A stretch of DNA of 46,107 bases, from the NCBI GenBank assembly GCA_019459485.1, contig JAIBEZ010000070.1:1-46107 (forward strand). The letters are read 5' to 3'. A program made the translations under genes and the position numbers. Source of the DNA: Prolixibacteraceae bacterium (lineage in GTDB: Bacteria; Bacteroidota; Bacteroidia; Bacteroidales; Prolixibacteraceae). Shown here one piece after another: positions 1-46,107 of the stretch (position 1 is the first letter of the stretch; the number at the start of each line of letters is the position of its first letter). Under the pieces are notes generated by a model, which did not search any database, was not told the origin of the DNA, and saw only the letters and a program-made list of their open reading frames with translations.

Positions 1-318
1 ATTCGCATTTATGCCAGCTTTTAAAGCTCATGACCACACTTAATCTTGTTCTTTTCTCTTTCTTCTTTTAGCTGATTTATCAAGAATAAATACCTTTACT
101 GACTAGTTTGTTCAAACTGAACAAACATAGGATGACCACAATTGACCACAATTGACCACCACAAAATACCAAATAGGCATACAAACAGTCTGTTATATAC
201 TACAACTGATCGCACATAAAAAAGGGTTGCTCGGAAATAACCGGAACAACCCTTTTACGTAACACCAAATTGAATTGATTGATTCTGTTTCTGAACGTCT
301 GATGTTTTAGATTTTTAT
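1..318. other. Gene-free left edge with short TGACCA repeats
   Basis: No convincing reading frame is present. The stretch contains a short inverted repeat (TTTGTTCA, three-base loop, TGAACAAA, near 106-124) and the word TGACCA three times at a 10-bp period (starting 133, 143, 153). It is followed by a segment resembling 10393-10446 (shared words TGACCACAA and CCAAATAGG). A terminator-like hairpin closes the region at 220-256. This looks like a dispersed non-coding repeat rather than a gene. Confidence 0.5.
220..256 (-). terminator. Hairpin terminator after the AraC-type gene
   Basis: AAAAGGGTTG (220-229) pairs with CAACCCTTTT (247-256), with a further CGG/CCG pair inside the loop. On the minus strand the stem is followed by a T-run. 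It lies 63 bases past the stop of the regulator, so it most likely ends that transcript. Confidence 0.6.
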
Positions 319-981
319 CTAACTGTAAGTGCTGCAATATAACGGAAGTTGGGTTTTTTCCACCTTCTTTGCTTTCCATCTTATCCCTTCTGTTAAACCC
401 ATAAATCCATTATTTGTACCGCCAATCTCATCAATCGGTCTTCGTTTTTTTTCTTTCAATTGTTTAAAATGTGAAGGAGGAAGACCAACTATTTTCTTAA
501 ATTGGTTGGATAGGTGTGCTACACTGCTGTAATTCATCTTCCACGCAATTTCGGTAATGTTAAGTTCTCCATAAATAATCAATTCCTTAATTTTTTCAAT
601 TTTGTGAGAGATGATGAATTGTTCAATCGTAATTCCCTGCACTTCAGAAAATAAATTTGCCAGATAAGTGTAGTTGTAGTTTAATTTTCTGCTTAAATAG
701 TGAGAGAATTTTGTTTTGATCACTTCATTTGAATGATAAATCATATCAATAATTGTATTCTTCACTCTCTCAATAAGCACCGAACGTTTATCGTCTATTA
801 ATTCAAATCCGACACTGAATAAAGCAGTTTTTACACGCTCCCATTCTTCATCAGAAAGGTTTTCCATTATCTCCACTTCTCCTAGGTCAACCATAATGTA
901 GTGCAATCCTAGCTTTTTTAACTCATCCTTAACTGCTACTTTGCATCGGTTGCTAACCATGTATTTGATGTAAAGTTTCAT
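319..981 (-). CDS. AraC-family transcriptional regulator
   Basis: This 220-residue protein has a C-terminal AraC/XylS-type double helix-turn-helix DNA-binding domain, roughly residues 75-175. The typical second helix-turn-helix is visible as NITEIAWKMNYSSVAHLSNQ, followed by FKKIVGLPPSHFK. The N-terminal 65 residues (paired strands, a conserved-looking Cys near residue 13, 'VDLGEVEI') resemble the small ferredoxin-like/HMA-type domain found on many short Bacteroidota AraC proteins. No larger sugar-sensing domain is present. The ATG at 979-981 is the first in frame. It probably binds DNA in the cytoplasm; ligand and targets are unknown. The divergent spacing gives no clear operon. The basic tail beyond residue 180 is unassigned. 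Confidence 0.85.
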   Translation of the reverse strand: MKLYIKYMVSNRCKVAVKDELKKLGLHYIMVDLGEVEIMENLSDEEWERVKTALFSVGFELIDDKRSVLIERVKNTIIDMIYHSNEVIKTKFSHYLSRKLNYNYTYLANLFSEVQGITIEQFIISHKIEKIKELIIYGELNITEIAWKMNYSSVAHLSNQFKKIVGLPPSHFKQLKEKKRRPIDEIGGTNNGFMGLTEGIRWKAKKVEKTQLPLYCSTYS

Positions 982-1043
982 AATCTCAATTTTAGGTTAA
1001 TAGTTCAATGACAGTCTTTAATCGTACTGGCTGACGTGTAGAT

Positions 1044-2000
1044 TTAAGGAAGAACAGTAATATTGAAATTCAAATCTACACTGGCGTTTCCTGCGACAGA
1101 AATGTTGTTCATCACCAGGCCGGAAATGATACTGTTTGCGGTAACGAAACCTTTAAAAGTAAGTTTGCCAGTCGAAGAGTAATGCCCGTAGGAGACCACA
1201 TGGACTTCGTAATCGCCTTCATCCAAGAATGTCAGTTTATAAGTACCATCGGCATTAACTTTTGCACTGGACACAGCATTCGCAAACAGAACATTACTGC
1301 TTCCCTGCGCCTGAGTTTCGGTTGTTGCATTAAATTGGTTCTTACGGTAAGCATACACGAACAATTCGCTGTTTGAGAAATTGTTACTGGCTTTCCCTTT
1401 TATTTCGCCGCTTTTTTCCTGAAGCACCACACGAAGTGAATTTTTCAGTTCAGCATCGGTTACGAATTTATATTTGTTGGATGCGGTTGAATTTTCGTTG
1501 TAGATGATCGATTTTCGGAGGTCGAAGTCAATAACCAAATTTGTTGTGCCGCTTGAAGTAACCACAAAGCTTTTGTCGAGTTTAATTTCCGATGAAGCTG
1601 AGGACGATGCGTACAAATTGTGTTTTACGTTGGTTTTGTCAATTACATAACACCCAGGTGCGTTTCCTGAGGCATCTTTATCGTAATCCAGCACCAGCGA
1701 TATATTACTGTAAGTATCTGCCTGAACATCACCAGCGAACAATAACTGCGTTTCTCCTGAATGAAGATCTGAAATTTTGATCGATTGTTTTTGAAAACCC
1801 TCGACTGAAACTCCGTTGACTTTCACCCCGGCAACAGTAACAAAAACTGCCTGAATATTGGAATCATCTGATGGGGCATCAGTAATTTTTACAGACAGGT
1901 TACCGCTGGTTTGGCCGGAATCGTCATCTGACTTTGAACATTGAATCGTGAACAGGGAAATAGATACTGCCAGAGTAAGAAGCAAAATTTTCGTTTTCAT
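1044..2000 (-). CDS. DUF4382 domain lipoprotein
   Basis: The 318-residue protein starts with a lipoprotein signal peptide (lipobox LFTIQCSKSDD, Cys at residue 21), so it should be exported and lipid-anchored. Residues about 33-170 match the DUF4382 pattern, with the hallmark GNLSVKITDAPSDD opening and a Cys in 'APGCYVID'. The C-terminal part (about 195-315) looks like a carboxypeptidase-regulatory or transthyretin-like beta-sandwich ('GEIKGKASN', 'DGTYKLTFLDEGDYEVHVV'). The family is common in Bacteroidota envelopes and has no established biochemical role. It precedes the AraC gene on the same strand, 62 bases away, and lies downstream of the terminator at 2030-2092, so it is probably transcribed on its own. 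Confidence 0.8.
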   Translation of the reverse strand: MKTKILLLTLAVSISLFTIQCSKSDDDSGQTSGNLSVKITDAPSDDSNIQAVFVTVAGVKVNGVSVEGFQKQSIKISDLHSGETQLLFAGDVQADTYSNISLVLDYDKDASGNAPGCYVIDKTNVKHNLYASSSASSEIKLDKSFVVTSSGTTNLVIDFDLRKSIIYNENSTASNKYKFVTDAELKNSLRVVLQEKSGEIKGKASNNFSNSELFVYAYRKNQFNATTETQAQGSSNVLFANAVSSAKVNADGTYKLTFLDEGDYEVHVVSYGHYSSTGKLTFKGFVTANSIISGLVMNNISVAGNASVDLNFNITVLP

Positions 2001-2029
2001 AGTCGTAATTTTAGTTGTTTATAAATAAG

Positions 2030-2092
2030 AAGAGACTGTTTGGAATCCGTTTGAATGACGAAAAGTCCAAAATGAAATTCAAACAGTCTCTT
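2030..2092 (-). terminator. Terminator downstream of the coiled-coil gene
   Basis: AAGAGACTGTTTG (2030-2042) is the perfect inverse of CAAACAGTCTCTT (2080-2092), with a 37-base loop. On the minus strand the stem is followed by TTATTTAT. It begins 32 bases past the stop of the 2125-3036 gene. Confidence 0.7.
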
Positions 2093-2124
2093 TTCTATGC
2101 AACAAATTGTAATCTGGAATGGTA

Positions 2125-3036
2125 TTATTTCACTTCAATTACAGCGTATTTCGATATCCTCCAGAATTCCTGCGGATTATCTATTTGTAAATAAGCAATT
2201 TGACCATTTTCTTCAACCAGCGAATATGAATTGTTTGGATGTTCTGATCTCACATTTACCTTTTTCGCATTTAAAGCGATTGTTTTGGTTTGGCGAATGT
2301 CAAGTTCAGTAAAATGTGTTGGATCAAAATTCTCCTGGATCGCTTTGCTGCTGCCAAGTCCTAGAATTCCACCTTCGCGGTTTAGTATGCCTTCTTCCTT
2401 TAATTCCTTAAACGTACCAAGTACAACATGAGCCGTATTCAGTTTGTCTGTTTTGTCAACAATCACTTTTTGTTTGTAATTGATAGTGTCTGTCTGATCT
2501 TTAATATTCAGATCCATGTTTTGAATTTTTGAATCCAGTTCTGCCAGCGTGATGTTTTTGCTTTCAACGATATTTTTCAATTCAGCAATTTCAAGGTTCT
2601 GGCTTTCAATGGTTTCATTTAAGCTTTTAAGTCTTGTTTCATAGGATTTTACGCTTAGTCCCGATTTTTTTAGTTTCTGTTCCAGTTCGGCAATTTTTTT
2701 ATTGTTTTCCTCAACCAGATTGTCCAGCAAATTAATGTCGTCAATAATTGCCTGTTTCCTGCTTTTACCACCTTCTGATTGAACCATCGAAATCTGATTC
2801 CTTTTTTCCTTTATTAATTTCAGATTGTTTTCGATTTCAAAAAAGCTGCCTTCCATGTCGGTCATAAAAGCTTCTTTTTCTTCCATTGTTTGGTTTATGC
2901 TATCCCTTTCGGCGGTCAGTGCTGCGATTTCAGCTTTTTTCTGGTTATAAACATACACTCCGCCAACGATGCTGACAATCAAAATGAAACTTGCTACAAT
3001 GATTGTCGCCAACTGTGTTTTTTCTGTCTTTTCCAT
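2125..3036 (-). CDS. Membrane-anchored coiled-coil protein with conserved C-terminal domain
   Basis: This 303-residue protein has one N-terminal membrane segment (about residues 10-30, LATIIVASFILIVSIVGGVY). Next comes a long Glu/Lys/Leu-rich coiled coil (about 31-200) and a compact C-terminal domain (about 205-303). That domain carries 'EGGILGLGSSK', 'FTELDIRQT', 'NAKKVNV' and ends 'PQEFWRISKYAVIEVK'. The same C-terminal domain, with the same order of motifs, is in the lipoprotein at 44148-45014, so the two are paralogues. The topology suggests an inner-membrane anchor with a periplasmic rod. Bacteroidales collagen-binding Cbp1-type proteins have a comparable coiled-coil layout, but I cannot confirm membership. 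Function unknown. Confidence 0.7.
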   Translation of the reverse strand: MEKTEKTQLATIIVASFILIVSIVGGVYVYNQKKAEIAALTAERDSINQTMEEKEAFMTDMEGSFFEIENNLKLIKEKRNQISMVQSEGGKSRKQAIIDDINLLDNLVEENNKKIAELEQKLKKSGLSVKSYETRLKSLNETIESQNLEIAELKNIVESKNITLAELDSKIQNMDLNIKDQTDTINYKQKVIVDKTDKLNTAHVVLGTFKELKEEGILNREGGILGLGSSKAIQENFDPTHFTELDIRQTKTIALNAKKVNVRSEHPNNSYSLVEENGQIAYLQIDNPQEFWRISKYAVIEVK

Positions 3037-3133
3037 TACTTTTTTTATTAAGTGATTAAATAATTACTTTTTGGGATCAAACAACCACGTAGATACTATC
3101 ATCTGGTGGATGTGTTCGATTTCGGGAAAAGGC

Positions 3134-3169
3134 AAAGCAATGCCTGTGCCACTGTGATGGCATTGCTTT
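3134..3169 (-). terminator. Probable terminator after the small lipoprotein gene
   Basis: AAAGCAATGCC (3134-3144) and GGCATTGCTTT (3159-3169) form an 11-bp perfect stem. On the minus strand it is followed by a moderately T-rich tail. It lies 110 bases downstream of the 3279-3662 stop and upstream of the coiled-coil gene start. Confidence 0.5.
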
Positions 3170-3278
3170 AAAGTCTTGTTAATTAAAGTTTTATGTATGT
3201 TTGAATGAAGCCTTGTTTTATCAAAATGATAAAAGGAATCCTTAATTGATAAATTTGGATAAGAATTGTAGCCAGTAC

Positions 3279-3662
3279 TTATTGTTTCTCAATATCTAAG
3301 AAAATCACAGTGCAAGAGTTCTGTTCCACAATGACTTGTCCTGTCCATGAATTTACCTTATTTGTAGCAATGCAATTAACTTCATTTGCAGAATAATCAT
3401 ATGTCCCCTTTTTCAAATTTACCAATAATCCAATACCAGTCGGATTTTCACAATTACAGTCACTATCTGTATAGATTGTACCTGCATCCAAGGTGCCAAC
3501 TTTTTGTCCATTTGCCAGTATCTCAATCTCAAAAACACAATTAATCAAGGACGAATTAGTGTAAAATAATAATCTTCCTGTGTTCGAATCGTCTTGTGTC
3601 TTTTCACAACTACTCAAAACAACAAACATTAAAAATACAAGTATCAGGTTAATTGATTTCAT
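3279..3662 (-). CDS. Small lipoprotein of unknown function
   Basis: The 127-residue protein has a lipoprotein signal (MKSINLILVFLMFVVLSSCE, Cys at 19), predicting export and lipid attachment. The rest looks like a small beta-sandwich: 'GRLLFYTNSS', 'CVFEIEILANGQKVGTL', 'TYDYSANEV', 'WTGQVIVEQNSCTVIFLDIE'. It has several extra cysteines that could form disulfides. I do not recognise a family. It sits alone between the sigma-54 regulator and the coiled-coil gene. Confidence 0.65.
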   Translation of the reverse strand: MKSINLILVFLMFVVLSSCEKTQDDSNTGRLLFYTNSSLINCVFEIEILANGQKVGTLDAGTIYTDSDCNCENPTGIGLLVNLKKGTYDYSANEVNCIATNKVNSWTGQVIVEQNSCTVIFLDIEKQ

Positions 3663-3732
3663 GATGTGAAAATTTTGATTTCAATCAAAAGATGTATCCA
3701 TATGTAAGAAGGTAGCTTCGTATTGGATACAA

Positions 3733-5088
3733 CTATTCCTTATTGTCTTCCTTTAACATCCTGTAGATCGTCGCCACACCAAGGTCAAGTTTTTCGGCCA
3801 CCAGTTTGATGTTGTTGTCGTATTTCTCCAGAAATTTTCTCACTATCCTGATATCGTATTCACGAAGGCTGAGTTCTTCGTTGCCTAATTCGTTAAGTAA
3901 ATCCTGACCTCTTCCCAAAACGATGTGGTCAGCAGTTATTTCATTCTGATCGGCCAGGGTAACCGCAAGCTCAATTACCGATTTCAGTTCACGAATATTT
4001 CCCGGAAATGAATAGGAGAGTAAGCGTGTGGAGGCCTCGGTAGTCAATGACTTTAGCTTCATGTTGTTCTCCTTGCAGAACAAGTCGATAAAGTGTCTGG
4101 CCAATATGATCACGTCATTTCCCCTTTCGCGCAAAGGTTGCAGTTCAATAGGCAGTCCGAATAAACGGTAGTAAAGATCCTGCCTGAAATTTCCTTTTTT
4201 AATTTCTTCCTGAAGGTCTTTATTGGTTGCTATAATGATCCGGCAATCGGTTTTAACAGGGTGATTGCTTCCAATCCGGATAATTTCTTTTTCCTGAAGG
4301 GCGCGCAACAGTTTGGCCTGCAATGAAATATCCATTTCAGCCATTTCGTCGAGAAATAAAGTTCCGCCATTTGCCTCCTCGAACTTGCCAATCCGGCGAA
4401 AGGCGGCTCCGGTGAATGCACCTTTTTCGTGCCCGAAAAGTTCGCTTTCAATCAGATCTTTCGGAATTGCCGCAACATTAACAGCTACAAACGGTTGCTT
4501 CGAACGGTTGGAGTTGTAGTGTATCGCTTTGGCAACCAATTCCTTTCCGGTTCCGGTTTCGCCGGTTATTGTAACTGTGATATTGGTTCGGGTTGCTTTT
4601 TCAATCAGTTCAAATACTCTTTGGGTAGCAGCACTGTTGCCGATAATGGTACTTTGGTCAGTATATTTCTTTTTAACCTCCTGCCTTAAATTCACAATTT
4701 CCTTTTTCAGGGCACTGCCCTGCCTGATGTTGCCGACTGTATTGAGCAACCGTTCCCGGATATCTTTCGACTTTACAATGTAGTCGTAAGCGCCGTGCCG
4801 CAATAAGGTAACCACCACTTCAATGTCGTCCTGCTCCGAAATGAGGATAATCTGAATATCCTCGTTAATTTCCTTTATCTGTTTAAGCACTTCCAGGCCT
4901 TTCATGTCGGGAAGCCGGTAGTCCAAAGTAATAATATCCGGTTGCTGATGTAAATTTGCAAGACAGTCTTTTCCGGTAGTGAATGATTGTATTTCGTAAT
5001 CGGGATTAAGCGACAGGGTATGAACCAGTAACCGGTTGTACCATTCATCATCCTCAACGACAAATATCTTGAAGGCTTTTTCGGACAT
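3733..5088 (-). CDS. Sigma-54-dependent response regulator, NtrC family
   Basis: This 451-residue protein has three domains in order. The receiver domain is about residues 6-120, with acidic pair 'VEDDE' and phospho-acceptor Asp56 in 'DIITLDYRLPD'. The AAA+ sigma-54 activator domain is about 145-375, with Walker A GETGTGKE at 176-183, the sigma-54 contact loop GAFTGA at 223-228 and Walker B GGTLFLDEMA at 241-250. A Fis-type helix-turn-helix ends the protein ('NIKLVAEKLDLGVATIYRML'). It should activate RpoN promoters when phosphorylated. The hybrid kinase gene lies 107 bases upstream on the same strand, so the two very likely form one phosphorelay. Targets are not visible here. Confidence 0.93.
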   Translation of the reverse strand: MSEKAFKIFVVEDDEWYNRLLVHTLSLNPDYEIQSFTTGKDCLANLHQQPDIITLDYRLPDMKGLEVLKQIKEINEDIQIILISEQDDIEVVVTLLRHGAYDYIVKSKDIRERLLNTVGNIRQGSALKKEIVNLRQEVKKKYTDQSTIIGNSAATQRVFELIEKATRTNITVTITGETGTGKELVAKAIHYNSNRSKQPFVAVNVAAIPKDLIESELFGHEKGAFTGAAFRRIGKFEEANGGTLFLDEMAEMDISLQAKLLRALQEKEIIRIGSNHPVKTDCRIIIATNKDLQEEIKKGNFRQDLYYRLFGLPIELQPLRERGNDVIILARHFIDLFCKENNMKLKSLTTEASTRLLSYSFPGNIRELKSVIELAVTLADQNEITADHIVLGRGQDLLNELGNEELSLREYDIRIVRKFLEKYDNNIKLVAEKLDLGVATIYRMLKEDNKE

Positions 5089-5195
5089 TTTTTGGCGATT
5101 TGTTATTTTGAATTTCGTTCAGTAGCGGCAAGGTACTAAGTTTTTGGCTTAATCGGCTTTTCAGATTCTCATTTTGAGAAAATAATCCTTTTAAA

Positions 5196-7601
5196 CTATT
5201 CTGCCTTGAGTTTTTGTTTCAGCATTGAATTGATGCTACTGATTTCATGCTCAATTTTTGCGACCAGTTTCTTTATTTCTTCCGGATGACTGTTATGCGA
5301 ATTATTCTCGAGTTTTTTCAGATGCTCATAAAGGTCAGTTGCCTGCAAATGTTTGGCCGGAGCGGCCAGTTTGTGGGCTGTTTCAACAATAGCGCTCCAG
5401 TCTGAACTTTGGATATTCTGTTGAAATTTCGTCAAGGCTTCTTCGCTCGAACGGATAAAAATTTTCAACATCTCGTTGAAAAATGCGGCATCTCCTCCTG
5501 ACATCCGTTCCAGTTCGTCCAGATCGATCGATGTGTTTTTTGCGTTCGCCTCCGGTATGGGTTCTTCCCTTTTCTCCGGAAGTAATTTCGAAACAGCGCT
5601 TAACAATTCAGATTCAGCAAATGGTTTCAGTAAAAAAGCCTTCATTCCGGCCAATTGTATCTTCTCAAAATCTGCTAACTTGTTGGTTGCCGTCAATGCA
5701 ATGATTTTTGTCGATGGACGATGTTGTAAAATCAGTTTCGTTGCTTCATATCCATCCAACACCGGCATTCGGATGTCCATAAGTATCAGGTCGTACGCGT
5801 TTTTCTCTGCAAGTTCTGCTGCTTCGCTGCCATTGTGCGCTTCTGTAAACGACACTCTCCATTTTTTCAGTATGTTTTTGATCAGATAAAGGTTGAATTC
5901 TTCATCGTCAACAATCAGGAAATGAAGCATATTGAACCAGTTGGGGATAAGTAGTTGCTCTTTTGATCTTTTTTTTACATTGTCAGGATTCCCAATCTGA
6001 TAGGGTATTTGCAGGATAAAACGGCTTCCTTTCCCCGGAGTGCTTTCAACTTCAATTTTGCCATTTTGGAGAATAACCAGCTTCTTCACGATGGCAAGTC
6101 CAAGTCCTGCGCCGCGCTGTTTTTGAGTAAGTTCGGTATCCAGTTGCACAAATTCGTCAAAAATCCGGTGCTGGTCTTCTTTTGAAATGCCAATGCCTGT
6201 ATCCGTAACTTCAATGTGCAACAGGTAATTTTGTCCCGAAGTTTCCGCGCCTGAAACAGCCAAAGTGATTTGCCCGATATTGGTGAATTTAAGTGCGTTG
6301 GTAATCAGATTTATCAGGATTTGTTTCAGCCGGATCGGATCGCCCTGAAGTGCCAGGTTTTTATCTGTATTGTTCCAGACGTTCAATTCAATTCCTTTTT
6401 TCTGTGCCGAATCCTTGTGCAGGGTGTGAATTTCCTGAATGATTTCATCAGGGAAAAAATCGATTTGTTCAATTTGCAGTTTCTGAGATTCAATTTTCGA
6501 GAAATCAAGCGTGTCGTTTACCAGTGCTATCAGGTGTTCTGCTGATTTGTGCACCACTTCCAAATCGGCAGACATTTCTGTAGAATTCGTTTTCTGAAGC
6601 ATCTGTTCAGTCAGTCCGTAAATGGCATTTACCGGCGTTCGCATCTCATGACTGACAGTTGCCACAAACATCTCTTTTGCTTTAGCCAGACTTTCTGCTT
6701 CCTCTTTTGCTTTTTTCAGAACTTGCTGATAAGTTCTGTTGCGCTGAAGGTTTCTGAAGAACAAGATCAGAATAATTATCAGCAATATTACAGCGCCAAT
6801 GGTAAAAATTGCCATCCTTTGGTAGGTTTGGGCGGCCATTGAATCCGCTTCCTGAGTTTTTGATTCCAGACGTTTTTGTTCGCTGTCTTCAAGGCTGAAA
6901 ATATGTTGGTCGAGTATTTGGGTGACCTGGATGTTGCGTTCGAACAGGAGCTTTTCTTTTGCCTGCAATTGTCTGGCCTGAACAGTAATCAGTTTTTCGA
7001 TACCTGCAATTTCCTGTTTGATGATTTCTTTTTCGCCGCTTTTGTCAATGATAATGGGTTGCAGGGTGCTTGTATCTTTTTTGCTGAAAAGCCTTTTGAA
7101 AAAGCCTTTCTTTTCTTCCTGTTTAAACCTGATCGTATCGGGTTGGATAATTACGGTATCAATCTTCGAATACAGTTCTGAAAATGAATTTGTTGCAGTT
7201 GCTTTTGAACGGTGAAGCGCCCGGATTTCATCTAAAATAAGCAATTTGCGGTTGACCAGAATTCGGATGGTATCTATGTGAAACATTTCAATTGAGCCGG
7301 GTGCGGCATACACTTCCAGATCGGTGAGTTTTTGCTGGATGGTGGTATTTTGTTGCTCGTAAGGTTTGATGAAAGTTGCATCTCCGGTCAGACTGTATAG
7401 GCGGATAGTATTTTCAACTTCATTTAAATCGGAAGCAATGTCTTTGATAAGCAATAATTTCAGATCGGGACGCGCTTCTTTGTGTATGGTATCAACAATT
7501 TTGGAGAGACTCTCATACGCGAAAAATCCTGAAACAACTACTGCCACTGCAATGCAGATGGTTAAGATGGTTACCTGTATTTCAATCTTTAATTTCTTCA
7601 T
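5196..7601 (-). CDS. Hybrid sensor histidine kinase with receiver and Hpt domains
   Basis: The protein (801 residues from ATG 7601; the in-frame TTG just before is less likely) has a membrane segment near 10-30. A helical sensor of about 230 residues follows, containing a Lys/Phe-rich patch (KKGFFKRLFSKK), then a second membrane segment near 262-283. The kinase core has the H-box FVATVSHEMRTP (His about 318), N-box 'NLITNALKFT' and G-boxes 'DTGIGIS' and 'GAGLGLAIV'. A receiver follows ('LIVDDEEFN', 'LILMDIRMPVLDGYEA', 'LLKPF'), then a C-terminal Hpt domain ('VETAHKLAAPAKHL'). This is a complete internal phosphorelay that can pass phosphate to the sigma-54 regulator at 3733-5088. The signal sensed is unknown. 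Confidence 0.92.
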   Translation of the reverse strand: MKKLKIEIQVTILTICIAVAVVVSGFFAYESLSKIVDTIHKEARPDLKLLLIKDIASDLNEVENTIRLYSLTGDATFIKPYEQQNTTIQQKLTDLEVYAAPGSIEMFHIDTIRILVNRKLLILDEIRALHRSKATATNSFSELYSKIDTVIIQPDTIRFKQEEKKGFFKRLFSKKDTSTLQPIIIDKSGEKEIIKQEIAGIEKLITVQARQLQAKEKLLFERNIQVTQILDQHIFSLEDSEQKRLESKTQEADSMAAQTYQRMAIFTIGAVILLIIILILFFRNLQRNRTYQQVLKKAKEEAESLAKAKEMFVATVSHEMRTPVNAIYGLTEQMLQKTNSTEMSADLEVVHKSAEHLIALVNDTLDFSKIESQKLQIEQIDFFPDEIIQEIHTLHKDSAQKKGIELNVWNNTDKNLALQGDPIRLKQILINLITNALKFTNIGQITLAVSGAETSGQNYLLHIEVTDTGIGISKEDQHRIFDEFVQLDTELTQKQRGAGLGLAIVKKLVILQNGKIEVESTPGKGSRFILQIPYQIGNPDNVKKRSKEQLLIPNWFNMLHFLIVDDEEFNLYLIKNILKKWRVSFTEAHNGSEAAELAEKNAYDLILMDIRMPVLDGYEATKLILQHRPSTKIIALTATNKLADFEKIQLAGMKAFLLKPFAESELLSAVSKLLPEKREEPIPEANAKNTSIDLDELERMSGGDAAFFNEMLKIFIRSSEEALTKFQQNIQSSDWSAIVETAHKLAAPAKHLQATDLYEHLKKLENNSHNSHPEEIKKLVAKIEHEISSINSMLKQKLKAE

Positions 7602-7615
7602 CAAATAAATGCAAG

Positions 7616-8305
7616 TTAATAATACTTGCTTTCTTTCAAATTTTCATAGATGGTTGTTACCATCAGCAGCATCAGGAATAAATATGAAAAGTCTTCGATG
7701 GGAATATTTATTATCCTGATGTTCAGTATGTGAGCGGAATTGTATTCAACCACAGGCAATGACGTAAGTATGCCGTTAACGATTAAAAACGGAAGCAGTG
7801 AAACAAAATACGCGAAATAAAACTTAGTGATGTGTGGTTTGAATTTGTTCCTGAAAACTGTGTATCCCAGATAAACAGCTGCGAATAAAAATGTCAGGAA
7901 CGTGTATGCCTGATGCCTGAAAAAGTAACTGATCAGCGCGAAACCAACCATCAGGAAAAGGCTGAAAGCAAGAAAAGGGTTTGCAAACTCCTGTTTTTTA
8001 AGGTAAAATTTGAGCACCTCATAAATAAAAACACAGCAGTATGGGATTACCAGGAAAAACAACCATTCTTCGATGGGCAATCCGTTAATATCCTTGCCTA
8101 AAGTATATTCCTGGTTGAAACTCCAAACACCGGCTTCGGTAAAATTGATGTCCCAAACTATAAAGATGGCAGCCGTAATCAAAATCGCAGGAAGTATGTA
8201 TTTCAGGTTTTTATAGTACTGTACATTTTTATCGAAACTTAGCGCCAGTGGCACTGCGATTGAACCGATCAACAAAAGCAGGTAGGTATAATTCTTGAAT
8301 TCCAT
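7616..8305 (-). CDS. Lycopene cyclase-type integral membrane protein
   Basis: The 229-residue hydrophobic protein has about seven membrane segments. It shows the two-repeat layout of the CrtYc/CrtYd (heterodimer-type) lycopene beta-cyclases fused into one chain. Repeat one has 'WDINF', 'GVWSFN' and PIEEWLFF (77-84). Repeat two has the weaker PIEDFSYLF (202-210). The PxE(E/D) motif is conserved in that family. By family it would cyclise lycopene ends to beta-ionone rings. No crtB, crtI or other carotenoid gene is in the window, so the substrate is inferred from family alone. Its stop is 14 bases from the kinase start on the same strand, so it may head a transcript with the kinase and regulator. 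Confidence 0.82.
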   Translation of the reverse strand: MEFKNYTYLLLLIGSIAVPLALSFDKNVQYYKNLKYILPAILITAAIFIVWDINFTEAGVWSFNQEYTLGKDINGLPIEEWLFFLVIPYCCVFIYEVLKFYLKKQEFANPFLAFSLFLMVGFALISYFFRHQAYTFLTFLFAAVYLGYTVFRNKFKPHITKFYFAYFVSLLPFLIVNGILTSLPVVEYNSAHILNIRIINIPIEDFSYLFLMLLMVTTIYENLKESKYY

Positions 8306-8339
8306 TGTATCTGGTGTGTTTTAAAATATATTTCAGGAA

Positions 8340-8347
8340 CAAAGATA
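8340..8347 (-). promoter_or_regulatory. Candidate Bacteroidota -7 box for the cyclase gene
   Basis: Read on the minus strand the site is TATCTTTG, matching the Bacteroidota -7 consensus TAnnTTTG. It lies about 35 bases before the cyclase ATG at 8305. No clear -33 TTTG element is present, so the call rests on one box. Confidence 0.35.
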
Positions 8348-8394
8348 AACGAATCGCTGAAGTAATTTGTTTGGGCATTTTGCGAGAACACAAT

Positions 8395-8425
8395 AAAAAA
8401 GGCGCCTATAAAAATAGACACCTTT
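8395..8425 (-). terminator. Imperfect terminator after the FadL-like gene
   Basis: On the minus strand, AAAGGTGTCTAT and ATAGGCGCCTTT form a mostly paired stem followed by a run of T. It lies about 70 bases past the porin stop at 8494. Confidence 0.55.
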
Positions 8426-8493
8426 GTAAGAGAGAAAATCAATTACTCGAATATTTTGAAAAGGAGAAATTAACCGGCTTGTTCGGTTGTCAA

Positions 8494-10131
8494 TTATCTT
8501 CTCCTTCTGGTTTTGAATTCCATGATTTTATACCCGATCCCGAATGCAAAAGCGAAAGTGTCTTTTCCGTAGGTTTCGTTGTATTCTCCATATTTCTCAG
8601 CCAATTCATCAAAATCGGCAGTAAATGTTTTTGTTTCGTCTTTGTAGGTAGTCAGCATTGCACCGGCGTCGAGCACCAATCTTTCGTTAATGTTCCATTG
8701 AAAACCCAGCCCGGCAGTGTATGAATCGTTGCTGTAGCTGAAATCACTTTGATATTGCTCGCTTACTCCGGTATTTGAGCTCATATAACCTGCACTCAAG
8801 GCAAAGTTATCAGTTAATTTATACTCCAATCCAAAAGCCAGCTCCACGAAATTATTGTCGATGGTACGTTCCTGTTTGTAAACATTTCCTCCCCAGCCTA
8901 CATTTTTGTCGAGGAACATTGTAAAAGATCCGGAGGCTTTCAGCTTATCCGTAACCATATAATCTGCCCCTGCTGCAATTACTGAAGGCAAGTCGCTTCT
9001 GCTTTCTTCACCATCGGTAAAAAGGCCTGTTCCATCAACTACAGTGGCATTGGTGAGTTTTAAAACAGTTTGGTGCTCATACTTTAAGCCAATGTTCAGT
9101 TTGTCCAGATGAATGTCAATTCCGATAATCGGCGTAAATCCGGTTCCGGTTTGTTTTGTATCTACTGTTTTGTCGGCTGTAGCAATTGAATTTGTTTCCA
9201 TTGTTGTCGCTGTGGCATTAAAACCGGCTGAAACAGCAGTAAGCGTAGCAGCAGCAGTTCCAATATCCATTCCGGCTGCGCTAATGCCTGCTGCGCCAAG
9301 TAATTGCGTAACGGCTGAAACAGTAGCAGCAGGCAGTGCACTAAGTGGTGTAGCGGCAGGGGTACCTCCGCTAATCGCATTTGCCAAGCCGGTAGAAACA
9401 GCAGTTGAATTGGTAGCCATTCCTTTCATGAAATTATTTCCGGCAGCAAAGAATTCGGTTGCTGAAACCATTTCTCCGGTATAAGCAGCACCAAATGCAG
9501 GTTGATTTGGATTAATCTTAATATCTTTTAAATACCCGTTATAAGTATTGTTTGCAATTATTACTCTAACACCTGCTGATACCGAAATGACATCGTTGAT
9601 GGCATAACTTCCATTCAGTTGTGCACCCCAAAATACGCTGGATCCTTCAAATTGGATATTGGATGAATATTCAGATGTGGAAATCCCGCTGTTACTTAAC
9701 CCTGCAGGAATTGAAGATATTAGTTTTTCAAAGCTCGGTAATCCTTTGTTGTATTTGGCACTACCACCGCCGCCATTGGGACCAAATCCCGCAGAAAAAG
9801 CCCAGTTATTTAACTTGTAAACTGCAAACGCCGACGGAAAAACAGGGGCAAGTACCTCTCCTTTGTAAATACTATCATTCAGATAAGGGAAGCCACTGGT
9901 AATCGTTCTGTTTTGAAAAATGCTTTGGTTATGCAATCCAAAGTAAAAACCATTTTCCAATTGGGTCAGTCCGGCCGGATTGAAATACACAGCGTCCAGA
10001 TCGGTTGAGGCATTCCTGGAAAGCATACGCACAAATTGTGCACTTTGATTGGTATTGGTTAAAATTCCACCGGCATAAGCGAAGTTTGCAAGCAAAAATG
10101 CTCCGGCAATTAGAACAGCAATTTTCTTCAT
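8494..10131 (-). CDS. FadL/OmpP1/TodX-type outer-membrane transport porin
   Basis: I start at ATG 10131 because this gives a clean signal peptide (MKKIAVLIAGAFLLANFAYA). The longer in-frame start at 10161 adds a charged leader. The 545-residue protein shows the OMPP1/FadL pattern: 'STDLDAVYFNPAGLTQLENG' close to the N-terminus, then alternating beta strands to an aromatic-rich C-terminal end ('FAFAFGIGYKIMEF'). The family forms beta-barrels for uptake of hydrophobic compounds such as fatty acids. An Ala/Thr/Ser-rich low-complexity segment (about residues 220-325) interrupts the middle and is unusual for the family. The gene is single, with terminators on both sides. Confidence 0.85.
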   Translation of the reverse strand: MKKIAVLIAGAFLLANFAYAGGILTNTNQSAQFVRMLSRNASTDLDAVYFNPAGLTQLENGFYFGLHNQSIFQNRTITSGFPYLNDSIYKGEVLAPVFPSAFAVYKLNNWAFSAGFGPNGGGGSAKYNKGLPSFEKLISSIPAGLSNSGISTSEYSSNIQFEGSSVFWGAQLNGSYAINDVISVSAGVRVIIANNTYNGYLKDIKINPNQPAFGAAYTGEMVSATEFFAAGNNFMKGMATNSTAVSTGLANAISGGTPAATPLSALPAATVSAVTQLLGAAGISAAGMDIGTAAATLTAVSAGFNATATTMETNSIATADKTVDTKQTGTGFTPIIGIDIHLDKLNIGLKYEHQTVLKLTNATVVDGTGLFTDGEESRSDLPSVIAAGADYMVTDKLKASGSFTMFLDKNVGWGGNVYKQERTIDNNFVELAFGLEYKLTDNFALSAGYMSSNTGVSEQYQSDFSYSNDSYTAGLGFQWNINERLVLDAGAMLTTYKDETKTFTADFDELAEKYGEYNETYGKDTFAFAFGIGYKIMEFKTRRRR

Positions 10132-10250
10132 CTTTAGTTTTTTTAAGATTTGGGAAATCAAAAATAGAAATATTTATGGGCAAAAAAATAAAATGGCTGT
10201 AAATCAGCATTATAAAATTATTTGAACAAAAGGCTCTATTGTTCATGAAA

Positions 10251-10284
10251 AACAAAGCCCGGCATGTTGGTGCCGGGCTTTGTT
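10251..10284 (-). terminator. Strong terminator downstream of lpdA
   Basis: AACAAAGCCCGGCA (10251-10264) and TGCCGGGCTTTGTT (10271-10284) form a perfect 14-bp stem with a 6-base loop, followed by TTTTC on the minus strand. It is 170 bases past the lpdA stop, with a repeat element between. Confidence 0.8.
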
Positions 10285-10299
10285 AAATATATTGGTAGA

Positions 10300-10446
10300 A
10301 GTTAACATGGATAGCCTTAATATTACTCAATGTCATAAAAGTCATTCAATTGTCATTTGGTAGTCATTAAGTTGCCAGGAAATGACAACTTAATGACCAC
10401 AACTGACTGACAGTAAATGCCAAATAGGTATGTAAACGGACAATCA
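10300..10446. repeat. Non-coding hairpin element with phased GTCAT words
   Basis: The element starts near the 16-mer TAACATGGATAGCCTT, which also occurs in the element at 35441-35792. GTCAT follows at 10332, 10341, 10352 and 10363, then ATGAC at 10382 and 10393, so spacing is mostly 11 bp. GTCATTAAGTTG (10363-10374) pairs with CAACTTAATGAC (10386-10397). The tail resembles 130-195. No open frame is present. Confidence 0.65.
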
Positions 10447-10454
10447 TAAGTTAT

Positions 10455-11846
10455 CTATAAATGAATCACTTCGCCATAAGCTGCTGCTGCTGCTTCCATG
10501 ATGGCTTCGCTCATCGTGGGGTGCGGATGGATGGATTTAATCAGTTCGTGACCGGTAATTTCCAGTTTTTTGGCAACCACCAGTTCTGCGATCATTTCGG
10601 TCACATTGGCACCAATCAGATGGGCGCCCAGTAATTCACCGTATTTGGCATCAAAAATAAGCTTCACAAAGCCATCCTTTTGACCCGAAGCGCTTGCTTT
10701 TCCGCTCGCCGAGAATGGGAATTTGCCAACTTTAATTTCGTGGCCTGCTGCTTTTGCTTTTTGCTCGGTCATGCCAAGCGATGCAACTTCCGGATTGGTG
10801 TAAGTACATCCCGGAATGGTCGAATAGTCGATCGGGTGGGGGTTTAATCCTGCAATTTTTTCCACACAAACAATTCCTTCGGCCGAAGCAACATGTGCAA
10901 GCGCCGGCCCGGCAATAATATCGCCGATGGCAAAAACAGTCTCAACATTGGTCTGGTAAAATTCGTTCACTTTTACCCTGCCGTTTTCAAGCTCAATTCC
11001 TACATCTTCGAGGCCAATATTTTCAAGATTCGGAGCAATTCCAACCGCCGACAATACGATTTCGGCTTCGATAATCTCTTCCCCCTTTTTTGTCTTTACG
11101 GTTACTTTGCACAATTTTCCTGAAGTGTCAACCGATTCGACAGAAGCATTGGTCAAAACTTTCATTTTCATTTTCTTGAATGAACGTTCAAGCAATTTCG
11201 AAACTTCTTCGTCCTCGTTCGGCACCACATTGGGCAGAAATTCAATCAAAGTAACTTCGGTTCCGATGCTTTGGTAGAAATAGGCAAATTCGCTGCCAAT
11301 AGCTCCTGAACCAACTACCACCATTGATTTTGGCTGTTTGGGTAAACTCATTGCCTCGCGGTATCCGATAATTTTTTCGCCATCCTGTTCCAGGTTTGGC
11401 AATTCGCGCGAACGGGCCCCTGTGGCAATGATGATGTTTTTTGCCGAATGAATGGTGCGTTTTCCGGACTCGTCAGTCACTTCAACCGAAGTTTTATCAA
11501 CCAGCTTTCCATAGCCCTTAATTTCTTCGATTTTATTTTTTGTAAAAAGATATTGTATCCCTTTGCTCATTCCGTCGGCAACGCCCCTGCTGCGTTTTAC
11601 CATTGCCCCAAAGTCAGGTTTTATCTCTCCTGAAATGGTGACTCCGTAATCGGCGGCATGAACTGCATATTCGAAAGCCTGTGCACTTTTCAGGAGCGAT
11701 TTGGTTGGAATACAACCCCAGTTGAGGCAAATGCCACCAAGGTTTTCTTTTTCAACAACTCCTACATTCAGGCCAAGCTGAGCAGCTCTGATGGCGGCTA
11801 CATATCCGCCCGGACCGCTACCTAAAACTATTAAATCGTAACTCAT
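10455..11846 (-). CDS. lpdA: Dihydrolipoyl dehydrogenase
   Basis: From ATG 11846 (MSYDLIVLGSGPGGY; nine residues of the longer frame are dropped because the FAD-binding GxGxxG should sit at the N-terminus) the protein has 463 residues, normal for E3. It shows the FAD motif GSGPGGY, the redox disulfide GGICLNWGCIPTKS (Cys40 and Cys45), the NAD-binding GSGAIGSEFA, the second FAD motif 'VFAIGDI', and the C-terminal catalytic HPHPTMSEA. It reoxidises dihydrolipoamide in the 2-oxoacid dehydrogenase complexes or the glycine cleavage system. No partner E1, E2 or gcv gene is in the window, so which complex it serves is open. Confidence 0.95.
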   Translation of the reverse strand: MSYDLIVLGSGPGGYVAAIRAAQLGLNVGVVEKENLGGICLNWGCIPTKSLLKSAQAFEYAVHAADYGVTISGEIKPDFGAMVKRSRGVADGMSKGIQYLFTKNKIEEIKGYGKLVDKTSVEVTDESGKRTIHSAKNIIIATGARSRELPNLEQDGEKIIGYREAMSLPKQPKSMVVVGSGAIGSEFAYFYQSIGTEVTLIEFLPNVVPNEDEEVSKLLERSFKKMKMKVLTNASVESVDTSGKLCKVTVKTKKGEEIIEAEIVLSAVGIAPNLENIGLEDVGIELENGRVKVNEFYQTNVETVFAIGDIIAGPALAHVASAEGIVCVEKIAGLNPHPIDYSTIPGCTYTNPEVASLGMTEQKAKAAGHEIKVGKFPFSASGKASASGQKDGFVKLIFDAKYGELLGAHLIGANVTEMIAELVVAKKLEITGHELIKSIHPHPTMSEAIMEAAAAAYGEVIHL

Positions 11847-12234
11847 ATATTGTGTATTAATTTGATTAAACAAACAGCATTATAACACCCCGGAACGTTA
11901 AAAGTTTTTTCAGGCAAGAACAAATCAGGATTTGTGGAAAAAGCAAAAGCTACTCTGAGCGTGATAAAATTCCCCAATAAATGATCCATTAATACAAATT
12001 AAAATCCTGAAGGGATTTAATGTCAATAGCCCCGGATGGTCCCGATAGCCATCGGGACGGGGTAAAATGGCGACAGTCGCAAACAACCCTGTAAAGGGTT
12101 GAATATTACAATGAGAAAATTCAACCCTTACAGGGTTGCCAAAAATTACCTTTACCTTATCCACTGAGTTTCACTCAGGGCTATTCACCTTCAACTTCGT
12201 GGTTGTTTTTTTTAAAAGGGGATTTTGTCAAACA
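11847..12234. repeat. Intergenic block of dispersed inverted repeats
   Basis: This gene-free stretch holds a cluster of palindromes typical of Bacteroidota dispersed repeats. GTCCCGAT-AGCC-ATCGGGAC lies near 12039-12058. CAACCCTGTAAAGGGTTGAA (12084-12103) is mirrored by TTCAACCCTTACAGGGTTG (12120-12138). CTGAGT-TTC-ACTCAG lies at 12164-12178. AAATCC...GGATTT is near 12002-12018. The order suggests a foldable repeat unit rather than a gene. The 79-codon minus-strand frame here runs through the palindromes and is not believed. Confidence 0.6.
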
Positions 12235-12260
12235 CAAAAGCCACCCGCGAGTGACTTTTG
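12235..12260 (-). terminator. Terminator of the hicAB pair
   Basis: CAAAAGCCAC (12235-12244) and GTGACTTTTG (12251-12260) form a 10-bp stem with one G-T type pair. It lies just past the hicB stop at 12278. Confidence 0.6.
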
Positions 12261-12277
12261 CTGTAATCAAATTTCAT

Positions 12278-12679
12278 TTAAAACTGAAGTTGTGTAAGCT
12301 CTTTTCCAATGCTCTGAATGGCCGTGGTAATGCGTAATGCTTGCTTCTCCGACATTGTTTTTTCGCCCCTGACATATTGGTTCAGCAAGGCGCGGTTCAT
12401 ACCTGCACGCTCTGACACTCCTTTGACAGTGAGCGGAAAATGCTCAAACAGATCCTGTATATTAATATGCAGTTCAAGTTCGTATTCACCGCTGACCAAT
12501 TCGTCTGCTATTTTCTCATCATCTTCGAGCATACTTTCCAAATGCAGGTCAATTGCTTCACGGATGTTACGCTTCAATTCTTCTAGACTTTCACCGCCAG
12601 AATAACATCCGGGCAAACTTGTTATCTCAGTCCACCATCCATCTTTATTTGGACGAACCATTACATCTACTTTAAACAT
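12278..12679 (-). CDS. hicB: HicB-type antitoxin
   Basis: The 133-residue protein (from ATG 12679) has the HicB partial RNase H-like fold at the N-terminus: 'GWWTEITSLPGCYSGGESLE' and 'ELKRNIREAIDLHLESM'. A C-terminal Cro/XRE-like helix-turn-helix follows ('GVSERAGMNRALLNQYVRGE'). HicB binds and neutralises HicA and usually represses its own operon. The start is set by an AGGAGA sequence (minus strand, 12685-12690) eight bases before the ATG; the in-frame ATG at 12697 lies upstream of it. It follows hicA by 30 bases on the same strand. Confidence 0.9.
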   Translation of the reverse strand: MFKVDVMVRPNKDGWWTEITSLPGCYSGGESLEELKRNIREAIDLHLESMLEDDEKIADELVSGEYELELHINIQDLFEHFPLTVKGVSERAGMNRALLNQYVRGEKTMSEKQALRITTAIQSIGKELTQLQF

Positions 12680-12709
12680 ATTGCTATCTCCTATCATTAA
12701 AAGGAAAGG

Positions 12710-12895
12710 CTATTTAAGCCCCGCCTGTTTTAGAATTGAACTTTCGAGCCATTTCGGAACATCTTTATTACCATGGTAAGGAATGGTAACCGCTCCTTTC
12801 TTCACCGGGTGCTTAAACTGGATATGGCTTCCTTTCTGTCTTACCCTTTCCCAGCCGTCTTCCTCAATGAATTTTATGATTTCGTCGGTTTTCAT
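12710..12895 (-). CDS. hicA: HicA-type toxin (mRNA interferase)
   Basis: This 61-residue protein is the usual HicA size. It has a dsRBD-like fold with the catalytic His24 in RQKGSHIQFKHP, followed by 'VTIPYHGNKDVPKW'. HicA cleaves mRNA and is held inactive by HicB. The gene order hicA then hicB, 30 bases apart, is the classic one. Both genes look intact. Confidence 0.92.
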   Translation of the reverse strand: MKTDEIIKFIEEDGWERVRQKGSHIQFKHPVKKGAVTIPYHGNKDVPKWLESSILKQAGLK

Positions 12896-13094
12896 GATTC
12901 AAAAGTAACATTTATGATACTTTCATGCAAGATTTAAAGTAACTATTTTGATACATTTCCAAATGCCTGTCCTTTTCCGCCTATTGGCAGGAAAAATCGG
13001 GTGAATTTGGGGTTTTCTGTCCAACATCAGCTCACTAAAGTTTTTATCCCTCAACTTTAGGCAGTCCAAACTTTAGATCACTTTAGGCACTTTT

Positions 13095-14195
13095 TTACTC
13101 AGGAAACAGTTCGCCAAGTTTGGCAGCGAGTTGTTCGCTTCTCAATCCTTTGGCGATAATTTTGCCTTCGGCATCCAGAAGGTAGGTCTGAGGAATGGCG
13201 TTTACTGAATAAAGACGAGCGGCGGTATTCTGCCAAAACTGAAGATCAGAAACATGTACCCAGCTCAACTGGTCGTCTTTGATAGCCTGAACCCATTCTT
13301 CCTGGGTACGGTCGAGCGAAACACCAATGATTTCGAACCCTTTTGAATTGTATTTCTGGTAAAGTTTCACAACATTCGGGTTTTCCTGACGACATGGAGC
13401 ACACCAAGAAGCCCAGAAATCGATCATTACCACTTTGCCGCGCAACGACGACAATGTTACAGGATTACCTGCCGGATCGTTCATGGTAAAATCGGGAGCA
13501 ACTGCACCAACAGCCGTTGTCTTCATGGCATTTGCAATTTCTTTTAATTTTACTACATATTCAGAAGCACTGATTTCGGCTGGAAATTTGGCAACGATCG
13601 AATCCAGATCTGAACTTTCAATTTCGTTTACAAGTTGCACCAGCGTGATGTATGCTGCAACTACTGTGGTGTTGTGTTCTTTTACAAAGTTTTTTGTGAA
13701 CACTTTCATGTCCTCAATCATCGCTTTGTAGTCAATCTCAGCCTTTTTAGCTTCATCCTCATTTCCGGAGGTCATCGCTGTTTGATATTTTTGCTGAAGG
13801 TCCTGAACTTGTTTGTTTAGTTTGTCGAGTTCAGTAAGGTACACCTGGAAAATATCCTGACTTGGAGAGCCTGTGATTTTCGTTGCGCGCAGACTGTCTT
13901 TATTGGCAACCACTTTAATTTTTGCATTGTCAAGAAACATTTGTGCAAAATAGTCCTGCTCATTCAATCGTAAAATGCGGATGTCGGGCAATTCCATTTT
14001 GCCGGTAAAGGCAAATTTACCATCAACAACGTCCGCGGTATCGATACTTTGCGGACGGCCATCCACAATCTTTTCCAGATATACTTTACCGGTTTCTACT
14101 CCGGCAATGGTGCCTTTGATCGAAAATTCATCTTTTGCCGTTTGACAGGAAAAAACCGTCAGGGCCAATACCAAAAATGCTAAAAGATTTCTCAT
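13095..14195 (-). CDS. TlpA-like thioredoxin-fold lipoprotein (DUF4369 type)
   Basis: The 366-residue protein has a lipobox (ALTVFSCQTAK, Cys17), so it acts in the envelope. Residues about 22-110 fit the DUF4369 beta domain ('FSIKGTIAGVETGKVYLEK'). A helical linker (about 115-225) follows. Residues 230-366 form a TlpA/AhpC-TSA thioredoxin domain with redox motif WASWCAPCRQEN (Cys265 and Cys268), cis-Pro region 'AIPQTYLLD' and 'GKVVMIDFW'. The role is periplasmic thiol-disulfide exchange, typically reductive or linked to cytochrome maturation; the partner is not known. It is upstream of hicA and 23 bases downstream of meaB on the same strand, so it may be cotranscribed with meaB. Confidence 0.88.
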   Translation of the reverse strand: MRNLLAFLVLALTVFSCQTAKDEFSIKGTIAGVETGKVYLEKIVDGRPQSIDTADVVDGKFAFTGKMELPDIRILRLNEQDYFAQMFLDNAKIKVVANKDSLRATKITGSPSQDIFQVYLTELDKLNKQVQDLQQKYQTAMTSGNEDEAKKAEIDYKAMIEDMKVFTKNFVKEHNTTVVAAYITLVQLVNEIESSDLDSIVAKFPAEISASEYVVKLKEIANAMKTTAVGAVAPDFTMNDPAGNPVTLSSLRGKVVMIDFWASWCAPCRQENPNVVKLYQKYNSKGFEIIGVSLDRTQEEWVQAIKDDQLSWVHVSDLQFWQNTAARLYSVNAIPQTYLLDAEGKIIAKGLRSEQLAAKLGELFPE

Positions 14196-14218
14196 TGAAT
14201 TAATTATTAAAATTGTTT

Positions 14219-15346
14219 TTAAATGTTCTTTTTGATTTGATCGTATAAATCGAGTAATTTTTTGGCAGCGACAAATGAGGATATTTCTTCTTTCAATACT
14301 TTCTTCTCCGATTCCTCCATCAATCTTATTATTTCTTCATTCTGATAAAAGTTGTTCCTGAGCTGTTCGTTGATCGTTTCGTACATCCAGAATTTCGATT
14401 GCTCGTTTCGTTTGTGCTGAAAATAACTGTTGCCTTTTACAAGCGCCAGGTACTCATCAATCGTTTCCCAAATTTCGGTGATCCCGGTTTTCATGTAGGC
14501 CGAACAGGTCAGCACTTTGGGTTTCCAGCCTGAATCAGAAGCAGGGAACAGGTGCAATGCATTCATATACTGAACACGCGCTAGTCCTGCTTTTTCGATG
14601 TTATTTCCATCGGCTTTGTTAATTGTAATCGCATCGGCCATTTCCATGATGCCGCGTTTGATGCCCTGCAATTCGTCGCCCGCACCGGCCAGCATCAGTA
14701 AAAGGAAAAAATCGACCATCGAATGAACGGCTGTTTCGCTTTGGCCAACTCCAACCGTTTCAATAAAAATATGACTGAAACCCGCGGCTTCGCAGAGCAC
14801 AATGGTTTCGCGTGTTTTCCGGGCAACTCCGCCCAGCGAACCTGCCGATGGGGAAGGACGGATGTAGGCATTCGGATCGATGGAAAGATCTTCCATCCGG
14901 GTTTTATCGCCCATGATGCTTCCTTTTGTACGTTCGCTGCTGGGGTCAATGGCCAAAACGGCGAGCTTATTACCTTTGGAAGTAATGTGTTTTCCCATGG
15001 CTTCGATGAAGGTGCTTTTACCAACACCAGGCACACCGGTAATTCCAATCCTGACCGAATTTCCGCTGAAAGGCAAACATTTTACAATGATCTCCTGTGC
15101 AATCTCCTGGTGTTCCGGCTTTGAACTTTCGATTAGGGTGACTGCCTGACTAAGAATCGTAATATCACCGTTCAGGATACCGTCAACAAATTGTTGTACC
15201 GTAAGGGAGCGTTTTTTCTTGTGCTTCAGAAACCGTTTTACCGAATCGGTATTCACCGAAGGCAATCGCTCAATGCCCTGATTTACATTTAATCCTGAGT
15301 ATTCGGGGCTGTTTTCTATATGGGAATGGAATTGATCTCCAATCAT
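14219..15346 (-). CDS. meaB: MeaB-type GTPase, methylmalonyl-CoA mutase chaperone
   Basis: From ATG 15346 the protein has 375 residues; the frame runs 20 codons further upstream but that part lacks similarity to the family. The G domain carries Walker A GITGVPGVGKSTFIE, 'AIDPSSERTKGSIMGDKTRM', 'IETVGVGQSE' and 'INKADGNN' (NKAD specificity motif). MeaB/ArgK proteins load and protect the B12 cofactor of methylmalonyl-CoA mutase. The mutase subunits (mutA/mutB) are usually adjacent but are absent from this window. Confidence 0.92.
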   Translation of the reverse strand: MIGDQFHSHIENSPEYSGLNVNQGIERLPSVNTDSVKRFLKHKKKRSLTVQQFVDGILNGDITILSQAVTLIESSKPEHQEIAQEIIVKCLPFSGNSVRIGITGVPGVGKSTFIEAMGKHITSKGNKLAVLAIDPSSERTKGSIMGDKTRMEDLSIDPNAYIRPSPSAGSLGGVARKTRETIVLCEAAGFSHIFIETVGVGQSETAVHSMVDFFLLLMLAGAGDELQGIKRGIMEMADAITINKADGNNIEKAGLARVQYMNALHLFPASDSGWKPKVLTCSAYMKTGITEIWETIDEYLALVKGNSYFQHKRNEQSKFWMYETINEQLRNNFYQNEEIIRLMEESEKKVLKEEISSFVAAKKLLDLYDQIKKNI

Positions 15347-15454
15347 GGTGCTAAATTTTATGCGAATGTAGTGATCGGGAAACAATAATAAATGATTCTG
15401 CTCCAATTTTAGCTAAAAATTGTTGTAGCAGTATTGAGCCCCATTAAAAAGGAA

Positions 15455-15484
15455 GAAGCCGCTCCTGTTATCAGAAGCGGCTTC
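15455..15484 (-). terminator. Terminator after the DUF1573 gene
   Basis: GAAGCCGCT (15455-15463) and AGCGGCTTC (15476-15484) form a perfect 9-bp stem. On the minus strand it is followed by TTCCTTTTT. It lies 21 bases past the stop at 15505. Confidence 0.75.
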
Positions 15485-15504
15485 CCTTTAAATTATTGAG
15501 AAAT

Positions 15505-16599
15505 CTATTGTGTCAAAATATTTGTGGCAATTCGCAACACTGTGGTTGGATTTTTGGGGTCGTTGGTAATAATGGTGATCGTTTTGTTCTGACGTCCGCT
15601 TTTGCCTGCTGAGTCGAAAACAACTTTCAATGGCACGCTTTCGTTTGCTGCAATCATATTCTTTGATGGTGAAACTGCAGTACAGCCACAAGAACTCTTC
15701 ACGTCGCGGATAACCAAATCCCGTTTTCCAATGTTTTTCAGGTTAAAAGTATGTTCAACTTTGCTTCCCGGTTTGATGTCGCCAAAATCAAACGATTCAG
15801 CATCGTATTTTACTGCGGGCGCTGTAGCCAGCTCTGCCGGTGACAAACCGGTAAAATCTTCTTCCAGCGTTGTGCTGACTGCTATAGAGTTGCGGTAATC
15901 GTCTTTTCCATCGATGTTCAAATAAATGCGGTGCATTACAAATCCATACGCTTTAATCTTTGAAGCATCAAAAGTTACAACAATGTATCCTTTTTGTTTT
16001 GGCCCAATAGTCGCTGGTTTTATCACGGCACTCAGGTGGGGCGGCGGTGTTTTAAAGCTCAGCTGAACGGGTTGTGCCGAGTTGTTGATGATTTCAACAC
16101 TGTCTTTTTTTACCTGATTTTCTTTGATCTGGCCAAAAGCCACATGATTTGTTTTGGCTCGAAGTGTTCCGATCAGATTCGGATAATCTTCTTCAATGGT
16201 TCGTGCACGTGCAGTTACGTTGCCCAGAATGGTCAGAACAACATCGGCATTCTCTGCATTGGAGCTAACCCTGATGGTTTTGTTGAAAACTCCCGGCCGG
16301 TTTTTTGGATCGTAACTCACTTTAATCATTCCTGAAGCGCCTGGAGCAACAGGTTGACGGGTCCATTCAGGAGTAGTACAACCACACGATGCCTGAACAT
16401 TGTTGATGATTAAAGGAACTGGTCCGGCATTCTTGAAATTGAAAGAAACCGTTTGAACACCCAATTCTTCCTTGAAAGTTCCGTAATCGTGTTTTAATTT
16501 TTCAAAGGCAATGCGCGATTTTGCAGGGGAATATTGTGCCTGAATAATGAACGGCATACAAATTACCACAGCCAGTAAAAGCGTAAATCTGATTTTCAT
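15505..16599 (-). CDS. Exported protein with two DUF1573 domains
   Basis: The start at ATG 16599 gives a clear signal peptide (MKIRFTLLLAVVICMPFIIQ); the frame opens 10 codons earlier. The 364-residue protein has two DUF1573 immunoglobulin-like repeats. Both carry the same core, 'VQASCGCTTPEW' in the first and 'VKSSCGCTAVSP' in the second, each after an 'FNFKNAG/FNLKNIG' strand. A DUF1573-like middle domain without cysteines separates them. The family is frequent in Bacteroidota envelopes and has no proven function. The gene stands alone between two terminator or promoter regions. Confidence 0.85.
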   Translation of the reverse strand: MKIRFTLLLAVVICMPFIIQAQYSPAKSRIAFEKLKHDYGTFKEELGVQTVSFNFKNAGPVPLIINNVQASCGCTTPEWTRQPVAPGASGMIKVSYDPKNRPGVFNKTIRVSSNAENADVVLTILGNVTARARTIEEDYPNLIGTLRAKTNHVAFGQIKENQVKKDSVEIINNSAQPVQLSFKTPPPHLSAVIKPATIGPKQKGYIVVTFDASKIKAYGFVMHRIYLNIDGKDDYRNSIAVSTTLEEDFTGLSPAELATAPAVKYDAESFDFGDIKPGSKVEHTFNLKNIGKRDLVIRDVKSSCGCTAVSPSKNMIAANESVPLKVVFDSAGKSGRQNKTITIITNDPKNPTTVLRIATNILTQ

Positions 16600-16809
16600 A
16601 CAAGTTTTTTTATTTGGTGAGACAATCAATATTTTGTTGAAATTATAAGCTATAAATCTATTTTATTGTTCTGTAATATGCAAAACTATGAAACCTTTCT
16701 TTTAAATGCTGTTAATACCGTCTAACTTTTGTTAATGAACTGTTAATGAATTGAAGAGATGGTTTTTTTGCTTAGTTTCGTACTTGAATAGCAAAATGTT
16801 TGCGGCTTT

Positions 16810-18186
16810 ATGAAGAGGAATTCGATTGGTTTTGTGATAATAATGGCAACGATTTCAGTGTTGGGAATACTGCTGGTTCAGTTTTTCTTCCTGAAAAAAT
16901 CGGTTGATCTGAATGAAAAGCAGTTTCATGAATTGACTACAAGCGCCTTGCGCAGTGTGGCAACCCAGATAAATGAATACAACAGCAAAGTGCACGGTCA
17001 CACCGCCAAACCGGCAGATGTTTGCCCGGTCGATCAGATTTCGAATAATTATTACGTTGTCAATGTAAACGATGTTATTGACCCAAATATCCTGGAACAT
17101 CTGCTTGCCGTTGAATTTAAAAAGCGAAATTTGAATCTTCCGTTTGAATACGGGATTTACGATTGTGATTCAAAAAAAATGGTTCAGGGGAATACTTCGA
17201 AAGCCGAATCACAAAAGACCAATAAAAATTCGCTCAAAAGTCACGATACGCTTTCCTGCAGTCAGGAGGAAATATTTTACGATAAGCATATCAGAAGAGG
17301 AAATAAAAAGATCAACGTATGCAATTTACCTACCTGCGAAAAATATACTTATTATTTTGGCGTTCATTTTCCCGACCGGTCGCAGTTTTATAATTCGCGC
17401 CTGCTTGCCTGGTATTTCATGACCGGCATTCTGTTTTTTGTGGTCATATTCTTTGGATATGCCCTTTACATCATTATCAAACAGAAGCAGTTGAGCGAGA
17501 TTCAGAAGAATTTCATTAATAACCTGACCCACGAATTCAAAACGCCCATCGCCTCCATTGAGCTTGCGTCAAAAGTCCTTTCAAATCCGAAAATTATTGA
17601 GCAGCCCGAGCGCCTGAGCGAATACGTGAAAATAATAAGTCAGCAAAACAGGCGGCTTTCGGCCCAGGTCGAAAAACTGCTTCAAATGGCGACCATCGAA
17701 AAAACGAAGCTTCAGTTAAACCTTGAACAAATTGAATTGAATTCATTCATTACTGAGTCAATCACTGAATTTAAGAACAGTCAGAACGGAAATGCCTACT
17801 CAATAAAATTAGTTTCAAATGTTTCCAATGCCGGTATAATCGCCGATAAGCTACATTTTTCAAACCTGATTTTTAATATCCTGGATAATTCAATCAAGTA
17901 CTGTTCCGTTGTGCCCGATATAATTATAAGGCTCGAAGAGATAAAAGATCGCTACCTTATTTCTTTTGATGACAATGGGATAGGTATTCCGAAAGACTAC
18001 CGCAAAAAGATTTTCAACCGTTTTTATCGTGTTCCTACCGGAAATGTGCATGATGTAAAGGGTTTTGGCCTGGGATTGGATTATGTGAAAAAAATTGTCG
18101 GAATTCATGGTTGGCAAATAAAAGTGATCGAAAATCCAAGGAAAGGAAGTACTTTTATTGTTGAAATTCACAAATCAATAAAATGA
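16810..18186 (+). CDS. Sensor histidine kinase
   Basis: This 458-residue protein has two membrane segments (about residues 7-28 and 200-222) bounding a 170-residue periplasmic sensor with several cysteines (72, 119, 150, 171, 176). The kinase follows directly, with H-box NNLTHEFKTPIAS (His241), N-box 'NILDNSIKY', G1 'DDNGIGIP' and G2 'GFGLGLDYVK'. Its stop overlaps the ATG of the response regulator by four bases (ATGA), so the two are translationally coupled. The layout is that of RprX-like Bacteroidota kinases. The stimulus is unknown; the cysteine-rich sensor could respond to redox state or metals (inference). Confidence 0.93.
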   Translation: MKRNSIGFVIIMATISVLGILLVQFFFLKKSVDLNEKQFHELTTSALRSVATQINEYNSKVHGHTAKPADVCPVDQISNNYYVVNVNDVIDPNILEHLLAVEFKKRNLNLPFEYGIYDCDSKKMVQGNTSKAESQKTNKNSLKSHDTLSCSQEEIFYDKHIRRGNKKINVCNLPTCEKYTYYFGVHFPDRSQFYNSRLLAWYFMTGILFFVVIFFGYALYIIIKQKQLSEIQKNFINNLTHEFKTPIASIELASKVLSNPKIIEQPERLSEYVKIISQQNRRLSAQVEKLLQMATIEKTKLQLNLEQIELNSFITESITEFKNSQNGNAYSIKLVSNVSNAGIIADKLHFSNLIFNILDNSIKYCSVVPDIIIRLEEIKDRYLISFDDNGIGIPKDYRKKIFNRFYRVPTGNVHDVKGFGLGLDYVKKIVGIHGWQIKVIENPRKGSTFIVEIHKSIK

Positions 18187-18893
18187 ACTACCAAGGCGAA
18201 AAAATTCTGTTGGTTGAGGACGACAAAACCCTCAATTTTATAGTCAGGGATAATCTGGAACAAGCTGGTTACGTGGTAACTTCGGTTGAAGATGGCGAAG
18301 CTGGGCTGAAAATATTTGAACCTGGAAAATTTAGCCTGTGCCTGCTCGATGTGATGCTTCCGAAAAAGGATGGGTTTACCCTTGCCAAAGAAATCAGGGA
18401 AATGGATGATCATGTGCCAATCATTTTCCTCACTGCCCGTTCGATGACAGAAGACCGCATTGCGGGATTAACCATTGGCGGCGACGATTACATTACCAAA
18501 CCATTCAGCATGGAAGAATTGCTGCTTAAAATCCGGATTTTCCTGAAACGCACCCTGCCTGCAAATGAACCTGCCAGCGACCAGAACTATTATAAACTGG
18601 GTCATTTCAACTTCTATTTCGACAGTTTGATACTTGATGCCAATGGCGAGCGTAAAACATTGACCTACAAGGAAGCGGAACTGCTTCGGTATTTTTGCGA
18701 TAACCCGAATAAGGTGCTTAGCCGGTCGGACATTCTTAAAAAGGTATGGGGATCAGACGATTATTACCTTGGCCGTAGCCTAGATGTTTTTATCTCAAGG
18801 TTGCGTAAATACCTGGGAAGCGACGAGCACATTAAAATCCTGAACCTTCACGGAATTGGGTTTCGGTTCAATGCTGCAATTACGAAGTACTGA
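18183..18893 (+). CDS. OmpR/PhoB-family response regulator
   Basis: The 236-residue protein has a receiver domain (residues 6-120; acidic 'VEDDK', phospho-acceptor Asp56 in 'CLLDVMLPKKDG', Lys in 'DDYITKPFS'). A winged-helix DNA-binding domain follows (about 140-232; 'LTYKEAELLRYFCDNPNKVL', 'LDVFISRLRKYL', 'IGFRF'). It is the cognate partner of the kinase it overlaps and probably regulates transcription directly. Binding sites were not identified. Confidence 0.93.
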   Translation: MNYQGEKILLVEDDKTLNFIVRDNLEQAGYVVTSVEDGEAGLKIFEPGKFSLCLLDVMLPKKDGFTLAKEIREMDDHVPIIFLTARSMTEDRIAGLTIGGDDYITKPFSMEELLLKIRIFLKRTLPANEPASDQNYYKLGHFNFYFDSLILDANGERKTLTYKEAELLRYFCDNPNKVLSRSDILKKVWGSDDYYLGRSLDVFISRLRKYLGSDEHIKILNLHGIGFRFNAAITKY

Positions 18894-18943
18894 CAACTTC
18901 CGTTTCGTAATAAGTTCATTGTATTGAGAGAACAAAAAAACGT

Positions 18944-19261
18944 ATGTTTTTTGACAACTACAAATCGCATAAGAATGCCCAGATACGTGGAACACTGCTT
19001 TGGGAATACGATCTGAGCCAGATAAACTGGGTTGAGATGCGAACCCTCGTTGTTCAGCGCGTGATAGAACGAGGTCGAATAGATGATTTTTATGCCATTT
19101 TAAATCTTTATGGGCTGGAAGGTGTGAAGGCTGCAATTAAACAAATTTCCTATTTGAATCCCAAAGATCTTTCTTTCGTTTGTTCAGTTTTTAATTTGAG
19201 AAAAGAAGACCTGAAATGTTACACAAAACAACAATCAACGATTCAGCACTGGAGCTCCTGA
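18944..19261 (+). CDS. DUF6922-like small protein upstream of an AbiEii toxin
   Basis: This 105-residue protein ('SQINWVEMRTLVVQRVIERG', 'FYAILNLYGLEGVK') resembles the DUF6922-type proteins that precede AbiEii-like nucleotidyltransferases in Bacteroidota. Its 3' end overlaps the next gene by 46 bases in a different frame, so the two are likely translated as a coupled pair. In such pairs the small protein is proposed to be the antitoxin; that role is inferred, not shown. No DNA-binding motif is obvious. Confidence 0.7.
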   Translation: MFFDNYKSHKNAQIRGTLLWEYDLSQINWVEMRTLVVQRVIERGRIDDFYAILNLYGLEGVKAAIKQISYLNPKDLSFVCSVFNLRKEDLKCYTKQQSTIQHWSS

Positions 19262-19854
19262 TCAAACTAATGGATGATGGAGTTTTGAAAGACTTTGTTT
19301 TGGTTGGCGGAACCGCCCTTGCGCTGCAAATAGGGCATAGGATCAGCGTGGATATTGATTTGTTTTCATCCGAACCGTTTGACGAAAATGAAGTGGCTGA
19401 ATATCTAAGAGCCAACTATCATTTTAAACTTGATTTCATTTCAAAAAACACCTTGAAAGGTGAGATTAATGGGGTGCAACTGGATTGCATCGCTCACCAA
19501 TATCCCTGGAATAATCCCTTTCATCTGGAGGAAAACATACGATTGGCTAGTTTCTACGACATCGCAGCTATGAAACTGAATGCAATTTCCGGAAATGGAA
19601 CCCGGATAAAATATTTTATTGATATCGCATATCTGTCATCTAAGATTCCGTTGAATAAAATGCTTGAAGGATATGAGATGAAGTATAATGCGAATTCAAT
19701 CATCCCAATTAAAGCAATCGCTTTTTTCGACGATATCAATTTTAACGAACCGATAAAAATGTCAAATGGGTTAAAATTTAATTGGGTTAAAATTGAAAAA
19801 AGATTAAAAAGCATGCAGGATCATCCTGATCGAATATTTCCAGCTTTAAATTGA
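19216..19854 (+). CDS. AbiEii/AbiGii-family nucleotidyltransferase toxin
   Basis: The 212-residue protein has the DNA polymerase beta-like nucleotidyltransferase signature: FVLVGGTALALQIGHR (GGT at 31-33) followed by the metal-binding pair in 'ISVDIDLFSSEPF' (Asp46 and Asp48). This is the AbiEii/type IV toxin family, which can act in phage-abortive infection. It overlaps the upstream partner gene by 46 bases and is followed seven bases later by the TauE/SafE-type gene. Length is slightly shorter than typical AbiEii. Confidence 0.82.
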   Translation: MLHKTTINDSALELLIKLMDDGVLKDFVLVGGTALALQIGHRISVDIDLFSSEPFDENEVAEYLRANYHFKLDFISKNTLKGEINGVQLDCIAHQYPWNNPFHLEENIRLASFYDIAAMKLNAISGNGTRIKYFIDIAYLSSKIPLNKMLEGYEMKYNANSIIPIKAIAFFDDINFNEPIKMSNGLKFNWVKIEKRLKSMQDHPDRIFPALN

Positions 19855-19861
19855 GACAAAA

Positions 19862-20230
19862 ATGACAGTCACACAAATTATCATACTCGCAATTATTGGT
19901 TTGATGGCCGGTATTTTCAGTGGTACTTTGGGAGTTGGCGGGGCCATTATTGTCATTCCGGCACTCATATTCTTTATGGGACTTTCACAACATCAGGCAC
20001 AGGGAACTTCACTTGCCTTTATGATTCCTCCGGTTACGCTGATGGCAGCCCTCAATTACTCCAAAAATGGCTATGTGAACTGGAAGTTTGCCATCATACT
20101 TGCGATCATGTTTTTTATAGGTACTTATTTTGGCTCCATGCTGTCTATCAGTATTCCTGAAAAGATATTAAGGAAAATGTTTGGCGGCTTACTGCTGATT
20201 GTTGCTTTGAAAATTATATTTTGGAAATAA
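19862..20230 (+). CDS. Half-size TauE/SafE-family permease
   Basis: The 122-residue protein has about four membrane segments. The family N-terminal signature is present: 'GLMAGIFSGTLGVGGAIIVI' and 'QGTSLAFMIPP'. Full-length TauE/SafE proteins have two such repeats (about 240-260 residues), so this single-repeat protein would need to dimerise. The frame is intact with no remains of a second half, and half-size members are common in Bacteroidota. The family exports or imports sulfur-containing or organic anions; the substrate here is unknown. It is only seven bases from the toxin gene, so it is probably on the same transcript without a functional link. Confidence 0.82.
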   Translation: MTVTQIIILAIIGLMAGIFSGTLGVGGAIIVIPALIFFMGLSQHQAQGTSLAFMIPPVTLMAALNYSKNGYVNWKFAIILAIMFFIGTYFGSMLSISIPEKILRKMFGGLLLIVALKIIFWK

Positions 20231-20274
20231 TTATTCTCATTCCCTTTCCATTGACCTTCCGGAAATAAAAATAA

Positions 20275-20305
20275 AAGAGGCTGAACTCTTGCGAGACAGC
20301 CTCTT
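20275..20305. terminator. Bidirectional terminator between convergent genes
   Basis: AAGAGGCTG (20275-20283) and CAGCCTCTT (20297-20305) make a perfect stem with A- and T-rich flanks. It lies between the plus-strand permease (ends 20230) and the minus-strand SusD gene (ends 20325), so it can serve both. Confidence 0.7.
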
Positions 20306-20324
20306 AATATTTGCAATGGTTCAA

Positions 20325-21764
20325 TTATTTTTCAGCACCACCTGCCCACCAAACTTTATCTTTATAGATATCAACTTTGGGAACATTGGCCGAATTCGAT
20401 GATTCTTCGCTTAAGGCATAAGGGAATCTGTTTACAAATCCAATAGTAGTATTTAAAGGATTTTTCATCGTTGGGATTCCTGTGCGACGGTAATCATTGT
20501 ACGATTCCATGGCTTCAGCCTCATACATGGCAATGTATTTTTGCGTTAAAATTTCTTTCAACTCATTTCCTGCTGTTAAGCGGGATTCAACTTCAGCAGT
20601 GTAATAAGCTGCTCCGGTAGCGAGACCTTTTGATGCAAAAGCTGCAACAACTGCATCCAGCAATGCTGCTTTCCAGGTCGAATTATTGCTTCTGAATTTA
20701 GCTTCAGCTTCAATGAATTTTAATTCATGGAAGCTGATAAGTGGTGTTGGAACAGTTCTGGCAGTTGTGTTACCATCGGAAAACAAAGACCTTGAATAGG
20801 TACCTGTCTGAACTTCCTGGGCAGAACCGTTTGGTGCACCGACTAAATTGCCACCTATCTTTGTAAAATAGACATCTCTTCGCGGGTCATTCCTTTCATC
20901 CATAAAGCCTAATAATGTAGAGGAAGCCGAAAGATGGGCGCGAAGAAACCTGAATTCCCACCAAGGATTGGATTTGGTGTTGGATGCTTCGTATTTGGCA
21001 AATATCAAACCTTGGTTGGCGGCAGTAAAACCATTGGCCAAAGCAGTAAGTGCAGAGGCTGCCGCATTGTTATCACGTTGGCTCAAACGCATATAATACC
21101 TTGCTTTTAACGAATAAGCCGCCCTGATCCATGCAGCTTTGTTGGTAGCTAAAGTATTTAAGCTTCCATAAATATAGTCTTTATCAGCCGACATAATGGT
21201 TGCTTTATTCAGGTTCACAATAGCATCGTCAAGCATAGCCTGTATATAACCATAAATAACTGACTGCTTTTCATACTTTGGTTTGAGATTCACTGTGCCC
21301 AGTGATGCTTCTGTCCAGGGTATTTCTCCCCACATATCAGTTGCAACTGCCAGATTGTAGGCTGTCAAAATCTGAGTTACACCTCTAACCCAGTAATTGT
21401 CAAATTCCTCCCCATTTGTTGGATCCGTTTTGGCCAGGATAGTTTTACAGATGGTCAGAACATTATAGATATTGTTCCAGGAATTATTAACCAAAGATGC
21501 GGAGGCTTGCCCAACCCTTTTATCAGCATCTGAAGATTGCGCCCACGTTCCGGCGCTGTGTTCAATATATACTGTGGCGTACCATGCAAGGTCAGTTGCA
21601 GTTGTTTCAAAAGAGGTTTTCAGAATTGCATCCGGAAGTAGATTTTTGGCATCCATCGCAATAGAATTATTTCGGTCTTTGTTGACCTCGTCCATTGCAT
21701 CTTCGCTACAAGAGAAAGCTGTAAATGCAAGCGCCAGCGTAAAAATATATTTTATCATTTTCAT
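20325..21764 (-). CDS. SusD/RagB-family outer-membrane lipoprotein
   Basis: The 479-residue protein has a lipobox (FTAFSCSEDAMDE, Cys19) and the SusD-like_2 pattern: 'NLLPDAILKTSF' near the start, the TPR-like helical middle ('SLKARYYMRLSQRDN', 'DMWGEIPWTEA') and C-terminal 'QKYIAMYEAEAMESYNDYRR'. SusD proteins bind a nutrient at the cell surface and cap the SusC barrel. It follows SusC by 18 bases on the same strand, the standard operon. No glycosidase or peptidase is next to the pair, so the substrate is open. A second ATG two codons in is an equally possible start. Confidence 0.93.
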   Translation of the reverse strand: MKMIKYIFTLALAFTAFSCSEDAMDEVNKDRNNSIAMDAKNLLPDAILKTSFETTATDLAWYATVYIEHSAGTWAQSSDADKRVGQASASLVNNSWNNIYNVLTICKTILAKTDPTNGEEFDNYWVRGVTQILTAYNLAVATDMWGEIPWTEASLGTVNLKPKYEKQSVIYGYIQAMLDDAIVNLNKATIMSADKDYIYGSLNTLATNKAAWIRAAYSLKARYYMRLSQRDNNAAASALTALANGFTAANQGLIFAKYEASNTKSNPWWEFRFLRAHLSASSTLLGFMDERNDPRRDVYFTKIGGNLVGAPNGSAQEVQTGTYSRSLFSDGNTTARTVPTPLISFHELKFIEAEAKFRSNNSTWKAALLDAVVAAFASKGLATGAAYYTAEVESRLTAGNELKEILTQKYIAMYEAEAMESYNDYRRTGIPTMKNPLNTTIGFVNRFPYALSEESSNSANVPKVDIYKDKVWWAGGAEK

Positions 21765-21782
21765 AACAGTCGAATTATAAGA

Positions 21783-24700
21783 TTAAAATGTCAGGTTAAG
21801 GTTAAATCCATAAGAGGTAGTTTGCGGAAGTGACATATAGTCCATTCCACCCTGCATATTTCCTTGCCCTTGTGATGTTTCAGGATCAAAATTAGGTAGT
21901 GGTGTCCACAAAAGAATATTTCTTGCAACAAACCCGATAGCTGCTTTATTAATACCTATTGCAGAAGTGAATTTTTTTGGAATGGTTACTGTTACTCCAA
22001 CATCCCTGAGTTTTACAAACGATGTTTCATAAATATGCGCCTCCGGCAATGAACTTAAAACACTTGTTTGCATAGTTTGATAGGCATTCAGATCATTTGG
22101 ACCGCCGCGTTTGATATCATTTGGTGTTCCATCAGATTTGAATCCGGGATAAATAAATTCCGCCTGACGATTTTCTGTTTTCTTGGTAGTACCGTACAAA
22201 TCCATCAAACGATTTGATCCGGAATACATTTGTCCTCCCTGTTTCCATTCCATGCTTGCAAATACACTTACAGTTTTAAAGAAAGTGAGGTTATTGGTTA
22301 AACCAACAATAAAATCAGGAGAAACATCGCCGATCTTACCAAACTCGCCAACCATAGGCATACCATAGTATATGCTTTCCGGGTCGTCGTCAACAAGGAT
22401 CCGCCCCTGAGCATCACGGGCGAATCGTTCACCGTATATTGATGGATAGGTATCGCCAGCAGAAGCACGGATGTTTGGAGTTACATAACCTCCAAGGCTG
22501 ATGTTTTCAACTCCTTCGGCCAATTCGATTACTGTATTTACAATTTTGGAGAAGTTGGCTGTTAAATTCCATTCAAAGTTTTTCGATGAAACAGGTGTTG
22601 CTGTAAGCATTATTTCATGGCCTTTGCCTTCCATATGGCCGGCGTTCATTACGAGTTCTGCATAACCGGTTGATCCTGCTAACGGAACGGCAAAAATCTG
22701 GTCAACAGCATCCTGTATAAAATAGCTGTAATCGATACCAAATCTGTTGTTGAAGAATTTTAATTCAACGCCAAATTCGTAGGATGTGGTATTTTGAGGC
22801 TTCAGATTAGGATCATAAATAGTGACTGAATTTTTATAACCAGATATCCCACCAAATGGATAAGTAATTCCATAGTCAAGGAATCCACTGTCAGCTCCAC
22901 CTGTTACAAAAATCGGATTGGGTAGGTATGTTGAGGCAGCCTGCCCAACTTCGGCATAAGATGCGCGAACTTTCCCAAACGATAAAAAAGAATTGTCTTT
23001 TAACGGTTCTAACTCAGTGAAAACAAAGCCCAATGAAGCCGATGGGTAGAAGAAACTTCTACTGTCTCTTGGCATTGAGGAAATTACATCGTATCGTCCG
23101 GTAGCGTTAAAAAATAACATATCCTTGTAATCAACAGATAAGTTTCCAAAGAAACCTGCAGTACGACGGTGGTATTTATTATAAGTGCCTGTTTGTGTTG
23201 AAGCATTCGACATGCTGTTCCATCCAGGGGTTGTGAAATTCGACCCTAACAGATTATAGTATTCGCTCTTGTTATGGTTGATGTCGTTTCCCAATAAAAG
23301 ATTTGTTTTAATATCTGAAGAAAAATCGTGTTTAAAACTAACTGTTAAAAGTGAATTCAAATTCTGCCTGGTTAATCCGTAGTTGTTTTTTCGGCCCCCG
23401 GTTGGTTGTACAAATGCATAAACCGGATTGTTTGGCGTAGGCAACTGTGTTCCGGTGGCAATGTTGGAATGTCCCATTTCCTGGTAATCCTCATTGTCTG
23501 TTGTATAATTATCAATCCCGAATTGATATTTTACACTCATCCAGTTTGTAGGTTTATATTCAAAATAGCTATTCCCAAAGAATCTTTTGGTGGCTTCCTG
23601 ATAATGATTATTAACTGTTGCCCATCGTGGATTGACACCAACTCCGGAACGGTAACTGATCTGGCGATATGGCCCAAAAGTTCCTTCCTGATGGTACGGG
23701 GTTCCCATTAAATCAAACGAAGCAGGGGCACCATAAACTGCAAAAAGCCAACTGTCGTTACCCGAGGGCAATTTATCAATTTTCACATCAGATAAATTTC
23801 CTGTAAAACCCATGTTCCATTTTTCCGAAAGTTTAAAATCGCCGGCTATTTTGGCAGTGTACCTATTCATTCCGGTATTGTCTATTATACCCGTTTGGTT
23901 GGTACTTCCCAGGCCGATTGAATAATTGCCGAAGGAAGTTGAATTACTTACATTTATACTGTTATTATAGGTGTAACCGTCTTTCGAATAGAAATTCTCT
24001 GGATTATTGTAGGCTTGCGGAGTTACCCATTGACCTTTATATGGATCGAAAAACATTCCGGGTTTACCCTGACCATCCCCGCCATAGGTAGCATTCTTGG
24101 GCAGATCAGAAATTTTTGGTCCCCAGGTGAAAGAATTACTGGCAGCAAAATTCCCCAATGTGCCTTGAGCAAAGGTCTGTTGCATCTCGGGTAAGCGTGA
24201 CACTGCGTCAATGGTCACATTTGAAGAAAAATTAACAACGGGTTTTCCAAGCGGTGAGCCTTTGCCCTTTTTTGTTGTAATAATAATTACACCATTTGAT
24301 GCTCTCAATCCATACAATGCTGCTGCTGCCTGACCTTTCAGTACGTTAACCGATTCGATATCGTTCGGGTCAATGTCAAGCGCCCTATTCGAAAAAGCAG
24401 TACCGGTAACATTCGAATCATAGTCATTATCGCTGGAAATTGGCATTCCATCGATTACGTAAAGTGGACTGTTATTTCCACTGAAAGAACGTGCTCCTCT
24501 TATAAAGGTTTGCGAAGGTGCACCTGGCATACCTGATGATTGGCGAACCTGTAAACCTGCAATTTTTCCTGATAAAGATGTCATTAAATCAGGATTGCCG
24601 CCTTTTACCAAATCTTCACCTTTTACATCCTGTACGGTGTATCCAAGGGATTTTCGTTCCCTTGTGATCCCAAGAGCAGTTACAACCACTTCGTCAACAG

Positions 24701-25001
24701 CAATGTCCTGTGATTTTAACTGGGCATTGTAAGTCAACTGGGTTCCGATGACAAGTTCCTGTGTTTCCATTCCAACAAAAGAGAATACCAATGTTTTGGC
24801 ATCTGTCGGAATCTTTAACCTGTACATTCCGTCCATGTCGGTGATGGTTCCCAGGGAGGTTCCTTTTACTGACACTGACACTCCCGGCATGGCCCCTCCA
24901 TCATCGGCGGAGGTTATCTTGCCTGTGATTTCTCTGGTTTGCGCCATCAGGGTGGTCAAACCAATTGCAAAAAATGCAAGTAATAAAACGATTTTTTTCA
25001 T
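21783..25001 (-). CDS. SusC/RagA-family TonB-dependent outer-membrane transporter
   Basis: The 1072-residue protein has a signal peptide (MKKIVLLLAFFAIGLTTLMA). A carboxypeptidase-D-like beta domain (about 22-100; 'ITGKITSADDGGAMPGVSV') follows. The TonB box/plug region then begins 'DEVVVTALGITRERKSLGY', with 'LSGKIAGLQV' and 'PLYVIDGMPI', and the 22-strand barrel ends in an aromatic residue (NLNLTF). It imports a ligand held by the SusD partner, powered by TonB. No anti-sigma/ECF pair or hybrid regulator is adjacent; the only regulatory hint is a long (about 550-bp) upstream region. Confidence 0.95.
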   Translation of the reverse strand: MKKIVLLLAFFAIGLTTLMAQTREITGKITSADDGGAMPGVSVSVKGTSLGTITDMDGMYRLKIPTDAKTLVFSFVGMETQELVIGTQLTYNAQLKSQDIAVDEVVVTALGITRERKSLGYTVQDVKGEDLVKGGNPDLMTSLSGKIAGLQVRQSSGMPGAPSQTFIRGARSFSGNNSPLYVIDGMPISSDNDYDSNVTGTAFSNRALDIDPNDIESVNVLKGQAAAALYGLRASNGVIIITTKKGKGSPLGKPVVNFSSNVTIDAVSRLPEMQQTFAQGTLGNFAASNSFTWGPKISDLPKNATYGGDGQGKPGMFFDPYKGQWVTPQAYNNPENFYSKDGYTYNNSINVSNSTSFGNYSIGLGSTNQTGIIDNTGMNRYTAKIAGDFKLSEKWNMGFTGNLSDVKIDKLPSGNDSWLFAVYGAPASFDLMGTPYHQEGTFGPYRQISYRSGVGVNPRWATVNNHYQEATKRFFGNSYFEYKPTNWMSVKYQFGIDNYTTDNEDYQEMGHSNIATGTQLPTPNNPVYAFVQPTGGRKNNYGLTRQNLNSLLTVSFKHDFSSDIKTNLLLGNDINHNKSEYYNLLGSNFTTPGWNSMSNASTQTGTYNKYHRRTAGFFGNLSVDYKDMLFFNATGRYDVISSMPRDSRSFFYPSASLGFVFTELEPLKDNSFLSFGKVRASYAEVGQAASTYLPNPIFVTGGADSGFLDYGITYPFGGISGYKNSVTIYDPNLKPQNTTSYEFGVELKFFNNRFGIDYSYFIQDAVDQIFAVPLAGSTGYAELVMNAGHMEGKGHEIMLTATPVSSKNFEWNLTANFSKIVNTVIELAEGVENISLGGYVTPNIRASAGDTYPSIYGERFARDAQGRILVDDDPESIYYGMPMVGEFGKIGDVSPDFIVGLTNNLTFFKTVSVFASMEWKQGGQMYSGSNRLMDLYGTTKKTENRQAEFIYPGFKSDGTPNDIKRGGPNDLNAYQTMQTSVLSSLPEAHIYETSFVKLRDVGVTVTIPKKFTSAIGINKAAIGFVARNILLWTPLPNFDPETSQGQGNMQGGMDYMSLPQTTSYGFNLNLTF

Positions 25002-25556
25002 AGAGATTTATTTTAAATTAAACAGCTTCATTTAAAATTATTTCTATGGCCAAATTGCATTTTCTCTCACGTTCTCATCCCCACCGTTACCCAAATGAAT
25101 GAGTTCTTTGGCTCAAGACTAGTCGATCACAAAATTTTGGAATTATATTTTGCACTAATGTAAAAAAATGTTAAATCAGTTCAGCTATTTAGTTGTGCTA
25201 TTTTCAAAAAAAAATCAAAATTGTTTTAAAAATTGCAAAAACATGAAAAATATCATAAAAAAACATTCTTTTAACCTATGCCACTGACATATATCAAATG
25301 CATATTTTCCTTGTAAAGGGAAAATTACAGAAGAAGTTGGATAATTTTCTCATCAGGGCTGAGTATAAAAAAAGCCATCCGTTTTGTGGATGGCCTTTTC
25401 TGAAAAAGAGTTTGTCTGCTATTGTCAGGCTTGTAATTTTGCTTAAATCAATGTTTTTGGCAAGTTGATATAAAAAGTTCAAACATGCGAAGGCAACAAA
25501 GCACAAAACAGGTTTTTTGGGATTTTCGGGCTTCGATGTGCATATCTGCTGAAGTT
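25002..25556. other. AT-rich region upstream of susC
   Basis: Very AT-rich leader of the susC/susD operon with no clear -7 box. The far end (25365-25397) is the terminator of the upstream fragment. The 70-codon minus-strand frame at 25294-25506 overlaps that hairpin and has no recognisable features, so it is not called. Confidence 0.5.
25365..25397 (-). terminator. Terminator with long T-run
   Basis: GCCATCC (25373-25379) and GGATGGC (25387-25393) form the stem core. On the minus strand it is followed by seven T. It lies about 160 bases beyond the 25557-25790 fragment and would end its transcript before the susC leader. Confidence 0.7.
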
Positions 25557-25790
25557 TTAAATGACTACCACCTTGAACCGATAATTTTTTATCGAAAAGA
25601 TATAAAATCCACGGGGTAATTGAATTCGGATTTCGCCTGGTTGAATACTAAGTTTCTGGTAGCATTTCCCTTCGATGGTAAATATTTCCAATCGCTGTGC
25701 GATTTGAATAGATACAGCAATTCCACCATCATAGTTCCAATACCTCATTAATTGAGCGTCAAATGTTACTGGGAGTGTATCAAGGATCAT
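25557..25790 (-). pseudogene. Orphan C-terminal sorting-domain-like fragment
   Basis: The 77-codon frame ends like a type IX secretion (T9SS) cargo or DUF6383-type tail: 'RLEIFTIEGKCYQKLSIQ', then 'IRIQLPRGFYIFSIKNYRFK' and VVVI. That pattern (IYxxxGxxxxK...xxIxLPxGxYIV...KVVV) normally closes proteins of several hundred residues. Here there is no signal peptide and an in-frame stop lies six codons upstream of the ATG, so only the tail is left. I read it as the remains of a deleted secreted protein; a free-standing small protein is less likely. Confidence 0.55.
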
Positions 25791-26491
25791 TGCATTAGTA
25801 GAAATTTATTCGTTCTTAAAAAAGAACCCAGCAGGTTCAAATGTTTATAGAAATTGATAGTACCCTATACATACGACCCCGCGGGGTCGAACTCATGATA
25901 CCGGTTCAGTTTCTATAAACATAAAAATCCCCTGGAATTGAAAACAGAACGAACTTATTTTAATGCATGTATTAATTTTTGACAGCCCACCTGACAGGTT
26001 TTTGGGGCGTAATAGTTTTTTGTTTGTTTAATTGGATTGTTCCCTTAATTTGCTCATCAATTTTCAATCTCCGTTTCAATTTCCTCCTGTGTTGGGATCT
26101 AAACAATTGGAATGATCAAACCATGAACAAATGGGCCAATGAACACAATAGCCCAGAGGGTAGTCATTGACACCAATGTTTTTATCACCATCATAGCTAG
26201 AAAATCTCCCAATCGTGTTCCGTCTCTTAAGTCTTTCAAAGTTCTCCGAACATTTTAGAGAAACTCCGAAAATGAGATGACAATTTTCCATGAAAACAAG
26301 CGAATGCTTACATTGGTACAACTGTAATTTTTCTGGTAGGTTTCCTGCTGTCAAATCTTGTCAACAAAAGGTTGGTTTCACGAAGCATGTGATGACTCAA
26401 AGGCAAGCTCATTGATAAAGCTTTGGTTGAAGCGTTGGCTTGTGGGGTTTTGTAAATGTGTGACGCTGTGAAGCGTGGGCATTTTATTTGT
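25791..26491. other. Non-coding stretch with a nested inverted repeat
   Basis: Apart from the element at 25841-25922, nothing coding is convincing. On the minus strand near 26100-26200 a 31-codon hydrophobic frame ('TLVSMTTLWAIVFIGPFVHG') is membrane-like but has no family or context, so it may be a gene relic. The stretch ends at the stop of the restriction-modification gene. Confidence 0.4.
25841..25922. repeat. 82-bp nested inverted-repeat element
   Basis: ATGTTTATAGAAA (25841-25853) is the perfect inverse of TTTCTATAAACAT (25910-25922). Between them sits the perfect 16-bp palindrome CGACCCCGCGGGGTCG (25874-25889). Just outside is GAACC...GGTTC (25824-25838). GC-rich centre and AT-rich arms suggest a cruciform-forming dispersed element. 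Confidence 0.7.
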
Positions 26492-29400
26492 TTATGTTGT
26501 TTCTATTATTGCTATTTCTTCGGCTGTTAAATCGTAAAGTTGGTAAACCAATTGGTCGATTTGGGTTTCAAGATCGGTTGTATCAATTTCGGGTTTTTTT
26601 GATTTATCACAGATTATACTTTCAATAATTTCCCTGATTTTATTACTGTCTTTGAATGGCACACAAGGGAATAGCTTGCAATTTTCAATCAGAATTTTTT
26701 GGAATAATTCCTTTTCAATATCCAAGAATAGAAATTTGTGATAGAAATTTATCAATTTACTGTTTAGTAATGCGGTCAATTCAAAGACCGTGATATCAGA
26801 CATAGGAATTATTGCGAATCCAATTTGTGTAAAATATAAAGACTAGTCAGTAAGGCCAGCATATATTTTAGGCGGATTACCTGACACTATTTGTCTAACA
26901 ATTACTCTTGGTTCTGTAAAAAATCTTTCTTCTCTTTGTGCACCAAGCCAAGAACCATACCTAATAAATCCGTTTTCTTTGCCGGCAACGAAATATGGAA
27001 CAATATTCTCTCCTTTGATAAGGGGCTTGTATTCATCAGATAATTTCACTTCAGAATGAAATTCTTTGTTTTCTATTAGTTCTTTTGAATGACCTTTATA
27101 CTTGTCGTATGGTGTAATTCCAAGTGTAAAGTCTGCAATTTCTTCTAACCGTTTTCCTTTCCCGTGTATCTTCTTTAATGGTTTTAAGATTTCATCAGAA
27201 ATATAAATATTGAATTTTGGTTCGTTATAAATTTCCCAAGACTTTTTGGGAACAATATATTTTAGTGTTTCATCTAATTTGGTTATTTGTTCATCTTTCT
27301 TGTATGCTAATGTATAACAAGCATCAAATACGCCGTTCTTTTTAAACTCAATAATTACTGCTTCTACAGTAGCATCTTCAAATACTTTTTCTGGAAGCTT
27401 TACGATACCATAGATTTCATCTTTTATTAGGTTGCGTAAACTTTGATAAGACGAACCCATTAGAATAGAATTCGGCATTATGAAAGAAAAATGACCGAAA
27501 TTTTTTAAAAGGCTAAATGCTCGCTCTACAAATGTTGAGTATAGATTTACCCTATTTGAGGAAGTTGGATAATTAGCAAAAATAAATTTGACAAAATTAT
27601 TGTCTAATTCTTTCAAGTCAATATACGGCGGATTCCCAATCACCACATCAAACCCAACAAAATCACCGTTATCATTCAAAACTTCAGGAAACTCGAACCG
27701 CCATTCAAAAGCATTTTCGTAAATCCTGTTGTTGGTAATTTCTTCGAGTTCGGTTTCCAGTTTCCGGAGTTCTGTAGTCAGCAGTTCCGTCTTTTTATTG
27801 AATACCTTCTTTTCGGTTTTGCCCAACTCAAACAAACCTTGCTGATTGCTGTGCAGGTAAAGTTCGCCTTTCAGCTTGTTGAGCTTCAAGAGGCGTTTGT
27901 CGTTCGCTGCAATTTCGCTTTCAAAGTCGTTTTTAATCTGGTTGATCAGTTTTTCCATTGCCCGTTTTTCGTCTTTGCTCCGGGCATTCCGGTAGGTCAT
28001 TACGGCTAACCGGTAGCTGTCAATCGTCCATTTGCTTTTCCGCAATGCCTTTTTAATGTCAGCATCCAACGCATACCTGCTAATCAGCGAGTTTCCGCAT
28101 TTAATATTTATATCAATGTTCGGGAGAGTTTCAAGCTCGGTTTCGTTTTTGTAATAAGCGTTTTTCAACAATTCAATCCATAAACGCAAACGGCAAATTT
28201 TAACTGAATTGGGGTTTATGTCAACGCCAAACAAACAATTTTCAATAATCGTCTGCTTTTCGTGAAACAAAGTTTCCTGTATGCGCTGGCTTTCTTTGTT
28301 GGTGGGGTTGTACTCAAATAGTTCTCCGTCTTCGTCGGTAACAATCAATTCATCGTTTACCACTTCAAAATGATATTCTTTCAAACGTCTGCCTTCTCGA
28401 TCCTGTAGTATTTTTAAGTCGTTTTTTATGGCAATCATTTCATTGAGTGCCGAAACCAAAAAATGCCCCGAACCTACAGCAGGGTCGCAAATTTTCAGAT
28501 CATTTATAATTTTGTTGGCTTCGTTTCGGTCTTCAATTTTATCGTAGAGCGAATGAATATCGGCACAATTCCAACCTTTGGTTTCGTTGAATTTTTGAAC
28601 CACCGCTTTGCGAATGGTTTCGCGGCACATATACATGGTTATAAAACCAGGTGTAAAGAAAGAGCCGTCTTTATAGCCGTTTATTTTTTCGAAAATCAAT
28701 CCAAGAACCGAAGCATTGATAAGACTTTTATTGTCTTCCTGAATTTCTTCGCTGCCTTCGCTTGCAAAATCGTAAGCATTAAGAAACTCAAAGAGATATT
28801 CAAGCGGATTGATATGGCCTGTTCGTTTTTTGCCTTTATCGTCTTTTATTACGGTCGAGGAATAAATCGGAATTGTCTTGTCGTTGCGTAAATTGCTTAT
28901 GAATAGCGTAGTATGTTCTATTTCTGTTGGCTCAAAGAGCGAACTGTTCAAATAAGGAACTTTGGCGAATAGCGTTTTAATATCTACGTTTCGTTCGTCT
29001 TGCTTGCGTGCGAGCACTTGAAAAAACAAGCTGTTCAAATCATCGTAATCTTTGATTTTATCAAAACTTAGAAACTCGTATGATTTATCGCCTTTCCCTT
29101 CATTACGGGACGAGTTGTGATAGGTAATTAGTTGTGCTTCTAAAAGTTTTAGGAATAAAATTCGGTTTATCCATGTGATACTCAATTCAAGCCCAACATT
29201 AAAAAGTCGTTCTTGTAAGTTTGCCCCAAACTGGCTAGGTTTTTCAAGCCGTGTTATTTTGTCAAGGCTGTCTAACTGGATAATTGCATTTTCAAGAAAC
29301 GAGCCTGTATTTCGTTCGCCTTCTTTGTTGCGTTCAATTAGTTTTTTACTTCCGACTTTGGTTTCCGTTAACCCAATTATGTGAAGCAATTCGCCGTAAA

Positions 29401-30184
29401 ATCGTTTGTCAAGGCTGTTGCTGTCGTTTGCAAAAGGAAGTTTTAAAAGGTGTTCGGGCGAAAATAATTTGAATAACGAAATGAGTTTATTATCGTCTTT
29501 TTGGTCATGGTTTCGTAAAGGTTTTTCATACTCACGAATATTGAACCACGTAAACTCGATATCGTGTTTTATGTCGGCAATATATGGCTCGGCAATTTGT
29601 TTATAGAAAAAATCAGTGGTTTTGCCGCCTGAACTCCCATTTTCAAAGTCAATAAATTTCCGAACCAGTTCTTTATTTTGAGCAAAATGTTTTTCAAAAA
29701 TATGTGCATCAAAAATAAACCATTCGTTAATGTTGGTTGCAATAAGATATTTAATTTCAATATTTTTCTGTGTAATCCTTTCACGTAAATAATACAAAAC
29801 CAATTCTTGAAAAGCTTTCACATTAATTTTTGAAAGCATTTGCTCCTGTGTATCCCCAGGAGCGAATGCTTTCAGCATTTCAACTTTGCTGGACGGTTTT
29901 TTAGCTTCAATTATCACCCCAACCGTACTTGTGGCTTTATCTCCATTGTGGATTACAAGGTCGTTCCGTCCTTTGGTATTAATGAAATGGTTCTGTTTGT
30001 AATATGTATCTTTTAGAAAGTCGGAAACAAGGTTTTTATGAAATTCTTCCGATTCCCTGTCATCAATCCTGTCAAGTAACTGGATCAAATTGGTCTTGAA
30101 ACTCTCGATTTCAGTCCTGTTTGGTTTTACTTTCAGAAAGGCTTTATTAAGTGCCTTCCGAGGTGTCAAGATTCGTATTTCCAT
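26492..30184 (-). pseudogene. Type IIG restriction-modification enzyme split by an in-frame TAG
   Basis: From ATG 30184 the frame encodes 1113 residues, then TAG (26843-26845), then 116 more residues in the same frame to 26492. The N-terminus has a PD-(D/E)xK nuclease (Asp75, then Glu93-x-Lys95 in 'VIIEAKKPSS'). The N6-adenine methylase has motif I DPAVGSGHFL (about 566) and motif IV GNPPYIDL (about 847). The target-recognition part has 'GITPYDKYKGH' and 'PRVIVRQIVSGNPPKIYAGL'. The piece after the stop ('LTALLNSKLINFYHKFLF', 'IDQLVYQLYDLTAEEIAI') is the normal C-terminus of Eco57I/TaqI-like enzymes. The upstream in-frame GTG at 30253 lies before a likely promoter box and is not used. The enzyme is probably inactive or altered; activity without the tail is possible. 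Confidence 0.85.
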
Positions 30185-30220
30185 TAAATAGAATTCTCTT
30201 AAAATGTTAATTATTACCCA

Positions 30221-30228
30221 CAAATATA
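30221..30228 (-). promoter_or_regulatory. Candidate -7 box for the restriction-modification gene
   Basis: On the minus strand the site reads TATATTTG, matching TAnnTTTG. It is 37 bases before the ATG at 30184, which supports that start. No good -33 box is seen. Confidence 0.35.
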
Positions 30229-30429
30229 CAATTATCCGTGGGTGCGTTGGCACGAAATCGGCTCTTTTGCAAACGTTGAATATGTATAGGTTTGAGCGGT
30301 TTGCAAATCCCGATGAATCGGGACAAGTTATGCTGTTTTGTGCGTGGGCTGTTTATTATTTCGTTTTTTATTTTCTGCCTTTATGTAGCAAATTTGTATC
30401 AAAAACAATTAATGTTTTTAGTTTATAGC

Positions 30430-30657
30430 TCATTTATTGTCCGCTTTGGTTTCGGCATTTAGGAATACCGATTTTTGGGAATCAGGCTTTGTACTGCCAA
30501 TATATTTACCCAAATACCACTCGCTTTTAGGGTTTTCTTCAATGGAAATAATTGAGACCTTTTTAATTGTATCATAACCGTCTTCATAGCCTTCGGTAAT
30601 TACCAAAGCTTCTTGCGGCATTTGTTTTAGTTTTTCGATTAGTTCGGCAACGGTCAT
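30430..30657 (-). CDS. Small acidic protein of unknown function
   Basis: The 75-residue protein begins MTVAELIEKLKQMPQEALVI, followed by 'EGYEDGYDTIKKVSIISIEE'. This opening is typical of small cytosolic proteins in mobile or phage-like contexts. It starts eight bases after the PIN gene, so it is the third gene of the PIN cassette. I do not recognise a named family. Confidence 0.6.
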   Translation of the reverse strand: MTVAELIEKLKQMPQEALVITEGYEDGYDTIKKVSIISIEENPKSEWYLGKYIGSTKPDSQKSVFLNAETKADNK

Positions 30658-30665
30658 TTGAAAAT

Positions 30666-31154
30666 TTACATTTGATTGTTTATGGTGTCGTTGGGCAGTG
30701 AGAAATACCGCAGGTCTAATATTGTTTGGTTGAGGTGTAGAAAATCTTTATCCGTCGTAATAAGTGGAGCACCGATTACTTTTGCAGTAGCAGCAATCCA
30801 TAAATCGTTTTTACCCATTTTAATAGCTGAACCATTGAGTAACTCACCATTTGAATCTTCTGTTTTTCGTTTGCTGAAAGCATCGATAAACGAGTATGCC
30901 GCCATTAAACCTTCGTCTTTTGCAGCAATATCAACAATAATTGAGTTTGAAAGTAACATATTCAATGTTTCCATTTTATTCTTCCCCCAGTTACGCTGTT
31001 TGGCAAACGATAATAATTCGCCTTTGGTAACCGAAGAGATAATTGGGACACAATCGGAAGCGGTTATTTGAAGATCGGCTTCTATTTTTTCTGCAACAGA
31101 ATTTTGGGTGAGGTAATGAACCAAAACACATGAATCAAGTACAAACCTTCTCAT
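30666..31154 (-). CDS. PIN-domain ribonuclease, VapC-like toxin
   Basis: The 162-residue protein is a PIN domain with the expected acidic residues: Asp7 in 'FVLDSCVLVHYL', Glu46 in 'TKGELLSFA', Asp117 in 'GKNDLWIAATA' and Asp135 in 'LITTDKDFLHL'. All four look intact, so it should be an active Mg-dependent RNase. It starts six bases after the stop of the 308-residue gene and is followed eight bases later by the 75-residue gene. A toxin role is inferred from family and context; a repair-type PIN nuclease is possible. Confidence 0.88.
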   Translation of the reverse strand: MRRFVLDSCVLVHYLTQNSVAEKIEADLQITASDCVPIISSVTKGELLSFAKQRNWGKNKMETLNMLLSNSIIVDIAAKDEGLMAAYSFIDAFSKRKTEDSNGELLNGSAIKMGKNDLWIAATAKVIGAPLITTDKDFLHLNQTILDLRYFSLPNDTINNQM

Positions 31155-31160
31155 ATTGTA

Positions 31161-32087
31161 TTAATCTAATTCGTGAATAATTTCTTCCCATGATTCTTCT
31201 CCAGGCCACTTGCCCATAATTGATGCAAATGGATTTAGCGACTTGCGTTCTTTTAATTGGTAGTCGATCTGCTGTTGCACTGTTAATGCCTGTGGAATTT
31301 TTGTAAAATATTTATCTGCTTTGCCCGGTTCCGAAAAATTATTGATCTCGATAAATGATAATTTGCCATTTGGTTTGTAATGTGCCATACCGGTAATGGT
31401 AAGCTCTTTGCCAACATATTCAAGCATTTGAAGAAATAAGGCTTCATCACGAACTGTTGCATTTATTGTACCGTCGAGTGTGACTAAAACAACTTTTTGT
31501 TTTGAATACTTTAGCTCATCGAATGTGCCTAAAACCGTAACCTTACCAGGTTCAGGAATATTTTCTTCCAACAATTCAATTTTTTTGAAATCATCGATTT
31601 TTAATTCTATTTCCGGTACAGTTTGTCTGTTGGATAAATGGAAAACCTGGTTTTTCCCTGAAAAGTTCTTCTTAAACTTAATCAGCGATTTTAACAACGA
31701 TTTATCAAGGTTGTCTTTGTCTTCGCTGTCGATTAATGCCGCCCTGAACGATTTAATCACCAATGCCATGGGGGTTAATTGTTGCAAATCACCCCAGAGT
31801 TCAGGTTTAAAAGCATCCAATTGAAATGATTTAACTGAATCGGCAAAATAATTACAATCAATCAACATTGTCGTACCGTTTACCTCATCTGAGACTAATT
31901 TTTCGAGCCTGATTTCGCTTGCTCTTTTGAATTGGGCAGACAACTCAATATCACTAAAACCAAACACTTTCAGCATAAGCGCTTTTTGAGCAATTTCTTT
32001 TGTGCTTTTAGCCAATAAACCCAACCGGTCAAATTCTATTTGTCCGTGATCTCTATTTTCACCAACTATTTTAATATCGTAATTCAT
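31161..32087 (-). CDS. Large putative antitoxin preceding the PIN toxin
   Basis: I recognise no named family in this 308-residue protein. Residues about 1-70 look like an alpha/beta domain ('GLLAKSTKEIAQKALMLKVF'). Residues about 185-260 form a beta-rich, OB-like segment ('VTVLGTFDELKYSKQKVVLV', 'ELTITGMAHYKPNGKLSFIE'). The last 24 residues ('NPFASIMGKWPGEESWEEII') resemble the toxin-wrapping tail at the end of antitoxins paired with PIN proteins. The ATG is preceded by a strong Shine-Dalgarno (AAAGGAGG, five bases away), unusual for Bacteroidota. With a six-base gap to the PIN gene, an antitoxin role is the best inference, though it is two to four times larger than common VapB proteins. Confidence 0.6.
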   Translation of the reverse strand: MNYDIKIVGENRDHGQIEFDRLGLLAKSTKEIAQKALMLKVFGFSDIELSAQFKRASEIRLEKLVSDEVNGTTMLIDCNYFADSVKSFQLDAFKPELWGDLQQLTPMALVIKSFRAALIDSEDKDNLDKSLLKSLIKFKKNFSGKNQVFHLSNRQTVPEIELKIDDFKKIELLEENIPEPGKVTVLGTFDELKYSKQKVVLVTLDGTINATVRDEALFLQMLEYVGKELTITGMAHYKPNGKLSFIEINNFSEPGKADKYFTKIPQALTVQQQIDYQLKERKSLNPFASIMGKWPGEESWEEIIHELD

Positions 32088-32092
32088 TGTTG

Positions 32093-32100
32093 CCTCCTTT
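32093..32100 (-). promoter_or_regulatory. Strong Shine-Dalgarno of the large putative antitoxin gene
   Basis: AAAGGAGG on the minus strand, five bases before the ATG at 32087. Most genes in the window lack such a site, so it fixes this start and hints at a different origin for the cassette. Confidence 0.7.
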
Positions 32101-32104
32101 CTGA

Positions 32105-32350
32105 TTATTCAACTGGAAATCCAATTTTATTGAGGTTTTTCTTAATCTCATTATCCAAATATACAGCTTTTTGCATTTGTTCTTTTAAAGTAACTGTAAG
32201 CAACTGCATTTTGTCGTCAAAATCAACCCCGTCGTCTTCGGCTTCTTTAAAGTCAATATATCTGCCGGGAGTGAGTATGTAATTGTTCTTCCGTACATCT
32301 TGTATGTTTGCCGATTTACAAAATGCAGGAATATCTTTATATAACCACAA
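32105..32350 (-). pseudogene. hsdM: C-terminal remnant of a type I methylase (HsdM)
   Basis: The frame encodes the end of HsdM: 'YKDIPAFCKSANIQDVRKNN', 'YILTPGRYIDFKEAEDDGVD', 'LKEQMQKAVYLDNEIKKNL'. The LTPGRYV-type motif and the following helix are diagnostic of the HsdM C-terminus. The start codon would be TTG and an in-frame TAG is only two codons further upstream, so about 400 N-terminal residues, including the methylase core, are missing. The break lies at about 32345-32350. The remnant sits 17 bases before the large-antitoxin gene, suggesting the cassette was once embedded in a type I restriction operon. Confidence 0.8.
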
Positions 32351-32393
32351 GTCTTCCTATTGTCCAATCAACTTGATGCATGTAACTATTCCC

Positions 32394-32631
32394 TGCCAAA
32401 CAAATCTTTGGCAAATCGCTGGAAGACATTGTTGGTTTATGTTTTCGTTGGATTTCGGAAAGGGTAGGAGGCATGTTGTTCAATTGGTTTTTTGGTTTTT
32501 CAAATGTATGGTTTTCAGAGTAAGTTACACAAGATTATTGTAATTTTTTTATGATCATTTTTCATTGGGGCAATTGTAAACAAAAACTGGTTGTATGCCC
32601 CGTTCCTATGGAACTCATTAAATACTTTAAA
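32394..32631. repeat. Direct repeat copy A, about 240 bp
   Basis: Starts TGCCAAACAAATCTTTGGCA, which is itself an inverted repeat, and runs to the AAATACTTTAAA region. It matches 33620-33864 along its length with scattered substitutions and small indels. Shared words include TTTCAAATGTATGGTTTTCA and AATTGTAAACAAAAACTG. No coding potential is clear. Confidence 0.8.
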
Positions 32632-32665
32632 ACGCAAGTCCACGGATTGAAATCGGTATTTGCAA

Positions 32666-32696
32666 CTCATCGGATGACCGGAAGTCATCCGATGAG
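32666..32696. repeat. Perfect 13-bp hairpin
   Basis: CTCATCGGATGAC (32666-32678), CGGAA loop, GTCATCCGATGAG (32684-32696), with further TGC/GCA pairing outside. There is no T-run on either side, so it is not a normal terminator. It may be a REP-like element or a protein-binding site. Confidence 0.6.
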
Positions 32697-32712
32697 GCAA
32701 ATCGCAGGGCAT

Positions 32713-32829
32713 TTATTCTGTCGGCTTGTTAATGTTTTTATCCTGGTCTTCCCGTTTTTCGTTACGGGCGCCGTAATCAACTACCTTGCGGGCATTGAGG
32801 TAGGCAGTAAAAATCGGGTTTCGCGGTGC
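32713..32829 (-). pseudogene. Stranded 3' end of an unidentified gene
   Basis: A 38-codon frame (APRNPIFTAYLNARKVVDYG, then ARNEKREDQDKNINKPTE and stop) uses codons with the GC pattern of real genes, but a TGA lies five codons before it. It looks like the tail of a longer deleted protein. The family is not recognised. Confidence 0.4.
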
Positions 32830-32942
32830 TAAAACAAAACATCAACCTGGCAGTCACTTGTGGTTCTTCTACGGTCACTTATTCCGCATTTATCGGGGGT
32901 TCAAAGAGTTGTGTATTTATCACCTGTGCGCTGAGTAAAAAG

Positions 32943-33557
32943 TTATTTGCATATCCTGCCAATGTATTCGGAAGCCTTACTATATGAATTTAATAAAGCG
33001 TTATTCCAGTCGATACATGCATTTTTCTTGTCATTAAGCTTATAATAAGCTACGCCTCTGTAAAAATAGGATGCACCATCCTTAGGATTTAATATTAATA
33101 GCTCATTATAATCCTTTATTGTATTAAGATAATTTTCCATCTTGAAATTCAAATTAGCTCTCCTTCTAAAATATCTTTCATCTTCTGAGTCAAGATTGAT
33201 GGAATTACTATAATACGTTAATGCCATTGCATCCTTATTTAGTTTTTCATAACATATTCCAATCAGATACGGATACTCAGCCTCATCAGGTATAACTTTA
33301 AAGCAGTACTCAAAATCGGCAATTGCTAATTCATAAGCTGATTTATTAAAATAGGCACCCCCTCTTTTATAGAAATAAATGGAGTTTCCTGGATTTATAC
33401 TTATTGCTTTGCTGAAATAACTAATAGCCTCATCATTCTTTAAACTGTCAAGATATTTTAGACCAATATTGTAAAGATCATTATCTTCATAATCGTTTAC
33501 CTGTGCATTTAAATTTGAAAATTGCAATATTGCAATTACGATTATTACATATTTCAT
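32943..33557 (-). CDS. Secreted tetratricopeptide-repeat protein
   Basis: The 204-residue protein has a signal peptide (MKYVIIVIAILQFSNLNA, cleavage near Ala18). Four to five TPR units of 34 residues follow ('AISYFSKAISINPGNSIYFY', 'AIADFEYCFKVIPDEAEYPY', 'ALTYYSNSINLDSEDERYFR', 'NTIKDYNELLILNPKDGASY'). Such proteins are periplasmic scaffolds for protein contacts. It lies between the two copies of the about 240-bp direct repeat, so it may have arrived or been duplicated with them. Partner unknown. Confidence 0.82.
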   Translation of the reverse strand: MKYVIIVIAILQFSNLNAQVNDYEDNDLYNIGLKYLDSLKNDEAISYFSKAISINPGNSIYFYKRGGAYFNKSAYELAIADFEYCFKVIPDEAEYPYLIGICYEKLNKDAMALTYYSNSINLDSEDERYFRRRANLNFKMENYLNTIKDYNELLILNPKDGASYFYRGVAYYKLNDKKNACIDWNNALLNSYSKASEYIGRICK

Positions 33558-33619
33558 AATTATTAGTTTTTGTTTTAATTTTCATACCACTGGGTAGCTC
33601 ACATCCCCTAAAAACCGTT

Positions 33620-33864
33620 TGCCAAACAAATCTTTGGCAAATCGCAGGAAGACATTGTTGCAATGTATTTTCGTTGGATTTCGGGAAGGGTAGGAGGCAA
33701 GTAGTTCAATGTCAATTGGATTTTTTGGTTTTTCAAATGTATGGTTTTCAAAATAAATTATGCAAGGTTATTGTATTTTTTTTATGATCATTTTTTCATT
33801 GGGGGCCAATTGTAAACAAAAACTGATTGCAGGCTCCGTTCCCACGGAACTTACTATTTAAAAC
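33620..33864. repeat. Direct repeat copy B, about 240 bp
   Basis: Second copy of the 32394-32631 sequence in the same orientation, 1226 bp apart. The leading inverted repeat TTGCCAAA-CAAATC-TTTGGCAA is intact. Confidence 0.8.
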
Positions 33865-33898
33865 CAAAGAGACAAGGCATTGCCTTGTCTCTTTGGTT
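33862..33898 (-). terminator. Very strong terminator of the FN3-like gene
   Basis: AACCAAAGAGACAAGGCA (33862-33879) and TGCCTTGTCTCTTTGGTT (33881-33898) form an 18-base palindrome with a minimal loop, followed by TTTTAAA on the minus strand. It lies about 85 bases past the stop at 33982. Confidence 0.75.
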
Positions 33899-33981
33899 AT
33901 TGTTTACCTTCTGCCCATCCGTCTGTGTTTTTTCCTTTGCTGAAGGTTCTTTTATTACACTCAATAGTCAGTCAGGACAAA

Positions 33982-34596
33982 TCATGTCACAATGTGCATG
34001 ATTGGATCGTTGTAGGGTAAAGTAGTATTGGAGGTAACTACAGCCACCCTAAACCAGTATTTGGTAACGGGGTTAAGGTTGGTGAGTTCTACAGAAGCTT
34101 TGCCTGTAACTTCGGCAATCTTCCATGCATCGTCTGTATCGGGCAATACGTTAATGCTTAGTTGCCAGATGTACGATTTGGCGCCCGGTACGGCTTGCCT
34201 TCTGAGAAATACTGAGCCGGAGCTCTTGCCAGCTTCTGCGCTAAATTCTGACCGTTGGGCTGGTATGGGTTGTTTTGCCAAATTAAAGCCTGCACTGATT
34301 ACAATTGCAGTGTCTTCGTCGGCAATCCGCTCTACATACCTGGCTTCTTTACGCATTTTGTCATTCCATACCTCTTCAGACTGGCGCATCAGAACTGTAT
34401 TTTCCTTTCCACCATTGCGGGCATCTAAATAACGTGTTTCAAGAAGATCAGTAGCATCTTTTAGTTCATCTAATGGGACATCCGGATTCGGGAATGAAGG
34501 ATTATCGCTCATTTCCGAATGGACCTTCCTTCCCCTTAAAATTTTTTCAGGAATTGGAAGCTGAATAAAATCAAAAACTACATGGACTTTTTTCAT
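33982..34596 (-). CDS. Fibronectin type III-like protein without signal peptide
   Basis: The 204-residue protein has a helical N-terminal half ('DVPLDELKDATDLLETRYLD', 'EEVWNDKMRKEARYVERIAD') and a C-terminal FN3-like sandwich (about 105-204; 'YIWQLSIN', 'KASVELTNLNPVTKYWFRVA'). No signal peptide or lipobox is present. The phrase 'AGFNLAKQPIPAQRS' is typical of a Bacteroidota family that I cannot name. It is probably cytosolic or exported by a route not visible here. Its upstream region carries the 21-bp CTTAAG array. Confidence 0.65.
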   Translation of the reverse strand: MKKVHVVFDFIQLPIPEKILRGRKVHSEMSDNPSFPNPDVPLDELKDATDLLETRYLDARNGGKENTVLMRQSEEVWNDKMRKEARYVERIADEDTAIVISAGFNLAKQPIPAQRSEFSAEAGKSSGSVFLRRQAVPGAKSYIWQLSINVLPDTDDAWKIAEVTGKASVELTNLNPVTKYWFRVAVVTSNTTLPYNDPIMHIVT

Positions 34597-34861
34597 GGGT
34601 TTAAAATTTTAGATTAAAGAATAAATATCAATACACGGTTTTTTTATTTATAAGTATTACTATTGAGTTCTTTTTAATCGGCAACATTCATAAAACTGCC
34701 TTCCATTTTAATAATCTGCAAGTTTTTTTTAGTTCTACAATCGCTTCTATATTGAAATCTTAAGTATTTTTAGTTTTAACGATTACTATATTTATTATAA
34801 CTGGTGATTTATAAATTATAACTTTTCTTAATTTATATATTTATAAGTTTATTTTGTAAAA

Positions 34862-34975
34862 ACTTAAGCTATACAGAAAATAACTTAAGTTGTCAGGCTA
34901 TTTACTTAAGTTATTGATTGAACAACTTAAGTAATCTGATAATTATCTTAAGATATTGATTGAAATGCTTACGTA
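34862..34975. repeat. Array of CTTAAG palindromes at 21-bp spacing
   Basis: CTTAAG begins at 34863, 34884, 34905, 34926 and 34947, and a degenerate CTTACG begins at 34968, so each step is exactly 21 bp, two helical turns. Several copies are wider palindromes (AACTTAAGTT at 34882-34891). The 14-15 bases between are mostly not conserved, except TATTGATTGAA, which recurs. The same spacing could reflect a decayed heptad-coding repeat, but stops interrupt the frames. Confidence 0.8.
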
Positions 34976-35222
34976 ATGCTTCTTGTAGCGATTTATTTCT
35001 ATCGTTAAATGTTATCAATAGAACTAATAGAAGAAGATTTAGTGCTAATTTACAAAATAAATTAATACATTTATGTATTGATCGCAATTATTTATGAAAA
35101 TAATTACATTTTATCTAAAGTATAATTGAAGGAGGTTTTTTTTTTGTTCTGTAAAGAATCGTGTGGGTAATCAGAATGCAAATAGAGAATAAAATAAGTC
35201 ATAAAAGAAAGAGATATTGATA

Positions 35223-35380
35223 GTTCATATTCATAACTCACCCCGAAGTCCGCAGGCGGCCTTCCCCCCTCTCTTTAAAAAAGAGAGGGGGAGAGCATCG
35301 CAGATGCGACGGGGTGAGTAACCAATTACAATATAAATCTATTCCCGTTTCATAATTACCCATACAAAACGTTATAGAGC
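35223..35380. repeat. Tandem palindromic repeat, unit 1
   Basis: Starts near GTTCATATTCATA, then a long imperfect palindrome (ACTCACCCC at 35236 to GGGGTGAGT at 35319). A linker follows that ends in ACAAAACGTTATAGAGC (35364-35380). Unit 2 follows directly. A third copy of the palindrome is at 43021-43103. Confidence 0.75.
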
Positions 35381-35949
35381 CGTTCATATTCATAACTCAC
35401 CCCGAAGTCCGCAGGCGGCCTTCCCCCCTCTCTTTAAAAAGCTACTCTTTATACATATATTTTTGAGTGAGCCTGCATCCAAATAACATGGATAGCCTTT
35501 TCTTTAAACCTTATTTCAAATGGCAACCTCAGTAGAAAATCCATGTTCACTGTCCACAACCTTATTACCTTATTTTAGATTGTTGTATTCGACTTTCATA
35601 AATAAGGTAATAAGGTTTGGTTATATTGGTTATTTACTTTCTACTGAGGTTTAAAAAAAAATTAAGGTTTTTTTAAGACATTGAATTAAGGGGAACCGAC
35701 TCATAGCTAATCTCCTTTGTTTAATGCTTGTTTAATGAAACGCATTTTACACCATGGATTTTAGTAAATCTATAGTTGTGTATAAAGAGTAACTTTAAAA
35801 ATAGAGGGGGAGAGCATCGCAGACTTCGGCGTGAGCGTGCGACTGATCTCACGCCGAAGTCTCAGTCGAACGATGCGACGGGGTGAGTAAGCAATTACAA
35901 TATATACCTATTCCCTTTTCATAATTACCCACACAAAACGTTATAGAGC
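35381..35949. repeat. Tandem palindromic repeat, unit 2, interrupted
   Basis: Same order as unit 1: palindrome arm from 35395, right arm to 35888, and linker ending ACAAAACGTTATAGAGC (35933-35949). It is interrupted by the insertion at 35441-35792. A further inserted palindrome lies in the right arm (GACTTCGGCGTGAG...CTCACGCCGAAGTC, about 35822-35861). Confidence 0.75.
35441..35792. mobile_element. 352-bp MITE-like insertion
   Basis: TACTCTTTATACA (35443-35455) and TGTATAAAGAGTA (35779-35791) are 13-bp terminal inverted repeats. CTTTAAAAA flanks both sides (35432-35440 and 35793-35801) as a 9-bp target duplication, and unit 1 shows the empty site. Internal nested inverted repeats are ACCTCAGTAGAAA/TTTCTACTGAGGT (35526-35538 and 35638-35650) and AACCTTATTACCTTATTT/AAATAAGGTAATAAGGTT (35558-35575 and 35600-35617). 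There is no transposase frame, so it would have moved by a transposase elsewhere. Confidence 0.75.
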
Positions 35950-35960
35950 ATAGAAGACTT

Positions 35961-37517
35961 CTATCCTTTTGGCACCAGTGTAACCACCGGAATAATCATC
36001 TCCTCAAGTGAAATGCCGCCGTGCTGAAACGTATTCCGGAAATACTGCGCATAATAATTATAGTTGTTCGGATAGGCAAAGAAGTCGGTATTTGATGCGA
36101 AAATATACGAGGTACTTACGTTTCGGGAAGGCAGGTGAATGGTTGCCGGATTTTTCACCTCGAAAATGGCTTTTGACTTGTAATTAAGGTTGCGGCCCAG
36201 TTTGTAGCGCAGATTGGTATTTGTTTCGCGGTCGCCAAGCACTTTTTGTGCATTATCTACCCGTATGGTTCCATGATCGGTTGTAAGTACCACCTTGACT
36301 TTGTTTTCGGCCAGCAGTTTTATCAAATCCAGCAACGACGAGTGGTTAAACCAGCTCAGGGTAAGCGACCGGTAAGCGGCTTCATCGCCTGCAAGTTCCT
36401 TTATCATGTCCATTTCTGTACGGGCGTGCGAAATCATGTCAACAAAATTAAAAACCATTACCGACAGGTCGCTTTGGAGAATGCTTCCCAAATAGTCGGT
36501 CATTTTTTTATCGCCTTTTACATTGGAGATTTTTTCAAAAAAAAGCTTGTAATTTTTTCCCAGCCGCGCCAGTTGTGTTTGTAGTAATTCCTGTTCAAAC
36601 CGGTTTTTATGTCCTTCGTTGTCATCATCATCCCAAAATTCGGGATATCGTTTTTCGATTTCAGCAGGCATCATGCCCGCGAACATTGCATTCCGGGCAT
36701 ACATGGTGGCTGTTGGCAGAATGCTGCAATAAAGTTCCTCATCTTCAATATTGTAATAGTTGGTCAGTACCGTGGCCAAAACCTTGTACTGATCGTAACG
36801 GAGATTGTCGATCACCAGGACAAATACCTTGTTGCCACTGTCAACCTGGGGTATAATCTTCTTTTTGAAAATATCCACTGAAAGCAACGGACGGTCGGCG
36901 TTTTTATCATTGAACCACGACACATAATTGTTGCGAATGTATTTGCCAAACGAGTTGTTTGCTTCCGCTTTTTGCATTTTCAGCACCTCGTCCATTGCCG
37001 AATCTTCAGAAGAACTTAGTTCCAGCTCCCAGAAAACAAGCTTTTTATATACTTCAACCCATTCGTCAAAAGAAAGCCGGTCGCTTATTTGCATCCCTAT
37101 TTTCGAAAACTGGCTTTGATAGGCAGAAGTAGTTCGCTGAGTGACCAAACGCCTTTGGTCAACATTCTTTTTAATAGAAAGCAAAATCTGCTTCGGATTA
37201 ACGGGTTTTATCAGGTAATCGGCCATCTTCGAGCCAATGGCTTCGTCCATGATGTCCTCTTCTTCGCTTTTTGTAATCATCACCACCGGCACATTCGGAT
37301 CGATCGTTTTAATTTCGTTCAATGTTTGCAGGCCGCTCAATCCGGGCATGTTTTCGTCCAGAAAGATAATATCGAAATAATTTGTTTTTACAAGTTCAAT
37401 AGCATCGGTTCCGTTGTTGGCTGTAACTACTTCAAAACCTTTCTCCTGAAGAAAAATGATGTGTGCGCGCAATGAATCAATTTCGTCGTCTGTCCAAAGT
37501 ATTTTTGTTTTCTTCAT
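35961..37517 (-). CDS. porX: PorX, response regulator with PglZ-type phosphatase domain (T9SS)
   Basis: The 518-residue protein has an N-terminal receiver (acidic 'WTDDE', phospho-acceptor Asp54 in 'IIFLDENMPGLSG', Lys in 'ADYLIKPVN'). A helical linker and a C-terminal alkaline-phosphatase-superfamily PglZ domain follow ('VFVLVIDNLRYDQY', 'PTATMYARNAMFAG', 'VVLTTDHGTIRV', 'FQHGGISLEEMIIPVV'). This is the exact layout of PorX, which controls type IX secretion genes and has phosphodiesterase activity. Its kinase PorY is not in the window. The next gene upstream is porW, separated by about 690 bp of repeats, so they are not one operon. Confidence 0.93.
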   Translation of the reverse strand: MKKTKILWTDDEIDSLRAHIIFLQEKGFEVVTANNGTDAIELVKTNYFDIIFLDENMPGLSGLQTLNEIKTIDPNVPVVMITKSEEEDIMDEAIGSKMADYLIKPVNPKQILLSIKKNVDQRRLVTQRTTSAYQSQFSKIGMQISDRLSFDEWVEVYKKLVFWELELSSSEDSAMDEVLKMQKAEANNSFGKYIRNNYVSWFNDKNADRPLLSVDIFKKKIIPQVDSGNKVFVLVIDNLRYDQYKVLATVLTNYYNIEDEELYCSILPTATMYARNAMFAGMMPAEIEKRYPEFWDDDDNEGHKNRFEQELLQTQLARLGKNYKLFFEKISNVKGDKKMTDYLGSILQSDLSVMVFNFVDMISHARTEMDMIKELAGDEAAYRSLTLSWFNHSSLLDLIKLLAENKVKVVLTTDHGTIRVDNAQKVLGDRETNTNLRYKLGRNLNYKSKAIFEVKNPATIHLPSRNVSTSYIFASNTDFFAYPNNYNYYAQYFRNTFQHGGISLEEMIIPVVTLVPKG

Positions 37518-38207
37518 ATTGCTGTATTTGCCGGATGTAATTTCCTGATGGTTTTAAAATTCAACTTGTTGCTGAATATACAATCTTTATAACAAGTATA
37601 ACGAGAGAATAGTGTAAGCTTAACAAAATTTAACGCTGAAGCATTGGAACATTTTGATCCCCCGTATCCAAATAACATTGATCGCCTTTTCTTTAAACCT
37701 TATTTTAAAAGGCTACCTAAGTAGAAAAATCAGCGCTCAAAGCCGCAACCTTATTACCTTATTTAGGGTTGATAGTCTTCTGATAGAACTTTCATAAATT
37801 AGGTAATAAGGTGTGGATCTATTCGTTATTTTTTTCTACTGAGGTTTTTTTCTTTAAAAATAAGGTTTTTTAAGACATTGTATTTATTATTGATCCGATT
37901 TGATGTTTATCTCCTTTGTTTTTACTTTGTTTAGGGGATTTAAAATAAATGATTCCAGTTCTTTTACGGGTTGAAATCTTTTGTATGGGTAAGCGACAGC
38001 GTCGCGTGATATTTGTAGAAATCTGAAATGATGTATAATCCTGAGGTGCAGCGCACCGAAATGCTCCAAATAATATGTGCCTATATTTCGGTGCTCTGCA
38101 CCTTTTGTGTGTATTGCATATATATACTACAAATATCAACGGTGCTCTGCACCTGAAAATGCTTGCTTCATTTTCCCCATACAAAACGTTATAGAGCGAA
38201 CATTTTA
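37518..38207. repeat. Repeat-rich gap between porX and porW
   Basis: About 37664-37915 is a second, diverged copy of the core of the 35441-35792 element (TCCAAATAACATTGATCGCC, AACCTTATTACCTTATTT, CTACTGAGGTTT) without clear terminal repeats. At 38044-38062 and 38085-38103 the words AGGTGCA..GCACCGAAAT form an inverted repeat, with a third partial copy at 38140-38154. ACAAAACGTTATAGAGC (38181-38197) is the third copy of the 17-mer found in the tandem units. The two minus-strand frames here follow the repeats and are not believed. Confidence 0.65.
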
Positions 38208-41200
38208 CTATTTCAGGTAGAACTGTTTGTAGAATTCCATGTAAGTTAAAATGTTCTTGCTCTGTATGAAAATCGGTTCGTTTTCAGGAGTAATGATAAA
38301 ATTACGGTAGTTGGCATTTTCCAAAGGCCCGTAAACCTGCTGATCGCCTGCTATTGTGCGCAGATAATCAAGGGCAGATTGTTTTGAAGCCAGTCCTTCC
38401 ACCTTAATAATTATCCTGAAATCGTCGAGCATAGGGCTGGAAACCCTCAAATTTTGCTGCGGATGATTCCTGGTGTTGAACTGCTTAACAGATTCAATAA
38501 GGCTTTCTGGATTAATTTCTTCTTTGGGAACAATCAGGAAGAAAGATTGTGCTCCAGAGACGTTTTGTTTGTATGGCCCGTTGTAAGCAGGTAACTGCTG
38601 ATTTTGGGCGCTTGCATCCGTTTCCGCTCCAATGTATTTTGTCTTGAAGAAGTCCAGGTAGTCGTTGATTCTTCGTGTCTCAGTAAGTTTTTTCAGGTTG
38701 GCATCGGTAATAATAAAATTTCGGTAGCCCAAAGTGTCGAGACTGCGGAACAATTTACGGTTTGCCACCGCTTTTGTGAAGTAACTGATTGCTTCGTTCT
38801 TGGTTTTAAACGGACGGACAATCATCAACTTATTCTCAACCATTTGTTTCTCTTCGATGGTCAGTCCGGCCTGACTGTATTCGTCGCGGTTGTGCGCTCC
38901 GAAGGCTGCCACAACAGGTTTGAGGTTAAATTCGGGTGCATTTACTGCGATCACATAATTCTGAAGTCCGGCTTCTTCATTGGAATACAAATCACTTCCT
39001 GAAGCTGCTGAAGAGATGGTTACAAACGATCCTCTTTCTTTCAGCAATTCTTCTTCTGCCTGGGCTTTTGCCATTAATTCTTCAGGTTCAGGCAAAACCT
39101 CGTCGGTAAAATCGCTGGAAATAAACTTGCTGTAATTCTGCACGAAAAACTTGAGGTATTCAACGTAATCCTTATCGGCGGTGATTTCGCGGAAATTGGT
39201 TGACGAAGCCACAAAGTTGATGTATTTGATATTTTTGAGGGCTTCAAAAACTTCCCGCTTTTTGATGATCGACCTGAAATAAATCAAGCCTTGCTCTTTG
39301 TCGTTGAGTGATCGGATGAGCAACAGCGAAGTATTGTTGTTCAGACTTTGTGTTTCAATATCGAAATCGATTTTTGTATAATGGTCGATGTTGTAATTGG
39401 CGATGTCGAATTTCAGGCGGTTGAGATCGATGTTGGCGTTTTTCGGATAAGCGATCACAAAATAATGCAGCAAATCTTCGTCGTACGAAAATTTTCCTTC
39501 GAACTCGTCGGCGCCTTTTTTATTTCCGGGCAGTAATTCGTTGTTTTGGATTTGGTCGTTCAGATAACCGATATCGACAAGGTTTTGGTAATTTGCCAGT
39601 GTGCTGTCCTGAATTAATTTCAGGATTTGCTCTGCCAAAGGTTTGGGTTCGGCTTTCGGATAAGTGGCAATGTATTCGTTCAGTAATTTACTGAAACCTT
39701 CCCAGTTAGTCTGAGTACCGTTGTCAACCATTTTAATGAATTGTACTTTCGGTACCAGCGCACTATCGGGCTGCATGGTCATAATTTGATCTGAAGTATT
39801 TCCGGCCTGTGTATATTGGCCGTTTTTAAATTCCAGAAATGCCTTTTGGTACAACCGGTTAACACTGTCGGCTTTCGCTTCCAGTTCAATAAAGTAATTC
39901 GGGTTCAGCAAATATTTGGCATATTTCGAATCGGGGTATTGGCCAGTGATCAGATTTTTATAGTAGTCGGATCTTTCCTGATTGGCCATTTTATTGTACA
40001 GATCCCACAGTTCAAAATAGGACGACAGCGTGAAAATATTGTCAGGATAACGTTTGTTCAGGTCCTCGAACGACTCGGATGAACGCGGAAAATCAGAAAA
40101 ATCGATTTTGAAAATTCGTCCGGCATTGAAAAGCGCGTTTCTGATGTTGTTGTGCGAAACATTCATCAGCGAATCGTTCACCGGCAAATCCTGGGTATAA
40201 AATTCGCGGCTTTTTACATCCGTTACTTTTTTTACCTGTGCACCTTCGGCCATCAGCGAATCTTCTTCAGCTTCCGCCAGTTGATCTTCGATTACACTTC
40301 GTTTGTCAGCTCTCCGCCAGCCGTCTTCCAGTTTGCGTTTTCCCCAAAGGCGCTCGAATTCCACCTTTCCGTAGGCAACAGTCGTTGGACTGTAAAAGTA
40401 CCATCCGGCGCCTTCCTGTTGCTGGCTCAGGCCAAAGCGACTTTCATTCTGCCTGAAATAACTCCGGTCCATCAATTGAGCCGCTTCGTCCTTTTTGTCT
40501 TTGGCCTCTTTCTCGGCAGCTTCCTTGATCCATTGATCGATCAACTTATTTCTTGAAGGTTCGTCCATCAGGGCAATTCGCTGCAAACTGTCTTCCCGTT
40601 CAACAGTGTAAATGTTGTCAGTTAGTCGGGTGAGACTGCGGTGGCGATTTTCTATTTCCGGATAATTCGGATATTGATCATCGATTACCACCATGGCGCT
40701 GTCGTAATAGGCCTGCGAATTTTTGTAGTTCAGGTCGTCAAAATATATTTGCGCAAGGGTTAGGCACGAGAGCGCGCGCTGATACATGTTAACAGAACTT
40801 AACGAAGCCGATTTTGTATATTCCTCAATTGCAAGTTCTCGCTTTCCTTCCTTCATCGAAATATTGCCAATCGCAAAATATATCTGATCGCGGAATTCAA
40901 GGTTCTTTTTATCCCGAAGCATTTTCCGGAGTTCTTTTTTAAGCTTTTCGGCATCGCCGGTTCCGGTAAAAGTACCGGCAGCGCTGATCCGTGCGTTGAA
41001 AGCCATGATGTATGGCGGGTTCATCCGTGTAACTTCCCTGAAGGTTTCAGAGGCCTTTTCAGCATTGCCTGTTTCCTGGTACCATTGGGCTAAAATGTAT
41101 TTGTAACGAAGCCGGTCCTCCTTTTTGTCGGCTTGTTTTACTGCGATTGACAGGAAAGGAATTCCTTCGGTGTACAATAGTTGTTTCCCATAATAATCAG

Positions 41201-41837
41201 ATGTAACTGCGGCCAGTTCTCCGTCGAGCTTCCGGGGAAAGGTTTCGTCCATTTGCAACAGCTGGATCAATTCGTAAGCTTCAACATAACGCTCAAGTTC
41301 AGTATAACAACGAATTAGCCAGATGTTTGCAAGATGCTTGTTCGGATCGTCTTCGAATTTCCGCACCACGTAGGAGAAATTCTCGATGGCTGCCGCATAA
41401 TTGTGCTGGTAGTAATAGGCTTTTCCCATCAGGACATAGGCATCATCTACCCAATTATTGAATTCTTCCTGACTGGCAAATTTGATGTAGGATTTGCTCC
41501 GGTTTTTTCTGCGTTTTGGCTTTTTTGTGATCGAATGCGACTGTATCAGTTTCGAACCTTTCAGCACTGCATTGTCCATATCGCCTATTGCAGCTGTGGC
41601 CGTGGTTGGGTTGCTCGATTTGTAGATTGGCAAAACCTTCGAAAAATCATCTTCCACTGATTTGTTGACCTTTTCAACACCGGCACGAAGGCTTTCCCTT
41701 CCGTTGAAATATACATTGTAATGGGCAGTAACATTGTTATAGGCACGCGACACAACTGTATTTTTTTCAGTTGAACAACCTGCCAGAATTAACAACACCA
41801 CAACAAAAAATATGCGATATGAAAACCGTTTTCCCAA
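38208..41837 (-). CDS. porW: PorW/SprE-like TPR lipoprotein of the type IX secretion system
   Basis: This 1209-residue lipoprotein has the lipobox LILAGCSTEKN (Cys21), followed by the PorW/SprE hallmark 'RAYNNVTAHYNVYFNGRESL'. The N-terminal half contains many TPR units ('AYVLMGKAYYYQHNYAAAIE', 'YKYILAQWYQETGNAEKASE'). The C-terminal half is repetitive, with about five copies of an 'F...NY..F/NFIIT' unit ('DTLGYRNFIITDANLKKLTE', 'LENANYRNFIITPENEPIFI'). PorW links outer-membrane T9SS parts with the trans-envelope core. No ATG exists between the upstream stop and the lipobox; TTG at 41835-41837 is the only reasonable start. It is longer than the best-studied homologues. Confidence 0.88.
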   Translation of the reverse strand: MGKRFSYRIFFVVVLLILAGCSTEKNTVVSRAYNNVTAHYNVYFNGRESLRAGVEKVNKSVEDDFSKVLPIYKSSNPTTATAAIGDMDNAVLKGSKLIQSHSITKKPKRRKNRSKSYIKFASQEEFNNWVDDAYVLMGKAYYYQHNYAAAIENFSYVVRKFEDDPNKHLANIWLIRCYTELERYVEAYELIQLLQMDETFPRKLDGELAAVTSDYYGKQLLYTEGIPFLSIAVKQADKKEDRLRYKYILAQWYQETGNAEKASETFREVTRMNPPYIMAFNARISAAGTFTGTGDAEKLKKELRKMLRDKKNLEFRDQIYFAIGNISMKEGKRELAIEEYTKSASLSSVNMYQRALSCLTLAQIYFDDLNYKNSQAYYDSAMVVIDDQYPNYPEIENRHRSLTRLTDNIYTVEREDSLQRIALMDEPSRNKLIDQWIKEAAEKEAKDKKDEAAQLMDRSYFRQNESRFGLSQQQEGAGWYFYSPTTVAYGKVEFERLWGKRKLEDGWRRADKRSVIEDQLAEAEEDSLMAEGAQVKKVTDVKSREFYTQDLPVNDSLMNVSHNNIRNALFNAGRIFKIDFSDFPRSSESFEDLNKRYPDNIFTLSSYFELWDLYNKMANQERSDYYKNLITGQYPDSKYAKYLLNPNYFIELEAKADSVNRLYQKAFLEFKNGQYTQAGNTSDQIMTMQPDSALVPKVQFIKMVDNGTQTNWEGFSKLLNEYIATYPKAEPKPLAEQILKLIQDSTLANYQNLVDIGYLNDQIQNNELLPGNKKGADEFEGKFSYDEDLLHYFVIAYPKNANIDLNRLKFDIANYNIDHYTKIDFDIETQSLNNNTSLLLIRSLNDKEQGLIYFRSIIKKREVFEALKNIKYINFVASSTNFREITADKDYVEYLKFFVQNYSKFISSDFTDEVLPEPEELMAKAQAEEELLKERGSFVTISSAASGSDLYSNEEAGLQNYVIAVNAPEFNLKPVVAAFGAHNRDEYSQAGLTIEEKQMVENKLMIVRPFKTKNEAISYFTKAVANRKLFRSLDTLGYRNFIITDANLKKLTETRRINDYLDFFKTKYIGAETDASAQNQQLPAYNGPYKQNVSGAQSFFLIVPKEEINPESLIESVKQFNTRNHPQQNLRVSSPMLDDFRIIIKVEGLASKQSALDYLRTIAGDQQVYGPLENANYRNFIITPENEPIFIQSKNILTYMEFYKQFYLK

Positions 41838-42039
41838 TAGCTGAGTTTTGAATGACTTTAGGATAAACTGCCAATTCGGAATAATATTGTATAAAACTCC
41901 CTAGAAAATGCAGGTTTCTTCTGTCAAAAATGCGTTTATTTATAAGCTTGCAATATTACAAACTTTCGCTGAAACGAAAGTATTGTATATTGCTTTTCCT
42001 GATTTGAGTTTTACCTGTTAACCTCTTATACGACTGTTT

Positions 42040-43014
42040 ATGATAAAAAATAAAATACGCGCTATTTTTCATCCTGAACAATTTCAGGGATGGACGCGAA
42101 AACGGAGTTATTTTGAAGGTTGGTATTTTAAAGTGGTGAACGAAACCGAAACCAAAGCATTTGCAATTATTCCCGGAATTGCAATGGATGATCAGGGTAA
42201 AAGTCATGCCTTTATTCAGGTACTCAATGGTAAAAAGCAAACGGCTCAATACCATAAATTTAATCGTGAATTGTTTGTGCCATCTCACGATACATTTAAT
42301 ATTGCCATTCACGACAATCACTTTTCGCGCAATGCCATTCAGTTAAACCTGCCTGAATTGAGAGGAAACCTGCAATTTTCGGATACAGTTCCATGGCCAA
42401 ATCCATGGTATTCGCCCGGAATAATGGGTCCCTACACTTTTCTCCCTTTCATGGAATGCTACCACGGTATTGTCAGCATGGATCATTCAATAAAAGGTCA
42501 GCTTGAAGTTGATGGTGAAATTCTGAACTTTGATAACGGACGCGGTTACATCGAAAAAGACTGGGGCCAATCGTTTCCAAGTGCATACGTCTGGCTGCAA
42601 ACCAACCATTTCAGTCAACCCGGGTTTTCAGTCAAAGTTTCGGTGGCCAAAATTCCTTACATGGGATATTCCTTTGTGGGTTTTATTGCGGGTATCTGGC
42701 TGGGCGACCGGCTCATTCAGTTTACTACTTACAATCAGAGCCAGTTGCGCAAGTCAGTCATCGATACAGAAAAAGTTGAACTGGTAATGGAGAATAAAAA
42801 CCATCGGCTCGAAATATTTGTAAGGCGTGAAGCTGCAACAGCACTGGCATCGCCTATTCTGGGACTGATGGATGGACGGATTGAAGAAAGTATGAATGCC
42901 CTTGCCGAGGTAAAACTAACCGACAGTAAAACCGGAAAAACAATTTTCAACGATATTGGCCGGAATGCTGGACTGGAAGTTGCCGGAAAAATAGAAGAAA
43001 TTATAATTATCTGA
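42040..43014 (+). CDS. Tocopherol cyclase-like protein
   Basis: The 324-residue protein matches the tocopherol cyclase-like family: 'FQGWTRKRSYFEGWYFKVV' near the start, 'PWPNPWYSPGIMGPYTFLPF', 'ECYHGIVSMDHSIKG', 'GYIEKDWGQSFPSAYVWLQT'. In plants and cyanobacteria the family closes the chromanol ring of vitamin E; other bacterial members have no known substrate. There is no signal peptide. It stands alone on the plus strand, and no other tocopherol gene is in the window. The active-site-type aromatic patches look intact. Confidence 0.85.
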   Translation: MIKNKIRAIFHPEQFQGWTRKRSYFEGWYFKVVNETETKAFAIIPGIAMDDQGKSHAFIQVLNGKKQTAQYHKFNRELFVPSHDTFNIAIHDNHFSRNAIQLNLPELRGNLQFSDTVPWPNPWYSPGIMGPYTFLPFMECYHGIVSMDHSIKGQLEVDGEILNFDNGRGYIEKDWGQSFPSAYVWLQTNHFSQPGFSVKVSVAKIPYMGYSFVGFIAGIWLGDRLIQFTTYNQSQLRKSVIDTEKVELVMENKNHRLEIFVRREAATALASPILGLMDGRIEESMNALAEVKLTDSKTGKTIFNDIGRNAGLEVAGKIEEIIII

Positions 43015-43020
43015 AAATTA

Positions 43021-43103
43021 ACTCACCCCCAAGTCCGCAGGCGGCCTTCCCCCCCTCTCTTTTAAAAGAGAGAGGAGAGCATCGCAGATGCGACGGGGTG
43101 AGT
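43021..43103. repeat. Third copy of the ACTCACCCC palindromic repeat
   Basis: ACTCACCCC...GGGGTGAGT, with a central CTCTCTTTTAAAAGAGAG stem and CATCGCAGATGCGA right arm, as in unit 1 at 35236-35319. It lies just after the tocopherol cyclase-like stop and could act as a folded 3' end. Further along, to 43280, is only an AT-rich leader. Confidence 0.75.
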
Positions 43104-43254
43104 CATAATATTTGAACAATTATAAATACAACATTTATTCATACTTGAAACTTATGTACCAGTCCAAAAGCAAAAGAATTGACGTTAGTGCTTGAGGTGT
43201 GAATCATGTAACATTTTTCGCAAGTTATGTAACAAATAGATCAATGATTCATCT

Positions 43255-43262
43255 TAACTTTG
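43255..43262 (+). promoter_or_regulatory. Candidate -7 box for the patatin-like gene
   Basis: TAACTTTG matches the Bacteroidota TAnnTTTG consensus and lies 24 bases before the ATG at 43286. The -33 position is not convincing. Confidence 0.4.
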
Positions 43263-43285
43263 TGCTGTTAATACATTAACAATCC

Positions 43286-44113
43286 ATGCACGAGAATCCA
43301 AGACCCTATAAATTCGGTATTTCACTCAGTGGAGGAGGGGCCAGGGGCATTGTACACATTGGCGTGCTCGAAGCCCTTCATAAATATGGTATCCGGCCCG
43401 AAATAATTTCAGGAGCGAGTGCTGGCGCGCTCGTAGGTGTTTTTTATGCTGCCGGCATGGAACCTTTGCAGATTTTGGAATTGGTGAAGGCCAACAAAAT
43501 GGTGAAGATGTTCAAATGGCAAATGCCTTCAAATGGATTGATCGATATCAAAAAAGTAGTGTCGCTCCTCGAAATGAATATTGAAAAGGACGATTTTGCG
43601 AGCCTTAAAAAACCATTTTATTGTTCGGTCGTAAACCTTAACAGTGGTCATTCAGAAATCAAACACGAAGGCAAACTGTTTCAATGGGTATTGGCGTCAG
43701 CATCTATTCCCATCATTTTCGAGCCACAGGTAATTGATGGAAATTCATACGTTGATGGTGGGTTGCTCAACAATCTGCCGGTTGACTGTATTCGAAATCA
43801 GTGCAGGATATTGATTGGTGTGCATGTGAACCACAACGGTGCACAGGAAAATATTTCAGGAATAAAAGCGGTGGCAGAAAGGACTTTCCGTTTGGCAATG
43901 AGCCAGAATGTGAGGGAAAGCCTTACCAAATGCGATTTTGTGATCGACCCTCCTGAAACAAGGAAATTCAATACGTTCGACTTTAAGAAAGCCGATGAGC
44001 TCTTCCGGATCGGGTTCGAAGAAACAGAAAAGCGGATACTTGAGATGTTCGATTCAATTGATTTGAGCCAGATTATACAGGAAACCAGCCGCAAGGCCAT
44101 AAAGGATATTTAA
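43286..44113 (+). CDS. Patatin-like phospholipase
   Basis: The 275-residue protein has the full patatin signature: oxyanion motif GGGARG (16-21), nucleophile GASAG (43-47, Ser45) and catalytic Asp157 in 'YVDGGLLNNLP'. Patatin-like proteins are lipid acyl hydrolases with a Ser-Asp dyad. There is no signal peptide and no membrane segment, so it acts in the cytoplasm or at the inner membrane. RssA-like bacterial members have the same size. It is followed 34 bases later by a lipoprotein gene on the same strand. Confidence 0.9.
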   Translation: MHENPRPYKFGISLSGGGARGIVHIGVLEALHKYGIRPEIISGASAGALVGVFYAAGMEPLQILELVKANKMVKMFKWQMPSNGLIDIKKVVSLLEMNIEKDDFASLKKPFYCSVVNLNSGHSEIKHEGKLFQWVLASASIPIIFEPQVIDGNSYVDGGLLNNLPVDCIRNQCRILIGVHVNHNGAQENISGIKAVAERTFRLAMSQNVRESLTKCDFVIDPPETRKFNTFDFKKADELFRIGFEETEKRILEMFDSIDLSQIIQETSRKAIKDI

Positions 44114-44147
44114 AACCCGTTTTTTAACACTTTAAATTTTGAAACAA

Positions 44148-45014
44148 ATGAAAAAGTTACTATTTATTCTGTCAGTTGTTGTGCTTGCCTCATGTGGTCA
44201 GCACAAAAAAGAGGTTGCACGCATGCAAGCCGTACAAGATAGTATTGCACAATTGGCTGTGCAAAAAGACGCTTCAATTCTGGAGTTATTGGGCGATATG
44301 AACGAAATACAAGCAAACCTGGATTCGATTAAAACCCTTGAAAAAATTGTTTCTGTTCAAACTTCATCAGGTGGAGAACTAAAAACGGTTGCAAAAAAAC
44401 GCATTGCTGAAGACATCGCTCAGATCAATAGCCTGCTTCAGAAAAACAAAGAACTGGTAAAAAACCTTCAGTCAAAACTCCGCGCATCCAATACGAGGAT
44501 TGCCGAGGTCGAAAAAATGATGGCGTTGCTGAACAAGCAAATGGGTGACAAAGATTCGGAAATTGCCGTTTTAAAAATGGAGCTCAACAATCTGAATGTG
44601 AATGTTGCCGGGCTGAAAGAAGAAATCGAGGTGATAACAGCCGAAAGCGAACAAACCATTCTGGAAAAAAATCAGGCCATTGAAGCGCAGGTTATTGCTA
44701 TGAACACTGCCTATTATGCCTTCGGTACACAAAAAGAACTTGAAGAAAAGAACGTGATTGAAAAAGAAGGTGGATTTTTGGGCCTTGGAAAAACAATCAA
44801 AATGAAAAAGGATTTTAACCGCGATTATTTCATGAAAATTGACATCCGCGAGTTTAACCAGTTGCCGCTGAATACGAAGAAAGCCAAAGTGGTTACTTTT
44901 CATCCTGCCGAAACATATCACCTGACAGGAGAAAAAACTGTTGAAAGCCTTGTAATCGATCAACCTGCTGAATTCTGGAAAGCATCGAAATACCTGTTGA
45001 TTGTAGTTGAATAA
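44148..45014 (+). CDS. Coiled-coil lipoprotein, paralogue of the 2125-3036 protein
   Basis: I start at ATG 44148; the frame opens three codons earlier at a TTG. The 288-residue protein has a lipobox (VVVLASCGQHKKE, Cys16) and a long coiled coil (about 25-185). The C-terminal domain has 'EGGFLGLGKTIKM', 'FMKIDIREF', 'NTKKAKVVTFHP' and 'PAEFWKASKYLLIVVE'. The last part follows the same order as in the 2125-3036 protein, but here the anchor is a lipid, not a membrane helix. Function unknown. It lies 34 bases after the patatin-like gene and is probably cotranscribed. Confidence 0.75.
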   Translation: MKKLLFILSVVVLASCGQHKKEVARMQAVQDSIAQLAVQKDASILELLGDMNEIQANLDSIKTLEKIVSVQTSSGGELKTVAKKRIAEDIAQINSLLQKNKELVKNLQSKLRASNTRIAEVEKMMALLNKQMGDKDSEIAVLKMELNNLNVNVAGLKEEIEVITAESEQTILEKNQAIEAQVIAMNTAYYAFGTQKELEEKNVIEKEGGFLGLGKTIKMKKDFNRDYFMKIDIREFNQLPLNTKKAKVVTFHPAETYHLTGEKTVESLVIDQPAEFWKASKYLLIVVE

Positions 45015-45028
45015 TTTATTGAAAACTA

Positions 45029-45074
45029 TAAAACTCAAAAGAGGCTTCGGAAACGGGGCCTCTTTTGAGTTTTA
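45029..45074. terminator. Strong bidirectional terminator
   Basis: TAAAACTCAAAAGAGGC (45029-45045) and GCCTCTTTTGAGTTTTA (45058-45074) form a perfect 17-bp stem. It lies between the plus-strand lipoprotein and the minus-strand truncated dihydroorotase and can end both. Confidence 0.85.
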
Positions 45075-45080
45075 TAAGTT

Positions 45081-45542
45081 CTACCGGTTAAACTTCAGCC
45101 TTTTCCCCTGTGTTCCTGAAACAACATTTCCATCAGCATAAACCAGGTCGCCGTTTACAAAAGTATGGGTTACCTGGTGCGAGAATTCTGTTCCGTCGAA
45201 AGGCGACCAGCCGCATTTGTACAGAATATTTTCAGGAGAAACCACCCACGATTGCGCCGGATCAACCAACACCAAATCGGCATAATATCCTTTGCGGATG
45301 TATCCACGGCGGTCGATGCGGAACAGGTCTGCCGGGGAGTGGCACATTTTCTCGATCACTTTTTCAACCGGAATCATTCCTTTCCGGCTCATTTCGAGCA
45401 TGGCTACCAGCGAGTGCTGTACCAGCGGACCGCTTGACGGCGCTTTAAAATACGAATGTTCTTTTTCCTGAAGGAGTAAAATAATCCTGATAAAAAAAAT
45501 AATATTAGAAATAGCCATATTCTGTTTTTCAAAACACAACAC
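45081..45542 (-). pseudogene. pyrC: 5'-truncated dihydroorotase
   Basis: The frame keeps the C-terminal third of a class I dihydroorotase: 'EKEHSYFKAPSSGPLVQHSL', 'MCHSPADLFRIDRRGYIRKG', 'YYADLVLVDPAQSW', 'NILYKCGWSPFDGTEFSHQV', 'THTFVNG'. The homology begins at 'LQEKEHSYF', about 45475. Everything before (hydrophobic, GTG-started) is unrelated, so about 300 residues with the metal-binding histidines are lost. The product cannot be active. The break is recent enough that the remaining frame has no stop. An intact copy must exist elsewhere if pyrimidine synthesis works. Confidence 0.8.
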
Positions 45543-45614
45543 CCTTTCATATTAGCGATATTGCTTTGTAAAGATATTCCCATTCTTTCAGTACTTGCTC
45601 TTATTTCGTTATTT

Positions 45615-46034
45615 TTAATTTGTCCAATTTGTTTGAATGTGCTTTATTTTCGTTGGAGTGACAGAATTGTTTTCATAAATTTCTATTTTAAAGCTACAAT
45701 TACGCTGAGCTGTTGGAGCAAATCTAAGTCTCACATTGCATGTTTTATTTGATTCCAAAGCCGTAAAAGTTTGTGTATGAGCAACTGGTGGAATACCATT
45801 TAATTGCCCGTAGTAAGAATAGGAGAAATTTTGTGTTGTATATGGTGCAATTTCGTCAAGCCAATAATAGGTCGATCCATAACCACCCTGAATTTTACAT
45901 GGATCTTCTTTTGAAAAAACAACTTTTAAGGCATGTCCTTTCTTCAGTTTAGCAGTGAAAGAATAAGAGTTTTTAGGTATATTATTCGTTACAGGATTAT
46001 ATATCAATATTTGATTGACACTATCATTCAACAT
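45615..46034 (-). CDS. Unidentified protein, possibly truncated
   Basis: The 139-codon frame encodes a beta-rich, Asn/Thr/Tyr-rich sequence ('PKNSYSFTAKLKKGHALKVV', 'YYWLDEIAPYTTQNFSYSYY', 'TFTALESNKTCNVRLRF'). It looks like an exported or surface protein but has no signal peptide. The frame is open for 12 more codons before a TAG, so the true N-terminus may be missing. It lies next to the broken dihydroorotase, at the far side of the break, and runs near the window edge. No family recognised. Confidence 0.4.
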   Translation of the reverse strand: MLNDSVNQILIYNPVTNNIPKNSYSFTAKLKKGHALKVVFSKEDPCKIQGGYGSTYYWLDEIAPYTTQNFSYSYYGQLNGIPPVAHTQTFTALESNKTCNVRLRFAPTAQRNCSFKIEIYENNSVTPTKIKHIQTNWTN

Positions 46035-46107
46035 ATTTAGTCCAAAATCGCTCGAATAAGGATATTCTATCTAAGTACATGACAAAAATTTAAAAATTCC
46101 TATATCA

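Follow-up and report, generated by a model that had tools for sequence, protein, structure and literature searches.

Phased palindromic arrays recur upstream of FN3-like and DUF6261 genes

A tandem array of CTTAAG palindromes lies upstream of an FN3-like gene in a Prolixibacteraceae bacterium (assembly GCA_019459485.1, contig JAIBEZ010000070.1; we call the whole analysed stretch of 46,107 nucleotides the window), and arrays of the same length class precede most homologues of this gene and most genes of a second family, DUF6261. We suggest that the array is a non-coding element of a constant-length, variable-sequence class that is kept upstream of the FN3-like gene, and that it may serve as a cooperative multi-site operator or scaffold, a reading to which comparison of the sequences leads us to assign a probability of roughly 0.4.

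Results

The array occupies positions 34863 to 34988 and consists of six 21-bp units, as delimited by site positions and by tandem-repeat and shuffle scores. The six sites of the original prediction are reproduced at steps of exactly 21 bp: five are CTTAAG and form the first to fifth dyad centres (34863-34868, 34884-34889 (AACTTAAGTT), 34905-34910, 34926-34931 and 34947-34952), and the sixth, at 34968-34973, is a degenerate CTTACG. The hexamer itself is not enriched, with eight copies in the window, five of them in the array, against 10.8 +- 3.5 in shuffles, so it is the regular spacing that constitutes the signal. By simple arithmetic, a five-site run at 21 bp has an expectation of about 1e-14 in the window, and a pattern search of the 5.53-Mb assembly returned no CTTAAG-N15-CTTAAG outside this array. 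The scores of the 900-bp stretch preceding the FN3-like gene, 0.667 for lag 42 and 0.571 for lag 21, both exceed the best score (0.560) reached at any lag from 12 to 60 by 300 first-order Markov shuffles. The proposed helical phasing is borne out by the exact two-turn spacing. The array is non-coding, and no open frame runs through it, each of the six frames holding 2-9 stops. The spacers, which had been described as largely unconserved, turn out to carry structure of their own: units 3 and 5 have TATTGATTGAA in common, Tandem Repeats Finder reports a 42-bp higher-order period at 34882-34964, and a second dyad centre of the 21-bp unit is located in the spacer.

The FN3-like gene (33982-34596, minus strand) encodes 204 amino acids with a predicted helical N-terminal domain and a fibronectin-type-III-like C-terminal domain. 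The array does lie upstream of it, at a distance that we correct from about 270-380 bp to 267-392 bp, across an AT-rich leader (34597-34862). With the patterns that we tried, no Bacteroidota-type promoter was matched at 34591-35960 on the strand of the gene, nor any near the array. The product matches Pfam fn3 with an E-value of 1.5e-4, below the Pfam cut-off, and its FN3 half matches fibronectin type III structures (best E 9e-6), while the helical half has no structural match (best E 0.76) and corresponds to no solved DNA-binding fold. FN3-like proteins are also near neutral (median pI 6.3), and because of this charge and of a helical half without a known fold the protein is no obvious DNA binder; it shows no DNA-binding hallmark. 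It has no match among plasmids and phages, none of 51 pattern matches from viral contigs corresponds to a related FN3-like protein (L110), and a Pfam scan of eight window ORFs named no Rep or Par family. Elsewhere in the window, 26843-30253 and 35961-37517 hold an Eco57I-type restriction-modification gene (DUF7149, DUF7814) and a response-regulator-PglZ gene. An intergenic repeat with CACCCCGAAGTCCGCAGGCGGCC and CGACGGGGTGAG is present in several copies that are 87-100% alike (35223-35440, 35805-35949 and 43019-43103), and two further features, at 35525-35651 and 37666-37884, are a long imperfect inverted repeat and a 222-bp stretch that is 80% like 35477-35687.

The CTTAAG-N15-CTTAAG pair pattern matches 12 of 61 genomes (source genome included), many of them through a single pair or unrelated short repeats. 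One genome of the same genus, G003, carries two CTTAAG arrays that are larger than that of the window and keep the same register. The first, on contig 77, lies upstream of an FN3-like orthologue with 75% identity, and phase and position are thus conserved between the two congeners that have the gene at such similarity. The second, on contig 21 (L016:5228-5620), is related in sequence to the first and has no FN3-like gene in the 11 kb examined.

A search of 140 family genomes gave 25 matches to the FN3-like gene, spread over 14 of them, and in the phylum there are 8 near-full-length matches in 7 of 392 genomes, the remaining matches among those listed being mostly FN3 domains of other proteins. 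Named genomes, including Mangrovibacterium, Mariniphaga, Paludibacter and Niastella, contributed 50 loci, 18 of them from Methylococcaceae or Crenothrix. The scored set comprises 67 loci after removal of doubles and fragments (fragments L028, L029, L034 and L038; L087, in which 8 bp precede the gene; duplicate retrievals; and L115), and nine of these have less than 900 bp of upstream sequence. An array was called when a period of 20-22 or 40-43 was present within 900 bp, and counts are given as ranges because they depend on the strict score threshold of 0.6.

Upstream arrays with periods of 21, 40, 41 or 42 bp are found at 47-50 of the 67 loci (47 strict), leaving 17-20 without an array at the threshold; after collapse at 90% DNA identity, 42-46 of 61 groups include at least one, the two thresholds giving 46 and 43. 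Among the Methylococcaceae, 11 of 18 loci pass. When any lag from 12 to 60 was admitted, 47 of the 48 arrays upstream still fell at 21 or 40-42, and array and gene are a median of 288 bp apart. Arrays therefore precede the same gene in relatives, in the congeneric orthologue and in most homologues alike, and the phase recurs with them. What had been said to be kept was the palindrome and its phase; phase, length and symmetry do recur, but conservation of CTTAAG itself is not supported, the unit sequence being another one at other loci (CTTAAG, CTGCAG, CGATCG and CATCTTCGATCGAAGATG among others).

Downstream of the gene, arrays were called at 3 of the 67 loci: two are from Geomonas, with a period of 21 bp, and the third is a harmonic of a 10-bp repeat. 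In the Geomonas pair (L113:3735-3881 and L114:3770-3895) the 21-bp array is downstream, not upstream, of the FN3-like gene. A set of 23 FN3-domain loci yielded no array, a poor control for intergenic DNA since positions were taken relative to the domain match, which is often internal to a long gene; the downstream side and background windows are better controls. In a 400-kb sample of Mangrovibacterium lignilyticum, 6 of 440 background windows of 900 bp contain an array.

No leader motif is shared upstream of the arrays, in that no 9-mer is common to more than four loci. Complete matches to the Bacteroidota promoter pattern TTG-N17-22-TAnnTTTG (or TTCG) at 47 loci, counted without a shuffle control, lie upstream of the array in seven cases, inside it in two and between array and gene in two. 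At two places in M. lignilyticum (L042 and L043), array, gene and flanks are duplicated as a 1.84-kb segment (98%). We considered a mobile element for this pair and set it aside, as inspection by eye and a short-word search revealed neither terminal inverted repeats nor a target duplication.

The lead to a second family came from the background sample, where one of the six array windows precedes a DUF6261 gene. Twenty-five of 60 family genomes contain DUF6261; the source genome has six copies, and one genome (G140) holds 14. Upstream arrays with a period of 41 or 42 bp are present at 20-21 of 30 DUF6261 loci (20 strict) and absent from 9-10 at the threshold, and none of the 30 has a downstream array; by groups, 18-19 of 28 have one. 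With a floating lag of 12-60, all 20 upstream arrays fall at 21 or 40-42. Four of the six source-genome copies pass at 41 bp, with a different palindrome in each case, and one more scores 0.55. Profile comparison did not establish homology between the FN3-like and DUF6261 proteins (probability 7.8 for the whole proteins and 1.4 for the helical domain). The usual arrangement, a DUF6261 gene preceded by a 41- or 42-bp palindromic array, can be seen at L142:15583-15869 and L142:15806-16699 (M. lignilyticum) and across L145-L174. In three congeners (DUF6261 loci L150, L152 and L153), a TTTAGATTATGTCTAAA dyad, or a close variant of it, lies between array and gene about 80 bp past the array, and we take it to resemble a metal-regulator box.

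Arrays of this kind are not confined to the two families. In 734,650 sampled bases of the source genome there are 14, of which 11 have periods of 21, 22, 42 or 44 bp; one of these 11 lies within an ORF, and another two belong to a single array interrupted by a contig break, of which they form the ends. Several of the same-period arrays away from both families lie at gene 3' ends or between convergent genes. Arrays also stand at contig ends of the source assembly (L185:1 and L218:7103; L188:1 and L218:121), and the division of one of them between contigs 6 and 41 indicates that arrays break the assembly. Within its genome the window array thus belongs to a larger population, and what sets the upstream linkage apart is the two families, not the arrays as such.

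Symmetry within the unit was compared with column permutation, and the dyad of the 21-bp unit exceeds it (p <= 0.014) in 18 of 24 arrays, the other six not being significant. In the pooled profile, complementarity is 0.38 and 0.44 at the two pairs nearest the base-centred dyad and 0.48-0.61 further out. Mismatch and covariation tests pooled those arrays (40 of 49) whose dyad z reached 2.5 or more, a cut that is lenient because the register was picked as the best of 21. On the gene strand, in-register mismatches are nearly balanced (G-T 335, A-C 319), as they are off register (7669 and 7897). Changes on both sides that keep the pairing number 148, against 167 +- 9 in shuffles, and there is no within-unit covariation; the same 148 exceeds the 79-114 of slid registers, which is what a symmetric consensus without covariation would be expected to give. 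Column entropy does not vary with a 3-base period (mean z -0.06; 2 of 49 arrays). Equal G-T and A-C, the absence of covariation and the absence of a codon signal together favour half-sites that drift independently in duplex DNA, that is, paired half-sites in duplex DNA rather than RNA hairpins or a coding heptad. A few L041 units had seemed to hold compensatory changes, a reading that failed over all arrays.

Candidate regulator genes flank some of the arrays. A GerE-type (PAS-LuxR-like) gene is divergent across the array at nine FN3-like loci (L023, L024, L025, L026, L035, L078, L079, L090 and L110), and a Crp-like gene is codirectional before the array at six (L030, L031, L032, L036, L044 and L045). 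Pfam was run on four of these regulators, with GerE well above the cut-off in two and cNMP_binding below it in two; the remaining ones were assigned by sequence similarity. At 52 of the 67 FN3-like loci, including that of the window, the stretch examined contains no GerE- or Crp-like gene, and the DUF6261 loci likewise yielded none.

Discussion

The reading that we prefer, a cooperative operator or scaffold, would work as follows. In each unit, a two-fold-symmetric protein would meet inverted half-sites that share one face of the duplex, and adjacent dimers would contact each other along the array. Such contacts would place spacing and symmetry under selection, and the letters themselves would be left to drift, with homogenisation inside each locus. 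The FN3-like (or DUF6261) gene downstream would then probably come under cooperative control, and at 15 FN3-like loci the GerE- or Crp-like genes beyond the array encode candidate binders. Several observations speak against an operator: same-period arrays away from the families, loci without arrays, 6 of 24 arrays without a significant dyad, 52 of 67 loci without a regulator gene, the near-neutral charge of FN3-like proteins and their helical domain unlike any solved DNA-binding fold, and the promoter-like matches upstream of the array at 7 of 47 loci, as those arrays would be in a transcript. One could go further and regard the FN3-like or DUF6261 gene and its private phased palindromic array as a module in which fast-changing letters on a fixed geometry form an address, read by a dimeric protein that assembles on the array. 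We consider this extension unlikely; if it were true, a genome with up to 14 DUF6261 copies would amount to a set of distinct addresses.

The main rival is a functionless satellite, in which slippage and unequal exchange amplify near-palindromic seeds, a replication or topology bias sets the two-turn length, and the position is tolerated. We find this doubtful, but it keeps its place because arrays also occur away from FN3-like and DUF6261 genes, in the source genome several of them between convergent genes, and because sequences drift freely with no covariation; the class to which the units belong was also published without a known function (PMC8161180). The linkage is hard to square with a satellite, being strong, one-sided and upstream in two protein families and in both Bacteroidota and Methylococcaceae, with downstream counts of 3 of 67 and 0 of 30.

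An array transcribed as a leader or small RNA of tandem 20-21-nt hairpins, with CTTAAG as the hairpin junction and with effects on the downstream mRNA or in trans, seems improbable. We came to it through a fold on paper with 8-bp arms and a 3-5-nt loop. The drop in complementarity near the base-centred dyad is loop-like, the promoter-like matches that precede the array at 7 of 47 loci, counted without a control, would suit transcription, and bacterial repeats of 52 nt are reported as transcribed in PMC8161180. Our estimate was lowered by G-T mismatches being no commoner than A-C and by the lack of within-unit covariation; window positions 34000-36500 have no Rfam match, and a length that is a helical multiple has no obvious RNA reason. 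We rate as more improbable still a cruciform or other non-B DNA formed by the tandem inverted repeats and recognised by shape rather than sequence. It would account for dyad symmetry without sequence conservation and for strand-symmetric mismatches, but extrusion would favour covariation between the unit arms, which we do not see.

The decayed 7-codon repeat, which the original prediction had named as the main alternative and which we followed first because frames run open through the arrays of G003 (same genus), G048 and G038 (order level), is refuted as a general explanation and has very little left in its favour: 21 and 42 are divisible by 3 and a frame is open in 12 of 23 arrays in the gene direction and in 14 of 23 on either strand, but the period is 40 or 41 in 13 of 71 arrays, 9 of 23 (the window's among them, with its stops in every frame) are open in no frame, and 3-base periodicity is absent. 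Single arrays may nonetheless be translated, given that in L033 and L041, near-identical genes of one genome, the array frame runs open into the FN3-like gene.

The length class itself has been described. Subirana and Messeguer (PMC8161180) report tandem repeats in bacteria whose size is constant (20-21 or 52 nt) but whose sequence varies, with function unknown, and remark that 20-21 nt is two helical turns. Our arrays resemble that class in length, in being non-coding and in the presence of several sequence-unrelated arrays per genome. Where the class has at least four repeats, most of them of the same length within 1 nt at 20-21, the window has six units at exactly 21, and its genome holds other, unrelated arrays of corresponding length (11 of 14 at 21, 22, 42 or 44, and 4 of 6 at DUF6261 genes, at 41). 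An earlier paper by the same group reportedly appeared in J Bacteriol in 2020. What differs here is the upstream linkage to two families, the dyad symmetry, the 40-42-bp dimers and the occurrence in Bacteroidota and Methylococcaceae; the accessible portion of PMC8161180 does not mention palindromes, upstream position, symmetry, a gene family or Bacteroidota terms. In the open-licence PubMed Central literature, which leaves most subscription papers outside, we found neither dyad symmetry nor linkage to FN3-like or DUF6261 genes reported. The class is already known, while the gene linkage and the symmetry appear to be new.

Other known systems resemble the arrays in part. Multi-site operators of the LuxR/GerE and Crp types consist of dyads of about 20-22 bp phased on one face. 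The arrays share the two-turn dyads, and GerE- or Crp-like genes flank 15 FN3-like loci; they differ in having 6-32 tandem units rather than a few, a locus-specific sequence and, at most loci, no regulator gene. Plasmid iterons and partition arrays are tandem direct repeats about two turns apart, whereas our arrays lie on draft contigs of chromosome type, a plasmid search gave no match to the FN3-like protein, and by Pfam scan the partner belongs to no known Rep or Par family. The arrays are short intergenic palindromes like REP/BIME elements (compare PMC3733652 and PMC3116915), but they are head-to-tail and private to their locus. We rejected REP/BIME because the two-site pattern of the window occurs at one locus only in its assembly and is not dispersed in many copies. 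A CRISPR array was likewise rejected on the repeat structure: a 21-bp period, a conserved 6-bp core and related spacers stand against identical repeats and unique spacers.

The upstream linkage to two defined families, together with the evidence for dyads in duplex DNA, makes an enigmatic repeat class experimentally approachable. Neither the FN3-like family nor DUF6261 has an assigned function, and the arrays are therefore a lead to the roles of both families.
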